Source: Hymenobacter psoromatis (GTDB taxonomy: Bacteria > Bacteroidota > Bacteroidia > Cytophagales > Hymenobacteraceae). From it: 64,000 bases of DNA. Shown here piece by piece: positions 1 to 64,000 of the stretch (position 1 is the first letter of the stretch; every line of letters begins with the position of its first letter). Both the position numbers and the translations under genes were made by a program. The DNA lies in NCBI GenBank assembly GCA_001596155.1, contig CP014771.1, positions 2,232,001 to 2,296,000 of the forward strand, given 5' to 3'. The notes under the pieces were generated by a model. It searched no databases. It was given only the letters and a program-made list of their open reading frames with translations, and had not been told where the DNA came from.

Positions 1-63
1 CACCACGCCCGCGATGAAGGCCAGCGCCACGCGCAGCAGGGGGGCGGAGGACCAGGCGAGCAT
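1..63 (-). CDS. N-terminus of a ComEC/Rec2-like membrane protein (partial)
   Basis: Read on the minus strand, an ATG at 63 opens a frame that runs off the left edge of the window. The 21 visible residues begin MLAWSSAPLLRVALAFIAG, a short charged start followed by a hydrophobic helix. This resembles the first transmembrane segment of Bacteroidota ComEC/Rec2 DNA-uptake channel proteins, which typically begin with an aromatic/proline stretch and a hydrophobic 'FIAGI' helix. Only this helix is seen, so the family call is an inference and another polytopic membrane protein is possible. Confidence 0.45.
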   Translation of the reverse strand, partial: MLAWSSAPLLRVALAFIAGVV

Positions 64-216
64 AATTTAAATAGCCGAATTTTTCTGCATATTACAACCC
101 GTTCCGGTTGCTTCCCTAACTTCTTTTCATCTTTGTGAGGCAGTTCCGGCACCACTTCTTCCAGCTATATATTCTGGTAATAAAGTCCGATTTTTACTTT
201 TTAGCCTCGTCCAACT

Positions 217-819
217 ATGGCTTATACCGATTTCACCCCGGCCGAACTAACCCAGCGGTTTGACCTCGACTTTCGGGCGGCCCGGCTGTTTCCCGACTGC
301 CCGCCGCAGGTCCCCTCTTCCTGGCTTCTCGAAACCTTGCAGCGGGCGCAGCGCATCGGTTACGTGAGTGAAAAGGCCCGCTCCGAGCGCCTGGTTTCGC
401 CGGTGCTTACGGAGCTAAATGAGTTGAATGAGCAGCATTTCACCTTCCACTCTGGCGTAAACCTCGACGTAGATGCCGCCGCCGGCCTGCGCGGTGAGTG
501 CGATTTCGTGCTGTCGCTCAGCCCCATCCGCGACTTCATCGTGGCCCCCATTTTCTGCATCACCGAGGCCAAAAAGCAGGACCTCGAAGCGGGCACCATC
601 CAGTGCGCCGCCCAACTGGTCGGTGCCCAGCGCCTCAACGAGCTGGCCCACCGCCCGGTGCCCGTGCTCTACGGCTGCTCCACCACCGGCGTAGATTGGC
701 GCTTTCTGACGCTGGTCGGGCAAGTCCTCACGCTGGATAACGACGTGTACAGCATCCGCGACTTGCCGCAACTGCTGGGGACGATGCAGCATATTGTGCA
801 GCAGGCCACGGCGGCATAA
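217..819 (+). CDS. hypothetical protein with a PD-(D/E)XK nuclease-like core
   Basis: A 200-residue soluble protein with no signal peptide or membrane segment. The centre carries GECDFVLS, then about 20 residues later CITEAKKQDLEAG. An acidic residue on one strand followed by E-x-K on the next is the layout of PD-(D/E)XK nuclease folds such as restriction endonucleases and HsdR N-domains. The preceding helical segment (SERLVSPVLTELN) also fits the HsdR_N-like family. No methyltransferase or helicase partner lies nearby, so it is a stand-alone gene and a restriction role cannot be claimed. The ATG at 217 is the first in-frame start. The fold is inferred from the motif only. Confidence 0.7.
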   Translation: MAYTDFTPAELTQRFDLDFRAARLFPDCPPQVPSSWLLETLQRAQRIGYVSEKARSERLVSPVLTELNELNEQHFTFHSGVNLDVDAAAGLRGECDFVLSLSPIRDFIVAPIFCITEAKKQDLEAGTIQCAAQLVGAQRLNELAHRPVPVLYGCSTTGVDWRFLTLVGQVLTLDNDVYSIRDLPQLLGTMQHIVQQATAA

Positions 820-829
820 AACTCCGCCC

Positions 830-1264
830 CTACCCCCGCACCATCCGGTAATGCTGAATATCGCACTCCTCAAACATCTCCCCCACTTTGTGAAAGCCCG
901 TGCGCTCGTAGAGCGGGATGGCGCGCAATTGCGCGTGCAGGTACACCTGGGCCGCGTCGGGGGCTTGGGTTTGTACGTCGGCCAGCACTTGGTGAACCAG
1001 GGCTTCACCCACGCCTTGGTTGCGGAAGGCGGGTAGCACGGCGAAGCGCTCCAGCTTCACGCCGTTTTCGGTGGGCCGCCAGCGGGCGGCCCCGGCGGGC
1101 TGGCCATCTACCTGGGCCAGGTAGTGGCGGGTGGTAGCGGCGCGGTCGTGGGCATCGTACTCGGCCTCGGCGGGCACGTTTTGCTCGCCCACGAATACTT
1201 TTTCGCGGATGGTAAAGGCGGCGTCGAGGTCGCGCAGGTCGGTGATTTGGTGAACGGTCAGCAT
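830..1264 (-). CDS. GNAT family N-acetyltransferase
   Basis: A 144-residue GNAT acetyltransferase, expected to transfer an acetyl group from acetyl-CoA to an amine substrate that cannot be predicted. It shows the N-terminal 'IREKVFVGEQNVP' segment of the ElaA/YitI-like branch, then the acetyl-CoA pyrophosphate-binding region as FRNQGVGEALV (motif A, Q/RxxGxG/A). It ends with the usual Y-x(4)-GF segment (PLYERTGFHKVGEMFEE). The frame stays open upstream, but the ATG at 1264 gives family length and a start at the first conserved strand. The stop TAG lies inside a GGGGTAGGGG motif. It is divergent from the AraC regulator, about 100 bp apart. Confidence 0.9.
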   Translation of the reverse strand: MLTVHQITDLRDLDAAFTIREKVFVGEQNVPAEAEYDAHDRAATTRHYLAQVDGQPAGAARWRPTENGVKLERFAVLPAFRNQGVGEALVHQVLADVQTQAPDAAQVYLHAQLRAIPLYERTGFHKVGEMFEECDIQHYRMVRG

Positions 1265-1363
1265 GGTGGGCGGGGGTAGGCGGCGGTATCGAAGCGCGAA
1301 TATCCGACTTAACGCCGCGCACTGGCGCGGGAAGTTAATTCGGGTGGTGCTAGCTTTAACGGC

Positions 1364-2278
1364 ATGGCCCCTACCCCGCCCGTGGCGCTGCACGCGCCGC
1401 AGTCGTATTTTCCGCAGTATTTTGAGCCCGCGCCCGCGCTGTTGCACCGACTGGGCGCGCAGCCCGAGCAATTTTTTATCCTGCGCGTGGAGGAGATGTA
1501 CCGGCACGTGCGCGGGCCGGTGCCGGCCGTGCGCTCGGCGGCGCACACGGCCCTGTTTATTACCTCGGGTGAGGCGCGCATGGCCGTGGGCTACGACCAC
1601 TACGCGGCCCGCGCCGACGAGCTGCTGCTGGTGCCGGCCGGGCAAGTACACTCCTTCGGGCCAGATGACGTGAACACGGGCTACCTCTGCCACTTTCACC
1701 CCGACCTGCTGCGGCGGGCCAGCGTGGCCGAGCCGGAATTCCTGACCAGCTGGGGCCACCCGCATATAGGCTTCGCACCCGACGCGGCCGCATTCGTCCG
1801 GGCGCTGCTGGCCCGGATGCTGGCCGTGTACGAGGCCCATCAGCTGGCGGCGCTGCCGCTGCTGCTACCCCACCTGGCCGCCCTGCTGGCCGAGGCCGAC
1901 CATGCCTACCAGCCCGCGCCCGGCCCCGCGCCCTCAGCGGCGGCCACGCTCAGCCTGGCGTTTAAGCGGCTGCTGAGCCAGCGCATTCGGGCCGAGCATC
2001 GGGTGGCAATCTATGCCGAGTGGCTGCACGTAACCCCTAATCACCTTAATAAAGCAGTAAAAGCCGTTTCCGGCCAGTCGCCTACCCACTGGATTGACGA
2101 GGCCCTGGTGCTCGAAGCCAAAGCCTTGCTCTTCCAAACCACGCTGCCCGTGGCTGAGGTGGCGGCCCTAGTGGGCGTAGCCGATGCCTCGTATTTCAGC
2201 CGCCTAATCAAAAAAATAACCGGCCAGCGCCCCGGCGAGCTGCGGCGGGCGGCCTCCCTGCCTGCTGAAACGAAATGA
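1364..2278 (+). CDS. AraC family transcriptional regulator
   Basis: A 304-residue regulator. The N-terminal half (residues about 40-130) is a cupin-like AraC ligand-binding domain, with the 'DELLLVPAGQVHSFGP' strand typical of that fold. The C-terminal 100 residues carry the two helix-turn-helix units: the first around 'VTPNHLNKAVKAVSG', the second in 'PVAEVAALVGVADASYFSRLIKKITGQRPGEL', which matches the AraC signature of a regular F/Y-x(3)-F-K/R-x(3)-G-x-T/S-P-x-x-Y/L pattern. The ligand is unknown. Divergent from the GNAT gene and directly upstream of a small membrane-protein operon, either of which could be its target. Confidence 0.92.
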   Translation: MAPTPPVALHAPQSYFPQYFEPAPALLHRLGAQPEQFFILRVEEMYRHVRGPVPAVRSAAHTALFITSGEARMAVGYDHYAARADELLLVPAGQVHSFGPDDVNTGYLCHFHPDLLRRASVAEPEFLTSWGHPHIGFAPDAAAFVRALLARMLAVYEAHQLAALPLLLPHLAALLAEADHAYQPAPGPAPSAAATLSLAFKRLLSQRIRAEHRVAIYAEWLHVTPNHLNKAVKAVSGQSPTHWIDEALVLEAKALLFQTTLPVAEVAALVGVADASYFSRLIKKITGQRPGELRRAASLPAETK

Positions 2279-2368
2279 TTGAAACGTCCGGTTATCGGCC
2301 GGCATCATCCTAGCCGGCGGGGGGTAGGGCGGCGGACCTTTGCTTCCGCAAATTCAACCCGCCTTTTC

Positions 2369-2803
2369 GTGTATCGTTTCGTTCTCACCCTACACTCCTG
2401 GAACCGCTGGGCGGTGCTGCTGGCCCTGCTGGCGGCCCTCACGCTGGCCTACCGGGGCTGGCTGGGCCGCCGCCCCTACCGGCCCGCCGACCGCCGCCTG
2501 GGCGCGGTGCTCACCGGCCTGTTGCACCTGCAACTGCTGCTGGGCCTCACGCTGTACTTCGGCCTCAGTCCCTGGGTGAGGCTGGCCGCCGCCGACCGCC
2601 GCGCCGCCTGGCACGACCCTACCTTACGCTTCTGGTCCGTCACCCACATCAGCCTGATGCTCACGGCTATTATAGTAGCCCAAATCGGGCAGAGCATCGC
2701 CAAGCGTGCCGCCACCGACGCCGCCCGGCACCGCTGGTCAGCCCTAAGCTATACGCTGGCGCTCACCCTCATTTTACTCGGCATCCCGTGGTTTCGCCTG
2801 TAA
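2369..2803 (+). CDS. four-helix integral membrane protein (cytochrome b561-like)
   Basis: A 144-residue membrane protein with four hydrophobic helices. The first begins LHSWNRWAVLLALLA, the second carries LHLQLLLGLTLYFG, the third THISLMLTAIIVAQIG, and the last ends GIPWFRL. Histidines fall in helices 1, 2 and 3, the pattern that leads databases to label this Bacteroidota family as cytochrome b-like; heme binding is not demonstrated. The GTG at 2369 (giving MYRFVLTLHSW) is preferred over an upstream TTG at 2279 because the upstream residues are arginine-rich and unlike the family, and because a promoter-like ACCTTTGC lies between them. Four bases of spacer and overlaps link it to the next two genes. 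Confidence 0.75.
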   Translation: MYRFVLTLHSWNRWAVLLALLAALTLAYRGWLGRRPYRPADRRLGAVLTGLLHLQLLLGLTLYFGLSPWVRLAAADRRAAWHDPTLRFWSVTHISLMLTAIIVAQIGQSIAKRAATDAARHRWSALSYTLALTLILLGIPWFRL

Positions 2804-3036
2804 GTAGCCGGCCGCGCTGCTTCCTGGTTTGCTACCGGCTACGGCTGGCCGAGCTGCGCGGCGGGCGGGTAGCGCGCCGCTTTTGCGCGGTGGCGGGCCG
2901 CTGCTTTGCCACCGATGAGCTGAACATCATCCTGGCCGATATTTACGCCGAAGTCGGCCCGGCCCCGAATTTGCTGGGCATTGAGATTCTGCACGTGCGC
3001 CGTTTATCCTTCGCAACTCCTCATTTAGCTGATTAA
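2788..3036 (+). CDS. small hypothetical protein
   Basis: An 82-residue frame starting at a GTG that overlaps the preceding gene by 16 bp and ending one base before the next start. The N-terminal half is rich in arginine and cysteine and may be leader or untranslated. The C-terminal half, ELNIILADIYAEVGPAPN and a short strand with LGIEILHVRRLS, reads like a real folded segment. No family recognised. The tight spacing suggests translational coupling with the DUF3817 gene. It could also be a chance open frame. Confidence 0.45.
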   Translation: MVSPVSSRPRCFLVCYRLRLAELRGGRVARRFCAVAGRCFATDELNIILADIYAEVGPAPNLLGIEILHVRRLSFATPHLAD

Positions 3037-3037
3037 T

Positions 3038-3355
3038 ATGTTCGATTTTTTGTTAAGTTCCCTGGCCCGGTTGCGGGCAATCAGTATTCTGGAAGGCGTG
3101 TCGCTGCTGCTATTATTGGGCGTAGCCATGCCGCTCAAATACCTGGCGCACGAGCCGGCGGCAGTGCGTATTGTCGGGCTTATCCACGGGGTACTGTTTA
3201 TTTCCTACGTGCTGCTGCTGCTCCAAAACACCATCGAGCGGCGCTGGTCGGCGGGCAAGTTCGGGCTGGGTTTGGTGCTATCGGTGCTACCCTTCGGGGC
3301 GTTTTATGCTGAGCGACGGCTGTTTCAGCCCGACTCGGCACCGGTAACGGAGTAG
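3038..3355 (+). CDS. DUF3817 family membrane protein
   Basis: A 105-residue protein with three hydrophobic segments. The family hallmarks are visible: ISILEGVSLLLLLGVAMPLKY at the start, then RIVGLIHGVLFISYVLLL, then a C-terminal helix LVLSVLPFGAFYAERRLF. This is the DUF3817 (YdzA-type) integral membrane family of unknown function, at its normal length. Its TAG stop is formed by the end of the inverted repeat that follows, and the convergent PhoH gene stops in the other end of the same repeat. Confidence 0.88.
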   Translation: MFDFLLSSLARLRAISILEGVSLLLLLGVAMPLKYLAHEPAAVRIVGLIHGVLFISYVLLLLQNTIERRWSAGKFGLGLVLSVLPFGAFYAERRLFQPDSAPVTE

Positions 3356-3439
3356 GGTGCGGGGCTTGCCCCCGCCCGGCGTTGAACGATTCGTAATGGG
3401 TCCGTTCGACGCCGGGCGGGGACAAGCCCCGCACCCTAC
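3352..3439. repeat. intergenic inverted repeat (G-rich hairpin, family B)
   Basis: Two arms of about 37 bases, almost perfectly complementary, each beginning GTAGGGTGCGGGGCTTG, separated by a short loop near 3390-3400. The element fills the gap between two convergent genes and provides the TAG stop of both (3353-3355 on plus, 3436-3438 on minus). The core GCGGGGCTTGCCCC is shared with the arms at 18937-19046. Likely a REP-like element that may act as a bidirectional transcript end; that role is inferred. Confidence 0.85.
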
Positions 3440-4521
3440 AACGCCTGCTCGTGATTCACGGGTAGCTCCTCCATTTCCTCCGCTTCGGGGGTGCGGCGGC
3501 GGTCGTGGCCGTTGGAGTGGTCGTTGCCCTCGCGGCGGCGCTGCTTGAAGTCGGCCTCGCGGCGCTGCTCGGCCACGTCGAATTTGTCGTAGGCTTGCAC
3601 GATGTCTTTGACCAGGCGGTGGCGCACGATGTCTTCGGCGGTCATCTCCACATAGCCGATGCCGGGAATATCGCGCAGAATATCAAGGGCTTGCATCAGG
3701 CCCGATTTCTGGCGGGTAGGCAGGTCAATCTGGCTGCGGTCGCCGTTTACCATCACCTTCGCTGACGGCCCCATGCGGGTCAGGAACATCTTAATCTGCG
3801 AGGGCGTGGTGTTCTGCGCCTCGTCCAAGAGCACGAAGGCGTTGTTCAGCGTGCGGCCGCGCATGTAGGCGAGCGGGGCAATTTCGATAATCTTGTTTTC
3901 CTGGTAAAATTTCAGCTTTTCGGCCGGAATCATATCTTCCAGGGCATCGTAAATCGGGCGCAGGTAGGGGTCCACCTTTTCCTTCATGTCGCCGGGCAGA
4001 AAGCCCAGGCTTTCGCCGGCCTCCACCACGGGGCGCGAGATGATAATTTTCTTAACTTCCTTATTCTTAAGCGCCCGCACGGCCAGGGCCACCGAAATAT
4101 AGGTTTTGCCGGTGCCGGCGGGGCCCAGCGTGAAGGTGAGGTCGTGCTTCATCACGGCGTCCACCAGCTTTTGCTGGTTGGGCGTTTTGGCCTTGATGAC
4201 GCCGCCTTTGGCCCCAAACAGGATAACGTCGGGCGAGGCGGCCAGCACGCGGCCCTCGGCCTCCTCGGAGGTGGCGGAGAGGTACTGGTTCACGTCGCGG
4301 TCCGTGATGGCGCCGTATTGGTGATAATGCTCCAGCAGGGAGCTGAGGATGTCGTTGACCCGCGCGATGACTTCGGTGGGGCCTTGAATCTTGATTTCGT
4401 TGCCCCGGGACACAATTTTACTGCCCGGAAAAGCAGCCGAAATACGACGAATATTTTGATTATCGGCCCCCAGGAAGTCAACCAGGGACACATTTTCGAG
4501 GGTGATGACTTTTTCGACCAA
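3436..4521 (-). CDS. phoH: PhoH family protein (ATPase, putative RNA-associated)
   Basis: A cytoplasmic P-loop ATPase of about 361 residues. The N-terminal 90 residues resemble a KH-like RNA-binding region (GADNQNIRRISAAFPGSKI). The PhoH domain carries Walker A GPAGTGKTY, the ISRPVVEAGE strand, Walker B FVLLDEAQN, and the MVNGDRSQIDLP sensor segment. The charged tail is low complexity. The start is set at TTG 4521 (MVEKVITLENVSL), which matches family N-termini. A GTG at 4599 would add 26 hydrophobic residues not typical of this soluble family. PhoH proteins are linked to RNA processing and phosphate or stress responses in other bacteria; no specific role can be read here. Confidence 0.92.
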   Translation of the reverse strand: MVEKVITLENVSLVDFLGADNQNIRRISAAFPGSKIVSRGNEIKIQGPTEVIARVNDILSSLLEHYHQYGAITDRDVNQYLSATSEEAEGRVLAASPDVILFGAKGGVIKAKTPNQQKLVDAVMKHDLTFTLGPAGTGKTYISVALAVRALKNKEVKKIIISRPVVEAGESLGFLPGDMKEKVDPYLRPIYDALEDMIPAEKLKFYQENKIIEIAPLAYMRGRTLNNAFVLLDEAQNTTPSQIKMFLTRMGPSAKVMVNGDRSQIDLPTRQKSGLMQALDILRDIPGIGYVEMTAEDIVRHRLVKDIVQAYDKFDVAEQRREADFKQRRREGNDHSNGHDRRRTPEAEEMEELPVNHEQAL

Positions 4522-4656
4522 ACTGGAAAAGCGGAGGAAAGGGAGAGAAAAAAGAACCGTAAGCGTAACTACCGGCAGCACTGCGCGGCTGGTTGGCACT
4601 ACTTATGCAACAAGCCAATGGGCAAAAAACTCCCGGCCGACTACCAAAAACCGGGC

Positions 4657-4664
4657 TACTTTTG
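4657..4664 (+). promoter_or_regulatory. Bacteroidota -7 promoter box
   Basis: TACTTTTG matches the TAnnTTTG -7 consensus of the Bacteroidota primary sigma factor. It lies about 64 bases upstream of the SAM hydrolase ATG at 4728. No clear -33 TTTG is visible at the expected spacing. Confidence 0.5.
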
Positions 4665-4727
4665 CACCCGCGCCGGCCGGCTGGCCGGCTACTCAACAAT
4701 ACTACGAAGAACCTGGCAACTGCGGGC

Positions 4728-5546
4728 ATGGGCGTACTGACACTGCTTACGGATTTTGGCTACCGCGACCACTACGTGGCCGCGCTCAAGGCCCGTTTGC
4801 TGCATTTGGCCCCTACCCTGCCGGTGCTGGACATTACCCACGGCGTGGAGCCTTATAACATCGCGCACGCCGTGCACGTGCTGCGGGCCGTGTTTCGGGA
4901 TTTTCCCAAGGGCACTACCCACCTCATTGCGGTGAGCGACTACGGAGCCAGCGCCGTCGGCGCGGTGGCCACGCCTGCCTGGCACGCCGCCGAGCACGAG
5001 GGCCACTACTTCGTGGCCGCCGACAACGGCCTGCTACCCCTGCTCTGCGACGGCGTGCCCGCCCAACTGGTGCGGCTGGATGCGCTGGCCCCGGCCCTAC
5101 CCCCCCTGCCGGCCGCCGGCCACTCGCTCAACCCCACGCGCGATGTGCTGGCACCCGCCGCCGTGCGCCTGGCCCTGGGCCAGCCCCTGAGCAGCCTGGG
5201 GCCGGCCGCCACCGACCCCTACGTGCTCACCAACCGCCAGGTGCGCCTGCAAGACAACCGCATCACGGGCCACGTGGTGCACGTGGACCACTTCGGCAAC
5301 CTGATTACCAACATCTCGCGCGAGGCGGTGGAGGTGGTGGGCCGGGGCCGGCCGGCGGCCGTGCATTTTGGCCGCGAGGTGGTGCGCGAGCTGCGCCCGC
5401 ACTTCGCCGCCGCCCCGCCCGGCGAAATCGTGTGCACCTTCAACCCCCAGGGCTGCCTGTGCGTGGCCATCAATCAGGGCCACGCCAGTGAGCTGCTGGG
5501 TCTGTATTTCGACTCGCAGGTCGATGTGCGCTTCACGGGCGAATGA
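4728..5546 (+). CDS. SAM hydrolase / SAM hydroxide adenosyltransferase (DUF62)
   Basis: A 272-residue member of the DUF62 family, which hydrolyses S-adenosylmethionine to adenosine and methionine and is related to fluorinase and chlorinase. The signature start is clear: GVLTLLTDFGYRDHYVAALK, then DITHGVEPYNIAHAVHVL. The second domain has VHVDHFGNLITNI and ends with the cap-like strands NPQGCLCVAINQGHASELLG. The ATG at 4728 starts exactly at the conserved first strand; the frame is open upstream but that part overlaps the PhoH promoter region. The following ABM-domain gene begins at or just after its stop, so the two are probably co-transcribed. Confidence 0.9.
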   Translation: MGVLTLLTDFGYRDHYVAALKARLLHLAPTLPVLDITHGVEPYNIAHAVHVLRAVFRDFPKGTTHLIAVSDYGASAVGAVATPAWHAAEHEGHYFVAADNGLLPLLCDGVPAQLVRLDALAPALPPLPAAGHSLNPTRDVLAPAAVRLALGQPLSSLGPAATDPYVLTNRQVRLQDNRITGHVVHVDHFGNLITNISREAVEVVGRGRPAAVHFGREVVRELRPHFAAAPPGEIVCTFNPQGCLCVAINQGHASELLGLYFDSQVDVRFTGE

Positions 5547-5578
5547 GCCGATTTCGCGCCCCCTACCCCTCTCTGCCT

Positions 5579-5866
5579 ATGCTGCTTCGCATCGTTCGCC
5601 TACCCCTGCTGCCCGAGCAGGTGCCCGATTTTTTGATGCTCTTTCGCCAGTCCGAAGCCCGCATCCGGCAGCAGCCGGGCTGCCAGCACCTGGAGCTGTG
5701 GCAGGATGCCGACCAGCCGCATATTTACTGCACTTATAGCCACTGGGCCGATGCCGAGGCCCTGAACGCCTACCGCCGCTCGGCGCTTTTTGGCGAGGTG
5801 TGGCCCGCCACCAAGCGGCTGCTGGCGGCCCCGGCGCAGGCCTTCTCGGTGGTTCGGGCGGGGTAG
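5579..5866 (+). CDS. antibiotic biosynthesis monooxygenase (ABM) domain protein
   Basis: A 95-residue ABM-fold protein (dimeric alpha+beta barrel, as in YgiN and heme-degrading monooxygenases). It begins MLLRIVRLPLLPEQVPDFL and has the family core QQPGCQHLELWQD with the aromatic strand IYCTYSHWAD and helix ALNAYRRSALF. The ATG at 5579 fits family N-termini. An in-frame ATG at 5543 overlaps the preceding stop as ATGA and would add 12 residues. The natural substrate is unknown. The stop TAG follows GGGG. Confidence 0.82.
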   Translation: MLLRIVRLPLLPEQVPDFLMLFRQSEARIRQQPGCQHLELWQDADQPHIYCTYSHWADAEALNAYRRSALFGEVWPATKRLLAAPAQAFSVVRAG

Positions 5867-5875
5867 AGAATGTGG

Positions 5876-5923
5876 GGTAAGCTTCCGCTTGCCGAAAAAG
5901 CGTAGGGTAGGCTTTAGCCTGCC
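5876..5923 (+). repeat. two tandem small hairpins
   Basis: GGTAAGCTTCCGCTTGCC (5876-5893) and GGTAGGCTTTAGCCTGCC (5906-5923) are two near-copies about 30 bases apart, each a 7-bp stem with a 4-base loop. They lie between the ABM and hscB genes and may be small REP-like units or attenuator hairpins. Confidence 0.55.
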
Positions 5924-5993
5924 GTTTGGCGGTGGAAAGTGTCGGGGCGACGTTTTTTTACGTTACGACAAGCTGAAGCTTATCACACCCCTT

Positions 5994-6530
5994 ATGAACT
6001 ACTTCACTTTTTACGGCCTGCCCGAAGGCTTTTTGCTCGATGAGGCCACCCTCAAAACCAAATACTACCAACTCAGCCGCGAGCTGCACCCTGACTTCCA
6101 CGCCCAGGAAACTCCCGCCGCCCAGGCCGAAGCCCTGCATCTAAGCACTTTAAATACCGACGCCTACCGCACCCTCGCCGACCCCGACCGGCGCATGGCT
6201 TACCTACTCGGCCAGCACGGTTTATTGGAAGAAGGCAGTGCGCAAAATCAGCTTCCCGCCGATTTCCTGATGGAAGTAATGGACTTGAATGAGCAGCTTA
6301 TGGAGCTGGAAATGGAGCCCGACCCCACCGCCACGGCCACGCTGGAAACCGAAGTAACGGCCCTGGCCGACACCCTCGACGCAGGCATTCAGCCGGTGCT
6401 GGCCGGGTACGCCGCCCTACCCCCCGACCACCGCCCGGCGGCCCTGGCCCAGGTGAAGACCTATTACTTAAAGAAGCGCTACCTCTTGCGGCTTCGCCAG
6501 CAATTGGCTACCTTTGCGGCCCGCCCGTGA
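5994..6530 (+). CDS. hscB: Fe-S protein assembly co-chaperone HscB
   Basis: A 178-residue J-domain co-chaperone that partners HscA in iron-sulfur cluster transfer from IscU. The J domain (residues 1-75) has the essential HPD at residues 32-34 and the NTDAYRTLADPDRRMAYLL helix. The C-terminal half is the three-helix HscB oligomerisation domain (LPADFLMEVMDLNEQLMELE, then KTYYLKKRYLLRL). The ATG at 5994 gives a normal family start (MNYFTFYGLPEGF). No hscA, iscU or fdx genes are adjacent, so the cluster genes are elsewhere. Confidence 0.9.
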   Translation: MNYFTFYGLPEGFLLDEATLKTKYYQLSRELHPDFHAQETPAAQAEALHLSTLNTDAYRTLADPDRRMAYLLGQHGLLEEGSAQNQLPADFLMEVMDLNEQLMELEMEPDPTATATLETEVTALADTLDAGIQPVLAGYAALPPDHRPAALAQVKTYYLKKRYLLRLRQQLATFAARP

Positions 6531-6555
6531 CTACCGGCCGAGCGGAATCGTTCTT

Positions 6556-6640
6556 GCCCGGATGGCGGAACCGGTAGACGCGATGGTCTCAAACACCATT
6601 ACCGCAAGGTGTGCCGGTTCGACTCCGGCTCCGGGTACCA
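6556..6640 (+). tRNA. tRNA-Leu (anticodon CAA)
   Basis: An 85-base cloverleaf. The acceptor stem GCCCGGA pairs with TCCGGGT (one G-T pair at the end) and is followed by an encoded ACCA. The anticodon arm ATGGT-CTCAAAC-ACCAT places CAA at positions 34-36. The long variable arm (about 12 bases) is typical of class II leucine tRNAs, and the T arm GCCGG-TTCGACT-CCGGC is perfect. It decodes UUG. Confidence 0.95.
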
Positions 6641-6666
6641 GGAAGCGTTAAGTGCTCCTCCTAAAG

Positions 6667-6719
6667 CAAGCCTCAAAAACTGTAAATCTGTTCGCAGATG
6701 CAGTTTTTGAGGCTTTTTT
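6667..6719 (+). terminator. rho-independent terminator after tRNA-Leu
   Basis: Stem GCCTCAAAAACTG pairs perfectly with CAGTTTTTGAGGC, with an inner smaller stem in the loop, followed by six T. It is 27 bases downstream of the tRNA. The A-run before the stem means it could also work on the opposite strand. Confidence 0.85.
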
Positions 6720-6837
6720 GCGTTTGGCCCGGTCGGGGTTTGCCCAGACTTATGGAAGCGGTTACGCCAGCTTTTCTTTTACTAGTCCTCCTGAGGAGAA
6801 TGATGCTACACTCGTCACGAAGTAGGTGTGGCGTTGG

Positions 6838-6862
6838 TTAAAAGTTTGGGCCAAAAGTCGCA
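6838..6862 (+). repeat. 25-base element, inverted copy at 8748-8772
   Basis: A 25-base sequence beginning TTAAAAGTTTGGGCC matches, in inverted orientation, the sequence at 8748-8772 with a single mismatch. The pair brackets the MBL hydrolase, the small membrane protein and the Crp-type regulator. The region between the terminator and the MBL gene holds no other recognisable feature except a GC-rich palindrome around 6935-6980. Confidence 0.7.
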
Positions 6863-6983
6863 TTTGGGAGAGTAGCCGCAGTTGCTTAGCCTTCAGCCGC
6901 CTCCCATGCAACCCCTTGTCCTAAGGCAAACCCAGGCCGGGGCACCAGCCGGCGCGCCGAGCGCCGCGCCGGCCCCGGTTCAG

Positions 6984-7667
6984 CTACGCAAATTTCGCCC
7001 GTAGCTGCTGGTTGGCCTGCCCGTGCAGCGGCCTACCGTGCCCAAATACGGCCGTGTCGAACGACAAGGCGGCGGCTTTCTGAATGCTTTGCTGACCCAG
7101 CGCCCGGTCTTCGTAGAGGGTGCTGTAGGCCAGGCCCAGGACGTGCGCGCACAGGTCGGCGGCAATCAACACGCCCTCGCTTGGGAGCAGCAGCGCCACG
7201 TGGCCAGCGCTGTGGCCGGGCGTATGCACGACCTGGATGCCACCCAGCAGCGGAATCACGTCGCCGTCGCTCAGCTTTTCTTCCACGGCCACGGGCGGCA
7301 CGGCGTTGCCCGCGCTTTTGATAAACATCTGGTAGATAAACCGATTCGTGATGCCTGGCGTGAGGGTCATGGGCCGGCCGCTCACGCCTTTTTCCAGCAG
7401 CTGGGCATCGGCGCGGTGGGCATATACGCGGGCGTTGGTCTGCCGCTTGATGTCGGCGGCGTTGCCGGTATGGTCGGTGTGCAGGTGGGTGAGAATGATG
7501 CGCTTAATGTTGGCCGGGTCCTTCCCTTCCTTGCGTAGGGCGGCGAAGATTTTAGGGGTGCTGCCCGGCAGGCCGGTATCGACCAGCGTCAGGCCATCGT
7601 CTTCGATAACGAAGGCATTGACGGCCCCCAGGCTGATTTGGTACAGCCGGTTAGTGATTTTCTCCAT
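6984..7667 (-). CDS. MBL fold metallo-hydrolase
   Basis: A 227-residue metallo-beta-lactamase fold protein. The zinc ligands are all visible: THLHTDHTG (HxHxDH), HTPGHSAGH (third His), ADLCAH (Asp bridge) and FGHGRPL near the end. The length and the compact core fit the glyoxalase II/YqjP-like general MBL group. Substrate unknown. The frame stays open far upstream, but ATG 7667 (MEKITNRLYQISLG) is the family-like start. Its likely partner is the small membrane gene just upstream on the same strand. Confidence 0.88.
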   Translation of the reverse strand: MEKITNRLYQISLGAVNAFVIEDDGLTLVDTGLPGSTPKIFAALRKEGKDPANIKRIILTHLHTDHTGNAADIKRQTNARVYAHRADAQLLEKGVSGRPMTLTPGITNRFIYQMFIKSAGNAVPPVAVEEKLSDGDVIPLLGGIQVVHTPGHSAGHVALLLPSEGVLIAADLCAHVLGLAYSTLYEDRALGQQSIQKAAALSFDTAVFGHGRPLHGQANQQLRAKFA

Positions 7668-7705
7668 GTTGAGGATGGGGTAGAAAAGTATACTGAGCAA
7701 TGGGA

Positions 7706-7927
7706 CTAGCCTGGCGGCGCTGCTGGCGGGGCCGGCCGGGGGAGCCGACTTTGGCGGCGCTGGGCCCGATGCACCACCGCCACCACCACCACCAGCGAAA
7801 AGAACGGCAGGCCACAGCCGACCAGGAACCAACGCCAAAAGGAGCGCCCGTGGCTATAGGCATAGTACCCGGTCAGGGTGGGCAGGAACAGCAGCGGGGC
7901 CGTTAGCACCAGCAGGGCCTCTAGCAC
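7706..7927 (-). CDS. small two-helix membrane protein
   Basis: A 73-residue protein with two hydrophobic helices, LLVLTAPLLFLPTLTGYYAY and WFLVGCGLPFFSLVVVVAVV, joined by the polar loop SHGRSFWRW. The C-terminal 20 residues are basic and proline-rich. The helix-loop-helix layout and codon use suggest a real gene, but no family is recognised. It lies 38 bp upstream of the MBL gene on the same strand. Confidence 0.6.
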   Translation of the reverse strand: MLEALLVLTAPLLFLPTLTGYYAYSHGRSFWRWFLVGCGLPFFSLVVVVAVVHRAQRRQSRLPRPAPPAAPPG

Positions 7928-8105
7928 GCGGGAAAGTCGGCTGCGGCATGGCCAGCAGCCCGCGCCACTAGCCTGTTTTTTGCGTCGGAATCGGCTACGC
8001 CTGGCAGCCGGCAGGCATGTGGTTGACTAAGCACCCCGCAAAAGTGGGGGGTTGCCCGCACCGGCGACGATAACAATTGTTAAAAACCACCGCTGGGCCG
8101 GCCGC

Positions 8106-8618
8106 TTATTTGCGGTTGCGGATGCGGCTGAGCGAGACGCCCGTGATACCCAGGTAGGAGGCAATGTAGTGCTGCGGCACCCGCTGGAGCAGGTGCGGGC
8201 GGTTGTTCACCAGGTTCTGGTAGCGCTCCTGTGGGGTGTCGCGGATGTAGGCCAGCAGGTGATGCACGTAGCCGATGAGCCGGCGGGTGGTGAGCTGCTG
8301 AAACCACTCCCGAAAGTCGGGCCGCTCGGCCATCAGGCGGTCAAACTCGGCCTTCGATAATACGTCGAGCGTGCACGCTTCGACAGTTTCCAGAGTAAAT
8401 TCGCTGGGCTCCCCAGTCAGGAAGCTTTCCAGCGAAGCCACGGCTTCGCCCTCCACGAAAAACTGCGCGGTCAGGTCTTTGCCCCGGTGATTGAGCCAGA
8501 TGCGTACGCAGCCCTGGCGCACGACGTAGAGGTGCGTGGCCACCTGGCCTTCCGCTAGCAGCACGGTCCGGGCCTTCACTTCGAGAGTGGGTAATCCTAC
8601 GTCAGCAAGTAGATTCAT
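8106..8618 (-). CDS. Crp/Fnr family transcriptional regulator
   Basis: A 170-residue regulator. Residues about 15-110 form a cyclic-nucleotide-binding-type beta barrel (VATHLYVVRQGCVRIWLNHR, then EGEAVASLESFLTGEPSEF), followed by the dimer helix. The C-terminal HTH is short, ending VPQHYIASYLGITGVSLSRIR, the pattern of the Bacteroidota single-domain Crp-like regulators. The barrel lacks the R/T pair that binds cAMP in E. coli CRP, so the effector is unknown. Divergent neighbours are absent; a promoter box lies upstream. Confidence 0.88.
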   Translation of the reverse strand: MNLLADVGLPTLEVKARTVLLAEGQVATHLYVVRQGCVRIWLNHRGKDLTAQFFVEGEAVASLESFLTGEPSEFTLETVEACTLDVLSKAEFDRLMAERPDFREWFQQLTTRRLIGYVHHLLAYIRDTPQERYQNLVNNRPHLLQRVPQHYIASYLGITGVSLSRIRNRK

Positions 8619-8720
8619 GAAACTGGCCAGAAAAAACGCAGCAAAGAAGCGCGGCTAGCCAGCTGGCAGAACGATATCGGTTGCTCAGCTAACGTCGGTG
8701 GCCGCTTACCGAGCAGCAGT

Positions 8721-8728
8721 CAAAGGTA
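8721..8728 (-). promoter_or_regulatory. Bacteroidota -7 promoter box of the Crp-type gene
   Basis: On the minus strand TACCTTTG matches TAnnTTTG, about 100 bases upstream of the Crp-type ATG at 8618. Just upstream lie the 25-base inverted element and a GTTGACTTTTGCG stretch. No -33 TTTG sits at the consensus spacing. Confidence 0.5.
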
Positions 8729-8747
8729 AAGCAACGCAAAAGTCAAC

Positions 8748-8772
8748 TGCGATTTTTGGCCCAAACTTTTAA
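8748..8772 (-). repeat. 25-base element, inverted copy of 6838-6862
   Basis: Read on the minus strand it begins TTAAAAGTTTGGGCC and differs from the copy at 6838-6862 by one base. It lies in the promoter region of the Crp-type gene, so it could be an operator or the end of a transferred cassette. Confidence 0.7.
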
Positions 8773-8785
8773 GCAAGGCCAAGTA

Positions 8786-8850
8786 TAGGACTTACGTAAA
8801 ATGGTTAACGCCCCGCTGGGGCTGAAAAAATAGCTCTTTGCGTAAGCCCT
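8786..8850. repeat. imperfect palindromic element
   Basis: TAGGACTTACGTAAA at the left pairs with TTTGCGTAAGCCCTA at the right, around an inner CCCCGCTGGGG hairpin. It sits in the 329-base gap between the Crp-type gene and the large histidine kinase. Two GGGGTAGGG-type motifs follow at about 8905 and 8935; nothing else is recognisable in the gap. Confidence 0.6.
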
Positions 8851-8947
8851 AAAGTAGTTGCGAATGAGGAAGTGTTGACTTGATTTCGCTCGACTACTCA
8901 GCGGGGGGTAGGGACGTTAGCGCTGGCGGGGGGGGGTAGGAACGGCC

Positions 8948-11929
8948 CTACCCCGGCAGGCGCACCGTGAAGGTAGAGCCCGCGCCCGGCTGGCTGCGCA
9001 CCGTGATGCTACCGCCCGCGTTCTCCACTATTTTCTTCACCATGTAAAGCCCCACGCCCGAGCCCTCGACGTGGCTGTGCAGGCGCTGAAACATAATAAA
9101 AAGCTGGCGCTGCTGGGCTTCGGTGAGGCCCAGGCCATTGTCCTGCACTTCGAGCACGACCGCGCCCGCGGTGCGCGCGGCGCGCAGTCGCACCACCGGC
9201 AGCCGCGCGGGGTCGGCGTATTTGATGGCGTTGCTGAGCAGGTTGTAGAGGATGCTGCGCAGGTTTTTGGGCGCGAAGGAGAGGGTAGGGCAATGGGCCA
9301 CGTCTATTTCCAGGCGGGTGCCAGATACTGCCAGCGCGGGAGCCAGGTCGAGGCGAATATCCTCGACCAACGCGGCCAGGTCCACGGCCTCGGGAGGCGG
9401 CGCGTGGGCTTGCTGCAGCTTGGAGATATCGGTGAGGTGGCCGATGGTTTTCTGGAAGCGCTCGATGGCGTCGTGCATCATGCGCAGCAGCGGCCGCACC
9501 AGCGCGTCGCGCTGCACGGCCGGCGGCAGCTGCTCCTGCAAGGCCGCCAGCAGGCCCTCGATATTGGTAATGGGTGCCTTGAGGTCGTGCGAAGCGGTGT
9601 AGATAAAGTTGTCGAGGTCGGCGTTGGTGCGCGTGAGCTGCTGGTTGGCCGCTTGCAGCTCTTCGTTGGCCAGGGCCACCTGCTGGCGGGCGGCCACCTG
9701 CTGGCTCACATCGGTGGCCACGACGGCCACCGCCGACTCGCTGCCCTCGGCCCGGCGAATGGGCTGGTACACGAAGTTGAAGTACATTTTCTCGGGCCGC
9801 CCGTGCCGGTTCAGCACAATGGGCAGCTCGTGGGCCACGAAGGGCGTGCCCGTGCGCCGCACCCCATCGAGCAGTTCCCGCACCCCCTGGTCAGCCGCTT
9901 CCGGCAGCGCCTCAAATAGTGGCTGGCCCAGCACCTGCGCCGGGTCGCGGCCCCACAGCGCGCAAATGCTGGCATTAGCCACCCGCACCACGTAATCAGT
10001 ACCTTGCAAAATACCAATCGCCACCGGTGCCTGCTCAAACAACGCCTTAAGCTGCGCCTGCGCGGCGGCCTGCTGCCGGCGGCTCAGCACCTGCTCGGTC
10101 ACGTCGTAAGCAAACGCGGAGAGGCCACTGGTATGGCCATTTTCCTGGTAAGGCTGGTAGGTGAAGTTGAAATACGAGGTCCGGGCTGGCGAGCCGTCGG
10201 CAGACTCGATGTTGATTGCCAGCTCACTACCCACAAACGTTTCGCCCGACTGGTACACCTTATCAAGCAGCGCCACGAAGCCCTGGGCCTCGGCTTCGGG
10301 CTGCATCTCGGCCACGGTGCGGCCCTGCATTATCCGGCCCGGAAACAGCCGCTGGTAGGTCGGGTTGAAGTAAACCAGGCGGTGCTCGGGGCCGCGCAAA
10401 AAGGCTATGGCGGCGGGCGTTTGCTCAAACACCTGGTAAAACGCCTCCCGCTCCTGGACCTGGTGCCGGGCGGTGGCCAGCACCTCCGCCTGAAGGGCGG
10501 CCGACTCCTGGCGCGTGCGCGTTTGGTCCGTGATGTCGAGCGCAAACACCACAATGCCGTCGATGCGCCCCTGCTCGTCGTAGCGCGCCTGCTGAATGTA
10601 GTGGAAGTAGAAATCTTCGAGCGGGCCGCCCTCGTGCCGGGCCACCGGAATCCTCATTTCCAGCTCCTCGTGCGTCTGGCCGGTTTCATACACCCGGCGC
10701 AGGCTGTGCCACACGGGCTGGCCGGCCAGCTCGGGCAGGGCCGCCAGCAGCGGCCGGCCCAGCAGCCGGCGGCCCGGAAACAGCTGCTGGTAGCTGGGGT
10801 TCACCAGCTCATGCACCAGCTCGGGACCCGTCAAAATGCCGATGGCGGCCGGCACCTGCTCAAACAGGCGCTCCAGCTGCTGCCGCCGCTGCTCGGCCTC
10901 GGCCCGCGCCAACTGCGCGGCCTGGGTGCGCTCGGCCACGCGGGCCTCCAGCCCGTGGTTGAGTTGCTGAAGCTGGAGCTGGGTGTGAGCCAGAGCGGCA
11001 TTATTCGCTAAAAATTCTTCGTTGGAAGCGGCCAATTCCTCGTTGGTGGCCGCCAGCTCCTCATTCAGCGTCTGCACCTGGCGGCGGGCCAGCACCTGCT
11101 CTGTCACGTCGATGGCCATGCCCAGCATTGCCAGCAAGCCTCCTTGCGCATCGTGCAGGGGCTGGTACACAAAGTTAAAGTAGTGCGTTTCGAGGCGGCC
11201 ATCCGGCTGGAGCAGCTGCGCGGGCGCTTCCTGGCCGCGAAAGGGCACGCCCGTGCGGGCCGCTTCCACCATCAGCTCCGTGAAGCCCTGGCCGCGCAGC
11301 TCGGGCACGCCATCGAGCAGGGGCCGGCCCACCACCTGGGCGGGGGGGTAGCCATACATGGCGCACAGCAGGTCGTTGGCCTGATGCACCACGTGGTCAT
11401 CACCCTGAAATATGCCGATGGCCACGGGGGCCTGGGCCAGCACGGTTTCCAGCAGGTTGCGCTCGCGCTCGGCGGCCTCGCGGGCGGCCTGCTCGCGGGC
11501 CTGGCTCTGGCGCAGGGTCTGGTCCAGGGCGGGGCGGTCGTGGTGGTAGGTGCTGTCCAGAATGCTGGCTACCAGCACTTCGCCGCTGCGCCGGGCCGCC
11601 ACCAGGAAGAAGCTGTCAATTGCGGCGGTCTGGTAGTGAAAGTCGAACTGGCCCGCCTCGCCCGTCTCAAACACGCGGCGGTAGAAGGCCAGCAGGCCGT
11701 TGGCTTGGGCGTGCGGAAAGTGCGTGCCCACGCTGCCGCCCGGCCGGGCGGGCAATCCCACCATGCGCTGGCCGGCGGGGTTGAGGTAGTCGAGGCTGAA
11801 ATCGACCAGCCCGCCCCCCGGCCCGTAGAGCGGCCGCAGCAGGTTGAGGGCCGTCAGCGACGCCTCCAACACGCTTTGGAGCAGGTCGTTGTCGGCAAGC
11901 AAGTCGGGCACAGGTACAGCAGGAGTCAT
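8948..11929 (-). CDS. sensor histidine kinase with five PAS domains
   Basis: A 993-residue cytoplasmic-looking kinase with no transmembrane helix. Five PAS-type modules can be followed by their repeated EQ(A/V/T)P(V/A)AI starts and FNFxYQP ends, at roughly residues 15-125, 160-280, 350-470, 490-620 and 630-755. They are separated by coiled coils rich in E, Q and A. The HisKA helix carries the phospho-acceptor in TASHDLKAPITNIEG (His781). The ATPase domain shows NLLSNAIKY (N box), VQDNGLGLT (G1) and GSGVGLYMVKKI (G2). No response regulator is adjacent. Start is ATG 11929; a TTG two codons upstream is the only longer option. The stop lies in GGGGTAGGG. Confidence 0.93.
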   Translation of the reverse strand: MTPAVPVPDLLADNDLLQSVLEASLTALNLLRPLYGPGGGLVDFSLDYLNPAGQRMVGLPARPGGSVGTHFPHAQANGLLAFYRRVFETGEAGQFDFHYQTAAIDSFFLVAARRSGEVLVASILDSTYHHDRPALDQTLRQSQAREQAAREAAERERNLLETVLAQAPVAIGIFQGDDHVVHQANDLLCAMYGYPPAQVVGRPLLDGVPELRGQGFTELMVEAARTGVPFRGQEAPAQLLQPDGRLETHYFNFVYQPLHDAQGGLLAMLGMAIDVTEQVLARRQVQTLNEELAATNEELAASNEEFLANNAALAHTQLQLQQLNHGLEARVAERTQAAQLARAEAEQRRQQLERLFEQVPAAIGILTGPELVHELVNPSYQQLFPGRRLLGRPLLAALPELAGQPVWHSLRRVYETGQTHEELEMRIPVARHEGGPLEDFYFHYIQQARYDEQGRIDGIVVFALDITDQTRTRQESAALQAEVLATARHQVQEREAFYQVFEQTPAAIAFLRGPEHRLVYFNPTYQRLFPGRIMQGRTVAEMQPEAEAQGFVALLDKVYQSGETFVGSELAINIESADGSPARTSYFNFTYQPYQENGHTSGLSAFAYDVTEQVLSRRQQAAAQAQLKALFEQAPVAIGILQGTDYVVRVANASICALWGRDPAQVLGQPLFEALPEAADQGVRELLDGVRRTGTPFVAHELPIVLNRHGRPEKMYFNFVYQPIRRAEGSESAVAVVATDVSQQVAARQQVALANEELQAANQQLTRTNADLDNFIYTASHDLKAPITNIEGLLAALQEQLPPAVQRDALVRPLLRMMHDAIERFQKTIGHLTDISKLQQAHAPPPEAVDLAALVEDIRLDLAPALAVSGTRLEIDVAHCPTLSFAPKNLRSILYNLLSNAIKYADPARLPVVRLRAARTAGAVVLEVQDNGLGLTEAQQRQLFIMFQRLHSHVEGSGVGLYMVKKIVENAGGSITVRSQPGAGSTFTVRLPG

Positions 11930-12016
11930 AACCAAACGGGCCAGGCCAGGCGCACGGTCGGGCCAAGTGAATGCCGAAGCTACGCCCCAGCCCGCACCTC
12001 CGCCTAAACCCCACCC

Positions 12017-12700
12017 CTACCCCCCCGCCAGCTGCTGAGCCAGGGCCACCAGCGTGGGGGCGGTGTAGGTGGGCGCAGCTGCCAATGGGTACACCGCCTG
12101 GCCGGGCCGGGCGATGAAAGCCGCCGCCAGGCCCGCCCGCAACGCGCCGGCCACGTCCCAGCCGTGGGCCGCCACCAGCAGCGCGGCGGCCGGGGCCACG
12201 CCCAGGCGCTGGCAGGCCGCGTGGTAAGTGGCCGGGTGCGGCTTGTAGCGCCGCTGCTCGTCAATGCTGAGGGCCTGCTCAAACAGGTCGGCCAGGCCGG
12301 CGTAGGCCAGCTGCTTTTGCAAGGTGGGGCCGGGCGAGTTGGTGAGCGTAGCCAGCCGGAAGCCCGCCCAGCGCAGGGCCTCCAGGCCGGGCCGCACGTC
12401 GGGGTGGGGCGGCAGCTCGGTGAGCAGCGCCAGCAGCTCGTGCTGGCGCGCGGCCGGGCGCGCGGGCTGGCCCAGCGCCTGCGCCAGCATGGTGAGGGCC
12501 GCGCCTCCCAGCTCCTTAAAATCGTGGTAAGAGCCCGTCACGGTTTCGACCAGCGAGTACTGAAGCAGCAGCCCAAACCACTGCGTGAACGCCGATTCGG
12601 TGCCAAACTCCTGGTTGATGGCCTGGCGCGGCTTGCTCAGGTCAAGCAAGGTTTCGTTCACGTCGAAGAGCAGCAGCTCAGGGCGGTTGGGGCTGGGCAT
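12017..12700 (-). CDS. haloacid dehalogenase type II-like HAD hydrolase
   Basis: A 227-residue HAD superfamily protein. Motif I is FDVNETLLDL, with Asp13 as nucleophile, and the DVNxT form typical of (S)-2-haloacid dehalogenases rather than phosphatases. Motif II is TNSPG, motif III is the lysine in RRYKPHPATY, and the acidic motif is near HGWDVAGA. The cap has the type II dehalogenase helix segment LLLQYSLVETVTGSYHDF. Dehalogenase activity is inferred from motif style; in this phylum many such proteins may be general phosphatases. The stop TAG is inside GGGGGGTAGGGG, and the region just upstream of the ATG carries another copy. Confidence 0.88.
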   Translation of the reverse strand: MPSPNRPELLLFDVNETLLDLSKPRQAINQEFGTESAFTQWFGLLLQYSLVETVTGSYHDFKELGGAALTMLAQALGQPARPAARQHELLALLTELPPHPDVRPGLEALRWAGFRLATLTNSPGPTLQKQLAYAGLADLFEQALSIDEQRRYKPHPATYHAACQRLGVAPAAALLVAAHGWDVAGALRAGLAAAFIARPGQAVYPLAAAPTYTAPTLVALAQQLAGG

Positions 12701-12726
12701 GGGGGGTAGGGAAAGGAGGGGGTGGG

Positions 12727-13413
12727 CTACGCAAGAGAATCTGGCTTATGCCGCCGCCGGGTTTTTAATGCTGAGAACACTTCGGCACCTTCCAAATTAT
12801 CAGCACCAGCGGCTAAAACTACTTCGTACGCATTATCCAGACTTTCCATTTTCCAGCGCACAAGCAAGCCGTCCGAATTTAGATAGGAGTGCTGATACTC
12901 AAGCGCAGCTACTTCCGCTTTGCGCAATGCCTCTGTCTCAGAATGGCCTTTGAACAGCACGTAGCGCTCTTCGTATCTCTGTTTCCCTTTATCATAGCCT
13001 TCAATCTGAATTGCCACCGTCATTTTCACGCAGTAAAAATTCAGCTTCTTCCTAGGTTTAGCAATGCGTTTTTTCCTGCCGTTGGTTTCCTCTACTTGTA
13101 TAGATTGAACGGTAGCAAGGGCTGCTACCTCTTGCATATCAGCCACTTTAATCTGGCCCCTTATTCCGTGGTAACGGCCACGCTGCCCGCCGGTTTTAAG
13201 GAGTTGCCAATCTGACAACTTATTGATGGCCAGCACCGCATCAATTTCCGTTCGCATTGTATAGGTAATAAGCCCTTTACGCCCCTTCGGTGTCAATGCC
13301 AATAACTCTTCAGAAACCTTTGGGTAGGCCACGAAAACCGAAACGCTAGCTACTTGCTCGGTCAATGGCACCGCCGATAAATCCCAGTTTTCGAGCCCAG
13401 ATATCTTAGTCAT
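12727..13413 (-). CDS. DUF4288-like hypothetical protein
   Basis: A 228-residue protein. Residues about 120-200 look like the DUF4288 domain: NFYCVKMTVAIQIEG, then YEERYVLFKGHSETEALRKAE and ALEYQHSYLNSDG. The N-terminal 110 residues are different, starting MTKISGLENWDLSAVPL, and may be a separate domain. The start ATG 13413 is chosen over an upstream GTG because the upstream residues look like antisense of a neighbour. The gene is clearly less GC-rich than its flanks and lacks the GGGGTAGGG motif, which suggests acquisition from a lower-GC source. The function is unknown. Confidence 0.75.
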   Translation of the reverse strand: MTKISGLENWDLSAVPLTEQVASVSVFVAYPKVSEELLALTPKGRKGLITYTMRTEIDAVLAINKLSDWQLLKTGGQRGRYHGIRGQIKVADMQEVAALATVQSIQVEETNGRKKRIAKPRKKLNFYCVKMTVAIQIEGYDKGKQRYEERYVLFKGHSETEALRKAEVAALEYQHSYLNSDGLLVRWKMESLDNAYEVVLAAGADNLEGAEVFSALKTRRRHKPDSLA

Positions 13414-13591
13414 TATCTGATGTTTTACTAAAGACGGCTGTTTAGCGTTTCTTGAAACTACCCTTTTCGGGGCTAGCAACCAGGCAAACCCGACCAAGCA
13501 GGCGCGCATACGGGTAAGCTTTAACTGGCCGGGCAACGGGATGATGGGTCAGCGGGCGATAATCCGGCAAGCTAAAGCTCACCGCACCTAA

Positions 13592-14227
13592 TCAATTAAA
13601 GCTATACGGATAGCCGATTTCCTGCAGGTCGGTGGCCAGCGGCAGCCAGTCTTCGACCTCATCGACCAGGGCCAGCACGGCGGCTTTGGTGGCGGGCTCG
13701 TTGCGGTAGAAAGGGGCCACGGCGACGGGCGTCACGGGCTTCTTGTCGGTTTCGTCGGTGTAGTATTCGGTGGCCCACTCGGCGTAGGTGGCGGGCTGGT
13801 TGTCAAAGATATAGAGCAGCTCCTCGGAGCTATCGTCGTCGTTTTCGACCACGCCGCGCTGCCAGCCGTGGGCCGGCGTGTACCAGAGGCAAAACGTGGT
13901 GCCGACGGACGCGACCGGCTCGCCAAACATAAAATCATCGAACGCCGCGGGCAGGCCGCGCGTCACCTGGGCCTTGGCGGGCTGGTCGTATTCGTGCAGA
14001 TAGCCGTTGATGACGCAGCCCTCGGGCCGAAACAGCACCAGCATCTGGTCGCCCTCGCCGTCGCGCATTTCGAGCATCTGCTCGCCCTCGCCCCAGCTCG
14101 GGTTGTAGGAGTAATAACGATATTCCCAGTCGGGCGAGTTGATGGCGTCGAGCGCGGCCAGGGCCTTGCAGAGGAGCTGGAGGTCGGCGGCGGGGGGTAG
14201 GGCGGCGTAGTCGGCGGTTGAAATCAT
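13592..14227 (-). CDS. hypothetical protein (acidic, soluble)
   Basis: A 211-residue acidic protein starting MISTADYAALPPAADLQ. It contains an aromatic-rich strand segment (SPDWEYRYYSYNPSWGEGE) and a repeated MLEMRDGEGDQMLVLFRPEG stretch, and ends ATDLQEIGYPYSFN. There is no signal peptide or membrane helix. It resembles conserved proteins annotated only as hypothetical in bacteria. Longer starts exist in the frame (to 14602) but their residues are low-complexity. Function unknown. Confidence 0.75.
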   Translation of the reverse strand: MISTADYAALPPAADLQLLCKALAALDAINSPDWEYRYYSYNPSWGEGEQMLEMRDGEGDQMLVLFRPEGCVINGYLHEYDQPAKAQVTRGLPAAFDDFMFGEPVASVGTTFCLWYTPAHGWQRGVVENDDDSSEELLYIFDNQPATYAEWATEYYTDETDKKPVTPVAVAPFYRNEPATKAAVLALVDEVEDWLPLATDLQEIGYPYSFN

Positions 14228-14697
14228 AAGGAAAGGAGGCGCTTCACGGCGCGGAGGGGGGGTAGGGCTCGCGGTTACAACCTGACTGCCCACGACCGGG
14301 CCGGGGGCTGGCATGTTGGGAGAAGGGCGGCTCATTGCGTTGGCATGAAAACAATTGCTTGCGACACAAGGACGGGCTGGGCTTTCTCCCCGCAAGTTGC
14401 TGGCTGGCCACGCCACCTGCTGGCGCTGCCTGTCATCGCCATTCCCAAAACCATCTTCGCCCGCACCGGGAGCCCGCGCCCCTGAGCTATTTTGCTGGGT
14501 GATGAAGAAGCCCTGGTGCCCGGCCGCCGAGAAATTATCAAGAATGCGTGATAAGCAAGTAGCCAGAATCAAGTGACAGGACCGCAGCAGGCTGATAATC
14601 AAGCAAAAACGACCAGTCTTACTACGTTTATCTTGCTACCCCCTACTTTTACCTTACTACTCACTAGGGCTTTCGCGCCAACATAATATTCTTAAAA
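14228..14697. other. 470-base gap with no supported gene
   Basis: Short open frames exist on both strands, but their residue composition is that of antisense or noncoding DNA. The gap holds one GGGGTAGGG copy near 14260 and a CCCCCTAC stretch near 14637. The last 120 bases are AT-richer and could hold the promoter of a gene on either side. No hairpin terminator was seen. Confidence 0.6.
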
Positions 14698-15117
14698 TCA
14701 AACGTTTACTCCGAGCAGCCAGGCTTCGGCATCCGGAAAATTGTCAAACCGCTTGAAGTGGAAGCCGGCAGGCGACGCGCTCACCACCGACTGGGTGGAC
14801 AGGCGGTGCAGCGGGTTGGCCCCCTCCACGATGGCGCAGTGCCGGGCCTGGGCCTGGCTCATGGCGCGCGGTATCCAGTTGGATGTAATCCACGCCTGCG
14901 CCTCGGCCGACAAGGGCGCGCGCTGGCCGTGCTCGGACAGGATGCGGCGGCAATCGGTGCTGCGCAGCAGCGCCAGGGCCTGCTCATAGTAGGCTTCGAT
15001 AGTGGCCAGCGGCAGGCGGCCGGGACCCCAAGCCAGGTGCGCATAGCCCGCCGCATGGTAATAAAGCCGGCCGGCCGGGCTTTCAAAATAAAGAGTTTGC
15101 TGTAAACGAGGATGCAC
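14698..15117 (-). CDS. hypothetical protein, STAS/SpoIIAA-like family, paralog of 22619-23059
   Basis: A protein of about 139 residues. The body starts with a strand pattern TLYFESPAGRLYYHAAGYAHLAW, then helix EAYYEQALALLRSTDCRRILSE, a W in QAWITSNWIPRA, and ends DNFPDAEAWLLGV. This order (strand, helix, a catalytic-looking D/E-rich turn, W-x(6)-PRA, then a C-terminal F-x-x-x-EA-x-x-WL) is shared with the protein at 22619-23059, so both belong to one family, probably STAS-like. The GTG at 15117 is preferred over a TTG at 15207. Role unknown. Confidence 0.7.
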   Translation of the reverse strand: MHPRLQQTLYFESPAGRLYYHAAGYAHLAWGPGRLPLATIEAYYEQALALLRSTDCRRILSEHGQRAPLSAEAQAWITSNWIPRAMSQAQARHCAIVEGANPLHRLSTQSVVSASPAGFHFKRFDNFPDAEAWLLGVNV

Positions 15118-15380
15118 AAATGGGTATCTAGTAGGAGCCACAAAGCTACTCCGGCCGGGCGCGCATCTGCTAGGCCAAGCCTGGTTTTGTTGCCGGATGC
15201 GCGGCAAGAATAGCAGGTAATTTTTCTACCCCCATGCGCCCGGCCGCCACCGTAGCTACCACCCCCACGATGGGCGTACCCGCGGAACGCGCCGCCGCTA
15301 CGATGGGCACCGGGCACTGAGCAACGCGGCACGGCAGGGGGGAAGGCCGTTTAAGAACAGGATTCCGCCAAAGCCGCCGG

Positions 15381-17417
15381 CTACTTGGTAATGACCAGCT
15401 CGACGCGGCGGTTGAGCTTGCGGGTTTCCTCGCGGTCGTTGCTGAATTTGGGCTTGGCTCCGCCGAAACCGACGGTGGTGATGCGGCGGGCAGTCACGCC
15501 TTTATCGACCAAGTAGCGCTTCACGGCCGCCACGCGGTCCTCGCTGAGCTTCACGTTAAGAGCGGGGGTGCCCACGTTGTCGGTGTGGCCTTCGAGGCGG
15601 ATTTCGAGCTGCGGGTTGTCTTTCAGCGACTCGGCCAGTTTATTGAGGGTAGCGAACGACGAGCCCAGCAGCTTGGCTTGGGCCTGCACGAAGAGCAGGT
15701 CGGGCAGGTCGAGGCGCGAGCCCACGGTGGCGGGCGTGAGGCGCGGCTCGTAGCGGCGCGACTCGCCGGCCCGCACCGCGAACGTATCGACGCGGGTGAG
15801 CAGGCCGGCGGTAGTCACCACGCGGTAGCGGCCGGGGGCCAGCGACATCTGGAAGCCCACCTGGTCGGCCCGCGCCGTGCTGCGAAAGTCAATCGGCCCG
15901 CCAATCATCAGGGCCTGCACCTCGGCCCCGCCCGCGATGGGCTGGCCAGTTCGTCCGTCGAGCACGCGGCCCATGACGAGCGCGCGGGGCTGGCCCAAGG
16001 GGTCGGCCGCGGCGGCCGCGAGGGCAGCCGAGTCCACGACCGGCGGCGGGCCGGGCGGCGTGCGAAACAGCTTTTTGGGGTTCGTGTCCTTGGCGCCGGT
16101 GCTGGCATAGTAGGCCGTGCCGTCGGGGCCGAGGGCGAAAAACGCGTCGTAGCCCGGCCCGTTGAAGCGCGGCCCCAGGTTCTCGGGCTGGCTCCACTTG
16201 GTCCAGGAATCGTCGAGGCGCTGACTCACAAAAATGTCGGCTGAGCCGTAGCCCTGGTGGCCGTAAGAGCTGAAATACAAGGTCTTGCCATCGGCCGCCA
16301 GCCACGGCGCAAACTCGTAGCCCGGCGAGTTGACGACCATGCCTAGGCTCTGGGGTGCCGAGTAGCCGCCCGCGCCATCGGCCCGGCTCAGGTACAGGTC
16401 GTTGCCGCCCTGCGAGTCGTCGCGCTCCAGGCTCAGCAGCAGAATTTTCTCATCCGGCGTCATAAAAAAACCCGTGCCGGGGCTTAGGCTGCTGAAGTTG
16501 CTGATGCGCAGGGGGGTAGGGCCAGCGTTGCCGCCCACCGCCACCCGCGCCGCGCCCTGGTCGCGCAGCGGGCCGGCGTCGTAGGTGCCCAGCAGCAGCA
16601 GCGACGGACTGCCGGCCGGCCCCACCACCGCCTGCACGGCGTTATTCTGGGCCGTGTTGAGGCCGGGTGGGCGGTCGGGGCGGGTGGGGGCGGCCCAGGT
16701 GCGGCCCGCGTCGGCGCTCTGGCTCAGCCAGATATCGCCGGTTTCGGTCAGGCCCTCGGTGTTGCCGGCAAAGCGCGTGCGGTTGAAATACAGCCCTTTG
16801 CCGTCGGGCGTGGGCACGGGCTGCAGCTCACTGCCACCGGCCGAGCTGAGGGCCGGCAGCGCCTCGGGCGCGGCAAAATAGGGCGGCCCGGTGGCCAGCT
16901 TCAATTGCAATTGAAACAAGCGCCAGAGCTGGCTGGAGCGCCCTACCCCCCGCGCCGCCACAATGGCGGTGTTGTTGAATTTGTTGTTGGCTGCGAGCGT
17001 CGCCACCCGGTCGTCGAGCCGGTTTTGGAGCTGAAACGTGCCGGGCGCGCCGGTGGGCACCAGCCGCCACTGCTGGCCCAGCCCGCCCGTGAACGGCCGC
17101 TGCACCAGCGGCGTAGTGGCGTTGGGCTCGGCACCGGGCGCGGCTTCCAGGGTCAGGCACAGGCCGCTGTGTTTGGCTTCGAGGCGGTAATATTCGCCGC
17201 CTTCCCGGATGGTAACCAGGTGCCACTGCTGGCTGGGCGCGTGGGTAAATTCCCACTGCACGGCCGGCGCGCCGCTGGTAATGGCGGCCTTGGCCACGTC
17301 GAGGCTGCGCCCGCTGGCCCGGTTGATAATGCCGTAGAACGCGCGGCTATCGGGCACGATGGCCGTTTGGGCCACCGCCGAAAATGCCAGCAAACACAGA
17401 AAAAGTACTCGAATCAT
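15381..17417 (-). CDS. OmpA family outer-membrane protein with ricin-type lectin and PD40 repeats
   Basis: A 678-residue exported protein. The signal peptide is MIRVLFLCLLAFSAVAQT. Residues about 25-170 look like a ricin-type beta-trefoil (YGIINRASGRSLDVAKAA, with QW repeats in VQWEF, QQWHLV, QQWRLV and SQLWRLF). Next come PD40/WD40-like propeller segments (PTPDGKGLYFNRTR, AADGKTLYFSSYGHQGYG, PDGTAYYAST). A carboxypeptidase-regulatory-like beta-sandwich follows at about 480-560. The C-terminus is an OmpA peptidoglycan-binding domain with LEGHTDNVGTPALN and NRRVELVI. It likely anchors the envelope and binds glycans; the ligand is unknown. The lectin plus PD40 plus OmpA order is typical of Bacteroidota. 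Confidence 0.92.
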   Translation of the reverse strand: MIRVLFLCLLAFSAVAQTAIVPDSRAFYGIINRASGRSLDVAKAAITSGAPAVQWEFTHAPSQQWHLVTIREGGEYYRLEAKHSGLCLTLEAAPGAEPNATTPLVQRPFTGGLGQQWRLVPTGAPGTFQLQNRLDDRVATLAANNKFNNTAIVAARGVGRSSQLWRLFQLQLKLATGPPYFAAPEALPALSSAGGSELQPVPTPDGKGLYFNRTRFAGNTEGLTETGDIWLSQSADAGRTWAAPTRPDRPPGLNTAQNNAVQAVVGPAGSPSLLLLGTYDAGPLRDQGAARVAVGGNAGPTPLRISNFSSLSPGTGFFMTPDEKILLLSLERDDSQGGNDLYLSRADGAGGYSAPQSLGMVVNSPGYEFAPWLAADGKTLYFSSYGHQGYGSADIFVSQRLDDSWTKWSQPENLGPRFNGPGYDAFFALGPDGTAYYASTGAKDTNPKKLFRTPPGPPPVVDSAALAAAAADPLGQPRALVMGRVLDGRTGQPIAGGAEVQALMIGGPIDFRSTARADQVGFQMSLAPGRYRVVTTAGLLTRVDTFAVRAGESRRYEPRLTPATVGSRLDLPDLLFVQAQAKLLGSSFATLNKLAESLKDNPQLEIRLEGHTDNVGTPALNVKLSEDRVAAVKRYLVDKGVTARRITTVGFGGAKPKFSNDREETRKLNRRVELVITK

Positions 17418-17495
17418 CTCGCAAAGGTGGCGACGGGATGAGTTTCAACGGCTGACTGGTTGTTTGTCATAGCGCCTTTTGTCAGTGCGTCGCCT

Positions 17496-17635
17496 GTCAT
17501 TGCGAGCGTAACGAAGTGGAGCGCGGCAATCTTTCCTTGGTCGTTCGCATCGCTGGATTACTAACTCAAGCGTGCAGGAAAGATTGCCGCGCTCCACTTC
17601 GCCCTTGCTTGATGCGCAACATGCTCGCAATGACA
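17496..17635. repeat. intergenic inverted repeat (family A, GTCATTGCGAG type)
   Basis: The arms GTCATTGCGAGC and GCTCGCAATGAC bound a hairpin that includes GTGGAGCGCGGCAATCTTTC and its complement, with loop and imperfections between. This fills the gap between the OmpA-family gene and the amidohydrolase gene. GTCATTGCGAG-type hairpins are scattered in many bacterial genomes as REP-like elements. It relates to the GTCATTCCGAG copies at 30601, 38552, 42385 and 57008. Confidence 0.8.
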
Positions 17636-17659
17636 AACGGGTCGGCGATTCCCTACCCC

Positions 17660-18994
17660 CTATTCCAACCCATACTTCGCGCGAAACTTGCGGTCGAGGG
17701 CAGTTTGCTTGCTCTCAAGCGTCAGGCTGCGGCCGTCGATGTAGGCCTGGGTGAGGGCGTTGGTGCGCATGTCAAGCAGGTCGCCGCGGCTCACGATGAG
17801 CGTGGCCGACTTGCCCACTTCGAGGCTGCCGTAGTCTTTGTCGATGCCCATAATCCGGGCCGGACTGAGCGTAATGGCCGTGAGCGCCTGCTCTTTGGTC
17901 AGCCCGAAAGCCACGGCCTGGCCCGCCACGAAGGGCAGGTTGCGCGAGCGTGAGGTTTCCTGGTCGCCCTGAAAATCGAGGCAGTAGCGGATGCCGGCGG
18001 CTTGCAGCTGGGCGGGCAATTTGTAGGGCTGGTCGTAGTCGTCGCCGTCGCGGCGGGGCAGGGCCTGCACCCGGCTCAGCACCACGGGCACGTCGTTTTG
18101 CTTGAGAAAATCGAGCACCATCCAGGCGTCGCGGGCACCTACCAGGGCCACTTTTTGCACGCCCAGGCGCTTGGCCATCCGCACCGACTCAATCAATTCC
18201 TTGCCGTAGTCGGCGTGAATATAGAGCGTTTTAGTGCCGTCGAAAAGGCCCGTCATCGCGCTCAGGCGCAGGTTTTCCTTGCGGCCGGCGGGCAGCTGCC
18301 GGTAGGCCGCGGCTTCACTCATCAGCTGCTCCAGGTCGCGGAGCTGGGCGGTGCGGGCGTCCTGGCGGCGGGTGAGGGCAGCGGCATCCTCAGCCGGGTT
18401 GGCCTTGATAACCATCGCGGGCCAGGTGATATGCAGGCCATCGTCGGCCTTCACCACGGCATCCTGCCAGTTCCAGGCGTCGAGCTGCACCACCGAGCTG
18501 GCCCCCGACAGGAAGCCGCCGCGGGGGGTAGGCTGGGCCAGCAGCACGCCGTTGATGCGCACGGTGGGCGTCACATCCGAGTCAGTATTGTAGGCGATGA
18601 GCGCGCGCACGTTAGGGTTGAGCGCGCCCACTTCCTCCTCGTCCACCGTAGCTCGCACGGCCTCTACCTCACTCAGCCCCAGCGTAGTATTCGGCAAAAT
18701 CAGCCCCGGATATACCTGTTGCCCGCTGACGTCGCGCGCCTCATAACCCGTTTGAGTGAAGCCCGCGCGCGGCCCGGCGTACACCAGCCGGCCTTTGTCG
18801 AAGGCCACGGCGGCATTCTCAATCACCTGGCCGGTGCCGGTGTGCAACGTGCCGCCCACCAGCACGATAGGCGCGGCCTGCGCTGGCGCGGGGGTAGGCA
18901 CCTGCGCGGCAGCGGCGAAGGGCGCGAACAATAACCAGTAGGGGCGGGGCTTGCCCCCGCCCAGCGTGCGCGCCAATTGTGATAGTTTAGTCAT
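17660..18994 (-). CDS. secreted amidohydrolase-family protein
   Basis: A 444-residue protein of the amidohydrolase superfamily, adjacent to a larger relative and probably co-transcribed. The N-terminal composite-domain strands are present (IVLVGGTLHTGTGQVIENA) and the C-terminal ones too (LSPARIMGIDKDYGSLEVGKSATLIVSRGD). The usual HxH metal motif after 'VYPGLI' is replaced by LPNTTLGLSEVE, so the metal centre looks degenerate and it may not be catalytic. The N-terminus is a signal peptide whose n-region (TLGGGKPRPYW) is encoded by one arm of an inverted repeat. Paired secreted amidohydrolases like this are common in Bacteroidota and often annotated imidazolonepropionase-like. Confidence 0.88.
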   Translation of the reverse strand: MTKLSQLARTLGGGKPRPYWLLFAPFAAAAQVPTPAPAQAAPIVLVGGTLHTGTGQVIENAAVAFDKGRLVYAGPRAGFTQTGYEARDVSGQQVYPGLILPNTTLGLSEVEAVRATVDEEEVGALNPNVRALIAYNTDSDVTPTVRINGVLLAQPTPRGGFLSGASSVVQLDAWNWQDAVVKADDGLHITWPAMVIKANPAEDAAALTRRQDARTAQLRDLEQLMSEAAAYRQLPAGRKENLRLSAMTGLFDGTKTLYIHADYGKELIESVRMAKRLGVQKVALVGARDAWMVLDFLKQNDVPVVLSRVQALPRRDGDDYDQPYKLPAQLQAAGIRYCLDFQGDQETSRSRNLPFVAGQAVAFGLTKEQALTAITLSPARIMGIDKDYGSLEVGKSATLIVSRGDLLDMRTNALTQAYIDGRSLTLESKQTALDRKFRAKYGLE

Positions 18995-19046
18995 TTGAGT
19001 GGACGATTTTGTTCAACAACGGGTGGGGGCAAGCCCCACCCCTACT
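18937..19046. repeat. inverted repeat pair spanning the start of an amidohydrolase gene (family B)
   Basis: AGTAGGGGCGGGGCTTGCCC at 18937 and the complement of AGTAGGGGTGGGGCTTGCCC ending at 19046 form a stem of about 26 bp with two mismatches and a long loop of about 57 bases. The left arm lies inside the signal-peptide codons of the gene at 17660-18994, and the right arm supplies the TAG stop (19042-19044) of the gene before it. The core matches the element at 3352-3439. Confidence 0.8.
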
Positions 19047-22000
19047 TCTCTTGCCCAATAGTATCGCAAGTCCAGTGGCCGGTGGTCTTCTCCCTGGCCG
19101 CTTGCGTAGGCGCGCCGGTTTTGCGGGCGGCCAGCATGGCTTGCACCAAGCGCTGGCGCTCCTGGTCGCGCTGCTGGCGCAGCTCCAGGTCTTTTTTCAG
19201 GCTGAAATACTCGCGGCCATCGACGAAGGTATTTTCGGCTTTAGCATAGATGCTCAGCGGGTTATCGCTCCACAGCACCACGTCGGCATCCTTACCCTCC
19301 TTGATGCTGCCCATGTGCGCGTCGAGGTGCAGCATCCGGGCGGGGTTGATGGTGACGAACTCCAGGCACTCGGTTTCGGGAATGCCGCCGTACTTCACGC
19401 TCTTAGCGGCTTCCTGGTTGAGGCGGCGGCTCATCTCGGCGTCGTCCGAGTTGATGGCCACGTTCAGGCCCACGCGGTGCATGATGGCGGCGTTGAATGG
19501 AATGGCGTCGCGCACCTCATTTTTATAGGCCCACCAGTCGGAAAACGTGCTGGCATTGATGCCGCGCGCCTTCATCTTGTCGGCCACCTTGTAGCCTTCC
19601 AGAATGTGGGTGAACGTGTTGACTTTGAAGCCCATCTGGTCGGCCACGTTCATCAGCATGTTAATCTCGCTCTGCACGTAGCTGTGGCAGGTGATGTGGC
19701 GCGTATCGTGCACCACTTCCACCAGCGCATCCAGCTCCAAGTCGCGGCGGGGCTGCTCGGCGGCGGCCTGCTGTTTTTTTGGTAACTTATTGTACATCAA
19801 CCAGTCTTTCTCGTATTGCTTGGCGCGGGTGAAGGCGTCCACGAACACCTGCTCGGTGCCCATGCGCGTTTGCGGGAAGCGCAGCACGTTCAGCTCGCCC
19901 CAATTGCTCTGCTTCACGTTTTCGCCCAGGGCAAACTTGATGAAGCCCGGCGCGTTGGCGATTTTCATCTCCTGGCCCGTCGCGCCCCAGCGCATTTTCA
20001 CCAGCGCCGACTGCCCGCCGATGGGATTGGCCGAGCCGTGCAGCAGCTGCGCGGCCACTACCCCCCCGCCAGGTCGCGGTAGATGCCCACGTCCTCGGGG
20101 TCAATGACATCGCCCACTCGCACCTCGCTGGTAACGGCCTGGGTGCCTTCGTTCACACCTTCGGCAATGGCCAGGTGCGAATGCTCGTCAATGATGCCCG
20201 GCGTGAGGTGCTTACCGGTGCCATCCAGGGTGCGCGCGCCGGCCGGGGCGGCCAGGTTCCGGCCGATTTTCTGAATCTTGCCGCCGCTCAGCAGCACGTC
20301 GGTATTCTCCAGCCGGCCGGCCTTTTCACTGGTCCAGACGGTGGCGTTTTTGATGAGCACCGGCTGCAGTACCGGCGGGCCGCCCAGGCCGTAGGCCCCG
20401 AGCGGGTAGCTCACCTTGCCCAGCACGAGGGGGGGTAGGGATTTGGCCGAGTCGCGGCGGGCCTGGCGGCTGGCCTCGTCGCGGCGGCGGGCGCGCCAGG
20501 TCACGGGCGTGCCGTCGGGCAGCTGGCCATCGCCACTAAAGGTCTTGCTCTCAGCCGCGTAGTAGCCGCTGAGGCGAATAGCGCCCGCGTTGGCGGGCGG
20601 CGTGCTGTTGTTGGTGGGCTTGGCGGGCTTCTTCTGAATTTTATCGGCGGGGTTGAAGACCAGCGTGGCCAACTCGGTGCTCACGGCGATGGAGCCGCGC
20701 ACCGTATCGCCGGCCGTGGGTAGTACGCGCAGCTCGGGCGTTTCGGGCTTGCCGCCCTGGATGAGCAGCGACATATCCGCGCCAATGCGAAACTCGTTGT
20801 CTTTTACCTTATTAGCCGTCACGATGCTCAGCGCATACACGCCCCGGTAGTCGGTGGGCAGCGTCGAGAGCTGGTAGCGTTCGCCCTGCACCCAGTTGTC
20901 GAGCAGCACCGTACTTTCATCGAGCAACGGGCGCGAGCAGATGAGGAAGTTGGCCACGAGGCCAGGGCGCAGGCTACCTACCTCATTCTCGGCGTGCAGC
21001 AGGCGGGCCGGCGTGGCCGTGAGGGCCTGCAGAATCTGCTGTTCGGTGAGGCCGTAGCGGGCGGCTTTGCGCACGTTGGGCCAGAATTTGGTCTTGTCCT
21101 TGAGGTCGGCCGCCGTGAAGCAGAAGGGCAGGCCGGCCTGGGCCAGCCGGGCGGCGTTGGCCGGGGCCTGCTCCCAGTGCTGCATGTCTTCGAGGGCAAT
21201 GCGCTGGGCATCGTACACATCGTCAACCTGATACGCCTCCGGGAAATTGACGGGCACCACGAACGTGGCCCCGGTGGTTTTCAGCTCGGGCAGGCGTTGG
21301 TACTCGTCGCCGTGGCCTTTGATAATGTACTGCACGCCGGCCTCGTCCCCTACCCTATCGGCGCGCAGCGCCGAGAGCTTGTCGCGCACCTCAAAAATGG
21401 CGGGCAGGCTTTTTTGGCGGCTCAGGGCCTGCAAGCTCAGGTTCTGCTCACGGCGCGGGTTGCGCTGGTTCCAGCTGGCGTCGAGGTAGGTCTGGCGCAG
21501 CAGCGCGATACTGCCCATCAGCGAGCTAGGGTAGTCCTGGGTCGAAGTGCCTTTATCAAACGACAAGCCGCTGGCGGCCCGGTCGAGCAAAAGCACCTCG
21601 TTTTCCTTGAGGTCCGTGTTGAGGCTCACCAACGCCGCCGTGCCGCGCATAATGCCGTCGGGCTGCTGCGTGAGCACCGCCCCGAAGCCCAGCTGCCGGT
21701 AGGCTTTGGCCTGCTCGGCGTTGATTTTGAACAGCTCAGCCGCGTTGGCTTCGGGGTGAATGGCTTGGTTCCAGTCGTAGGCCCCCGCCTTTTGCGAGTC
21801 GAACTGCGGGCCGCCGCCGCGCCGGCCGCGCCGCTCGGGAGCCTTGGTTTCGGGCACGCCGTAGCTGGTGAAAATATCGACCAGACCAGGGTACACGAAC
21901 TGCCCGCGCAGGTCGCGCACCACCGCGCCAGCCGGAATTTTAACCGAAGCTGTAGGCCCAACCGCCTCCACTTTTCCCTCCCGAATGACGAGCGTCGCGT

Positions 22001-22181
22001 CCTTCAGCTGGGTCTGGTAGTCAGTCTGAATGGTGGCGTGCGTGAAAGCGTAGAGGCCCGGCCGCTGGTCGTACACGCCGTTGCGGGGGTAGGTGCCGGG
22101 CTGCGCCAGCGCCGGCGCGGCCGCGCCCAGGCCCAGCAAAGCCAGCCCGGCGCGCAGCGAAAAAGAGAGCTTCGGAGTCAA
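19042..22181 (-). pseudogene. large secreted tandem-domain amidohydrolase, split by a 1-base frameshift
   Basis: Two frames, 20058-22181 and 19042-20058, join into one ~1045-residue protein of the two-domain secreted amidohydrolase family. A lipid-like signal region ends ALLGLGAAAPALAQ. The first domain (VVRDLRGQFVYPGLVDIFTSYG) lacks metal ligands. The second carries the HxH in TPGIIDEHSHLAI, and downstream metal-site segments HDTRHITCHSYVQSE, NTFTHILEGYKVADK and NSDDAEMSR. The break is in the run of seven G at 20061-20067: ...CTG GCG GGG GGG TAG. One extra G restores LAGGVVAAQLLHGSANPIGG. The split separates the HxH from the other ligands, so neither half should be active. Start TTG 22181 is preferred because a promoter box lies just upstream at 22243-22250. 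A sequencing error or phase variation remains possible. Confidence 0.85.
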
Positions 22182-22242
22182 GGTAGAACCAATAAAAAGC
22201 AACGGAGTAAAAAGCCGGCATCCACGCGGCCGACCCCTGCGC

Positions 22243-22250
22243 CAAAAGTA
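22243..22250 (-). promoter_or_regulatory. Bacteroidota -7 promoter box of the amidohydrolase operon
   Basis: On the minus strand TACTTTTG matches TAnnTTTG, about 62 bases upstream of the TTG at 22181. This makes longer starts upstream (to 22268) unlikely, since they would lie before the transcription start. Confidence 0.6.
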
Positions 22251-22336
22251 GCAGCGGGCGGGCACCAAGCTGCATCCTATCCCGAATTATTATCGTTTTT
22301 TTCAGGTAACTTTCTTTCTTCAACCGCTTCTTTCTC

Positions 22337-22546
22337 ATGCGCAAAGGCACCCAGGTCAGTTGGAAATACGGCACCGGCACGGCCACCGGCAAAATCGAAT
22401 CCGTCCACAAAGAATCCATCACCCGCAAGCTCAAGGGCAGCGACATCACCCGCCACGGCACGGCCGATAACCCGGCCTTCGTTATCGTGCAGGACAACGG
22501 CGACCGGGTTCTTAAGCTCAAAAGCGAAGTAAAACCAATTAGCTGA
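22337..22546 (+). CDS. DUF2945 / HVA1 TUDOR-like small protein
   Basis: A 69-residue protein that is almost all one SH3/Tudor-like barrel: KGTQVSWKYGTGTATGKIES, then HGTADNPAFVIVQDNGDRVLK. It matches the DUF2945 family (hypervirulence-associated TUDOR domain), found as single-domain proteins in bacteria and often in stress clusters. Function unknown. It starts at ATG 22337, 156 bases from the divergent amidohydrolase start. Confidence 0.85.
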   Translation: MRKGTQVSWKYGTGTATGKIESVHKESITRKLKGSDITRHGTADNPAFVIVQDNGDRVLKLKSEVKPIS

Positions 22547-22618
22547 CCGTGATTACCTTTATCCGTTTTTTATAGCTATCTCTTTCCTTATTTCTTTTCC
22601 TTATGTCCCTTTTCACTC

Positions 22619-23059
22619 ATGCCCTTTTCTACTGCTGAGTTTTATGCCGTGCGCTACCAGGCCGAGCCGCCGCTGGTGCGGGGGGTAGTGCAACGGCCAC
22701 TCTCCCCGGCCGAGTTCACGGAAGCCTGTGAGTTGCTGCTGGCAATGGCGCAACGGCACCAGTGCCCGTTTTGGCTGCTCGATGGCCAGGCCGACACTGC
22801 CGAGCGCCCAACTGACGTGTACGATTGGCTGGGCGACGAATTTCTGCCCCGCGTGTACAAAACGCTGGGGCTCATTCCGTGCCTGGCCTTCGTGGCGCGG
22901 GCCGAGTTTTGGGAGGCGCTGCAAGCCCGCAACTATGCCTCGCCCACCAGCACGCTGTTCGCGACCACGTTTCGGGCCGACTGGTTTACCAGCGAGGCAG
23001 CTGCCCTGGCCTGGCTGGGGCAGTTCCGGCCGGCCATTGGCGTGCCGGTGGGGGGGTAG
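22619..23059 (+). CDS. hypothetical protein, STAS/SpoIIAA-like family
   Basis: A 146-residue soluble protein, starting MPFSTAEFYAVRYQAEPPLVR. Helix FTEACELLLAMAQRHQCPFW is followed by LLDGQADTAER, a WLGDEFLPRVYK segment, a strand LIPCLAFVARAEF and a C-terminal FTSEAAALAWLGQF. The same order is seen in the protein at 14698-15117, so the two are paralogs. Function unknown; STAS-like folds usually bind partners or small ligands. The last codons and stop read GGG GGG TAG GGC, the recurring motif. A hairpin terminator follows. Confidence 0.72.
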   Translation: MPFSTAEFYAVRYQAEPPLVRGVVQRPLSPAEFTEACELLLAMAQRHQCPFWLLDGQADTAERPTDVYDWLGDEFLPRVYKTLGLIPCLAFVARAEFWEALQARNYASPTSTLFATTFRADWFTSEAAALAWLGQFRPAIGVPVGG

Positions 23060-23080
23060 GGCCGCCATTTTTCTGCCAAA

Positions 23081-23119
23081 CAAGAAGCCCCGCCGGCAGC
23101 AGCTGGTGGGGCTTCTTGG
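23081..23119. terminator. bidirectional hairpin terminator
   Basis: CAAGAAGCCCC pairs with GGGGCTTCTTG around a 17-base loop. It lies between two convergent genes, with T-rich sequence on the left side, so it can end both transcripts. Confidence 0.75.
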
Positions 23120-23154
23120 TGAAGTCAGGTAAAAACCGGGGGGTAGGGCCGGGC

Positions 23155-24735
23155 CTAGCGGTTGTGCGGGTCGGGCTTGATGAAGGCTTCCTTCTCCATT
23201 TCTTCGGGCACCACCACGATGCCTTTTTGCAGCATCGAGTTGCGCTTGCCGTAGAGGAAATACACCACGAAGCCCACCAGCATCCAGCCAAAGGCTACTT
23301 TCAGCGTGAACGAGTCGAGGCCGATGATGAGCAGCGTACACACGCCCGCCCCCATAAAAGGCACCAGCGGAAACGACGGGGTAGAGAGCGGCGAACGGAA
23401 CGGGCGGTGCTGCTCAGGGTCCGACTTGCGCATAATCCACACGCCCAGGCTCACCAGCACGAAAGCCAGCAGGGTGCCGAATGAGGTGAGGTCGCCGGCC
23501 AGATTGCCAGGCACTAAGGCCGCGAACAAGCCCACGAATACCATCAAAATCAGGTTCGACTTGTAGGGCGTGTTGAAGCGCGGGTGGATGTCGGAGAAGG
23601 CTTTGGGCATCAGCCCGTCTTTGGCCATCGAGAAGAAAACGCGGCTCTGACCCATGAGCATCACGAGCATAACGGACGTGAAACCCAGCAGGATACCGAC
23701 CGTGACGGCCGTGGCCAGCCAGCCGTAGCCGGTCATGTGCGCCTTAATGGCATAGCTCACCGAAGCCTCGCCGCCAATGGCCGGGTCAGCAAATTCGCGC
23801 CAGTTGGCCACGCCCGTCAGCACGTACCCAAACAGGATGTAGAGCACCGTGCAGATGGCCAGCGAGCCCAGGATGCCGATGGGCATGTCGCGCTTGGGGT
23901 TGCGGGCTTCCTGCGCGGCCGTGCTCACGGCATCAAAACCAATAAAGGCAAAAAACACGATGCCCGCGCCGCCCAGCACGCCGCCCCAGCCGTGCTTGTT
24001 CCAGCCCTCGTAAGTGCGAACGACTTCGCCGGCGGCGTTTTTCACCACCGCGTCGGCCGGAATGAGGTAGGGCGTGTGGTTGGCGGGGTTGATGAACTGC
24101 CAGCCCACCCCGATGAACACGATAACGATAAGCACCTTCAGCACCACGATAATGGCGTTGAACATGGCCGACTCTTGGGTGCCTTTTACCAGCAACAAGC
24201 TCAGGGCCACGATGATGAGCAGCGCCGGCAGGTTGATAACCCCGTGCTCCGACACGCCATTGATGACGGCGTGCTCGAAAGGTGAGTGGCACAGACTATA
24301 CGGTATATCCGTACCAAAAGTCTCCAGCAGCTTATTCAGATATTCGCTCCAGGCGATGGACACGGTGGCCGCGCCCAGGGCGTATTCCATGATGAGCGCC
24401 CAGCCGATAATCCAGGCCACGAACTCGCCCATCGTGGTGTAGGCGTAGGTGTAGGCCGAGCCGGCGATGGGAATCATGGCCGCGAACTCGGCGTAGCAGA
24501 GGCCCGCGAACACGCAGCCGAAGGCCGCCAGCACGAAGGCCGCCGTCACGCCCGGCCCCGACGCCTGCGCGGCGGCGGCGGCGGTCCGCACGAACAGGCC
24601 CGCCCCGATGATGGCCCCCACGCCCAGTGCCAGGAGGTTGCCCGCGCCCAGCGTGCGTTGCAGGGTGCCGTGTCCGGTTGAGTTAGCTTCGCCCAGAAGT
24701 TGGGCGAGCGGTTTTTTGGCAAAAATACTAGCCAT
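23155..24735 (-). CDS. APC family amino acid permease
   Basis: A 526-residue inner-membrane transporter with about 12 helices. The first helix carries GVGAIIGAGLFVRTA, the unwound substrate-binding GAIIGxGxF motif of the APC superfamily, and helix 6 has FFAFIGFDAVSTAAQEARNP, the cationic amino acid transporter signature. The N-terminus resembles CAT-type permeases. Substrate is likely a basic or neutral amino acid; exact choice is unknown. ATG 24735 is preferred (MASIFAKKPLAQLLGE), as the upstream residues are basic and noncoding in style. It has no visible operon partner. Confidence 0.92.
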   Translation of the reverse strand: MASIFAKKPLAQLLGEANSTGHGTLQRTLGAGNLLALGVGAIIGAGLFVRTAAAAAQASGPGVTAAFVLAAFGCVFAGLCYAEFAAMIPIAGSAYTYAYTTMGEFVAWIIGWALIMEYALGAATVSIAWSEYLNKLLETFGTDIPYSLCHSPFEHAVINGVSEHGVINLPALLIIVALSLLLVKGTQESAMFNAIIVVLKVLIVIVFIGVGWQFINPANHTPYLIPADAVVKNAAGEVVRTYEGWNKHGWGGVLGGAGIVFFAFIGFDAVSTAAQEARNPKRDMPIGILGSLAICTVLYILFGYVLTGVANWREFADPAIGGEASVSYAIKAHMTGYGWLATAVTVGILLGFTSVMLVMLMGQSRVFFSMAKDGLMPKAFSDIHPRFNTPYKSNLILMVFVGLFAALVPGNLAGDLTSFGTLLAFVLVSLGVWIMRKSDPEQHRPFRSPLSTPSFPLVPFMGAGVCTLLIIGLDSFTLKVAFGWMLVGFVVYFLYGKRNSMLQKGIVVVPEEMEKEAFIKPDPHNR

Positions 24736-24969
24736 GCAAAAAGAGGTAAAAGAACGAGTGGGGGGAAATAGTAACCGTTTTTTCGCGTTGCGATAAGCCT
24801 GGGAAACGACCAGCCGGGCCGAAAATACGCGAAACTTTGCGACTGGCGCACTTCCGGGTTTGGCAAGGGCTTTGCGCACGGGCGCGCCGGGCAGTGCCTA
24901 CCCCCCGTTAGCCGGGCCATAGGCCCGCTGGGGCTGCCTTTTTAGTTTATTCATTATCAGCGATTGTTT

Positions 24970-25359
24970 ATGAAAAAAACCTCCCTGTTCTTCATCCTGC
25001 TCGGCCTGGCCGCCGCCAGTGCCCACGCCCAAACCAGCGCAGGCCCTACCCCCCCCGCCGACCGCAACGCCGTGCAACAGGCCACCACCCAGGCCCAGCG
25101 CCTGGCCCAGGAGCTGAGCCTCTCGCCCGACCAGCACGCCCGCCTGCGCCAGGTGCTGCTACTGACCCGCCAGCACATGGACGCCGACCGCGCCACCCAC
25201 CACGACGACCCCGCCGCCCTGCAAACCGCCATGACCTTCGACCGGGCCAAATCGGACGAGCTGATTCGCGGGGTGCTCACGCCCGCGCAGTACGTGCGCT
25301 ACCAGCAGCTCAAGGCCGCCCGCATCGGGCAATTGCACACCACGGTGCATACCAATTAG
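24970..25359 (+). CDS. Spy/CpxP-like small periplasmic protein
   Basis: A 129-residue exported protein. Signal peptide MKKTSLFFILLGLAAASAHAQ. The mature part is helical, rich in Q, A, R and H, with ELSLSPDQHARLRQVLL and GVLTPAQYVRYQQLKAARIG. These LTPxQ helices are the hallmark of Spy/CpxP-like or DUF4890 proteins, which are periplasmic chaperones or stress sensors. The ATG 24970 starts the signal peptide; a TTG two codons earlier is possible. It is the first of a tandem pair, each followed by its own terminator. Confidence 0.8.
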   Translation: MKKTSLFFILLGLAAASAHAQTSAGPTPPADRNAVQQATTQAQRLAQELSLSPDQHARLRQVLLLTRQHMDADRATHHDDPAALQTAMTFDRAKSDELIRGVLTPAQYVRYQQLKAARIGQLHTTVHTN

Positions 25360-25410
25360 CTGCATAAGCGCCCTGCGCATTCACCTCAACCTACCGCCTT
25401 CATCGGCAGA

Positions 25411-25444
25411 AAAGCCCTCTCCGGCGATGGAAGAGGGCTTTTTC
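25411..25444 (+). terminator. rho-independent terminator
   Basis: AAAGCCCTCT pairs with AGAGGGCTTT around a 10-base loop and is followed by a T run. It ends the first Spy-like transcript. Confidence 0.85.
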
Positions 25445-25560
25445 GTGCCCGGCGCGGGCTTTGGCGTGCTCCTTGTATTTCCCCTGGCACCTCGGAGCCA
25501 ACGCGGCCGCGCCTCCTGCTTTTCTCTCCTTTTTTCTGCTCAAAAATCAGTTGTTGTATT

Positions 25561-25992
25561 ATGAAAAAGTCCCTGCTTCTGCTGGCCGCTATGGCCTTTG
25601 CCACCGCCAGCTTTGCCCAGACCATCCCCGCCCCTACCCCTGCCCAAACGGCCCAGACGCACCGCGGCAAACATGCTCACCAGCATAAAACCCCCGAGCA
25701 GCGCGCGGACCACCGCACCGCCATGCTCACCAAAAAGCTGAGCCTGACCGCTACCCAGCAGTCTAAGGTGCATCAAATAGTGCTGGCTCAGGCCCAGGAA
25801 GGCCAGGCGCTGAAGGCGCAATACCCCGCCCAAGCGCAGCGGCAGGCCCGCCACCAGGCCATGCAGGCCGGCCGCACCAAGTACCAGGCCCAGCTGCACG
25901 GCGTGCTCAGCGCCGACCAGTATGGCAAGCTGCAAGCCATGCGCCAGGAGCACAAGGGTGAGCACGGCAGCAAGCGGCCAGTTAAAAGCTAG
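25561..25992 (+). CDS. Spy/CpxP-like small periplasmic protein (second copy)
   Basis: A 143-residue exported protein: signal peptide MKKSLLLLAAMAFATASFAQ, then a His-rich linker (HRGKHAHQHKT), then helices KKLSLTATQQSKVHQIVL and GVLSADQYGKLQAMRQEHKG. It shares the layout and the L-S/T-xxQ helices with the protein at 24970-25359, so the two are tandem paralogs. The His-rich linker could bind metal. Separated from the first by a terminator, it should have its own promoter. Confidence 0.82.
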   Translation: MKKSLLLLAAMAFATASFAQTIPAPTPAQTAQTHRGKHAHQHKTPEQRADHRTAMLTKKLSLTATQQSKVHQIVLAQAQEGQALKAQYPAQAQRQARHQAMQAGRTKYQAQLHGVLSADQYGKLQAMRQEHKGEHGSKRPVKS

Positions 25993-26018
25993 CCCGCCGT
26001 GCCCCTACCCCCCTCCCA

Positions 26019-26046
26019 AACCCCGGCCCCACGGCCGGGGTTTTTT
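26019..26046 (+). terminator. rho-independent terminator
   Basis: AACCCCGGCC pairs with GGCCGGGGTT around a 4-base loop, followed by six T. It ends the second Spy-like transcript. Confidence 0.85.
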
Positions 26047-26175
26047 GGTGCCCGGCGCGCCGGGGCGCGGGGTGCCGGGCCGGGCTATGTTGGGCCGGCT
26101 CGTTATATTTGACCTTATCACCTACCCCGGCAGCCCGATAATCAGGCATTTAGCCTCGCGCCGCCAACCTCCCCC

Positions 26176-27549
26176 ATGCCGCTCCCCAGTAGTAGCACCC
26201 CCGCGGTGCAGATTCAGCAATTTTATGATAAGGGCCTGGCGCACGCCTCGTACGCCGTGCGCGCCGGCCGCCAGATGGCCGTGATTGACCCCGGCCGCGA
26301 CCCGCAGCCCTACTACGATTTTGCCGACGAGCACGACGCCGAGATTGTGGCCGTGATTGAGACGCACCCCCACGCCGACTTCGTGAGCAGCCACCTCGAA
26401 ATAGCCCGCGAAACCAACGCCACTATCTATTGCAGCAAGCTCACCGGCGCGCGCTACCCCCACAAAAACTTCGACGACGGCGACCGCCTCAAGCTGGGCA
26501 CCGTGGAGCTGCACGCCCTCAACACCCCCGGCCACTCGCCCGATAGCATCAGCGTATTACTGATGGATGAGCTGGCCCAGACCCGCGCCGTGTTCACGGG
26601 CGACACGCTGTTTGTGGGCGACGTGGGCCGGCCCGACCTGCGCGAGGACGCCGCCGGCGGCGGCCACACCCGCGAGGCCCTGGCCGCCCAGCTCTACGCC
26701 AGCCTGCGCCAAAAGCTGATGGCCCTACCCCCCGCCACGCGCGTGTACCCGGCCCACGGCCCCGGCTCGCTGTGCGGCAAAACCACCAGCCCCGACCTCG
26801 ACAGCACCATCGCCAAAGAGCTGGCTACCAACTACGCGCTCCAGCCTATGTCGGAGCCCGAGTTTATCGAGGTGCTGCTCGAAGACCAGCCGTTCGTGCC
26901 CAAATATTTTGGGCACGACGTGCAGCTCAACAAGCAGGGCGCGCCCAACTTTGAGGACAGCGTGCGGGCCGTGCCGCGCCTGGGCAACCAGGCCGCGCCC
27001 GAGCCGGGCGTGCTGCTCATCGACACTCGGCCGGCCGCGCAGTTCCGCGCCGGCCACCTGCCGGGCGCCCTCAACCTGCAGGACGGCGGCAAGTTCGAAA
27101 CCTGGCTGGGCTCAATAGTCGGCCCCGCCGAGCCGTTCTACCTGCTGGCCGACACCCGGATTCAGCTCGACGCCGTGATTCGCAAAGCCGCCAAAATCGG
27201 CTACGAGGCCACCATCAAGAGTGCGTTGCTCTCCCCTACCCCCCTGCCCGCCACCAGCCCCGAGGTGGACGCGGCAGCCGTGCGCGCCCACCCCGAGCAG
27301 TTCACCATCGTGGACGTGCGCAACCGCACCGAAGCAGCTAAACCCTTATTCGACAACGCCTTGCTTATTCCGCTGCCCGAGCTACGCGAGCGCGTGGGCG
27401 AAATCCCGACCGACCGGCCCGTGCTGGTGCACTGCGCCGGCGGCTACCGCTCGGCGGCCGGGGCCAGCATCATTGCAGCTGGCTTGCCAGGAGTAGCGGT
27501 GTATGATTTGGGCGAGGCGGTGGGGAAGTTTTTGGGGGAGTCGTCTTAA
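26176..27549 (+). CDS. MBL-fold hydrolase with two rhodanese domains (persulfide dioxygenase-like)
   Basis: A 457-residue protein. The N-terminal MBL domain carries ETHPHADFVSSH, the ETHE1/CstB-like form of the HxHxDH motif, in which a Phe replaces the last His, followed by NTPGHSPDSISV and FTGDTLFVGDVGRPD. Two rhodanese domains follow. The first (about 265-350, LLIDTRPAAQFRAGHLPGAL) lacks an active-site Cys. The second has the Cys in VHCAGGYRSAAG. It fits enzymes that oxidise glutathione or CoA persulfides and pass sulfur on (ETHE1, CstB). No cst-like neighbours are present. It is expected in the cytoplasm. Confidence 0.9.
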   Translation: MPLPSSSTPAVQIQQFYDKGLAHASYAVRAGRQMAVIDPGRDPQPYYDFADEHDAEIVAVIETHPHADFVSSHLEIARETNATIYCSKLTGARYPHKNFDDGDRLKLGTVELHALNTPGHSPDSISVLLMDELAQTRAVFTGDTLFVGDVGRPDLREDAAGGGHTREALAAQLYASLRQKLMALPPATRVYPAHGPGSLCGKTTSPDLDSTIAKELATNYALQPMSEPEFIEVLLEDQPFVPKYFGHDVQLNKQGAPNFEDSVRAVPRLGNQAAPEPGVLLIDTRPAAQFRAGHLPGALNLQDGGKFETWLGSIVGPAEPFYLLADTRIQLDAVIRKAAKIGYEATIKSALLSPTPLPATSPEVDAAAVRAHPEQFTIVDVRNRTEAAKPLFDNALLIPLPELRERVGEIPTDRPVLVHCAGGYRSAAGASIIAAGLPGVAVYDLGEAVGKFLGESS

Positions 27550-27704
27550 TTACTGCTGTTACGTAGCGGGGAGTAGCGCGAACTTTGTAGTTCGCGTCCC
27601 CGCGCCGTTAAAGCCATTGCAACGGCGCGGGGACGCGAACTACAAAGTTCGCGCTACTCCCCGTTGCCATCTCGAACAAGGGAGTGCGTAACAGCAGTTA
27701 ATTA
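27547..27704. repeat. MITE-like palindrome with terminal inverted repeats
   Basis: The outer ends TAATTACTGCTGTTAC and GTAACAGCAGTTAATTA are inverted copies differing by one inserted base. Inside is a long hairpin: AGTAGCGCGAACTTTGTAGT and a GTCCCCGCGCCGTT segment pair with their exact complements around a short loop near 27610-27620. No open frame is inside. About 150 bp with clear ends is the form of a MITE or a mobile REP unit. The left end overlaps the stop of the MBL-rhodanese gene. Confidence 0.8.
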
Positions 27705-27739
27705 GGGCTTAGCAATACCTAACTCGTACCTTTACTTAT

Positions 27740-27964
27740 ATGAAAATCACGCTCGAAATCCCTGACAACCGCGCTGACTTCTTGCTGGAATTGTTGCGCA
27801 GCTTACCCTTTGTTAAGCTGCGGGTTCAGGCCGCCAAAGCCGCCCCTTCGGACGAAACCGCTCACCTACTGTCCTCGCCCACCAACGCCGCCCGGCTCTA
27901 CGACGCCCTGGACCGCGACCGCCGGGGCCAGCGGGAAACCCACGAGCTGCCGGCCACGCTGTGA
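27740..27964 (+). CDS. type II antitoxin of a YoeB-like module
   Basis: A 74-residue protein: MKITLEIPDNRADFLLELLR at the start looks like a short strand then helix, and the rest (LYDALDRDRRGQRETHELP) is a charged linker that would bind a toxin. Its TGA overlaps the GTG start of a YoeB-family toxin, the usual antitoxin-first order. The antitoxin frame is intact while its toxin is broken. The N-terminal strand could serve DNA binding and autoregulation, but that is not shown. Confidence 0.75.
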   Translation: MKITLEIPDNRADFLLELLRSLPFVKLRVQAAKAAPSDETAHLLSSPTNAARLYDALDRDRRGQRETHELPATL

Positions 27965-28231
27965 CGTTGAGCTGGGACAGCGCCGCCTGGGAGGATTTTC
28001 AGTACTGGCTCGACACCGACAAGGCGATGGCCCGCAAGATTCGGGGGCTGCTCAAGGAGTGCCTGCGCACGCCCACCACGGGCACGGGCAAGCCCGAACC
28101 CCGAACCCCTTAAACATGACTTCGCCGGCTATTGGTCGCGCCGCATCAGCGGGGAGCACCGGCTGATTTACCGCTTTGAAACCGGCTTAGTGCATGTTTT
28201 GCAATGCCGCTTCCATTACGCCGCAAAGTAG
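27961..28231 (+). pseudogene. YoeB/Txe-family toxin, frameshifted by a 7-bp tandem duplication
   Basis: The frame from GTG 27961 encodes TLSWDSAAWEDFQYWLDT, then GLLKECLRTP, typical of YoeB ribosome-dependent mRNA endonucleases. CCGAACC occurs twice in tandem at 28094-28107. Removing one copy restores GKPEPLKHDFAGYWSRRISG and EHRLIYRFETG with the C-terminal QCRFHYAA, the full YoeB core including the catalytic C-terminal histidine-tyrosine. As written, the frame stops at 28111-28113, before the catalytic half. The toxin is therefore expected to be inactive. Confidence 0.88.
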
Positions 28232-28407
28232 CAAAAGCGGCATTGGCAGGGCGCTTCCTAATCGCGCCAGTTTTTGCCCTTGTTATTCTACTAGCTAGTT
28301 TTTGATTATTTTCAGATTACAGTCAATTTAGTTCCTTCATATTATTTTGCGCCCTTAATCATTGACCACAGCAAGGCATTTGCTGCTTAATCTGTAATAA
28401 GTACTAT

Positions 28408-29292
28408 ATGATTCAGAAACCCATTTGCTGTCTTGTACTGCTTCTTAGCCTTTCATTTTCCGTTTCGCTGCAAGCGTAGCAACGTATTCCCCTGGAGGTA
28501 TTGCCCAGCGGACATATCGTCGTAAAGGCAACCGTTAATGGCGTAGAAGGACGATTTATCTTCGATACCGGTGGCGGAATAAATCTACTCACCCAGAAAT
28601 TCGCACAACGCGTGAAGGGGTTGTAGAAACAGGATGGGCGTTTGACTGCCTTCCGGGCCATTGGCGACCGATTAAACCTGGAACTATATACAGCCAAGTC
28701 CATTACAGTGGGAACCTTTGTTGCCAACAGCACCACCCTAACCGTTTATGAGGGGGAACTAGGGGGCCTAGATGGCCTACTTACTCTAACGGCCTTCCAA
28801 CGCCAACCCTTTACCCTTGATTTGCGCAACAAGCAACTCGTCTTGGAAACGCCTACCTCCTTGGCCAAGCGCCGCAAATCAGGCAACGCTATCCCCCTGC
28901 AAGTGGGCAGTGCCCACGGCCAAACACTTGATATATCCGCCTACTTTCGCGTCAATGATAAGCTGACCCTCTTGTTTCCGCTTGATAGTGGTGCTGGCAA
29001 GGGTGTATACCGCATTAATTCGGCCTTTGCCTCGCAACTCGGGATTGACACCGCTGCACTGGCACCCGCTAATCGCATCGTACGAGCCAGCGAGTTCTCC
29101 CCGAATAACCGTAATATCATCTATTGAGCGACCCTAGACAAGCTTACACCACAAGCAATTCCTAGCCTCCAGCTAACGAAAGCTCCCATCCAGTTGGTCA
29201 ATGGCCTAATTTACGACGGCATTATCCCATTAGACTGGTTAGGCGAACAGCTGACGATTGATATCCCTCATCAGGAACTACTAATTAACTAG
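28408..29292 (+). pseudogene. retropepsin-like aspartyl protease with three in-frame stops
   Basis: One continuous 294-codon frame from ATG 28408 to TAG 29290-29292 contains three internal stops: TAG 28477, TAG 28624 and TGA 29125. There is no frameshift. Conceptual translation gives a signal peptide (MIQKPICCLVLLLSLSFSVS), then GRFIFDTGGGINLLTQ with the DTG catalytic motif of retropepsin-like proteases, and a second lobe with FPLDSGAGKGVYRINSAFA. This fits the Bacteroidota 'aspartyl protease family' of about 300 residues. The gene is AT-richer than its flanks. It is a decayed secreted protease gene beside a broken toxin. Confidence 0.85.
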
Positions 29293-29400
29293 TATTAAGC
29301 TCAAGTTATTGAGTTGATAAATACTTTGCTGCCATGTTAGGGTGATTTAAGCAAGATTTAAACCCTTTTGCAATAGCTAGACGGTAGCCTCTGAAAAGAG

Positions 29401-29432
29401 GAAACCCCGACCGTTGGCGCGGCCGGGGTTTC
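29401..29432. terminator. palindromic hairpin, probable terminator
   Basis: GAAACCCCGACC pairs with GGCCGGGGTTTC (one mismatch) around an 8-base loop. It lies between the protease pseudogene and the convergent PorP gene, with TTTC on each side, so it is a plausible bidirectional terminator. Confidence 0.6.
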
Positions 29433-29544
29433 GATGCGGGGTTTTCTGACAACCCAACATCATACTCACATGACAAGGGAAAACGCGACTAAACTGCTAC
29501 GGGCCTAGAGCAAATGGAGCAGGAAGCGCGTCCGAAGGCCAGCC

Positions 29545-30519
29545 CTACCAGAACTTATTGATACACACCTCCTGGTTTTTCTTCTTCAGCCGCAGGCCAA
29601 TCAGGATTTCGTGGCTGCCGCCGTTGTATCCGGCCAGCTGCGAGGTGCCGGAATCGTAGGAATAGCCTATCGTGTACTGCTCGTAGCTGAGGCCCACCAT
29701 GCCAATCACCGAGTCGAAGGCGCGCCACGACGCGCCGAACCACAGCAGGTCCTTGTACTTGAGCTTGGCGTTGAGGTCCACCGAGAGCGGGCCGGGGCTC
29801 ACAATCTTGACCAGCGCCGAGGGCACCACCGACCAGTCTTCGGAGAGCGGCAGCCGCACCCCACCCGTGAGGAAATAGTGCCGCTGCAGCGAGTTGCCAG
29901 GCGCGCCCGCATCGAGCTGGTTGGGGCCGTAGGAAAAGTTGAGCTTATTGCCAAAAAGCTGCGCGCCGGCTACCCCCACGTAGAAATTGGGGCTATAGAC
30001 CCACAGGCCGGCCGAGCCATCAATGACCCGCGAGGCGGCGCTGGCCGCCACGGTGGTCGGGTCGTAGAAGTGCAGCAATTGCCCATCGACGGCAAACTGC
30101 TGCATGCCCATCGACACGCCCAGGGCCGCGCGGATGTCGCGCGTCAGCCGCAGGTTGTAGGCGTAGGAGCCGTAGAGGCTGGTGCGGCTCGTGGGGCCGG
30201 TCACGTCGTTATATATCAGGCCGCCGATGGCATGAAACGGCCGCTGGCGGTCGCGCAGCGGGTGCTTGCCGTTGGTGCCGCGCCACGGGGCCAGCGACGA
30301 GCTGCCGCTGAGATAAAAGGTGCGGGGCGCGCCCTCCAGGCCCACCCACTGGGTGCGGTAGCTGGCCTTGAGGTCAATATAATCCTCCACGCCGGTCGCG
30401 CCGGGGTTCAGGATATAATTGTTGTTCATGTACTGGCTGTACTGCGCCTGCTGCTGGGCCAGGGCCGGCACGGCGGCCAGCAGCAGCAGGGTAAACAGCA
30501 GAGATAGAGTTTTTTTCAT
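29545..30519 (-). CDS. PorP/SprF family type IX secretion outer-membrane protein
   Basis: A 324-residue outer-membrane beta-barrel-type protein. Signal peptide MKKTLSLLFTLLLLAAVPALAQ. The family start QQAQYSQYMNNNYILNPGATG is unmistakable, then YRTQWVGLEGAPRTFYLSG and YNDVTGPTSRTSLYGSYAY, ending with alternating strands. PorP/SprF proteins help surface attachment of T9SS substrates whose genes carry type B C-terminal signals. Here the upstream gene on the same strand encodes just such a large substrate, and the two are separated only by a repeat element. Confidence 0.93.
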   Translation of the reverse strand: MKKTLSLLFTLLLLAAVPALAQQQAQYSQYMNNNYILNPGATGVEDYIDLKASYRTQWVGLEGAPRTFYLSGSSSLAPWRGTNGKHPLRDRQRPFHAIGGLIYNDVTGPTSRTSLYGSYAYNLRLTRDIRAALGVSMGMQQFAVDGQLLHFYDPTTVAASAASRVIDGSAGLWVYSPNFYVGVAGAQLFGNKLNFSYGPNQLDAGAPGNSLQRHYFLTGGVRLPLSEDWSVVPSALVKIVSPGPLSVDLNAKLKYKDLLWFGASWRAFDSVIGMVGLSYEQYTIGYSYDSGTSQLAGYNGGSHEILIGLRLKKKNQEVCINKFW

Positions 30520-30600
30520 AACCGTAAGTACCTGGAAATTTATTTCAAGAAATTGCTTGATAAGTAAGCAGCTGAATTAATGCCGACGCTATTCTGAAAA

Positions 30601-30711
30601 TCTCTAGAACGTCATTCCGAGCTCGCCGAGGAATCTCGCCCGCGTCGCCGAACGACACCCGGACGACTGCGGGCGAGATTCCTCGGCAAGCTCGGAATGA
30701 CGTTCTAGAGA
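30601..30711. repeat. intergenic inverted repeat (family A)
   Basis: Arms of about 42 bases are almost perfectly complementary, starting TCTCTAGAACGTCATTCCGA, around a ~27-base loop. It separates the PorP gene from the large T9SS protein gene. The same GTCATTCCGAGC core recurs at 42385 and 57008, with a variant at 38552. Confidence 0.85.
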
Positions 30712-30746
30712 CTTCGCTTGCTTCCTGAATAGCTTCAATTAACAAC

Positions 30747-33700
30747 TTAATACAGAATGGTAATCGACCCGGCGTAGGACCTACCCAACGGGCCTTTTGT
30801 GACGACGACGTAATAATAAGTGCCCACCGGGGCGGGCTGGCCGTTGATGTCGCCGCGCCACTCGTTGGCGCGGCTGTAGTTTTCGGTCGAGAAAATCTTG
30901 CTACCCCAGCGGTTGAACACGGTCACGGTGTTGTCGGGATATTGGTCGATAAACTCAATCTGCCAGGTGTCGTCGCGGCCGTCGCCGTTGGGCGTGAAGA
31001 CGTTGGGAATACGGATGGCCGGGTGCACGGTCACCGTCACCTGGCTGGAAGAGGCGCAGCCCCCTACCCCCGCCGAAAGCGTGTAGGTGGTCGTGACCAG
31101 GGGCGCGGCCAGGGGTTGCAGCGGGTTGTTGCCTGGAAAGGTGAGGCCCAGCGCCGGCGTCCACATCACGGGGTAGGTGCCATCGGCGGTGCCTTCCAGC
31201 AGCACCGACGAGCCGGCCAGAATATCCTTATCGGGGCCGGCATTCACCACCACCGGCGGCAGAATGCGCACCACCACGCCGTTGGACACGAGCGTCACGG
31301 CCTGGCCGCAGGCGTCGGCGGTGCTCAGGCGCAGCGTCACGGTCTGGCCCGCGCGCAGCGTAGTGCTGGTGAAAACCGGCGTGGTGGCCCCGGCCACGTC
31401 GTTGCCGTTCACTTGCCACTGGTAGGCGGGGGTAGGGCCGGCGTTGGTCACGCTGGCGATGCTGAACGTGAGCGGCGAGCCCAGGCACACCGGCGCATCA
31501 GGCTGCACGGCAATGGCCAGCGTGGGCTGCGGCGTGGGCGTGCGCGTGACCGTGACGGTGGCCGTGGCCCCGCCCGTGGCGCACAGCCCCACCGTGGGCG
31601 TTACCTGCACCCGCACCTGGTCGCCGGTGGCCAGCGTGCTGCTGGTGAACGTAGGCCCGCTGGCCACGGCCGCGCCGTTGACAAACCACTGGAAGGTGGG
31701 CGCGGCCCCCGCGTTCGTGACCACGGCCGCGAAGGTGAGGGCCGTGCCGGCGCACTGCACGGGCGGGGCCGCCAGGGTCACGGTGGGCGTCACCAAGGGC
31801 TGCACGGTAATCGTAACCACGTTGGAAATGCCCGTGGAGCAAGTGCCGGTGCCCGACGTGACGCGGCGGCGGAAGTAAGTAGTAGCCGTGAGCGGGCCGG
31901 GCGCATAAGTCGAGGCGGTAGCGCCCGCGATGGCATTCCAGGTAGAATTATCCGCCGAAGATTCCCACTGATAAGCAAACGTGCCGATGCCGCCGCCGGC
32001 ATCCCCGGTGCTGGTGAGGGGGGTAGGCGTGTTGCCGGCGCAAATGGTTTGGTCGGCGGCAATGGTGCCGGCCGTGAGCGCCGGCAATACGGTGATGGCC
32101 ACGGAGGCCGAATACACGGGGCCGCACGGCCCCGACGTTACCTGCCGCCGGAAGTAAGTAGTGGCCGTGAGCGGGCCGGGCGCGTAGGTTTCGGCCGTCG
32201 CGCCGCCAATGGCGGTCCAGGTGGCATTATCCGGCGACGATTCCCACTGATAAGCAAACGTGCCGGTGCCGCCGCCAGCACTGGCCAGGCTGGTGAGGGC
32301 GGCGGGGGTAGCGCCGGGGCACACCGCCTGGGCGGTGCCGATGCTGCCCGCCGCCAGGGCCGGAGTTATGGTAATAGTAACGACATTGGACACGGCCGGG
32401 GCGCAGGTGCCCGCGTTCACCCGGCGGCGGAAATAGGTCGTGGCGCTTAGGGTGCCGGGCGCGTAGGTTTCGGCCGTCGCGCCGCCAATGGCCGCCCAGG
32501 TGACATTATCCGGCGACGATTCCCACTGATAGGCAAACGTGCCCGCGCCGCCGCTGGCCGGGGCGCTGCTCGTGAGCGGCGCGGAAGCAGTGCCGACGCA
32601 GAGCGCCTGGTCGCTGCCAATGGTGCCGGCCAGCAGCGCCGGCAGCACGGTAATGGTCACGACGGGCGAATACGCCGGCCCACAATTCCCTGACATCACC
32701 CGCCGCCGATAATACGTCGTGGCTGTAACCGGGCCGGGCGCGTAAGTGGAGGCCGTAGCGCCCGCGATGGCATTCCAGTTCGAATTATCCGGCGAAGCCT
32801 CCCACTGATAGGCAAACGTGCCGGTGCCGCCGCCAGCGTCACCCGTGCTGGTGAGGGGGGTAGGTGTGTCGCCGGCGCACACCGTTTGGTCGGCGGCAAT
32901 GGTGCCGGCCGTGAGCGTTGGCAATACGGTGATGGCTATGGGGGCCGCATACACGGGGCCGCACGGCCCCGACGTTACCTGGCGCCGGAAGTAGGTGGTA
33001 ACCGTGAGCGGGCCGGGCGCATAGGTCTCGGCCGTCGCGCCGGCGATGATAGTCCAGGTAACATTATCCGGCGACGACTCCCATTGATAAGCAAACGTGC
33101 CGGTGCCGCCGCTAACCCCTGCCAGGCTGTTGAGGATGGCGGGGGTAGCGCCGGGGCACAGCGTTTGGGCGGTGCCGATGGTGCCGGCCGCCAGGGCCGG
33201 GGTTATGGTAATAGTGACCACATTGGACAAGACCGGCGCACAAGCGCTGCCCGCACTGGCCTGGCGGCGGAAGTACGTGGTAGCATTCAGGGCACCCGGC
33301 GCATACGTCGGCCCGGTGGCCCCGCCAATGGCCGTCCAGGTAGTATTATCTACCGAAGACTGCCACTGGTACGTGATGGTGCCCGTGCCGCCGCCGGCAT
33401 CAGCGGCGCTGGTGAGGGGGGTAGGCGTGGCACCGGCGCAGAGGGCCTGGTCGGCCGCGATGGTGCCGGCCACCAGGGCGGGCGTCACGGTGATGGTGAC
33501 GACGTTGGTCGGGGCGGTGGTGCAGGTGCCGGAGAGCACCTGCCGGCGAAAATACGTGGTGGTGGCCAGCGGGCCGGGCGCAAAGGTTTCGGCCGTGGCT
33601 CCGTTGATAGTCACCCAGGCAATATTATCCAGCGACGCCTCCCACTGATAGGCAAACGTGCCGGTGCCGCCCGTGGCCGGGGCCAGGCTCGTGAGCGGCG

Positions 33701-35618
33701 CGGGGGCGCTGCCGGCACACACCGTCTGGTCGGCGGCGATGCTGCCGGCCACCAGGGCCGGCAGCACGGTGATGGCGATGGAGGCCGTGGGCGTGCGCGG
33801 CGCGCAAAAGCCCGAGGTAACCAGCCGCCGGAAGTAGGTCGTGACGGTCAGCACGGCCGGCGCGTAGGCTGGAGCATTTGCTCCCGGAATATCGGTCCAG
33901 GTAGCATTATCCGGCGACGACTGCCACTGGTAGCTGAACTGTCCGGTGCCGGCTCCGGCCGGGGCCGCGCTGGTCAGCGGGGCCGGCGCGGAGCCGGCGC
34001 ACACCGTTTGGGCCGCCGCGATGCTGCCCGGCGTGGGCGCGCCCGGCACCGGCACCTGGCTCTGAATCTGCCGGCAAAAGCAGTTGGTCGAGATGAGGAG
34101 CGTTACCACGTAGCTCTTCGCGCTGGGGAAGGTGTGGACCGGATTGGCTAGCGTCGATTTAGGACTGCCATCGCCAAAATCCCAGGAGTAGGTCGGCGAG
34201 TCAAAATCGATGGGCGGGCTCGTAAACGTGATTTCCAGGCAAGCCGTGGATTGCGCCCCGAAGCCGAATTGCAGCAACGAGCTTTGGTTGAAGTTGACCA
34301 GGCCCAAGCTGCTCAGGCGGCCGCCCAGTTTCAGGCTGTCATCGACGTAGCGGGCCTTGGGTCCCAGCGAGTCGGGGTGGGCGATGAAGCCCAGCGCGGG
34401 CTGGTTGTTGCGGGCCACGTAAATCTTGCCATCGGGAGCGGCCTGCAGGGAGCCCAGGTCGGCGGGGGTCTTTTGCTTGAGCGGAATATCCTGCTCAGTA
34501 ACCGCCGGGCCGTTGCCACTGATGTCGAATTGCAGCAGCCTGGGCGGGTTCATCACCGTGGCGTAGAGGTAGCTGCCGGGCGAAAACCCAACCCCGTAGT
34601 ATTTCCCCTTGCCTTTATCAACAATATAAGGAATCTTAGGATTAGCGCTCACTATACCCGTGCCGGTATCAAACGCAAACAGCTCGACGGTGCTGCTGCT
34701 GTCGCCCAGCGCTTCGCTGTAGCGGGCCAGGGCCAGCCGCTGGCCGTCGGGCGTTACCCTCATCTGGCCTTTGTAGCCCACGGGCGACACGCTCGGCGCG
34801 TGCAGGCTGCCGACGGCCGAGATAATGGGGGTAGTATCCACGCCGGTCGTCAGCCGCACGCGGTAGGCCAGAAAGGCATCGCCGCGGTTGTCGTTGCCGG
34901 CTTTGGCAGCGCCCCAGCCGTGCGCGATAACCCAGATGTCGCAGCCGTTTTTGTGAAAAACGCCCGTTAGCTTCTCCGCCGTGCCGCGGGCCAGGGGCGT
35001 GTTTTTGGTAGCCGCGATGACGGTGCCCGGCCCGCCACCCCCCGGAATGTCTATTTCCGAGTAGTTCAGGCCCGCGGTGCTGTCCAGGGTGAAGAGCAGG
35101 TAGCGCGTCGGCTGGCCCGGCATAACCACGCCCGGCATCCTGATGGGTAGGGGGCCGTCGGTGCTGAAGCGGCTGCCCGCCAGCCCCGTGCCGTTGGTCA
35201 TCACGGTGCCGTCGCCGTTCCACACGGTTTCGCCGTTGCTGTAGAAGAGGATTTTGCCGTTGGCATCCGACATCACCCCCGAGCCGGCGGGGGCATCCAT
35301 CGCCCCATTGGTAAGCACCGTCGGCGGGATGGAGTCGGTGGCCTGGTTGAAATCGAGCCCCGCCTTGAAGCCGAAGTACCAGGTATTGGCGAATTTCGTA
35401 TCGGCCGCGCACTCGGGGGGCGGCGTGCCCTGGGCGCGGGCGGTGGTGGCCGCGCCGCTCAGCAGCAGGAGCAGCAGCGCCAGCAGCCAGCCGCCCGCTG
35501 GCCGCGGACGCCCCGCTGGCGGCGGGCGGCGCTGGCCGGCTGGCCGGCCGGGGGTAGCAGCCGGCGGGCAAGAACTATAAATATCAGACAGGGCAGGATG
35601 CGGTAGCTCTGCGGGCAT
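30747..35618 (-). CDS. giant T9SS-exported protein with Ig-like repeats and gliding-type C-terminal domain
   Basis: About 1623 residues. A long N-terminal basic, Pro/Arg-rich region ends in the signal anchor WLLALLLLLLSGAATTARAQ. Residues about 60-440 form a propeller-like region with YFGFKAGLDFNQAT and repeated PDG/DGK motifs. Next is a PKD domain (SWDFGDGSPKSTLANPVHTF), then eight tandem Ig-like repeats of about 92 residues, each with CAG/CPG near the start, FAYQWESSPDN, TYAPGPLTATTYFRR and ITVLPAL. Two more Ig-like domains follow, then the type B sorting domain (IRIPNVFTPNGDGRDDTWQI ... VFNRWGSKIF). It is likely a cell-surface adhesin or gliding/SprB-like partner of the adjacent PorP protein. 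ATG 35618 fits; a GTG-type start at 35675 is less likely. Confidence 0.9.
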   Translation of the reverse strand: MPAELPHPALSDIYSSCPPAATPGRPAGQRRPPPAGRPRPAGGWLLALLLLLLSGAATTARAQGTPPPECAADTKFANTWYFGFKAGLDFNQATDSIPPTVLTNGAMDAPAGSGVMSDANGKILFYSNGETVWNGDGTVMTNGTGLAGSRFSTDGPLPIRMPGVVMPGQPTRYLLFTLDSTAGLNYSEIDIPGGGGPGTVIAATKNTPLARGTAEKLTGVFHKNGCDIWVIAHGWGAAKAGNDNRGDAFLAYRVRLTTGVDTTPIISAVGSLHAPSVSPVGYKGQMRVTPDGQRLALARYSEALGDSSSTVELFAFDTGTGIVSANPKIPYIVDKGKGKYYGVGFSPGSYLYATVMNPPRLLQFDISGNGPAVTEQDIPLKQKTPADLGSLQAAPDGKIYVARNNQPALGFIAHPDSLGPKARYVDDSLKLGGRLSSLGLVNFNQSSLLQFGFGAQSTACLEITFTSPPIDFDSPTYSWDFGDGSPKSTLANPVHTFPSAKSYVVTLLISTNCFCRQIQSQVPVPGAPTPGSIAAAQTVCAGSAPAPLTSAAPAGAGTGQFSYQWQSSPDNATWTDIPGANAPAYAPAVLTVTTYFRRLVTSGFCAPRTPTASIAITVLPALVAGSIAADQTVCAGSAPAPLTSLAPATGGTGTFAYQWEASLDNIAWVTINGATAETFAPGPLATTTYFRRQVLSGTCTTAPTNVVTITVTPALVAGTIAADQALCAGATPTPLTSAADAGGGTGTITYQWQSSVDNTTWTAIGGATGPTYAPGALNATTYFRRQASAGSACAPVLSNVVTITITPALAAGTIGTAQTLCPGATPAILNSLAGVSGGTGTFAYQWESSPDNVTWTIIAGATAETYAPGPLTVTTYFRRQVTSGPCGPVYAAPIAITVLPTLTAGTIAADQTVCAGDTPTPLTSTGDAGGGTGTFAYQWEASPDNSNWNAIAGATASTYAPGPVTATTYYRRRVMSGNCGPAYSPVVTITVLPALLAGTIGSDQALCVGTASAPLTSSAPASGGAGTFAYQWESSPDNVTWAAIGGATAETYAPGTLSATTYFRRRVNAGTCAPAVSNVVTITITPALAAGSIGTAQAVCPGATPAALTSLASAGGGTGTFAYQWESSPDNATWTAIGGATAETYAPGPLTATTYFRRQVTSGPCGPVYSASVAITVLPALTAGTIAADQTICAGNTPTPLTSTGDAGGGIGTFAYQWESSADNSTWNAIAGATASTYAPGPLTATTYFRRRVTSGTGTCSTGISNVVTITVQPLVTPTVTLAAPPVQCAGTALTFAAVVTNAGAAPTFQWFVNGAAVASGPTFTSSTLATGDQVRVQVTPTVGLCATGGATATVTVTRTPTPQPTLAIAVQPDAPVCLGSPLTFSIASVTNAGPTPAYQWQVNGNDVAGATTPVFTSTTLRAGQTVTLRLSTADACGQAVTLVSNGVVVRILPPVVVNAGPDKDILAGSSVLLEGTADGTYPVMWTPALGLTFPGNNPLQPLAAPLVTTTYTLSAGVGGCASSSQVTVTVHPAIRIPNVFTPNGDGRDDTWQIEFIDQYPDNTVTVFNRWGSKIFSTENYSRANEWRGDINGQPAPVGTYYYVVVTKGPLGRSYAGSITILY
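31800..34035 (-). repeat. eight tandem 276-bp coding repeats
   Basis: Eight Ig-like repeat units occupy this stretch. In protein order they share the strands YQW(E/Q)(S/A)S(P/L/V)DN and TYF(R)R(R/Q). Units 3, 4, 5 resemble units 6, 7, 8 respectively (for example 'GPCGPVY' in 4 and 7, 'STGDAGGG' in 5 and 8), so a three-unit block has probably been duplicated. Such arrays can recombine and change length. Confidence 0.85.
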
Positions 35619-35956
35619 AGTGGAGCAGGTAAGTGGGCAAGCAGGTAAGCGAGTACTCCAGAAAAAAAGTGCCACCCGCCGCCCCTAAAGGAGAGCCTGA
35701 TAGCCAGCCAGCGCTAAAAAAAGCACTTCCGGCCACTTTCAGTAAAGCTACGCACGGCCAGCCAGGTTTGTACAAAGCCGTGCCCGAATAGTGCTAAAGG
35801 GTACTACTCACCGCCAATTTTGGCTTGGCCCAGCCCCTACCCCCCGCCCGTCGCTAACCTCGCCGTAGTTGTGGCCACCGCCCGCCCGCCCGACGACCAG
35901 TGCGCAAACCGGCGTCCCTGCTTTCAGCCGCCCAATGCGGCTGAAAGCAGCCCGCG
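35619..35956. other. 338-base gap with a strong hairpin, no gene
   Basis: No supported open frame. A perfect hairpin, CTGCTTTCAGCCGC against GCGGCTGAAAGCAG with a 4-5 base loop, lies at 35918-35950 just past the end of the next minus-strand gene and probably ends its transcript. One CCCCTACCCC copy lies at about 35835. The part near 35620-35780 should hold the promoter of the large T9SS gene, but no clear TAnnTTTG box is seen. Confidence 0.65.
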
Positions 35957-36892
35957 CTACTTTGCCATAAACTGCTCCAGCACAGTGCGGTAGGTGTCGG
36001 GCTCTTCAAACCAGGGGAAGTGGCCGCTCTTTTCAAAAAACACGATTTGCGCGCCCGGAATGGCCTGCTTCAGGCGCCAGGCGGTGAGGGGTGCCACGTT
36101 CATATCGTAGCGGCCGGTCAGCACCAGGGTCGGAAACGTGAAGCCCGCCAGCTGGGGCGTAAAATCCTGGGTCGCCGCATCGGCCGATACGGCGGCCGAC
36201 ACGGCCGGCTCCAGGCCCAGCGTGCTGGCGGGCCCGAGCTTCTGGAAGTAGCGGTCGCGCTGGGCCAGCGAGTAGAAGAGCAGGTTGAAGTGGTCGCGCA
36301 GCGATGCCTCGGCGGCCGCCTGCGGCGAAGCTCCGGCCTGAGCCGCCTGCTTGTCCCGGTCCGGCGCATCGGGAAAAACATCGTCGAACAGATGCACAAT
36401 CGTGCGCAGGTTGCTGCTGGCCGCATCCGAGAGCACCAGCTTGGCAATGTGTTCGGGGTGGGCGCTGGCGTAGGCGATGGCCAGCAGGCCGCCGTAGGAG
36501 TCGCCCAGCAGAATAATTTTAGCGAGCCCCAGGCCCTGGCGAAGGGCTTCGAGGTCGGCCACCTGGGCGGCCAGGGTTTGGGGCGCGCCCGCCTGCACCG
36601 GCTGGGAGGCCCCGGTGCCCCGCTGGTCATAGAAAATAACCCGGCGCTGGCGGGCCAGCTGCTGCCACACGTCGGCTGGCAGCAGGTAGGCGTGCGACAG
36701 CCCCGGCCCGCCATTGACGACCAGCAGCGGCAGCGCGGTCGCGTTGCTGCCAAATAGTTCGTAGCCCAGGTCCACCTGCGGCGTGTGGATTTTGCCCACC
36801 CGGTGGGGCAGCGCCTGGCCGTAGGAGCTAGCCGGCAGGGCCAGCCAAGCCAACACATAAAATAGCGGACGGACGGCGCGGAATAGTTTCAT
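35957..36892 (-). CDS. secreted alpha/beta hydrolase, proline iminopeptidase-like
   Basis: A 311-residue exported hydrolase. Signal peptide ends LALPASSYGQ. Oxyanion-hole segment VVNGGPGLSHAY, the DQRGTGAS strand, the nucleophile elbow GDSYGG, and the catalytic His in KSGHFPWFEEPD are all visible; the acid is in TGRYDMNVAP. HGGPG followed by DQRGxGxS is the proline iminopeptidase family signature. The substrate is probably an N-terminal Pro peptide or an ester. No operon partner. Confidence 0.9.
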   Translation of the reverse strand: MKLFRAVRPLFYVLAWLALPASSYGQALPHRVGKIHTPQVDLGYELFGSNATALPLLVVNGGPGLSHAYLLPADVWQQLARQRRVIFYDQRGTGASQPVQAGAPQTLAAQVADLEALRQGLGLAKIILLGDSYGGLLAIAYASAHPEHIAKLVLSDAASSNLRTIVHLFDDVFPDAPDRDKQAAQAGASPQAAAEASLRDHFNLLFYSLAQRDRYFQKLGPASTLGLEPAVSAAVSADAATQDFTPQLAGFTFPTLVLTGRYDMNVAPLTAWRLKQAIPGAQIVFFEKSGHFPWFEEPDTYRTVLEQFMAK

Positions 36893-37225
36893 GGGGAGCA
36901 GGGAAGCTGGTCGAAGCCAAAGAAAAGCGCTGGAAATCGCCGAAAGCTACCCGCCCTTCCTTCCGAGCTGACAACTGTCTGAATAACCTCAAAAATAGGC
37001 TAATGGCCCGCGTTAATTTCCCTACCCCCCTGCTCGCTGCCAACCCCGCCGCAATGGCGGCCGGCCCCTGAGCAAACGACCCTTATGGACGCGCGCAACT
37101 GCCCCAATACCGCTAAACGCGCGCTGATACACTGCGCCGACGCCGGCCGCAGCTATTTCCTTAAAAAGGGGCCGCTTTTACTCTTCTATTTCTACCAAGT
37201 CAATGGTATTTTCCCCATTAATCTG
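36893..37225. other. 333-base gap, no supported gene
   Basis: A possible 53-codon frame (37085-37246) begins MDARNCPNTAKRALIHC, but it overlaps the downstream gene's 3' end and resembles nothing known, so it is not annotated. The left 100 bases should carry the promoter of the hydrolase. One CCCTACCCCC copy at about 37021. Confidence 0.5.
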
Positions 37226-37624
37226 CTACTGCCTGAAAGCGAATAGCAAGCGCCGCTGCAAGTAAAGTGGCTGCGGTTGGTGCTGCTCAAACCGTTGGAC
37301 CGCAGCATCTTCCCGACGTTTGCTGTAGCGTTTCCAATTCACTATACCTTGTACCGCATGCGCGGTATAAATACCCATCACGGACAAGCTGAGCACTTGC
37401 CGAGCAGTAGAAATCCCCGGACTGGCCAGCTCATCTAGCCCGAATCCTATCACTAGCCCCGACGACAAAGTCATCCCTCGGGTGAGGCGGCGAGTATGTC
37501 GAAATACCTGACGCAGCGTGGCCACGCTATCTGCATGCGTGGCTAGTGGCTTGGGAGGTGAGAACTTTTGGGCTCGCCCTGGGAAGGTGACTAACCCGAG
37601 AAACAGGATAAGCAGTGGTCTCAT
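37226..37624 (-). CDS. hypothetical exported or membrane-associated small protein
   Basis: A 132-residue protein. MRPLLILFLGLVTFPGRAQ looks like a signal peptide. The middle has LSSGLVIGFGLDELASPGI and ARQVLSLSVMGIYTAHAVQG, two moderately hydrophobic helices, and the C-terminus is basic (WKRYSKRREDA). Less GC-rich than most neighbours. No family recognised. ATG 37624 is preferred over a GTG three codons earlier. Confidence 0.6.
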   Translation of the reverse strand: MRPLLILFLGLVTFPGRAQKFSPPKPLATHADSVATLRQVFRHTRRLTRGMTLSSGLVIGFGLDELASPGISTARQVLSLSVMGIYTAHAVQGIVNWKRYSKRREDAAVQRFEQHQPQPLYLQRRLLFAFRQ

Positions 37625-37805
37625 AAAGACCAATTTATTAGCCAGTTATGAGTTTCATGTGAACATATTTGCTTAATAAAATACCCGTTAATAGCGGGTG
37701 AAATAGTACACCAGTTTGAGAACTGCTCTAAGAGGATGACTAGTTGAAAGAATCAGGTCTTATTTCATCTCTTAAGCAGTCGTTTAAGAAACGCAACCAT
37801 TTTCC

Positions 37806-38525
37806 CTACCCCCGCACCAGCTTGCCGCCGTCCCAGAGGGGTAGCACGTCGGGGTAGATGTCGATTTTGGTGCAGAACACGAAGTCGTCGTTGGCCTCCA
37901 GGGCGCGTAGGCGGCGCACGGCGGCCGATTGCAGCAGGTAGCCGGGCAGGTCGGCGCGGGCGTTTTGCCAGAGTTGGTAGGCGGCCAGCGCGGCATCCGA
38001 CTGCGTGATGTCGAGGCCGTGGGGCAGCAGGCGCTCGGCCAGCGCGCCGCCCAACAGCGTGTCTTCGAGGCAAAACTGGCCCTTCCAGCCGGCGGCCACT
38101 ACCAGGATATCGCGCTGCCGGGCCAGGCAAAAATCGGCCACGGCGGCCAGGTTCAGGAACGCGCCGCACACCACGGCCTCGGCGGCCAGCGACTGGCGCA
38201 GGGCCTTGGTGCCGTTGGTGGTGCTGATGGCCAGGGCGCGGCCCCGCACCGGAAAATCCTCGTGCAGCAGTTCGAAGGGCGAGTTGCCCAGGTCGAAGCC
38301 CTCGGCGGGCACGCCGTCGCGCTCGGCGGCCGTGATGCAGCCGTGCGCGCGGCCCAGGGCGGCGCACTCTTCCAGGGTGCTCGCGGGGTACACTGCGGTC
38401 ATGCCCGACGCCAGGGCCGTGGCAATGGTGCTGGTGGCGCGCAACACGTCCACGATGACGGCCACTTGGCCGCGCAGGTCGTAGAGCGGCAGCAGCTCGG
38501 GCGAGTAGCAGATATCGAGTTTCAA
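37806..38525 (-). CDS. comB: 2-phosphosulfolactate phosphatase-like protein (ComB)
   Basis: A 239-residue protein. VIVDVLRATSTIATALASG, FDLGNSPFE, and the active-site-like segment STTNGTKALRQS are hallmark ComB motifs. In methanogens ComB removes phosphate in coenzyme M synthesis; in bacteria the family's role is less clear (sulfolactate-type metabolites are possible). It starts at TTG 38525 (MKLDICYSPELL), matching family N-termini; the longer open frame upstream runs through an intergenic repeat and into gcvT antisense. Stop in GGGGTAGGG. Confidence 0.86.
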   Translation of the reverse strand: MKLDICYSPELLPLYDLRGQVAVIVDVLRATSTIATALASGMTAVYPASTLEECAALGRAHGCITAAERDGVPAEGFDLGNSPFELLHEDFPVRGRALAISTTNGTKALRQSLAAEAVVCGAFLNLAAVADFCLARQRDILVVAAGWKGQFCLEDTLLGGALAERLLPHGLDITQSDAALAAYQLWQNARADLPGYLLQSAAVRRLRALEANDDFVFCTKIDIYPDVLPLWDGGKLVRG

Positions 38526-38551
38526 GTTGTTTGTTTTTAAATAGTTGCGAA

Positions 38552-38652
38552 AGAACGTCATGCTGAGCTTGCCGAAGCATCTCGCTCGCATCATTGGAGG
38601 GCTTAGCCAACGATGCGAGCGAGATGCTTCGGCAAGCTCAGCATGACGTTCT
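38552..38652. repeat. intergenic inverted repeat (family A, GTCATGCTGAG variant)
   Basis: Arms starting AGAACGTCATGCTGAGCTTG are complementary over about 40 bases, with a ~20-base loop. It lies between comB and gcvT on the same strand. Confidence 0.85.
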
Positions 38653-38671
38653 CTACTCAAAAAAGAATTCC

Positions 38672-39784
38672 CTACCCCTCCTCCGTGCCCGGAACCAGCG
38701 GCAGCTTGCTTACGGTGGCGGGCAGATTCTTGCCGCGCACCTGCACGAAAATGGGCGTGCCGGGCGCGGCAAACTCCGCTTGCACGTAGCCCAGGCCAAT
38801 GCCTCGGCTGAGGCTCGGCGACTGTCCGCCGCTGGTGACTTCGCCGATGGGCGCGCCTTGCGCGTCCACGAGGGGGTAGTGGCTGCGGGGCAAGCCGCCG
38901 GGGCCGTCCATGACGAAGCCCACCAGCTTGCGCGGGACGCCGGCCGCTTTCTGGGCTTTTAGCGCCTCGCTGTTGGTGAAGTCTTTGGTGAACTTGGTAA
39001 TCCAGCCCAGGCCGGCTTCGAGGGGTGAAGTGGTGTCGGTGATGTCGTTGCCGTAGAGGCAGTAGCCCATTTCGAGGCGCAGCGTGTCGCGCGCGCCCAG
39101 CCCGATGGGCTTGATACCGAAGGGCTTGCCGGCTTCCATCACCTTGTCCCACACGGCGGCGGCGTGCTCGTTGGGCACGTACAGCTCGAAGCCGCCCGCC
39201 CCGGTGTAGCCCGTGGCCGAAATAATGACGCCCGGCGCATCGGCAAAAGTGCCCTGCACAAAGCTATAATACGGAATGGCCGCCAGGTCCACGCTGGTGA
39301 GCGCGCGCAGGGCGGCGGCGGCCTTCGGCCCCTGCACGGCGAAGAGGCTGAGCTGGTCGGAGAGGTTTTCCATCGCTACCCCCTCGGTGTTGTGCTGTTG
39401 CAGCCAATTCCAATCCTTGTCGATGTTGGAAGCATTGACTACCAGGAAGTAATCCTCCTCGGCCAGCATGTACACGAGCAGGTCGTCCACGATGCCGCCG
39501 TTGGCGTTGGGCAGGCACGAGTACTGCGCCTTGCCGGGCGCGAGCTTGCTGGCGTCGTTGCTGGTGGTGCGCTGGATGAGGTCGAGGGCGCGCGGGCCGC
39601 GCAGCCGAAATTCGCCCATGTGCGACACGTCGAATATCCCTACCCCCCGCCGCACGGTGTGGTGCTCTTCGAGGTCGGAAGAGTAGCGCACGGGCATGGC
39701 GTAGCCGGCAAACGGGACGATTTTGGCCCCCAGCTGCTGGTGGGTGGCGTGCAGGGCAACGGTTTTGAGCGGGGTGGCTTCCAT
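38672..39784 (-). CDS. gcvT: glycine cleavage system aminomethyltransferase (T protein)
   Basis: A 370-residue GcvT. It transfers the methylene group from the aminomethyl-lipoyl H protein to tetrahydrofolate, giving 5,10-methylene-THF and ammonia. Visible hallmarks: [41 protein letters not shown], and the folate-binding region near [16 protein letters not shown] with [18 protein letters not shown]. The C-terminal barrel ends [14 protein letters not shown] 39784 matches the family start. A -7 promoter box lies just upstream. The stop is in GGGGTAGGG. No gcvH or gcvP adjacent. Confidence 0.95.
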
Positions 39785-39832
39785 GAAAAAGAGGGGGTAG
39801 GCAGGATATGGGCCGGCTGAGGCGGGCCGGGG

Positions 39833-39840
39833 CAAAGCTA
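39833..39840 (-). promoter_or_regulatory. Bacteroidota -7 promoter box of gcvT
   Basis: On the minus strand TAGCTTTG matches TAnnTTTG, 49 bases upstream of the gcvT ATG. The intergenic region is only 102 bases, so it must hold both divergent promoters. Confidence 0.55.
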
Positions 39841-39886
39841 CTTCGCGCCCGCGCAACGCGCCCGGCCGGCCGCCTACCTTTACGCC

Positions 39887-40258
39887 ATGACCCCCGAAGC
39901 CATCAAGCAGGACTTTGAGTCCGCCCTCGTCAAGCATTTTTCCTTTAAAGCCCGGCTTCGGTCCTTCCTGCATGGCAACGGCAACGAGGAAGGCCCCCTG
40001 CGCGACCCCGACCAGTGCAGCCTGGGGCACTGGATAACCGAGCGCCGCCAGGGTACCTACCACCACCTGCCCGAGATGGGCGAGCTCGACCGGCAGCACC
40101 GCCTTATTCATCAGCAGGCCAGTCGGCTCATGGACCTGCACCTGGCCGGCCACCGCGAAGAGGCCCAGGCGGGCTTTAGCGAAGTGCAGGCCATAGCCGA
40201 CCACATGGTGGTGCTGTTTCAAACTATAGAAGCCAAGCTGCGTACTGCGCAGGGCTGA
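39887..40258 (+). CDS. CZB domain zinc-binding protein
   Basis: A 123-residue soluble helical protein. The chemoreceptor zinc-binding (CZB) domain ligands are visible: His in [11 protein letters not shown], Cys in DQCSLGHWI, and the two His in [15 protein letters not shown] modules sense zinc or oxidants such as hypochlorite, usually as the C-terminus of chemoreceptors or diguanylate cyclases; here it stands alone. It is 17 bases upstream of a CHASE3 histidine kinase on the same strand, so it probably modulates that kinase. Confidence 0.86.
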
Positions 40259-40275
40259 GAGCGCAGCCGGCCGTT

Positions 40276-41835
40276 ATGAAAGTAAACCTTACTACTAAAA
40301 TCTTTGCCGGCTTTTTACTGCTGCTGGGCTTATTTGCGGCGGTAGTAATTGTGAATTATCGCCTGGCCGACCAGGTGCTGCGCAACTCGCAGGGGGTAGA
40401 AACCTCGCAGCGCACTTCGGCCGACGGCACCACGCTGCTGCGGAGCATTATTGACATGGAAACCGGCTTCCGGGGCTACCTGCTGCTGGGCAATGAGCAA
40501 ATGCTGGAGCCGTATTACGTGGGTGAGCGCGACCTGCTGCGCCGCTTCTCGACCCTGCGTGAAGAGCTGGCCAATGAGCCGGCGCAGCGCCAGCGCCTCG
40601 ACACCACGCAGCACCTGTTTCAGCAATGGTCGGCCTACACGCAGCTACTGGTGAGCGAGAAGCGCGCCGCTCACCAGCGCGACCCCAAGCTGGATGGCCT
40701 GAATGGCATGCCCCACGCCCAGCTGGCCTCGGGCATGGCGGGTAAACAAATAATGGATGCCATTCGCTTTCAGATGGGCAACTTCGACGTGACGGAGGAT
40801 AGCAACCGCCAGCTGCAGCGCCAGCGCCTGGCCGACAGCATCTCGCGCGCCCAGAAGCTTTCGGGGTTGATAACGGGCCTGGCGCTCATATTTGGACTAC
40901 TGTGGGCCGTGTATATCGTGCGGCTGCTGGCCCGGCGCCTGCGCGGCATGGTCTTGCTGGCCCGCCGCCTGGCCGAGGGCGACTACAAGTCGCAGCTCGT
41001 GGACCACGAGAACGACGAGGTGAGTGAGTTAACCACTACGCTCAACACGATGGCGCGCACCATCGACCAGAATATCAGCCAATTGGAAGGCCGCAACCAG
41101 GAGCTAGACCAGTTTGCCTACGTAGTATCGCACGACCTGAAGGCACCCCTGCGGGGCATCGAGAGCGCCTCGCGCTGGATTGAGGAAGACATGGGCAAGG
41201 ACTCGCTGCCGCCCCACATCCGCGAGTTTCTGGCCCTGATGCGGCAGCGCGTGCACCGCATGGAAAACCTGATTACCGGCATTCTGGCCCTGGCCCGCGT
41301 GGGCCGGGTGGTCGAAGCCGACGAGGCCGTATTCGTGCGCCAGCTGCTGCGCGAAATTGCCGACACCATCGGCCTGCCCGACGGCATGCAGCTGGAGCTG
41401 CCGTTCTTCCTTCCTACCCTGCCCACCAACCGCACCCAGCTTGAGCAGGTATTCAGCAACCTGATTTCCAACGCCATAAAGTACCACGACCATCCCGGCA
41501 CGGGCATCCTTCGCATTGGCTGCGAAGACCTGGACGATAACTTCTACCGCTTCTCGGTGCAGGATGATGGCCCCGGCATCGCGCCGGAGTATCATGAGCG
41601 AATCTTCATCATTTTTCAAACCCTCGTGGAGCGCGATGCGCTCGAAAGCACGGGGGTAGGGCTGGCCATCGTGAAGAAGATAGTGGAGCGCCAGGGCGGC
41701 CGCATCTGGGTCGAATCGACTGAGGGGCAAGGCGCTACGTTCTTTTTTACTTGGCCTAAGAAGCCGGTGGCGAAGGCCGCCACGGCGGCGGCCCAGGCCG
41801 TGCCGGCAGCCCAGCTCGCTGCGGCGGTCAGGTAA
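40276..41835 (+). CDS. CHASE3 sensor histidine kinase
   Basis: A 519-residue inner-membrane kinase. Two helices (LTTKIFAGFLLLLGLFAAVV and LSGLITGLALIFGLLWAVYI) bracket a periplasmic CHASE3 domain, which shows the GYLLLGNEQML core. A HAMP linker follows (LLARRLAEGDYKSQL). HisKA has VVSHDLKAPLRG with His286. The ATPase domain has SNLISNAIKYHD, VQDDGPGIAP and STGVGLAIVKKIVE. The last 25 residues are Ala-rich. It lies between a CZB protein and a response regulator, so the three likely form one signalling unit. Ligand unknown. Confidence 0.93.
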   Translation: MKVNLTTKIFAGFLLLLGLFAAVVIVNYRLADQVLRNSQGVETSQRTSADGTTLLRSIIDMETGFRGYLLLGNEQMLEPYYVGERDLLRRFSTLREELANEPAQRQRLDTTQHLFQQWSAYTQLLVSEKRAAHQRDPKLDGLNGMPHAQLASGMAGKQIMDAIRFQMGNFDVTEDSNRQLQRQRLADSISRAQKLSGLITGLALIFGLLWAVYIVRLLARRLRGMVLLARRLAEGDYKSQLVDHENDEVSELTTTLNTMARTIDQNISQLEGRNQELDQFAYVVSHDLKAPLRGIESASRWIEEDMGKDSLPPHIREFLALMRQRVHRMENLITGILALARVGRVVEADEAVFVRQLLREIADTIGLPDGMQLELPFFLPTLPTNRTQLEQVFSNLISNAIKYHDHPGTGILRIGCEDLDDNFYRFSVQDDGPGIAPEYHERIFIIFQTLVERDALESTGVGLAIVKKIVERQGGRIWVESTEGQGATFFFTWPKKPVAKAATAAAQAVPAAQLAAAVR

Positions 41836-41916
41836 GCGTGCCGTATCCTTTCCAACTGCCTCTGCGTTAGCATAGCCCAGCCTATTTCGGTGCTGACCTG
41901 CCTTTACTCCTACTCT

Positions 41917-42369
41917 ATGTCCCCCTTTTCCTCGCCTGCTACGCCCACTATTCTCCTCGTTGAAGACGACCAGATGGACGTTATGAACGTGCAGCGGGAG
42001 CTTCGAAAGCAGAATATCAATGTGCCGCTGACCCACGCCCGCAACGGCCGCGAAGCCCTGAATATGCTGCGCGGCGAAAACGGCGAAACCAAGATACCCC
42101 GCCCCAGCCTGGTGATGCTCGACCTGAACATGCCTCGCCTCAACGGCCTGGAGCTGCTCAAAATCCTGCGCGAAGACCCCGAATTCAGTGACCTCAACGT
42201 GTTCATTATGACCACCTCCGACCTCGACGTGGACCGCTCGGGCGCCAGCAGCCTGGGCGTGAGCGGCTACATCATCAAGCCCCTCACCTTCGACTCGTTT
42301 GGCGGCGAAGGCGGCGGCACCGTCGATGGCTTCAGCCTGTTTCTGGATTTGCTGAAGCTGAAACGGTAG
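41917..42369 (+). CDS. response regulator, Rcp1-like single-domain
   Basis: A 150-residue receiver-only protein. Acidic pocket EDD at residues 16-18, phospho-acceptor Asp69 in LVMLDLNMPRLNG, switch Thr in IMTTSD, and Lys in YIIKPLTF. Its length and the long loop after strand 3 (RGENGETKIPRPS) resemble Rcp1/CheY-like regulators that pair with phytochrome-type kinases. Probably the partner of the CHASE3 kinase 81 bases upstream. ATG 41917 is favoured over a TTG at 41890. It has no output domain, so its target must be another protein. Confidence 0.92.
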   Translation: MSPFSSPATPTILLVEDDQMDVMNVQRELRKQNINVPLTHARNGREALNMLRGENGETKIPRPSLVMLDLNMPRLNGLELLKILREDPEFSDLNVFIMTTSDLDVDRSGASSLGVSGYIIKPLTFDSFGGEGGGTVDGFSLFLDLLKLKR

Positions 42370-42370
42370 A

Positions 42371-42391
42371 TGGGTAATGGGTAATGGGTAA
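42371..42391 (+). repeat. three tandem copies of TGGGTAA
   Basis: The 7-mer TGGGTAA occurs three times in a row just after the response regulator's stop. The last copy merges into the left end of the hairpin repeat at 42385. Confidence 0.85.
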
Positions 42392-42506
42392 TAAAAGAAC
42401 GTCATTCCGAGCTTGCCGAGGAATCTCGCTCGCGCCGTTCGGGTGTCGGTCAGCGATGCGAGCGAGATTCCTCGGCAGGCTCGGAATGACGTTCTTTTAT
42501 TACCCA
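42385..42506. repeat. intergenic inverted repeat (family A)
   Basis: The left arm begins TGGGTAATAAAAGAACGTCA and the right arm is its complement; the inner core is GTCATTCCGAGCTTGCCGAG. Arms are about 48 bases. It fills the gap between two convergent genes, the response regulator and rnhB, and ends one base before the rnhB stop codon. Confidence 0.85.
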
Positions 42507-42507
42507 T

Positions 42508-43116
42508 TCACAGCAGCCGGAAGCTCATGCGGTGGTGGGGGGTAGGGCCGTGCGCGCGCAGCGCGGCGCGGTGGGCGGCCGTGGGATAACCCGCGTTCTG
42601 CGCCCAGCCGTAGGCCGGAAACTCGGCGGCCAGCGTGCGCATGCGCTCATCGCGGAAGGTTTTGGCCAGGATGGAGGCTGCCGCGATGTGCCGAAACCGG
42701 CCGTCGCCGCCCACGGCGCAGGTGTGCGCCAGGCCGGGGTAGGGCCGGAAGCGGTTGCCATCGACCAGCAGGTGGGCGGCGGGCACGGCCAGCGCGGCCA
42801 CAGCCCGGTGCATGGCCAGGTAGCTGGCCTGCGCAATGTTAATCTCCTCAATCTCAGCCACGCTGGCCTCGCCCACGGCCCAGGCAATGGCCTCGGCGCA
42901 AATGGTGGCGCGCAGGGCCTCGCGGCGGCGGGCCGTGAGCTGCTTGGAATCGTTGAGGAACGGCGGGTCGAAATCGGGGGGTAGGATGAGGGCGGCGGCA
43001 AAAACCGGCCCGGCCAGGCAGCCGCGCCCGGCTTCGTCGAGGCCGGCCTCGTGGGGGTGGCCGGTGTGGGTAGCGAGCAGGCCCGCCACCGGGTTTTCAG
43101 CAAAAGGTAGCAGCAT
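42508..43116 (-). CDS. rnhB: ribonuclease HII
   Basis: A 202-residue RNase HII, which removes RNA from RNA-DNA hybrids. The catalytic D-E pair is in AGLDEAGRGCLAGPV, with the third acidic residue in LLVDGNRF and the last near IAAASILAKTFRDERM. The ATG 43116 (MLLPFAENPVAG) is chosen; an upstream GTG-like start to 43152 would add 12 residues. Next gene on the same strand starts about 50 bases away. Confidence 0.93.
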   Translation of the reverse strand: MLLPFAENPVAGLLATHTGHPHEAGLDEAGRGCLAGPVFAAALILPPDFDPPFLNDSKQLTARRREALRATICAEAIAWAVGEASVAEIEEINIAQASYLAMHRAVAALAVPAAHLLVDGNRFRPYPGLAHTCAVGGDGRFRHIAAASILAKTFRDERMRTLAAEFPAYGWAQNAGYPTAAHRAALRAHGPTPHHRMSFRLL

Positions 43117-43169
43117 GGGGAGCGGGCCCGCCGCAGTGGCCGGCATCCGCAAAGGTCGGCCTACCTGCC

Positions 43170-44777
43170 TCAGAACTTCAGCACTTGCAGGAAGAACACC
43201 TGGCGCTCGTCGCCGTGGCTGGGCCGCAGGCGCTGGAAGCCGCTGGCTATGTACTGGCCGTTGGCCCAGGGCAGCAGGTCGGGCTGGCGCACGTCGAGCA
43301 CTTTGTCGGGCTTATCAGCTGCGGAAGTGAACAGCTCCACCTTGGTATCGTTGGGGCTGGAGTCGCTTTGGCTGATGCGCTTGTAGTGCAGCTCATTGTC
43401 GAGCAGGTAGGCCAGCATGAGGCGGCCATCGGCCAGCTGCAGCGGCTGCACGGCCTCTTCCAGCTCGGTGCGCACCACGCCGGGGCCCACCACGAAGTTA
43501 TTGTCCCAGAGTAAATTACCCCGCTTATCGAAACTACACACCAGCACGTGCGTGGTATGGAAGCCCACGAAGGTGCGGTTGGAGCCGCCGTAGCTGTTGC
43601 CATAGCCGTTGCCCAGGCCACTATAGCGCCCGGTGAGGGGGTAGGGGCTCATCAGCATCATGGGGCTGCCGTAGCTGGAGTAGCTATACTGGGGCGTGTA
43701 AACCTCGGCCACCAGCGTGTAGCCGCCGTCGGGCTGGCGCAGCAGCTCGTGCAGCAGCAGGTGGTAGTGCCAGCGCTGGGGGCTGGCGGCGCGGGCCTCG
43801 CGGCGGGCGGCGCGGTCGTGCACGCGGGCCTGGCGGTCGGGGCCCATGTAATCGAAAAAGTGCCGGAAGCGCTTGAAATCATAGAAGCGCAGGGCCGGCT
43901 TGGCGCTGGCCGTGTTGTTGGTGCGCGTGGTGAGGTCGGTGGCAAAGAGGCCCTGGGCGTAGCGCAAATCGCGCAGGCCGTAGGTGCCGGCCAGCAGGCG
44001 GGTAGTGGTGTCTTCGGGCGAGCTGAGCTGGGCCGTGAGCAGGCTGCGCTCGCTCTCGGTTTGCACCAATTCAGAATTCAGCAGCTCGCCGTGGGTCGCC
44101 GAGAGGCGCTTGAGCAGCAGGCGCTGCTTGCGGCCATTGCTTTGGCTGAGCACAAACTCGGCCCGGCCGGCCGGGCGGTCGGCCACGCTGGTCAGCTCGG
44201 TATTCAGCGGCTCGTAGAGGGCCGGCAGGAACTGAAACTGCCCGGTGGCCACGTCAAGCAGCAGCACGGTCTGGTGCTGCTGGTCCGAAAGGGTCACGTT
44301 CACCAGCAGGCGGCCATCCATCGCCTTCAGGCCCACCACGTCGCGGCACAGCTTGGTATCGAACTGCTGGAGGCGCACCTGGCCGCCGCGCACGTCGTAG
44401 GCCACGGCCAGCAGGCGGCCCGGCGTTTCGGGGGCCAGCAGCAGGGCATACACAATGCCCGGCTCGGCACACACGCGCTTCATCTCAAACTCGGGGCCGA
44501 TTTCTACGCTTACTTCATTGCGCAGATGCAGGTTGGCCCCGTAGTGCTGAAATATATAGCGCGGCTTGCGCGTGCCCGGCGGCTGGTGCCGGATAAAGAG
44601 CACCACGGCCGTATCGGCGGGCAGGGCCTGCACCTGCACATCGTCGTTGGCCGGGTCGAGCAACAGCTCGGCGCGGGCCACCTGCACGGGGGCATCGGGC
44701 GGCGGCGGGGGGGTAGGGCGCTGCGCCAATACCAGCAGCGGTAGCCAGCTTACCAGAAGAGCGAAGAAGTATTTCAT
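43170..44777 (-). CDS. large secreted hypothetical protein
   Basis: A 535-residue exported protein. Signal peptide MKYFFALLVSWLPLLVLAQ, then a proline run and a mainly beta-type body with repeated short strands (RLLAVAYDVRGGQVRLQQFD, VLLLDVATGQFQF). Near residue 400 there is an aromatic, Gly/Ser/Tyr-rich loop (YGNSYGGSNRTFVGF). It may be a propeller of about seven blades, but no family is recognised. The gene is a stand-alone unit. Confidence 0.75.
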   Translation of the reverse strand: MKYFFALLVSWLPLLVLAQRPTPPPPPDAPVQVARAELLLDPANDDVQVQALPADTAVVLFIRHQPPGTRKPRYIFQHYGANLHLRNEVSVEIGPEFEMKRVCAEPGIVYALLLAPETPGRLLAVAYDVRGGQVRLQQFDTKLCRDVVGLKAMDGRLLVNVTLSDQQHQTVLLLDVATGQFQFLPALYEPLNTELTSVADRPAGRAEFVLSQSNGRKQRLLLKRLSATHGELLNSELVQTESERSLLTAQLSSPEDTTTRLLAGTYGLRDLRYAQGLFATDLTTRTNNTASAKPALRFYDFKRFRHFFDYMGPDRQARVHDRAARREARAASPQRWHYHLLLHELLRQPDGGYTLVAEVYTPQYSYSSYGSPMMLMSPYPLTGRYSGLGNGYGNSYGGSNRTFVGFHTTHVLVCSFDKRGNLLWDNNFVVGPGVVRTELEEAVQPLQLADGRLMLAYLLDNELHYKRISQSDSSPNDTKVELFTSAADKPDKVLDVRQPDLLPWANGQYIASGFQRLRPSHGDERQVFFLQVLKF

Positions 44778-45027
44778 AGCAAACTCCGCAACACGATGCC
44801 AACGCGAATAGTTGGCCGGGCCTTTACGAAGATAGCCATTTGTTTCGGCTTTCGCAACAGCCCGGCGCAGAGGTCGATGGCCGCTGGCCGCGCTACTTCC
44901 GGGAGCCGCTGGTAATGCCCGCGCGCCAGCCACGATTTACGTGCTAGCTTGCCCCGGAATGGGTGCATTGCCCGTTTCTTTCGCTGCTTATCAACCCCTT
45001 ACTTTCTTTTCTTCCCTACCCCCGGCT

Positions 45028-45915
45028 ATGTCGCTCACGATTACCAACCTCTCCAAAACCTACCCCAACGGCACGCGCGCGCTGCGGGGCGTCAACCTCA
45101 CGATTCCGACCGGCATGTTTGGCCTGCTCGGGCCGAACGGCGCGGGCAAAAGCTCGCTGATGCGCACCATTGCCACCTTGCAGGATGCCGACACGGGCAG
45201 CATTCAGCTCGACGATATGGACGTGCTGCGCGACAAGGAGGCCGTGCGCCGGGTGCTGGGCTACCTGCCCCAGGAGTTTGGGGTGTACCCCAAGGTGAGC
45301 GCCGAGGAACTGCTCGACCATTTCGCGACCCTCAAGGGCATTGCCAGCAGCAAAGAGCGGAAGGAAACGGTGGCGGCGCTGCTGCACCAGACCAACCTCT
45401 ACGACGTGCGCAAGAAGCACGTGGGCGGCTATTCGGGTGGCATGAAGCAGCGCTTTGGCATTGCGCAGGCGCTGCTGGGCAACCCGCGCCTCATCATTGT
45501 GGACGAGCCGACGGCCGGCCTCGACCCGGCCGAGCGCAACCGCTTCCACAACCTGCTGAGCGAGATTGGGGAGAACATCATCGTTATTCTTAGTACTCAC
45601 ATTGTCAGCGATGTAAGTGACCTGTGCCGCCAAATGGCCATCATCAATCAGGGCGAAGTATTGCTCACCGGCGACCCGCTGCGGGTGATGGAGGCGCTGC
45701 GCGGCCGGGTCTGGAAAAAGCTGATTGAGAAGGCCGAGCTGCCCGCCTTGCAAGCCAGCGAGCGCGTTATCAGCTCGCGCCTGTTCGCGGGCAAAACGGT
45801 AGTCCACGTACTGGCCGATTCAGCGCCGGACGCGGGCTTTGAGGCGGTAAACCCGGATTTGGAGGACGTGTATTTTTCGGAAATTAACAACGGAGCGATG
45901 GCGAACAGCCATTGA
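45028..45915 (+). CDS. ABC transporter ATP-binding protein
   Basis: A 295-residue ATPase. Walker A GPNGAGKSS at residues 35-43, Q-loop in GYLPQEFGV, signature YSGGMKQRFG, Walker B LIIVDEPTAGLDP, and H-loop in LSTHIVSDV. The C-terminal 60 residues form an extra regulatory tail. It is followed after a repeat by a permease/M1-peptidase fusion gene, which would be its membrane partner, a known pairing in Bacteroidota. ATG 45028 is chosen as family start. Cargo unknown. Confidence 0.94.
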   Translation: MSLTITNLSKTYPNGTRALRGVNLTIPTGMFGLLGPNGAGKSSLMRTIATLQDADTGSIQLDDMDVLRDKEAVRRVLGYLPQEFGVYPKVSAEELLDHFATLKGIASSKERKETVAALLHQTNLYDVRKKHVGGYSGGMKQRFGIAQALLGNPRLIIVDEPTAGLDPAERNRFHNLLSEIGENIIVILSTHIVSDVSDLCRQMAIINQGEVLLTGDPLRVMEALRGRVWKKLIEKAELPALQASERVISSRLFAGKTVVHVLADSAPDAGFEAVNPDLEDVYFSEINNGAMANSH

Positions 45916-45930
45916 GAATCAACTCAAAAA

Positions 45931-46041
45931 GAACGTCATGCTCATCTGGCGTCCCGAAGGAAGCATCTCTACCGCATCGGTGAACGACACCCGAATGGCG
46001 CGGTATAGATGCTTCGGCAAGCGGACGCCAGATGAACATGA
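45931..46041. repeat. divergent inverted repeat at the start of the permease gene
   Basis: GTCATGCTCATCTGGCGTCC at the left and its near-complement at the right, plus a second stem GAAGCATCTCTACCGC with its pair. It shares the 'GAACGTCAT' start of family A but the core differs. Its right end contains the in-frame ATG 46032 upstream of the permease gene, which is why the start at 46071 is preferred. Confidence 0.75.
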
Positions 46042-46070
46042 TAATATCCATTGTTAATTGCTCCTCCAAA

Positions 46071-49000
46071 ATGTTCCTACCCATCTTTCTTTTTGAGCTG
46101 AAATACCGGCTGCGGCGGCCGGCCACCTGGATTTACTTTCTGCTGCTGGCGCTGCTCGCGGGCCTGCTGGTAACGGCGGCCGGCGGCGGCTTTGGCACCG
46201 GCGTGGGCGTGAGCCTGGGCGGCGACGGGCAGGCCGTGAAAGTCAACGCGCCGTTTTCCGTGACCATCACGCTGGGGGTGCTCAGCACGCTGGGCGTCAT
46301 TGTGTCCTCGGCCCTGATGGCCAACTCGGTGTACCGCGATTTTGAGTACCGCACCTACCCGCTCTTTTTTACTACCCCCATCACCAAAGCCGGCTATTTG
46401 GGCGGGCGCTTTCTGGGGTCCTACGTGGTGGCAGCGCTGGTATTCAGCGGGTTGGGAATAGGGGCGGCGCTGGCGGGCATGATGCCCTGGGTCGAGGCCG
46501 ACCGCTTTCTGGCGCACACGCCGGCCGGCACCTATTTGTGGCCTTACTTGATTTTCATTTTGCCCAACCTGTTCTTCAGCGGGGCCATTTTCTTCACCAC
46601 GGCCACGCTCACGCGCAATATTCTGAGCACTTACATTGGCTCGGTGGTGCTGCTGGTGGGCTACCTCATTGCCTCGGCCTACCTCTCTGACCTGAAAAAC
46701 GAGCACCTGGCGGCCACGCTCGACGCCTTTGGCCTGGGCTCCATTGAGCTGACGACCCGCTACTGGACGGCGGCCGACAAAAATACGCGCTTGCTGCCGC
46801 TCAGCTCCTTCGTGCTGCTCAATCGGGCCTTATGGCTGGCGGTGGGGGTAGGGCTGCTCGTGCTGTGCTACGTGCGGTTCCGGTTCTCGGCCTTCGCCTC
46901 GGACAAAGCGCCCAAGAAGCGCAAGGCGGCCGCCACGCTGGCCGATGACGCGCTGGCCGCGCCCGTCGCCGGCGCGTTGCGCCTGCCGCGCGTGGCGCAG
47001 CTCTTCACGCCAGCCATGCATTTGCAGCAGTGGTGGAGCCTCACGAAGCTGGAGTTTCGGGGCATCGTGCGGAATGTGTATTTCGCGGCCATCGTGGGGG
47101 CGGGCGTGATTTTTCTGCTCGCTAACGCCTCGCAGATTGGCAAAACCTTCGATGCCACTACCTACCCCGTTACGGGCCAGGTGATTACGGTGCTCAGCGG
47201 CACGTTCTTTCTGTTTTTGCTAATCGTCATCATTTATTACAGCGGCGAGCTAGTGTGGCGCGAGCGCGAAGCCGGCGTGGCCCAGATTACCGACGCCGTG
47301 CCGGTACCTACCTGGGTGCCGTTTATGAGCAAGCTGGCCGCGCTGGGCCTGGTGCAGGTGGTGCTGCTGACGGTGCTGCTGCTGTGCGGGCTGCTGGTGC
47401 AAACGGTGAAAGGGTATTTTCACTACGAAATCGGGCTGTATATCAAAGCTTTATACGGCCTGGAGCTGCCCTACCTGCTGCTGCTGTGCGTGCTGGCCAT
47501 GCTGGTGCAGGTACTCGTGAACAACAAGTACCTGGGCTTTTTCGTGATGATACTGTATTACGTGGCCAATATATTTCGGAGCCAGCTGGGGTTCACGCAC
47601 CGGCTGCTGGCCTACGGCGGCGCGTCGGGCGCGCCGCACTCCGACATGAACGGCTACGGCAGCTTTATGCCGGCTTTTTGGTGGACGAAGCTGTACTGGG
47701 TCGGCTGGGCCATCGTGCTGGTGCTGCTGGCTAATCTGCTGTGGGTGCGCGGCACCGACACGGGCGGCCGCCTGGCCGAAGCGCGCCGCCGCTGGGGCGC
47801 GGGCAGCACGCTGGCCGCGCTGGCGGGGGTAATAGTTGCCATTGGCGCGGGCAGCTTTATTTTCTACAATACCAACATCCTCAACCAGTACCAGACGCCC
47901 AAGCAGGGCGAAAAGCGGCAAGCGCAATACGAGAAGCAGTACCGCCGCCTGCGCGATGTGGCCCAGCCGCGCATCGTGGCCGTGGACCTGAACACCGACA
48001 TATACCCCGATACGCGGCGGGTGCATTTCCAGGGGCAGTTTATGCTGGTGAACAAGCACGCGCGGCACCTGGACACGGTTATCGTGAGTCTGCCCGTGGA
48101 GCAGCACCCACGGGTGCGGCAGCTGGCGGTAGGCGGGCCGGGCGCGGCCACGCTGGTGCTGAACGACAGCACCTTCGGCACGCGCCTCTACCGGCTGGCC
48201 CGCCCGCTGGCCCCCGGCGATTCCCTACCCCTCACCATGAGCCTGGACTACCGCGAGCTGGGCTTCCCCAACGGCAGCCCCAACACCGATATCGTGGGCA
48301 ACGGCAGCTTCATCAGCTCTAACTACCTGCCCAGCCTGGGCTATCGCGAGGGCGCGGAGCTGAGCAGCGACCAGACCCGCAAAAACTACGGCCTGAAACC
48401 CAAGCCCCGCATGGCCCCGGTGAACGACCTGAAGGCGCGGCAGAACACCTACATCAGCCAGGATGCGGACTGGATTCGCTTCCGTACCACCGTGAGCACC
48501 GCCGCCGACCAGACGGCCATCGCCCCCGGCTACCTGCAAAAAGAGTGGACCAAGGACGGCCGCCGCTACTTCACCTACGTGATGGACCGGCCGATGCTCA
48601 ACTTCTACACTTTTTTGTCGGCCAGGTACTTGACTTATAAGGAACAGTGGGTGGACTCCGTGGGCCGGCGCAGCGTGCCCATCACCATCTACTACCAACC
48701 GGGCCACACCTACAACCTGGCCAGCATGGCGGCCGGGGCCAAGGCCGCGCTGGCGTATTGCTCGCGCAATTTCTCACCCTACCAGCACCAGCAGGTTCGG
48801 ATTCTGGAATTCCCTAATTACCAGTCGTTTGCCCAGAGCTTTGCGAATACTATTCCGTATTCCGAGAGCATCGGCTTCATTGTGAAGGTGGACCCCAAGG
48901 ACCCCGACGACCTGAACATTCCCTTCTACGTGACGGCCCACGAGGTGGCGCATCAGTGGTGGGCGCACCAGGTCATCGGGGGCAACGTGCAGGGTAGCAC

Positions 49001-49721
49001 GCTCATGGCGGAGGCAATGGCCGAGTATTCGGCCCTGATGGTGGTGAAGCACCGCTACGGTTACTTCGCGATGGAGAAATTCCTGAAGCTCGACCAGCGG
49101 CGCTACCTGCAAGGGCGGGCCTTTGAGCAGAAAAAGGAAGTGCCGCTGGCTCTGGTCGAAAACCAACCTTACATTCACTACGGCAAGGGCTCGGTGGTGA
49201 TGTACGCCTTGCAGGACTACATGGGCGAGCAAAAGCTGAACGCGGCCCTGCACGATTACGTGAAAGCGGTGGCCTTCCAGGGGCCGCCCTACACCAACTC
49301 GACCGAGTTTATTGGCTACCTGCGGCGGGCCGCGCCCGACTCGCTCCAGCAGTTTATCACCGATAATTTCAACCGCATCACGCTCTACGAAAACCGGGTG
49401 AGCGACGCGGCGGCCAAAAAGCTGCCCGATGGCCGCTACCAGGTCAATTTCACCGTGCGCAGCCAGAAATTCTACGCCGACAGCACCGGCAACCAGCGCC
49501 CGGCCCCCGAGGGTGACTACGTGCCCGTGGCCATTTTCCCGGCTCCCGGCCCCAACAACCAGCCCCTACCCCCCCTGCTGCTCACCAAGCGCCGCCTCGT
49601 GGCCGGCGACAACAAGCTGCAATTCGTGGTGGCTAAAAAGCCGGCCTCCGTGGCCGTAGACCCTTACCACGAGCTAATGGACCGCAATTTAGACGACAAC
49701 GCGAAAGACGTGAAGCTGTAA
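46071..49721 (+). CDS. ABC permease fused to M1 family aminopeptidase
   Basis: A 1216-residue inner-membrane fusion. Residues 1-580 hold about 12 transmembrane helices typical of ABC-2 permeases (RLRRPATWIYFLLLALLAGLL, then pairs of helices). A linker follows, then an M1-type metallopeptidase region at about 720-1130. The zinc-binding HEVAH is at residues 957-961, with downstream acidic residues in STLMAEAMAEYSA, and an upstream GIPYSESIG-like segment is seen as YSESIGFIVKV. Such fusions occur in Bacteroidota, where the peptidase domain faces the periplasm or outside. It pairs with the ATPase just upstream. The substrate of either part is unknown. Confidence 0.9.
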   Translation: MFLPIFLFELKYRLRRPATWIYFLLLALLAGLLVTAAGGGFGTGVGVSLGGDGQAVKVNAPFSVTITLGVLSTLGVIVSSALMANSVYRDFEYRTYPLFFTTPITKAGYLGGRFLGSYVVAALVFSGLGIGAALAGMMPWVEADRFLAHTPAGTYLWPYLIFILPNLFFSGAIFFTTATLTRNILSTYIGSVVLLVGYLIASAYLSDLKNEHLAATLDAFGLGSIELTTRYWTAADKNTRLLPLSSFVLLNRALWLAVGVGLLVLCYVRFRFSAFASDKAPKKRKAAATLADDALAAPVAGALRLPRVAQLFTPAMHLQQWWSLTKLEFRGIVRNVYFAAIVGAGVIFLLANASQIGKTFDATTYPVTGQVITVLSGTFFLFLLIVIIYYSGELVWREREAGVAQITDAVPVPTWVPFMSKLAALGLVQVVLLTVLLLCGLLVQTVKGYFHYEIGLYIKALYGLELPYLLLLCVLAMLVQVLVNNKYLGFFVMILYYVANIFRSQLGFTHRLLAYGGASGAPHSDMNGYGSFMPAFWWTKLYWVGWAIVLVLLANLLWVRGTDTGGRLAEARRRWGAGSTLAALAGVIVAIGAGSFIFYNTNILNQYQTPKQGEKRQAQYEKQYRRLRDVAQPRIVAVDLNTDIYPDTRRVHFQGQFMLVNKHARHLDTVIVSLPVEQHPRVRQLAVGGPGAATLVLNDSTFGTRLYRLARPLAPGDSLPLTMSLDYRELGFPNGSPNTDIVGNGSFISSNYLPSLGYREGAELSSDQTRKNYGLKPKPRMAPVNDLKARQNTYISQDADWIRFRTTVSTAADQTAIAPGYLQKEWTKDGRRYFTYVMDRPMLNFYTFLSARYLTYKEQWVDSVGRRSVPITIYYQPGHTYNLASMAAGAKAALAYCSRNFSPYQHQQVRILEFPNYQSFAQSFANTIPYSESIGFIVKVDPKDPDDLNIPFYVTAHEVAHQWWAHQVIGGNVQGSTLMAEAMAEYSALMVVKHRYGYFAMEKFLKLDQRRYLQGRAFEQKKEVPLALVENQPYIHYGKGSVVMYALQDYMGEQKLNAALHDYVKAVAFQGPPYTNSTEFIGYLRRAAPDSLQQFITDNFNRITLYENRVSDAAAKKLPDGRYQVNFTVRSQKFYADSTGNQRPAPEGDYVPVAIFPAPGPNNQPLPPLLLTKRRLVAGDNKLQFVVAKKPASVAVDPYHELMDRNLDDNAKDVKL

Positions 49722-49740
49722 TCTCACTGCTCAAAGCGCC

Positions 49741-50151
49741 CTACCCCTCCCCCAAAGCCAGCACTACGTCGAACTCGTCGGCCGTAACGGGCGTCACTGA
49801 GAGGCGCGACTGCCGGATGAGGCCCAGCGCGGCCAGCCGGGGCTCGGCCTTGAGGGCGGCCAGCGGCACGGGGCGGGCCAGCGGCGCGTGAGGCCGCAGG
49901 TGCACGGCCACCCAGGGGCTGCCGGCTTCGGCGGTGGCATCGGGGGCGGCAGTGGCGTGCACGAGGGCCACGCCCACTACAGCTTTCTCGCTTACGCTGT
50001 GGTAAAAAAGGGCGAGGTCGCCGGGCTGCATGGCTTGCAGGTTGTTGCGGGCCTGGTAGTTGCGCACGCCGGTCCAGTCGGTGCCGCCGTCGCGTACGAA
50101 GTCGGTCCAGGAATAGGTTTCGGGTTCAGATTTGACGAGCCAATGCTTCAC
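49741..50151 (-). CDS. EVE domain protein
   Basis: A 136-residue single-domain EVE protein, a PUA-related fold that binds modified cytosine in DNA or RNA. It starts MKHWLVKSEPETYSWTDF, the family hallmark, then WTGVRNYQARNNLQAMQPGD and LALFYHS. No restriction or CRISPR partner is adjacent, though EVE proteins are often linked to such systems. The stop is in GGGGTAGGG. Confidence 0.92.
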   Translation of the reverse strand: MKHWLVKSEPETYSWTDFVRDGGTDWTGVRNYQARNNLQAMQPGDLALFYHSVSEKAVVGVALVHATAAPDATAEAGSPWVAVHLRPHAPLARPVPLAALKAEPRLAALGLIRQSRLSVTPVTADEFDVVLALGEG

Positions 50152-50232
50152 AATGGGGTGAATGGATGAGTGGGTGAATGAATAGGCAAAGTTCGCTCAT
50201 TCATTTACCCACTCGCCCATTCGCCCATTCAC

Positions 50233-51270
50233 TCATTGCCCATATTCCAGTACCCGGAAGGTGCCGGGCACGATGCTGGGGCGCGGGCGCGGATGCTCCG
50301 TCGTGGCGGGGGGGGTAGGGCCGTAGTCGGCGGTGCAGGTGAAGATGTGGTGCGACTTGGGGTCGATGGCGATGGTGCGCGCGCCGCGCTCAGTGGGTAT
50401 ATTGGCCACCACGGTGTACTTGGTGGGCGAATCCTGGTGGATGACCGTGAACGTGCCCGAGCCGTTGGAGGTCACCACGTTATTGGTGCTGGGGTCGAAT
50501 ACGGCCCCATCGACGCCGGCACCGATGGGCAGCACGGCAATCTGCTTACCAGTTTTGCTGTCGGTCACTACCAGCTTTTCGTTGTGGCAGGCGCTGAAGA
50601 GGCGGTTGGTTTTGGGGTCGTAACCCAGGCCGGTGGGCTCTTCGCCGGGGGCCAGCTTGTGGCGCTGGAGCACGGCCAGGGTTTTGGCATCGAACTCGAT
50701 GACCTCGCTCTTGTCCTCCACGTTGGCGAAGATGTGGCCCTTGCCGTCGGTGGCCGGGGCTTCGATGTCGCCGGCCAGCTCGGCGGTGCCTTCTATGGCA
50801 CCGGTGGCGGCATTCAGCACCGTGCTTTTGCCGCCGTCGTTGCTGAATAAGAACACACGCTTCGAGAAAGCGTCGTAGAGCAGCGCATCAGGCTTGGGGC
50901 CGGTGGGGATGGGCGCGCCGATGGGCTGGAGCGTTTTCAAATCAAACACCACGCAGGTGTTGTTGCGGCCGCAGGTGATGTAGCCCCGGCTGGCGCTGGG
51001 TACCACCTCAATGCCGTGCACGCCCGGCGTGTTCGGGATGGTGCCGATGACCTTGCGGGTCTTCAAATCCACCACCTCTACCTGGGTGCTGTGCGAGAGG
51101 TAAAGGCGCTCGCCGGCGGGGTCCACGCTGAGGTAGTCCCAGCCGCCCTCGCCGCCGATGGTGATGGTGTGGAGCAGGTGGTAGGGCGCGGCGGCCGGGG
51201 CCGTTTGGGCCAGGGCCGCGCCGCTCGCCAGGGCCAGCGAGGCCGCTACGACCAATGTCAGTTTTTTCAT
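50233..51270 (-). CDS. secreted YncE-like beta-propeller protein
   Basis: A 345-residue exported protein, signal peptide MKKLTLVVAASLALASGAALAQ. The body is a seven-blade propeller of the YVTN/YncE type, seen as repeated 'VDPAGERLYLSHS', 'IEVVPSASRGYITCG', 'LGYDPKTNRLFSACHN' and 'FDPSTNNVVTSN' segments. Likely binds DNA or a small ligand as in E. coli YncE, but this is not certain. ATG 51270. Not clearly in an operon. Confidence 0.9.
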   Translation of the reverse strand: MKKLTLVVAASLALASGAALAQTAPAAAPYHLLHTITIGGEGGWDYLSVDPAGERLYLSHSTQVEVVDLKTRKVIGTIPNTPGVHGIEVVPSASRGYITCGRNNTCVVFDLKTLQPIGAPIPTGPKPDALLYDAFSKRVFLFSNDGGKSTVLNAATGAIEGTAELAGDIEAPATDGKGHIFANVEDKSEVIEFDAKTLAVLQRHKLAPGEEPTGLGYDPKTNRLFSACHNEKLVVTDSKTGKQIAVLPIGAGVDGAVFDPSTNNVVTSNGSGTFTVIHQDSPTKYTVVANIPTERGARTIAIDPKSHHIFTCTADYGPTPPATTEHPRPRPSIVPGTFRVLEYGQ

Positions 51271-51398
51271 GCGAACAAAATCGGTTAGAAGCAGATGGCG
51301 CAAGGTGCGTCCCGATTCTGTGGCGAAGCTGTGGGTAGGATTAGCCTTGGGTGAAGCCGAAAGCCAGCAAAGCCCTGCCGCCGGCAACGCAGCGCTAA

Positions 51399-52622
51399 CT
51401 ACTTCTGCGTGACCTGCATGCTCACCCGGCGATTAACGGAGCGGCCTTCCTCCGTGTCGTTGGTGGCAATGTTGTCGAGGGTGCCGAAACCTACGGCCGT
51501 GAGGCGCTCGGCGGGCACGCCCATGCTCACGAGGGCATCTTTGGTGGCGGCCGCGCGCGCGCGGCTCAGGCGCAGGTTGCTGAGGGGGTTGCCCGAGCTG
51601 TCGGTGTAGCCGCCGATTTTGATATCAGCCTGCGGGAAGCGCTTGAGAATACTGGCCACGTTGGACAGCTGCCACAGCGACTCATTGGTGAGCGTGGCTT
51701 TGCTGGACTCAAAATAGATGCGGTCGAAGCCAATCCAGTCCTTGGTGGGGTCCACGAGGTCCACTTCCTTGGTGGGGTCAATCAGAAACTGGTAGAGCTT
51801 GCTTTCGGTGGAGGCCGCGCCGATAACCTGCCGCAGGCCGTTTTTAAGCTTCAGCACCACCGGCACCGCAGCCGTGCCACGGGCGGCGTCGGCCCCGGTG
51901 CCCGTGCGGCTCACCACCGGCAGAGCCGTATATTGGCGGCCACTGGGGGGGGTAGGGGCCGGGCTGTCGGTGGGCGTGGGCAGCGCGGCGGTGTCTGCCG
52001 GCACTGCCTCAGCACCGCTGGTATGCGTGCCCACGATGTAGCCGAACTCCCCTAACGCAAGCAGGCTCACGGCCAGCAGCAGCACATTGGAGCGCGTGGC
52101 CAGCCACGAAGCCGCGCCGCCGCCGGCGGCCAGCACGGGCGCGGGCGCGGCCACCACCGCCGGCGGAGCCGCCGCACCCACTACCTGATAGGGCCGCAGC
52201 CACCGGTTCAACTCCTGAGCCGACCAGCCGTTTTCGGCCACCAAGCGGCCCATGATGGCCAGGGCCGCCGCGGCCGCCACCTCCAGCAGGCGGCCTACGG
52301 TGGCGGTTTGCACCTGCGTTTCTTTCACCACGCCGTGCACGGTGCCGTGGTAGCGGTCGTCGAGCACGTTGCGCACCAGGTCGGCCCCCTGCTGGCCGGC
52401 GTCTGGGGCGGTGCCCGCCTCGCTGGCCAGGTTCCACACCACGTCGTGGCTGCCGGGCTGGCCGGCGGTTTCGGCAAAGGCGCTCAGCACTACCCCACTC
52501 AGGCGCGCCAGGGCCGTGTGCGTGGCCGTCGGGTCTTCGCCAGTCACGCCATTGGCTTGCAATAGGTTATGGTCGCGAACGAAATTCTGAATTTCGTTCG
52601 GCATATCTTTTAGCGTTATCAT
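51399..52622 (-). CDS. OmpA family protein with an N-terminal DUF937-like domain
   Basis: A 407-residue membrane protein. The N-terminal half is helical (QNFVRDHNLLQANGVTGED, then helices with AAAAALAIMGRLVAENGW), resembling the DUF937/YidB region. A single transmembrane helix (SNVLLLAVSLLALGEFGYIV) leads to a proline-rich linker. The C-terminal 110 residues are the OmpA domain: IYFESSKATLTNESLWQL, then KIGGYTDSSGNPLSN and NRRVSMQV. The layout suggests the helical domain is cytoplasmic and the OmpA domain grips peptidoglycan. Confidence 0.85.
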   Translation of the reverse strand: MITLKDMPNEIQNFVRDHNLLQANGVTGEDPTATHTALARLSGVVLSAFAETAGQPGSHDVVWNLASEAGTAPDAGQQGADLVRNVLDDRYHGTVHGVVKETQVQTATVGRLLEVAAAAALAIMGRLVAENGWSAQELNRWLRPYQVVGAAAPPAVVAAPAPVLAAGGGAASWLATRSNVLLLAVSLLALGEFGYIVGTHTSGAEAVPADTAALPTPTDSPAPTPPSGRQYTALPVVSRTGTGADAARGTAAVPVVLKLKNGLRQVIGAASTESKLYQFLIDPTKEVDLVDPTKDWIGFDRIYFESSKATLTNESLWQLSNVASILKRFPQADIKIGGYTDSSGNPLSNLRLSRARAAATKDALVSMGVPAERLTAVGFGTLDNIATNDTEEGRSVNRRVSMQVTQK

Positions 52623-52814
52623 GGCAGAAACGGGCGAAGAGTGAGTAGTGCTACTTTTTATTGTTTTATTACAACGCAATGTACGGCGCAAGGCAGCTCC
52701 CAGATTAGTAGAATCCTGGAAATGACGCGGCGCACGGGAAATAAATCCGGGGGTAGGGAACGCAGCCGGCCCGGCCAGTCCCAGTCAGCCGAATTAGCTG
52801 ACAACTAACGCTTT

Positions 52815-53366
52815 TTAAAGCTCCTCGACCTTGCCGGTGGGATACACCACGAAGGTGCCGCTGTCGAGCACCACCGCGCCCGTCTTGTTTTTGAAACGGT
52901 AGTGATGCACCAGCTCGGTGCCCAGGCGCGTGGTGTCGGTGACGCCGATAAAGCTGTTGGCGATGACCAGCAGCGAATCGTTGTGCTTGTTGGCCTTGCC
53001 ATATACGGCCTTGATGGCCTCGTTGCGGGCGGGCGGGTCGTGGCGGGCCAGCGACGCCTTGTAGTTGGCCAGGGCCTGGTTGCGCGGCACCAGCGCGTCG
53101 TCAAACGCCTTCATGGCCACTACCCCCTTAATGGCTGCCTCACTCTGGCGGGTGTAGATGGTGGGCCGGCCCCAACTCACTGGCTCATAGCCCGGAAACT
53201 CGGTGCTATTGGTGTGTATGAAGGCCACCACGGCGCGCTGCAGCGAGTCGGCGGCGGTGGTGCCTTCTTTGGCCGGGCTGGTGGGGGCAGCCGCCGTTTG
53301 GGGGGCCGAAGGACTGGTGCAGCCCGCGGCGGCGAGTAAAAAGAGCAAGGGCAAAGATTTTTTCAT
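52815..53366 (-). CDS. hypothetical lipoprotein
   Basis: A 183-residue lipoprotein. MKKSLPLLFLLAAAGCTSPS carries the lipobox LAAAGC. The mature part has an alanine-rich linker, then a helical body (DSLQRAVVAFIHTNSTEFPG ... AFDDALVPRNQALANYKASL) and a C-terminal beta segment (YRFKNKTGAVVLDSGTFVVY). Function unknown. Confidence 0.82.
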   Translation of the reverse strand: MKKSLPLLFLLAAAGCTSPSAPQTAAAPTSPAKEGTTAADSLQRAVVAFIHTNSTEFPGYEPVSWGRPTIYTRQSEAAIKGVVAMKAFDDALVPRNQALANYKASLARHDPPARNEAIKAVYGKANKHNDSLLVIANSFIGVTDTTRLGTELVHHYRFKNKTGAVVLDSGTFVVYPTGKVEEL

Positions 53367-53751
53367 AGGGGGAGACTTAGGCCCGGTGGGCACGGGCAGA
53401 CTTGCAAGTACGAAAAGGCATTCGTTATGCTGTAAATTCGACTAATTATCAGTTAATTAGCAGCTTTTAAGGTAGCGTATAGATGCCCGCCAGAGCGGCG
53501 ACGGCGCTGAGCGGCTTGCCGCGACCGCCTACCCGGTTGGCAATTGCTCAGGTCTTGTCGTATTTATACTTCAACTACTTGCTAACCTCTTGGGGCGGCA
53601 AGCGTACTGCCGCAGATAATGTACTGAAAATAGCCTGATTCGGTTTTAGAATTAAATCTTTTGCAGTTTTCGCAAACCGATAGTATGATTTTATCGCTAA
53701 ATAGTTGCCCTCACTCTCTTTCACCAGCGGCCGCTGCCAACTTCTGAACTT
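53367..53751. other. 385-base regulatory region upstream of the polysaccharide operon
   Basis: No open frame. The region between a divergent lipoprotein gene and the exopolysaccharide operon is AT-richer (about 53400-53720) and should contain the operon promoter. A TCTTTTGC stretch at about 53656 resembles, but does not match, the TAnnTTTG box. No hairpin attenuator was seen. Confidence 0.6.
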
Positions 53752-54540
53752 ATGATTTCAACTTTCCAACTGCGCTTACTATTTTTTGGCTGGCTGTTGC
53801 TCGGGCTCGGGGGCTGCGTGGTGCAGAACAAGCTGCCCTATCTGCAAGGTGGCCGCTACTCGACTACTACTCCCACGCAGGTGGACAACGCGCGGCCCGT
53901 GTACCTGCTGCAGGCTGGCGATGTGCTGAGCATCAAGGTACAGAGCGTGCAGCCGGCGCTGAGCGACATTTTTAACATTCAAGGGCCGCAGACCATTGCC
54001 ACCGGCGACCCCGGCGTACTGTACCTGACTGGCTACGCGGTAGATGATACCGGCAATATTACCCTACCCACCATTGGCCAGGTGAAGTTGCAGGGCCTGA
54101 GCGTGGAGCAGGCCCAGACGCTGGTGCGCCAAAAGGTGTCGGCCTACGTGCGCGATGCCAACGTGCTGATGAAGCTGCTGAGCTTTAAGGTGACGGTGCT
54201 GGGCGAGGTGCGCCAGCCGGGGCGCTACTTTATTTACAACCCGCAGGCCACCGTGCTCGAAGCTCTGGGCCTGGCTGGTGACCTCACGGAGTTCGGCAAC
54301 CGCCAGAATATCAAGCTTATCCGCCAAACGCCAAAGGGCTCGGAAGTGGTGCTGCTGGACCTCACGGACCCTAACATCCTGAAATCGCCCTACTACTACC
54401 TGCTGCCCAACGACGCGCTGTACATAGAGCCGCAAAAGGCGCGCACGGCCCGCGGCAATGCCAATAACCTGGGCATCGTGTTCGCGGGCATTTCTGCCAT
54501 TGTTTTGCTTATCAGTTACTTAACTACCAATCATAATTAG
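53752..54540 (+). CDS. polysaccharide biosynthesis/export lipoprotein (Wza-like)
   Basis: A 262-residue outer-membrane export protein. Lipobox in LLLGLGGCVVQ. It has a Poly_export domain (VYLLQAGDVLSIKVQSVQP, then TGNITLPTIGQVKLQG) and one SLBB-like segment (KVTVLGEVRQPGRYFI). The C-terminus ends in a hydrophobic helix (GIVFAGISAIVLLISYL). First gene of a co-oriented cluster, with the tyrosine kinase 47 bases downstream. Confidence 0.93.
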   Translation: MISTFQLRLLFFGWLLLGLGGCVVQNKLPYLQGGRYSTTTPTQVDNARPVYLLQAGDVLSIKVQSVQPALSDIFNIQGPQTIATGDPGVLYLTGYAVDDTGNITLPTIGQVKLQGLSVEQAQTLVRQKVSAYVRDANVLMKLLSFKVTVLGEVRQPGRYFIYNPQATVLEALGLAGDLTEFGNRQNIKLIRQTPKGSEVVLLDLTDPNILKSPYYYLLPNDALYIEPQKARTARGNANNLGIVFAGISAIVLLISYLTTNHN

Positions 54541-54587
54541 GTTGCCGCTGGGGTGGCCGCTCGTTACTCAACCTTCTCTTTTCTGCT

Positions 54588-56978
54588 ATGGAAATTCGCC
54601 CTGCGCCCTTTGCGGCCGAAATAGACCTGCATGAGCTTTTTTTTAAGCTGCGGCGGCGCTGGCCCCTGTTTGTGGGTTCGCTGCTGCTGGCTGGTGCCCT
54701 GGCCTGGGTATATCTCCAGGTGAAGTCGCCGGTGTACGATTTTCAATCGACGCTGCTCATCGGCGACCAGTCTACGGGCTCGAAGCAGGCCCAGGAGCTG
54801 CTGCAACTGCTTGACAGCAAGCCCAAGGGCCTCAAGCTGGAAGACGAGGTAGGGCTGCTCACGTCGGCGGGCATGATGCGGCGCACCCTGGCCCAGCTGC
54901 CCTTCGCGGTGAGCTACTATATGGAGCCCAGCTCGTGGCTGAACCTGGTGCGGCCCTTGCAGGTGCGCGAGCGGGCATCCGGCGACATGCCTTTTTGGGT
55001 GGTGGCCGTGCCGGGCCGGCCGCAGCTCACGGGAGTGCCCATCTACGTGGAGACGCTGGAAGGTGGCAAGTTTCGCGTGCATGCCGATGCCAAGCGCGGC
55101 GAGCTGCGCCAGCTGGCCACCGGCGACCTGGTGCGCGAGGTGCTGGGCGTGAAGTTTGACCAGACCGTGGCGGCCGGCGACACGCTGCGCAGCCCGCTGC
55201 TGACGGTGGTGCTGCGGCCCGAGCCCGACCAGCTAGGCGGCGAGGCCAGCGGCAAGTATTTCTTCAAGCTTAATGACCTGAGCAGCCTGGTAACCGACTA
55301 CCAGAGCCGCCTCAAGGTGAAGCCCACCGACCACGAGTCGCGCATTCTGGAGCTGAGCGTGCAGGGCACGGTGCCAGCCAAGGAGCAGCAGTTTCTGAAC
55401 ACGCTGATGAACACCTATGTGCAGGATGACCTGACCCAGAAAAACGTGATTGGCGGCAAGACGGTGTCCTTTCTGGACAATGAAATCAATAAGCTGGCCG
55501 AGTCGAAGTCGCGGGCTGCGCAGAGCCTCAGCTCGTTTCGCTCGGCCAACAGCGTGGTCGATGCGGGCGCGCAGTCGGGGGTAGGGATTCAGCAGCAAAC
55601 CGAGCTGAACACGAACCGCAACCGCCTGGCTACCAGCCGCCGCTACTACCAGAACATGCTCGACTACCTGAAGGCCCACCGCGGCCCCGGCAGCGTGGCG
55701 GCCCTGAGCAGCGCCGGCATCGACGACCCGGCCTCGACGGGTCTCATCCAGCAGCTGTCGGACCTGAATGGCCAGCGAGCCTCGCTGATTGTGAACGGCA
55801 CCGAAATCAACCCGCTGGTGGTGGTGCTGGACGAGAAAATCAGCACGACCAAGGAGCTGCTCATTCAGACCCTGACCGGCCTGGTGAACAGCTCGGGCAA
55901 TGCCCTGCGCGACGTGGACCAGCAGCTCGGCAGCGTGCGTGGCCAGCTGACCAAGATGCCCGAGACTGAGCGTCAGATGAGCAACTTGCAGAGCACCAGT
56001 AACTTCAACGAGAAGAACTATAGCTTCTTGGTGGAAAAGCGTAACGAGGCGGCCATCGCCTTAGCCACCAACGTGACGGACAAGAAGGTGGTGGACCCGG
56101 CCAAGCAGGTGGGCCTGGGCCCCTCGGCCCCCAAGCCGCTGCTGGTGGCGCTGCTGGCCGTGCTGGCCGGCCTGCTGCTGCCCGCCGGCCTGGTGCTGAT
56201 GCAGGACAAAACCAACCGCCGCGTGCAGAGCAAAGAAGACCTAGCCCGCCTCACCAATATTCCGCTGCTGGGCGTGATTCCGCACGGCACCCCGGAGGAC
56301 AAGCAATCCATGCTGCACGACCCGCGCAGCCCCATCGCGGAGGCTTTTCGGGCAGTGCGGGTAAATATGCAGTACCTGGCCGCCGGCCTCGATAAGCGCG
56401 TGATTGGCGTCACATCGTCGGTGCCCGGCGAGGGCAAAAGCTTCTGCACCGTGAACCTGGCCGCCGAGCTGGCCCAGAGCGGCCGCCGCGTGGCCGTGCT
56501 GGAGTGCGACATGCGCCGCCCTACCCTGGCCAGCTACTTCGGCATCGACCCGCGCGCGCGCCACGGCCTGAGCACCTACTTGGCCGACGAAAGCACGCTG
56601 GACGAGGCGCGCAGCAGCACTAGCATTGAGGGCCTCGATGTGCTGTGCTGCGGCCCCCTACCCCAGAACCCGACCCGCCTCATTGAAAGCCCCAGGCTGG
56701 CCGAGCTGATTCAGCAGTTGCGCGACGAGTACGATTACCTGCTGGTCGATATTCCGCCACTGGGCTACGTGTCCGAATTCCTGGTGCTGCTGCAATACCT
56801 GGATGCCAAGATTTACGTGGTGCGCCAGAACTACACCGACCGCGCCCTGGTAGGCCAGATAACTGAGATGCACCGCGACCACAAGGTGAAGCAGCTCTAC
56901 ATGGTTATCAATGACGTGCATTTTGGCAGCACTTACGAGTATCGCCACAAGGCGAATGCGTATAAGTACGGCGTTTGA
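54588..56978 (+). CDS. polysaccharide co-polymerase / BY-type tyrosine autokinase (Wzc-like)
   Basis: A 796-residue inner-membrane protein. The N-terminal Wzz region has a helix RRWPLFVGSLLLAGALAWVY, a large periplasmic coiled coil, and a second helix LLAVLAGLLLPAGLVLM. The cytoplasmic kinase has Walker A SSVPGEGKS at about 613-621, Walker A' VLECDMRRPTL, and Walker B YDYLLVDIPP. The last 15 residues hold four tyrosines (TYEYRHKANAYKYGV), the autophosphorylation tail. It regulates chain length and export with the Wza-like protein. Confidence 0.93.
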   Translation: MEIRPAPFAAEIDLHELFFKLRRRWPLFVGSLLLAGALAWVYLQVKSPVYDFQSTLLIGDQSTGSKQAQELLQLLDSKPKGLKLEDEVGLLTSAGMMRRTLAQLPFAVSYYMEPSSWLNLVRPLQVRERASGDMPFWVVAVPGRPQLTGVPIYVETLEGGKFRVHADAKRGELRQLATGDLVREVLGVKFDQTVAAGDTLRSPLLTVVLRPEPDQLGGEASGKYFFKLNDLSSLVTDYQSRLKVKPTDHESRILELSVQGTVPAKEQQFLNTLMNTYVQDDLTQKNVIGGKTVSFLDNEINKLAESKSRAAQSLSSFRSANSVVDAGAQSGVGIQQQTELNTNRNRLATSRRYYQNMLDYLKAHRGPGSVAALSSAGIDDPASTGLIQQLSDLNGQRASLIVNGTEINPLVVVLDEKISTTKELLIQTLTGLVNSSGNALRDVDQQLGSVRGQLTKMPETERQMSNLQSTSNFNEKNYSFLVEKRNEAAIALATNVTDKKVVDPAKQVGLGPSAPKPLLVALLAVLAGLLLPAGLVLMQDKTNRRVQSKEDLARLTNIPLLGVIPHGTPEDKQSMLHDPRSPIAEAFRAVRVNMQYLAAGLDKRVIGVTSSVPGEGKSFCTVNLAAELAQSGRRVAVLECDMRRPTLASYFGIDPRARHGLSTYLADESTLDEARSSTSIEGLDVLCCGPLPQNPTRLIESPRLAELIQQLRDEYDYLLVDIPPLGYVSEFLVLLQYLDAKIYVVRQNYTDRALVGQITEMHRDHKVKQLYMVINDVHFGSTYEYRHKANAYKYGV

Positions 56979-57007
56979 TTATGAGCTAGTTAAGCTAGTT
57001 AGAACGT

Positions 57008-57115
57008 CGTCAGACCGTCATTCCGAGCTTGCCGAGGAATCTCGCTCGCCTAACGGCGCGAAACCCGAATGGCGCGAGCAAGATTCCTCGGCAAGCTCGG
57101 AATGACGGTCTGACG
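57008..57115. repeat. intergenic inverted repeat (family A) inside the polysaccharide cluster
   Basis: Left arm begins GTCAGACCGTCATTCCGAGC; the right arm is complementary, and the core repeats GTCATTCCGAGCTTGCCGAG. It sits in the only long gap between the kinase and flippase genes. Confidence 0.85.
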
Positions 57116-57164
57116 GCTTTTGCTACTTCCTAATCAGTTTCAATAGCTGGCAACTCAAATTAAA

Positions 57165-58745
57165 ATGGCAGTAACCACCCAAAATCTTACTTCCACCGCC
57201 GTGCGCGGCGTGCAGTGGACAACGGCGGCCACGGTGCTGACGGCGGTGCTCCAGATTGGCTACACCGCCGTGATGGCGCGCCTACTGGACCCCGCCGCCT
57301 TCGGCCTGGTGGCAATGGCGGGGGTAGTGTTGCGCTTCGGCAGCTACTTTGCCGAGATGGGCCTGGGCCACGCCCTGGTGCAGCGCCTGGAGATTGACGA
57401 CGACGACGTGCGGGCCACTTTCACGGCCTCTTTGGGCCTGGGGCTGGCGGTGGCGGGCGTGGCCTGGCTGGCCGCGCCGCTGGCGGTTTTCTTCCTGAAA
57501 AACGACGCCGTGGTGCCACTGGTGCGGGTGCAGGCGCTGGGCTTTATTTTGGTGGGCGTGGGGGCCACGGCTACCAGCATGCTGCGCCGCGAGATGCGCT
57601 TTGAGGCTCTGGCCAAGGTGGAGGTAGTGGCCTACGTGCTCGGCTACGGGGGGGTAGGCGTAACGCTGGGCTTGCTGGGCGCGGGCGTGTGGAGCCTGAT
57701 AGCGGCTAGCCTGGCGCAGCAGCTGTTCACGGCGCTGTTCAGCTACGGCGTGGTGCGGCACTCGCTGCGGTTCATCTTTCAAAAGGCGCCCTACGCCCGG
57801 CTGCTGGGCTACGGCGGGCGGGTGTCGGTGGTAGGCTTTCTGGAATTCGTGAACGGCAACCTCGACACGCTGCTCATCGGGCGGCTGCTGGGCTCGGTGC
57901 TGCTGGGCATCTACAACCGGGCCTACATGCTGCTGTACCTGCCCACGTATTTTTTGACCAACAGCCTGGCGCGGGTAGCCTTTCCGGCGTTCAGCAAGAT
58001 TCAGGATGACCTGCCGCGCTTGCGAACACTGTACCTCACCAGCACCACGCTCATTGCCACGGTGGTGCTGCCCGTGTGCGCCGGCGTGGCCGTGGCCGCC
58101 CCCGAGCTGGTGGCGGTGCTGCTGGGTCCGCGCTGGTCAGCCTCAGTGCCGATTTTGCGCGTTCTGTGCTTTTCCATTCCGCTCACTATGAGCACCTTGC
58201 TAGCGGGGGTAGTAGCCGATGCCCGCGCCAATCTGAGCCAGAAAATCATTCTCAACCTGACATATATGGTGCTGCTGGCCAGCTTATTCTGGTCGCTGAA
58301 AGGCTACGGCCTGGCGGGCATCGCGGTAGGCATTGGCACGGGCGAGTTTGTGCGCACGCTGCTCTACATGCGCGTGACGCACAACGATATCGGCATTCCC
58401 TACCCCCAGTTATTATCCGTGTACCGGCCGGGCTTGCTCAATGCGGCAGCGGTGGGCCTGGGCCTGTTGGTCGTGAGCACCCTGGTGCGCCCGCTGCACC
58501 CGCCCGCCCTGCTCACGCTGCTGGCCCTGATGGCGACGGGCGCCGTGGCCCTGCTGGTGGTGGTGCTGCGCTGGCCTTCGGCCGAGCTGCGGCCCATGCT
58601 GGCCCAGGCGCTCGGCCGGCTGCGGGGCCTGCAAGCCTTGCCCGACTCGGCCCAGCAGCGGCTGACCCGCTACACAACCTTTTTAGAAAGTCGGCCTGGC
58701 ATGTTGCCAACGCCCGACACATTTGATAACTCCCTCGTGCTATGA
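57165..58745 (+). CDS. oligosaccharide flippase family protein (Wzx-like)
   Basis: A 526-residue polytopic membrane protein with 12-14 helices. The N-terminal helix pair RGVQWTTAATVLTAVLQIGY and 'ARLLDPAAFGLVAMAGVVLRF' are the polysaccharide transport (PST) flippase signature. It moves lipid-linked sugar repeats across the inner membrane. Its stop overlaps the next ATG as ATGA, so the two genes are translationally coupled. Confidence 0.93.
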   Translation: MAVTTQNLTSTAVRGVQWTTAATVLTAVLQIGYTAVMARLLDPAAFGLVAMAGVVLRFGSYFAEMGLGHALVQRLEIDDDDVRATFTASLGLGLAVAGVAWLAAPLAVFFLKNDAVVPLVRVQALGFILVGVGATATSMLRREMRFEALAKVEVVAYVLGYGGVGVTLGLLGAGVWSLIAASLAQQLFTALFSYGVVRHSLRFIFQKAPYARLLGYGGRVSVVGFLEFVNGNLDTLLIGRLLGSVLLGIYNRAYMLLYLPTYFLTNSLARVAFPAFSKIQDDLPRLRTLYLTSTTLIATVVLPVCAGVAVAAPELVAVLLGPRWSASVPILRVLCFSIPLTMSTLLAGVVADARANLSQKIILNLTYMVLLASLFWSLKGYGLAGIAVGIGTGEFVRTLLYMRVTHNDIGIPYPQLLSVYRPGLLNAAAVGLGLLVVSTLVRPLHPPALLTLLALMATGAVALLVVVLRWPSAELRPMLAQALGRLRGLQALPDSAQQRLTRYTTFLESRPGMLPTPDTFDNSLVL

Positions 58746-59968
58746 ATATTTTATTGACCTCCTTGATGGTACCGGGAGCCCCTTCGGGCGTACGGGTACA
58801 CTACGAGCGACTGGCAACGCTGCTGCGCGCACAGGGCCATCAAGTGACGGTAGTGACCCTGGACAGCCAGCGGCCGTGGGTGCGCAAGTCCCTTGGGGTG
58901 GTGCGAAGGGCGCTGGCGCTGCTGCCGGGCCGTTGGGGCAAGCTTATCGGGATAGAGTTGAGCACCGTGGCTGAAATCTTTTGCGCCATTGACCGCCGGC
59001 AGCCCTACGACGTAGTAAATGCCCAAGATGTGAGCAGCGGCTGGGCCGCCCGCCTAGCCCTGCGCGACCGGGTACCAGTCGTTGTGACTGGCCACTTCAA
59101 CGACCATCCCGGTGAGGAAGTTGTGAAGCAACTGCGCCTGAAGCCCACTGGTTGGGCCGCCCGGTTTGAGATGCGCTGGTACAACTTCTTGCTGCGGCGT
59201 ACCCGATTTTTTCTCACTACCTCCGAATACGCGCTGCGCCCCACAAAGCCCTTGCTGCCGGCCGGGGCGCTCACCGCCGTAGTGCACAACGGGGCCGATA
59301 CAGTGGCCTTTGCGCCGCCGCAGCCCTACGCGCCTCCCGCCACTGGCCCCGACCTGCGGGCGCTATTTCCCAACCGGGCTATTATCTTGAATATTGGCCA
59401 GTTAGAGCCCCGCAAAAACCAACAATACCTCGTGGAAGTGGCCGCCGCGCTGCGGCCATTATACTCAAATTTTGTGGTAGTGTTAGTGGGCAAAGGGGAA
59501 GACGAAGCCCAGCTCCGGGACCTCATCGCGCAACATGGCCTTCAGCGCGAAGTGGTACTGCTGGGCTACCACTCCGACGTGGCGCCCCTGATGCACGCCG
59601 CGGACCTCTATATGCACACCGCCACCCGAGAGAATTGCCCCTACGTGCTCGTCGAGGCGCTGGCCAGCCGCTGCCCGGCTCTGGCCCTGGCCGCCGGGGG
59701 CAGCCCCGAACTGTTAGCTACTACGCCCGAGGCCACTATCTCACAAAGCACGCCACCCGCCGTCCTGGCCGAGCAGCTTGCCAAGCTACTTAGCGACCCC
59801 GCCGCCCGCCACGACTTGCAGCAGCGCCAGTATGCCTACGCGCATCAGCGTTTCGACGTGGCGGCCATGCTGCGCGGCACACTGGCGTTTTATCAGCAGG
59901 CGATAGACCTGCCGCCCACAGGTGCGGTCACCGAGCCGATGCCACAGCCGGTCACGCAATTTTCGTAG
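58742..59968 (+). CDS. glycosyltransferase family 4
   Basis: A 408-residue GT-B glycosyltransferase. It starts MNILLTSLMVPGAPSGVRVH, and the C-terminal half has the UDP-sugar region ILNIGQLEPRKNQQYLVE, then LYMHTATRENCPYVLVEALA, the E-x(7)-E motif of family 4. The donor is unknown. Confidence 0.92.
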   Translation: MNILLTSLMVPGAPSGVRVHYERLATLLRAQGHQVTVVTLDSQRPWVRKSLGVVRRALALLPGRWGKLIGIELSTVAEIFCAIDRRQPYDVVNAQDVSSGWAARLALRDRVPVVVTGHFNDHPGEEVVKQLRLKPTGWAARFEMRWYNFLLRRTRFFLTTSEYALRPTKPLLPAGALTAVVHNGADTVAFAPPQPYAPPATGPDLRALFPNRAIILNIGQLEPRKNQQYLVEVAAALRPLYSNFVVVLVGKGEDEAQLRDLIAQHGLQREVVLLGYHSDVAPLMHAADLYMHTATRENCPYVLVEALASRCPALALAAGGSPELLATTPEATISQSTPPAVLAEQLAKLLSDPAARHDLQQRQYAYAHQRFDVAAMLRGTLAFYQQAIDLPPTGAVTEPMPQPVTQFS

Positions 59969-59996
59969 CGGTGCTTTGCCTTAGCTTTTCTGCGCG

Positions 59997-61301
59997 ATGA
60001 AAATCAACCTGCATTTTCTCTTAACCCTGCCGCTACTGGCCGTGCTGGCCACGAACGCAGCATTTTGGGAGTTTATCTACGGGCCCCAGCTCGACCAGGA
60101 GCCGGATGGCGTCAAGCTCTACACGTACGTACTGTTCGCGGCGGCGTTCGGCACCATCGTGTTCTACGGCCGCTACATGGAGCCCCTAATTCGGTGGTGG
60201 ATGTGGGTAATATTTGCCGCCATTGGTGGGCTGATGCTGGAGTCGTATGCCAACCACGGCTCCTGGATGGTCTATCCACACGTGTTCAGCAAGCTGTTCA
60301 TGCTGGTACTGATGCTCGGTATCTACGTTTTTCACCGGCGCTTTGGCCTGCCGCGGCTAGGACAGCTCGTAGGAGTTCTGACGCTGGTGCTCCTGGCCGA
60401 CCTGCTGGTGTTTCACCGTGACTCACTTAGTCTCACGGCCTTTGCTGAAAACGAGCGCGGGTTTGCCTCATCGTCGGCCTACTTATTCGTACCCGTGGCC
60501 CTGTACTGCCTCAACCGCTACATTACCCACGGCGGCTGGCTGGTGCTATTCGGGTTCTTTTTCTGCCTCCCGCTCATCATTTTTCTCCAGCACCGCTCGG
60601 TGTGGATTGCCACCATCGTGGCCATTCCGCTCGATTTACTATTGTTGCGCCGCACGCCGGGGGCCCGGTTTTCGTGGGCCAAGATGATTATGCTGGTGGC
60701 GCTGCCCGGTATATTAGGCTCGCTGGGCGTCACGGCGCTGGTGCTCAACAGCCCCGAAGTGGTGACCCGCATGCAAACCAACGTGGAGGATATGGCCAAC
60801 GCCGACAAGCAGGGCACCGGCAGCTGGCGCCTGAAGCAGCTCGAATCGTATATGCCGCTGGTGCAGGAGCGTCCCATCGCCGGCTGGCGGCTGGAAGGCT
60901 TCGAGGTGCCCATGCAATTCTACGACCCCAGCAACGACCAGCCGATGTGGGCCGACCGCACCGGCCACCACTTTCACGATTTCTACCTCGACCGGGCCTT
61001 TTATTTCGGTATTCTCGGCATCCTGCTGGTGCTGCTGGTGCCCATAATTCGCATCGTTCAGCGCTTGCTGCAGCCGGGTCCCATGCGTCCCGACACGGCC
61101 CTGCTGATTGCCTACTTCGGCTGTCTACTCGTGTTCTCGGCCTCGTATGACTGGTCGACTTACCACTTCGGCTTGCTGGGATTGCTGCTGGCTGCCCTGA
61201 GCGAGCCGGAACCACGGCCGGTGCCCCAGATTCCGATTGCGGTCGTTGACGACGACGAAGTCGAGGCGATGGACCCCTGGGAAAAGCAATTAACTGTTTG
61301 A
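59997..61301 (+). CDS. O-antigen polymerase/ligase-like membrane protein (Wzy-like)
   Basis: A 434-residue protein with about 10-11 helices and a large periplasmic loop holding QLESYMPLVQERPIAGWRLE and MWADRTGHHFHDFYLDRAFY. Position in the cluster and the H/E-rich loop fit Wzy polymerases or O-antigen ligases. The tail is acidic (DDDEVEAMDPWEK). Confidence 0.85.
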   Translation: MKINLHFLLTLPLLAVLATNAAFWEFIYGPQLDQEPDGVKLYTYVLFAAAFGTIVFYGRYMEPLIRWWMWVIFAAIGGLMLESYANHGSWMVYPHVFSKLFMLVLMLGIYVFHRRFGLPRLGQLVGVLTLVLLADLLVFHRDSLSLTAFAENERGFASSSAYLFVPVALYCLNRYITHGGWLVLFGFFFCLPLIIFLQHRSVWIATIVAIPLDLLLLRRTPGARFSWAKMIMLVALPGILGSLGVTALVLNSPEVVTRMQTNVEDMANADKQGTGSWRLKQLESYMPLVQERPIAGWRLEGFEVPMQFYDPSNDQPMWADRTGHHFHDFYLDRAFYFGILGILLVLLVPIIRIVQRLLQPGPMRPDTALLIAYFGCLLVFSASYDWSTYHFGLLGLLLAALSEPEPRPVPQIPIAVVDDDEVEAMDPWEKQLTV

Positions 61302-61345
61302 TACTAAAAGCGCTTCGTTGCGAACGCGCTATTTTGGGCTTGTAA

Positions 61346-62569
61346 ATGAAGAATGTGATGAAAGTACTTTGGCTAGCCCCTTACCCGCACCCGCTCGAAC
61401 CGGCGGCCCACCCGGTGCCGTGGGTAGGCACGCTGGCGAATTTGCTGAAGCAGGAGCCCGGCGTGGAACTGACGATTCTGAACTGGACGCACCGCATTGC
61501 CGAGCCCGTCGATGAGTTCGACCGCGACGGCATGCACTTTATCTACCTGAAAACGCCGACCGTCCGCCACGACATCCTCACGCTCTACCAGCGACGCATC
61601 GCCATCGTACGCCGCTACCTGCGGGCTCACGCCCACGAGTATGACCTGCTGCACCTGCACGGGTCGGAGCTGCAACTGCCCGCCATGACGGCTGGCCTCA
61701 GCGTGCCGCAAATCTTGTCGGTGCAGGGCATCGTGTCAGAATACGCGCGCAAAGTGCCCAGCCCGTTTTCGATGCTGAAGTTTTTGTGGACGCTGGCCGG
61801 CTACTACGAGGTGAAGTACCTGCCCACCGTGCATCACTTCGTGTGCCGCACCCACTGGGACAAGGCCCTAACGGCGCGCCTTAGCCCAGGCTGCACCATC
61901 TATCACAACTGGGAAACCATTCGGCCAGACTTTTTTACGGCCGCCGCGCAGCCGGCCCCGCCCCCCACGGCGCGTCCCCAGGCCCTATTTGTGGGCGGCA
62001 ATCAGGTGATGAAAGGCTTTCAGGAATTGCTGATAGGCTTCGACCGCATCCGGCAGGAGGTGGACATGAAGCTTGTCATTGTGGGGCGGCTTTCGCCCGC
62101 CGACGTGGTGGCCGTGGCCCGGCACCACGGCCTGCGCCACGTCGGCCCCGAGCATGTGGAGTGCCGCCCGTTTCAGGACGGGGCGGGGCTGGCCGTGCTC
62201 TACCGCGAGTCGTTTTGCCTGCTCCACCCGTCGTACATCGACAATAGCCCCAACAGCGTATGCGAGGCCCAGCTGATGGGCCTGCCCGTGGTGGCGTCCG
62301 ACGTGGGGGGCGTAGCTTCGCTCATCACCGACGGCGAAACCGGCTTGCTTTGCACCCTCGACCCCGCTACCCTGGCCCGCCAGACGCTGCGGCTCTTTGC
62401 CGACCCCGCCCTGCACGCCCGCATCGCCGCCCAGGGCCGCGCCCTCGCCTTGGTGCGCCACGACCCCACTACCATTGTGCAGCGCACCCTCGACGCCTAC
62501 CGTGCTGTGAGCGCCCCCAATGAGCTTACCCGCCGCGCCGGGGGGCTGGTTGCAGCAACCGGCGCGTAG
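61346..62569 (+). CDS. glycosyltransferase family 4
   Basis: A 407-residue GT-B enzyme. N-terminal MKVLWLAPYPHPLEPAAHP; donor-binding half with LFVGGNQVMKGFQELLIGFD, and LLHPSYIDNSPNSVCEAQLM with the E-x(7)-E motif. Its start could be 61346 or the next ATG at 61358. Donor unknown. Confidence 0.9.
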   Translation: MKNVMKVLWLAPYPHPLEPAAHPVPWVGTLANLLKQEPGVELTILNWTHRIAEPVDEFDRDGMHFIYLKTPTVRHDILTLYQRRIAIVRRYLRAHAHEYDLLHLHGSELQLPAMTAGLSVPQILSVQGIVSEYARKVPSPFSMLKFLWTLAGYYEVKYLPTVHHFVCRTHWDKALTARLSPGCTIYHNWETIRPDFFTAAAQPAPPPTARPQALFVGGNQVMKGFQELLIGFDRIRQEVDMKLVIVGRLSPADVVAVARHHGLRHVGPEHVECRPFQDGAGLAVLYRESFCLLHPSYIDNSPNSVCEAQLMGLPVVASDVGGVASLITDGETGLLCTLDPATLARQTLRLFADPALHARIAAQGRALALVRHDPTTIVQRTLDAYRAVSAPNELTRRAGGLVAATGA

Positions 62570-62606
62570 CTGCTCGTTATACTTTGTTTTAAGCCGTGCT
62601 ACTCCC

Positions 62607-63632
62607 ATGACCGATGCTACTGCTTCCGTGCCCGCACCGCCTTTGGCCACGCCGGTACTATTGCTGATTTTCAGTCGGCCCGACACTACCCGGCAGGTAT
62701 TCGAAACCATCCGGCAAGCGCGCCCTACCCGGCTCTACGTGGCCGCCGATGGGCCCCGCCCCGGCCACCCCACCGATGCCGTGCGTTGCGCCGAAACCCG
62801 CGCCGTGGTGCAAGCTGTGGACTGGCCCTGCGAGGTATTCACGCTGTTTCAGGAAGAAAACCTGAACTGCGGCCTGGCCCCGATCACGGCCATGAACTGG
62901 TTTTTCGCGCATGAGCCAGAGGGCATCATTCTGGAGGACGACTGCGTGCCGGCTCCAAGCTTCTTTCCGTTTTGCGCCGAGCTGCTGGCCCGCTACCGCG
63001 ACGATGCGCGGGTGATGCACATCGGTGGCAACAACTTCGGCTCCGAAGCCCAGGAGCCCCTGGGCCCCGCCGCGTCATCATACCATTTCTCGACGCAGCG
63101 CAACAGCTGGGGCTGGGCCACGTGGCGCCGTGCCTGGCAGCTTTATGACTACCACCTCACTGATTTTGAGGGGGTAGCAAAGTCGGGCGAGCTCAACGAC
63201 AGCTTTACGGGGCCGCTCGAAAAGCGCTACCGGCTGGGTAAGATGGCCGGCGTACTGGCCCTACCCCAGCCGCCCGACGTGTGGGACTACCAGTGGGAGT
63301 ACACCATTGCCCGCCACCACGGCCTCTACATTGTGCCAGCCGTGAACCTGGTGGGTAACATTGGCTTCGGCAACGACTCGACGCACACCCACGACGGCGG
63401 CGACGCGATGGGGACCCTGCCCGCCCGCAACCTCCCGTTTCCGCTGCGCCACCCCGCCCAGGTGGCCCAGGACCGCCGCCGCGACAACCGTCGCTTCAAC
63501 GAATTTTTTCTGAGCCGATTATCAGCCGTGGTGCGGCGCGTGTTTGCGGGCCAAAAGCCGGTGGCCGCCGGCCTGCAAAGCCCCAAGCAGGCCCCCAAGC
63601 CACCCAATCCCCAACCCGCCAACGCCCGCTAG
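62607..63632 (+). CDS. glycosyltransferase of the GT-A fold, nucleotide-diphospho-sugar transferase
   Basis: A 341-residue protein. ATPVLLLIFSRPDTTRQVFE, then RLYVAADGPRP and the DXD-type motif in GIILEDDCVPAPSF mark a GT-A transferase of the Bacteroidota family often annotated 'hemolytic protein HlpA-like'. SWGWATWRRAWQLYD is another family hallmark. ATG 62607 is preferred to 62520, which overlaps the previous gene. The last 25 residues are Pro/Lys-rich. Confidence 0.87.
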   Translation: MTDATASVPAPPLATPVLLLIFSRPDTTRQVFETIRQARPTRLYVAADGPRPGHPTDAVRCAETRAVVQAVDWPCEVFTLFQEENLNCGLAPITAMNWFFAHEPEGIILEDDCVPAPSFFPFCAELLARYRDDARVMHIGGNNFGSEAQEPLGPAASSYHFSTQRNSWGWATWRRAWQLYDYHLTDFEGVAKSGELNDSFTGPLEKRYRLGKMAGVLALPQPPDVWDYQWEYTIARHHGLYIVPAVNLVGNIGFGNDSTHTHDGGDAMGTLPARNLPFPLRHPAQVAQDRRRDNRRFNEFFLSRLSAVVRRVFAGQKPVAAGLQSPKQAPKPPNPQPANAR

Positions 63633-63634
63633 CC

Positions 63635-64000
63635 ATGAAGATTCTGCTTTCGGCCTACGCCTGCGACCCCCGCCGCGGCAGCGAGGAGGGCTCGGGCTTC
63701 AGCTGGCTCTGGCAAGCCGCGGCCCTGGGCCACGAGGTGTGGTGCCTCACTACCCCGCGCGGCCAGGCCAACCTGGACGCACTGCTGGCCGAGCGCGCCG
63801 CCGACCCGGTGGTGGCCCGCATCCACCCCGTCTATATCACCGTGCCGCAGGCCGTGGAGTACGCCTACCGCTGGCAGCCCGGCGTGTACCTGCACTACTT
63901 GGTGTGGCAGTATAGGGCCTGGCGCGTGGCCCAGGCCCTCGACGCCCAGGTAGATTTTGGGGCTGTGCACCACGTCACCTACAACAGCTTGCAGATGGCC
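63635..64000 (+). CDS. glycosyltransferase family 4, partial
   Basis: The frame from ATG 63635 is open to the right edge (122 codons). It starts MKILLSAYACDPRRGSEEGS, a family 4 N-terminus, with GFSWLWQAAALGHEVWCLTT. It starts two bases after the preceding stop, so it continues the operon. Confidence 0.88.
   Translation, partial: MKILLSAYACDPRRGSEEGSGFSWLWQAAALGHEVWCLTTPRGQANLDALLAERAADPVVARIHPVYITVPQAVEYAYRWQPGVYLHYLVWQYRAWRVAQALDAQVDFGAVHHVTYNSLQMA

What the first reader, a model, noticed from the sequence alone, without database searches (positions are those of the whole stretch)
20055..20070. Poly-G frameshift splits a tandem-domain amidohydrolase in its metal site
The two halves read as one intact protein if a single G is added to the run of seven G at 20061-20067: the sequence ...DLAGG-stop becomes LAGGVVAAQLLHGSANPIGG, a perfectly continuous family segment. 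The break separates HxH (EHSHLAI) from the later His and Asp ligands, so each half should be inactive. The run is part of the genome-wide GGGGTAG motif, so the motif itself may be prone to slippage. Options are a real pseudogene, a phase-variable gene with a G7/G8 switch, or a sequencing error.
Basis: partly seen in the sequence, partly recalled or inferred. Interest (0 to 1): 0.72.

Follow-up and report, generated by a model that had tools for sequence, protein, structure and literature searches.

The report
Amidohydrolase gene broken at G-tract
In this Hymenobacter genome one gene for an exported two-domain hydrolase is split by a one-base length change in a run of Gs, most simply an ordinary slip mutation or a leftover sequencing error; the run belongs to an odd short motif that is extremely common in a few related genomes.

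Summary
On the minus strand a run of seven G (20061-20067) is followed directly by TAG, which ends a 707-codon frame; the rest of the same protein continues in another frame. In 79 of 80 relatives examined the gene stays in one frame here; nearest relative UV11 has eight G. Of 120 genus genomes, 57 carry the gene as one match, three in pieces (this one, G018, G118), 60 show none. The metal ligands are split as stated: HxH before the break; His, His, Asp after it. Both pieces are still constrained against UV11 (dN/dS 0.15, 0.10), with no other lesion: the break is recent, or an error. I rank a real slip mutation (0.5) over a consensus error (0.38); phase switching and recoding are unlikely. The tract arose from GGC GGC GTG-like codons by silent changes; it is one of thousands of Gn-TAG tracts in this genome. 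In a 1 Mb comparison with UV11 I accept, after sorting by eye, two mid-gene breaks, one in each genome, both in such tracts. The break is ordinary; the Gn-TAG motif, over 1600 copies in five genus genomes and at most 458 in the other 115, is the unusual thing.

The parts
20061..20067 (-). Run of seven G at which the frame breaks (C on the + strand)
   Evidence: UV11 has eight G at the same codons
20058..20064 (-). GGGGTAG motif; its TAG (20058-20060) is the stop of the upstream piece
20058..22181 (-). Upstream piece, 707 codons plus stop from the probable TTG start; first amidohydrolase domain plus the start of the second, HxH included
   Evidence: ORF; start inferred from residue 1 of the UV11 database protein aligning at residue 30 of the ORF; Pfam
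19042..20058 (-). Downstream piece, 338 codons plus stop; rest of the second amidohydrolase domain
20166..20186 (-). EHSHLAI with the HxH metal ligands of the second domain
   Evidence: EHSH in 76 of 76 long relatives
19672..19692 (-). TCHSYVQ, third His ligand by alignment with 3ooq
19597..19617 (-). TFTHILE, fourth His ligand by alignment with 3ooq
19435..19458 (-). AINSDDAE, Asp ligand by alignment with 3ooq
21858..21893 (-). YPGLVDIFTSYG, place of HxH in the first domain, without the His pair
17660..18994 (-). Next gene, a second amidohydrolase-like ORF (444 aa), unbroken; neighbour of this gene in the 8 relatives checked

Best explanation
One gene for an exported tandem amidohydrolase has recently lost its frame through a one-base change in the length of a G tract. 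Shown: the gene is one frame in nearly all relatives; the window's tract is one base shorter than that of UV11; the long tract is found only in these two, where other relatives have interrupted forms that code for the same residues. Inferred: replication slippage in the long G run removed a base in the sequenced strain, the TAG of the motif became an immediate stop, and neither piece has a whole metal site, so the enzyme is lost. The gene is dispensable in the genus, so the loss is tolerable.
For: Unbroken gene in 79 of 80 relatives and in 57 of the 60 genus genomes that carry it, out of 120. No other lesion in either piece. dN/dS against UV11 0.149 and 0.100, so the break is young; assignable amino-acid changes 22 on the window branch against 11 on UV11's (two-sided sign test 0.08, suggestive only). 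The compared part of the assembly looks sound: among 438 UV11 ORFs with relatives in 1.06 Mb of this genome I accept this gene as the one mid-gene break (sorted by eye). A like break lies in UV11, in a DCC1-like gene, also at a Gn-TAG tract.
Against: A homopolymer is just where consensus errors fall, and the continued constraint fits an unbroken gene as well as a young pseudogene. One break among 231 coding tracts of six or more G plus TAG is also what a low error rate would give. Passages of PMC3711429 count singleton frameshift genes as indel mutations or sequencing errors.
Confidence: 0.5

Rival explanations
1. Consensus error: the strain's gene is in frame and the assembly has the G tract one base short.
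For: Long G tract; both pieces still constrained, dN/dS 0.149 and 0.100, not above the 0.176 of the whole gene between two other relatives; no second lesion. Another genome, G118, has three frame changes in this gene, one of them at the same codons in a shorter G run, which may be assembly error there.
Against: 40 of 43 compared coding tracts of seven or more G show no frame-changing indel against UV11, so a systematic homopolymer fault is unlikely; UV11 has a like break in another gene.
Confidence: 0.38
2. Phase-variable gene: the tract changes length at high rate and switches the enzyme on and off.
For: G tract inside the frame. In Campylobacter jejuni phase-variable genes have poly-G tracts of 8-11 (passages of PMC6097035), so the eight of UV11 is at the lower edge.
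Against: Seven is below that range; the long tract is not conserved; the product is a predicted exported hydrolase, not an obvious surface structure; compared coding tracts mostly keep their frame.
Confidence: 0.07
3. Recoding: ribosomes slip back by one on G GGG GGG just before TAG and make some whole protein, or restart at the GTG overlapping the stop.
For: The seven G are exactly G_GGG_GGG in the upstream frame and a -1 slip there leads into the downstream frame; stop and GTG overlap by one base.
Against: No conserved frame change: 79 of 80 relatives are in one frame. No unusual RNA structure: z +0.68 and +0.41 in the window, -0.92 in UV11. A G-rich slippery site is expected to be weak (recalled).
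Confidence: 0.04
4. Two separate genes that lie head to tail.
For: The mechanical ORF list gives two ORFs with start codons.
Against: Relatives encode one protein and the metal site needs residues of both pieces.
Confidence: 0.01

Closest known systems
Singleton frameshift genes / homopolymer-indel pseudogenes (GeneTack survey, PMC3711429, passages read)
   Same: A lone frame break relative to unbroken orthologues, at a homopolymer
   Different: Here the homopolymer is part of a motif found thousands of times in the genome
[quoted passage not shown]
   Same: G tract within the reading frame; one base more or less breaks the frame
   Different: Tract shorter than the 8-11 given there; not conserved in relatives; no sign of switching
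Amidohydrolase 3ooq (solved structure) and the tandem amidohydrolases of Bacteroidota
   Same: Second domain aligns over its length with all ligand positions
   Different: Here a first domain without HxH precedes it, and the frame is broken between HxH and the other ligands
Highly iterated palindrome HIP1 of cyanobacteria (PMC4390886, passages read) and DNA uptake sequences (PMC3630211, listing only)
   Same: A short motif hugely over-represented in some genomes and low in relatives
   Different: Those are motifs of fixed sequence, HIP1 a palindrome linked to methyltransferases; Gn-TAG is no palindrome and its G run varies in length

Membership tests
Amidohydrolase superfamily (PF01979, PF07969) | Profile match over the curated cut-off | tested here: met
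   Both profiles over cut-off in both pieces: upstream 27.8 and 31.2 bits, downstream 52.4 and 38.7
Amidohydrolase superfamily (PF01979, PF07969) | HxH, two further His and an Asp as metal ligands, in one chain | tested here: not met
   All positions are present but spread over the two pieces here; in one chain in 76 of 76 long relatives
Pseudogene by frameshift | Frame broken against unbroken orthologues | tested here: met
Pseudogene by frameshift | The break is in the organism's DNA | not testable with these tools
   No reads at hand
Pseudogene by frameshift | Loss of constraint after the break | tested here: inconclusive
   dN/dS 0.149 and 0.100; assignable changes 22 against 11, sign test 0.08
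Phase-variable contingency locus | Long tract kept at the site in relatives | tested here: not met
   Seven or more G only in the window and UV11
Phase-variable contingency locus | Mixed tract lengths within a clone | not testable with these tools
   No reads at hand
Programmed -1 ribosomal frameshifting | Slippery heptamer in the right frame | tested here: met
   G_GGG_GGG before TAG
Programmed -1 ribosomal frameshifting | Conserved frame transition in relatives | tested here: not met
   79 of 80 relatives in one frame
Programmed -1 ribosomal frameshifting | Stimulating RNA structure downstream | tested here: not met
   Simple folds not better than shuffles, z +0.68 and +0.41; pseudoknots not tested

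The most novel reading that the evidence does not exclude
An unknown process writes Gn-TAG tracts all over the genomes of one Hymenobacter clade, in coding sequence through silent changes. The long G runs are slip-prone, so the motif carries a standing load of frame-breaking mutations (or a genome-wide set of weak switches), of which this gene and the DCC1-like gene of UV11 are two instances.
Probability: 0.3. Interest if true: 0.72.

Novelty: new member of a known kind. Interest (0 to 1): 0.36.

Why it matters
By itself the broken gene is ordinary: a dispensable hydrolase lost, or miscalled, at a homopolymer. It matters as a case where a spreading short motif has made a weak point inside a conserved coding site, and because it points to the Gn-TAG motif, whose cause I do not know and whose patchy distribution within one genus makes it open to comparison.

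Tried and rejected
Two-gene reading: rejected, relatives encode one protein. A second copy that could take over: not found; the DNA search of the genome gives this locus and two short stretches, the search with the upstream piece gives, besides the two pieces themselves, six weaker matches of at most 42 bits. RNA hairpin: not better than shuffles. Hyper-variable tracts: non-coding Gn-TAG tracts 13 of 52 with an indel, non-coding G runs of five or more without TAG 2 of 28, random non-coding windows 3938 of 19116; coding Gn-TAG tracts 11 of 333, coding G runs of five or more without TAG 8 of 266, random coding windows 224 of 19925. So coding G runs with or without TAG show about three times the indels of random coding windows, which speaks for run length rather than for the motif; some coding cases lie in poorly aligned stretches (seen).

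Apparent frame changes set aside by eye: 11 of 13 rows in one direction and 4 of 5 in the other, as gene starts, intergenic joins or overlapping spurious ORFs; the rows kept are this gene (one) and the DCC1-like gene (one in each direction). One of those set aside, an ORF without Pfam match, abuts the end of the phytoene synthase. This sorting was manual and could hide a real break.

Truncated relatives in the protein database: of the 120 listed for the downstream piece (8000 scored) none exceeds 84% identity, so nothing is learnt about how common the window's form is; of the 120 listed for the UV11 protein (3441 found) the nearest are whole. Naming the genome through its plasmids gave no close record. 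Literature, open-licence papers only: none holds Hymenobacter with CTACCCC or with GGGGTAG.

Full report
What is there. The minus strand of the window reads GCG GGG GGG TAG at 20058-20069: seven G at 20061-20067, then the TAG of a GGGGTAG motif. The frame entering from upstream, ORF 20058-22268, stops at this TAG. ORF 19042-20058 begins with a GTG that shares one base with the stop. The probable true start of the upstream piece is the TTG at 22181, where residue 1 of the UV11 database protein aligns. The pieces then have 707 and 338 codons.

Whose genome. The window is C3:2232001-2296000 of a 5.45 Mb genome in three contigs. The nearest named relative is Hymenobacter sp. UV11. A paper puts a carotenoid cluster of H. 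psoromatis PAMC26554 (NZ_CP014771.1) at 2,213,495-2,233,264 (passages of PMC11925752). Here a phytoene synthase lies at about C3 2222516-2223358 and a flavin amine oxidoreductase, the type of a desaturase, next to it. So the genome is probably that strain; this is inference from coordinates.

Relatives. A scan with the downstream piece found 192 relatives and kept 80. In 79 the frame is open through the joint; four of these run to the upstream end of their contig. The exception, H. coccineus (L036, the same contig as in G018 by its length), crosses the joint but breaks about 42 bases on. In 120 genus genomes, counted by hand from the list, 57 carry the gene as one match, three in pieces (G000, G018, G118), and 60 show no such match. 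Five of the 57 rows report one stop inside the match, with an open frame of 1046-1088 codons; I take these stops to lie at the match ends and did not check each. G118 has three frame changes in the gene, one at these same codons in a shorter G run.

How the tract arose. UV11 reads GCG GGG GGG GTA GTG here, with eight G. Of 38 other genus loci fetched, 37 show the searched sequence, with forms such as GCG GGC GGC GTG GTG or GCC GGC GGG GTA GTG. So the long run most simply arose by silent changes in the lineage shared with UV11, and the window, or its consensus, then lost one base.

What the protein is. Both pieces match the amidohydrolase families. The solved structure nearest in sequence is 3ooq; it aligns to residues 646-1032 of the UV11 frame, the second domain, with HxH, His, His and Asp facing each other, the last His and Asp by my reading of the alignment. 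These ligands are unchanged in 76 of 76 long relatives. The first domain has no His at the first HxH position in any of the 76; for the second position the list accounts for 73. HxH is on the upstream piece, the other ligands on the downstream piece. That each piece is inactive alone is inference. The next gene, 17660-18994, is amidohydrolase-like, unbroken, and a neighbour in the 8 relatives checked.

Age. Against UV11 dN/dS is 0.149 for the upstream and 0.100 for the downstream piece. The next gene has 0.044; the whole gene between two other relatives has 0.176. Amino-acid changes assignable with three outgroups fall 22 to 11 on the window branch, two-sided sign test 0.08. There is no second lesion. 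The break is recent on the scale of the split from UV11, or not in the DNA.

Is the genome broken elsewhere? I compared 1.06 Mb of this genome with 1.0 Mb of UV11 both ways; 438 UV11 ORFs and 433 ORFs of this genome had relatives, with 13 and 5 frame changes listed. After sorting by eye I accept two mid-gene breaks: this one, and a DCC1-like thiol-disulfide oxidoreductase gene that is whole here and in six of eight other genomes, not found in two (G055, G058), and in two pieces in UV11, parted at a Gn-TAG tract. Tracts of six or more G plus TAG make up 0.43% of the compared coding sequence here and 0.39% in UV11, 231 and 198 tracts. So both accepted breaks lie in the motif, one in each genome. 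But 231 of the 296 coding G runs of six or more belong to the motif, so motif and plain run length cannot be told apart. In a narrower comparison, coding G runs without TAG show indels about as often (8 of 266) as those with TAG (11 of 333), against 224 of 19925 random coding windows; non-coding Gn-TAG tracts show 13 of 52, random non-coding windows 3938 of 19116, non-coding G runs without TAG 2 of 28.

The motif. In the 664 kb joined here 74 of 87 runs of exactly seven G and 37 of 40 of exactly eight are followed by TAG. GGGGGGTAG occurs 2370 times in this genome against 25 for the reversed pattern, 2361 in UV11, 2073, 1952 and 1646 in G058, G027 and G108, 115-458 in nine others, and at most 61 in the other 106 of 120. 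In an rpoB tree of 30 of the 120 the five rich genomes fall in one clade of six (support 95/92); the sixth, G101, has 37 copies and is sister to G027 (100/99). I found no account of it in open-licence papers.

Weighing. A real slip mutation and a consensus error predict the same sequence. For the first: few other breaks, a like break in UV11, a dispensable gene, more changes on this branch. For the second: the place is a homopolymer, the gene is still constrained, and lone frameshift genes are often errors. I put them at 0.5 and 0.38. Phase variation (0.07) lacks a conserved tract. Recoding at G GGG GGG (0.04) is possible but lacks conservation and structure.

Noticed in passing
Whole genome G000 and the genus; window positions: GGGGGGTAG occurs 1646-2370 times in five of 120 Hymenobacter genomes, 115-458 times in nine and at most 61 in the rest. 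In an rpoB tree of 30 genomes the five share a clade of six whose sixth member, G101 (37 copies), is sister to a rich one. Loss or repeated gain of some 2000 copies between sisters is unexplained.
   Followed up: partly
L255:10132-10560 (G000) and G080:C59 about 123313-123737: A DCC1-like thiol-disulfide oxidoreductase gene is whole in G000 and six other genomes but in two pieces in UV11, parted at a Gn-TAG tract.
   Followed up: yes
L185 (G118:C2:73500-77500): G118 has three frame changes in the orthologous gene, one at the same codons as the window's break; decay or poor assembly.
   Followed up: partly
window 18935-19050: Two G+C-rich palindrome-like stretches, one overlapping the start of the next gene's ORF and one in the gap before it, seen by eye; they look like REP elements.
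   Followed up: no
L276 about 13250-13345 and many places in G000: An element of about 90 bases, matching on both strands, recurs at some tens of places in G000 (most of the 79 rows).
   Followed up: no
L136:17757-19940 (C3 2229757-2231940, just left of the window): A ComEC-type competence gene (Pfam Competence, 193 bits); of interest if Gn-TAG were an uptake signal, which was not tested.
   Followed up: no
window 21858-21893: The first domain of this tandem amidohydrolase family lacks HxH in all 76 long relatives, so it is probably non-catalytic throughout.
   Followed up: yes
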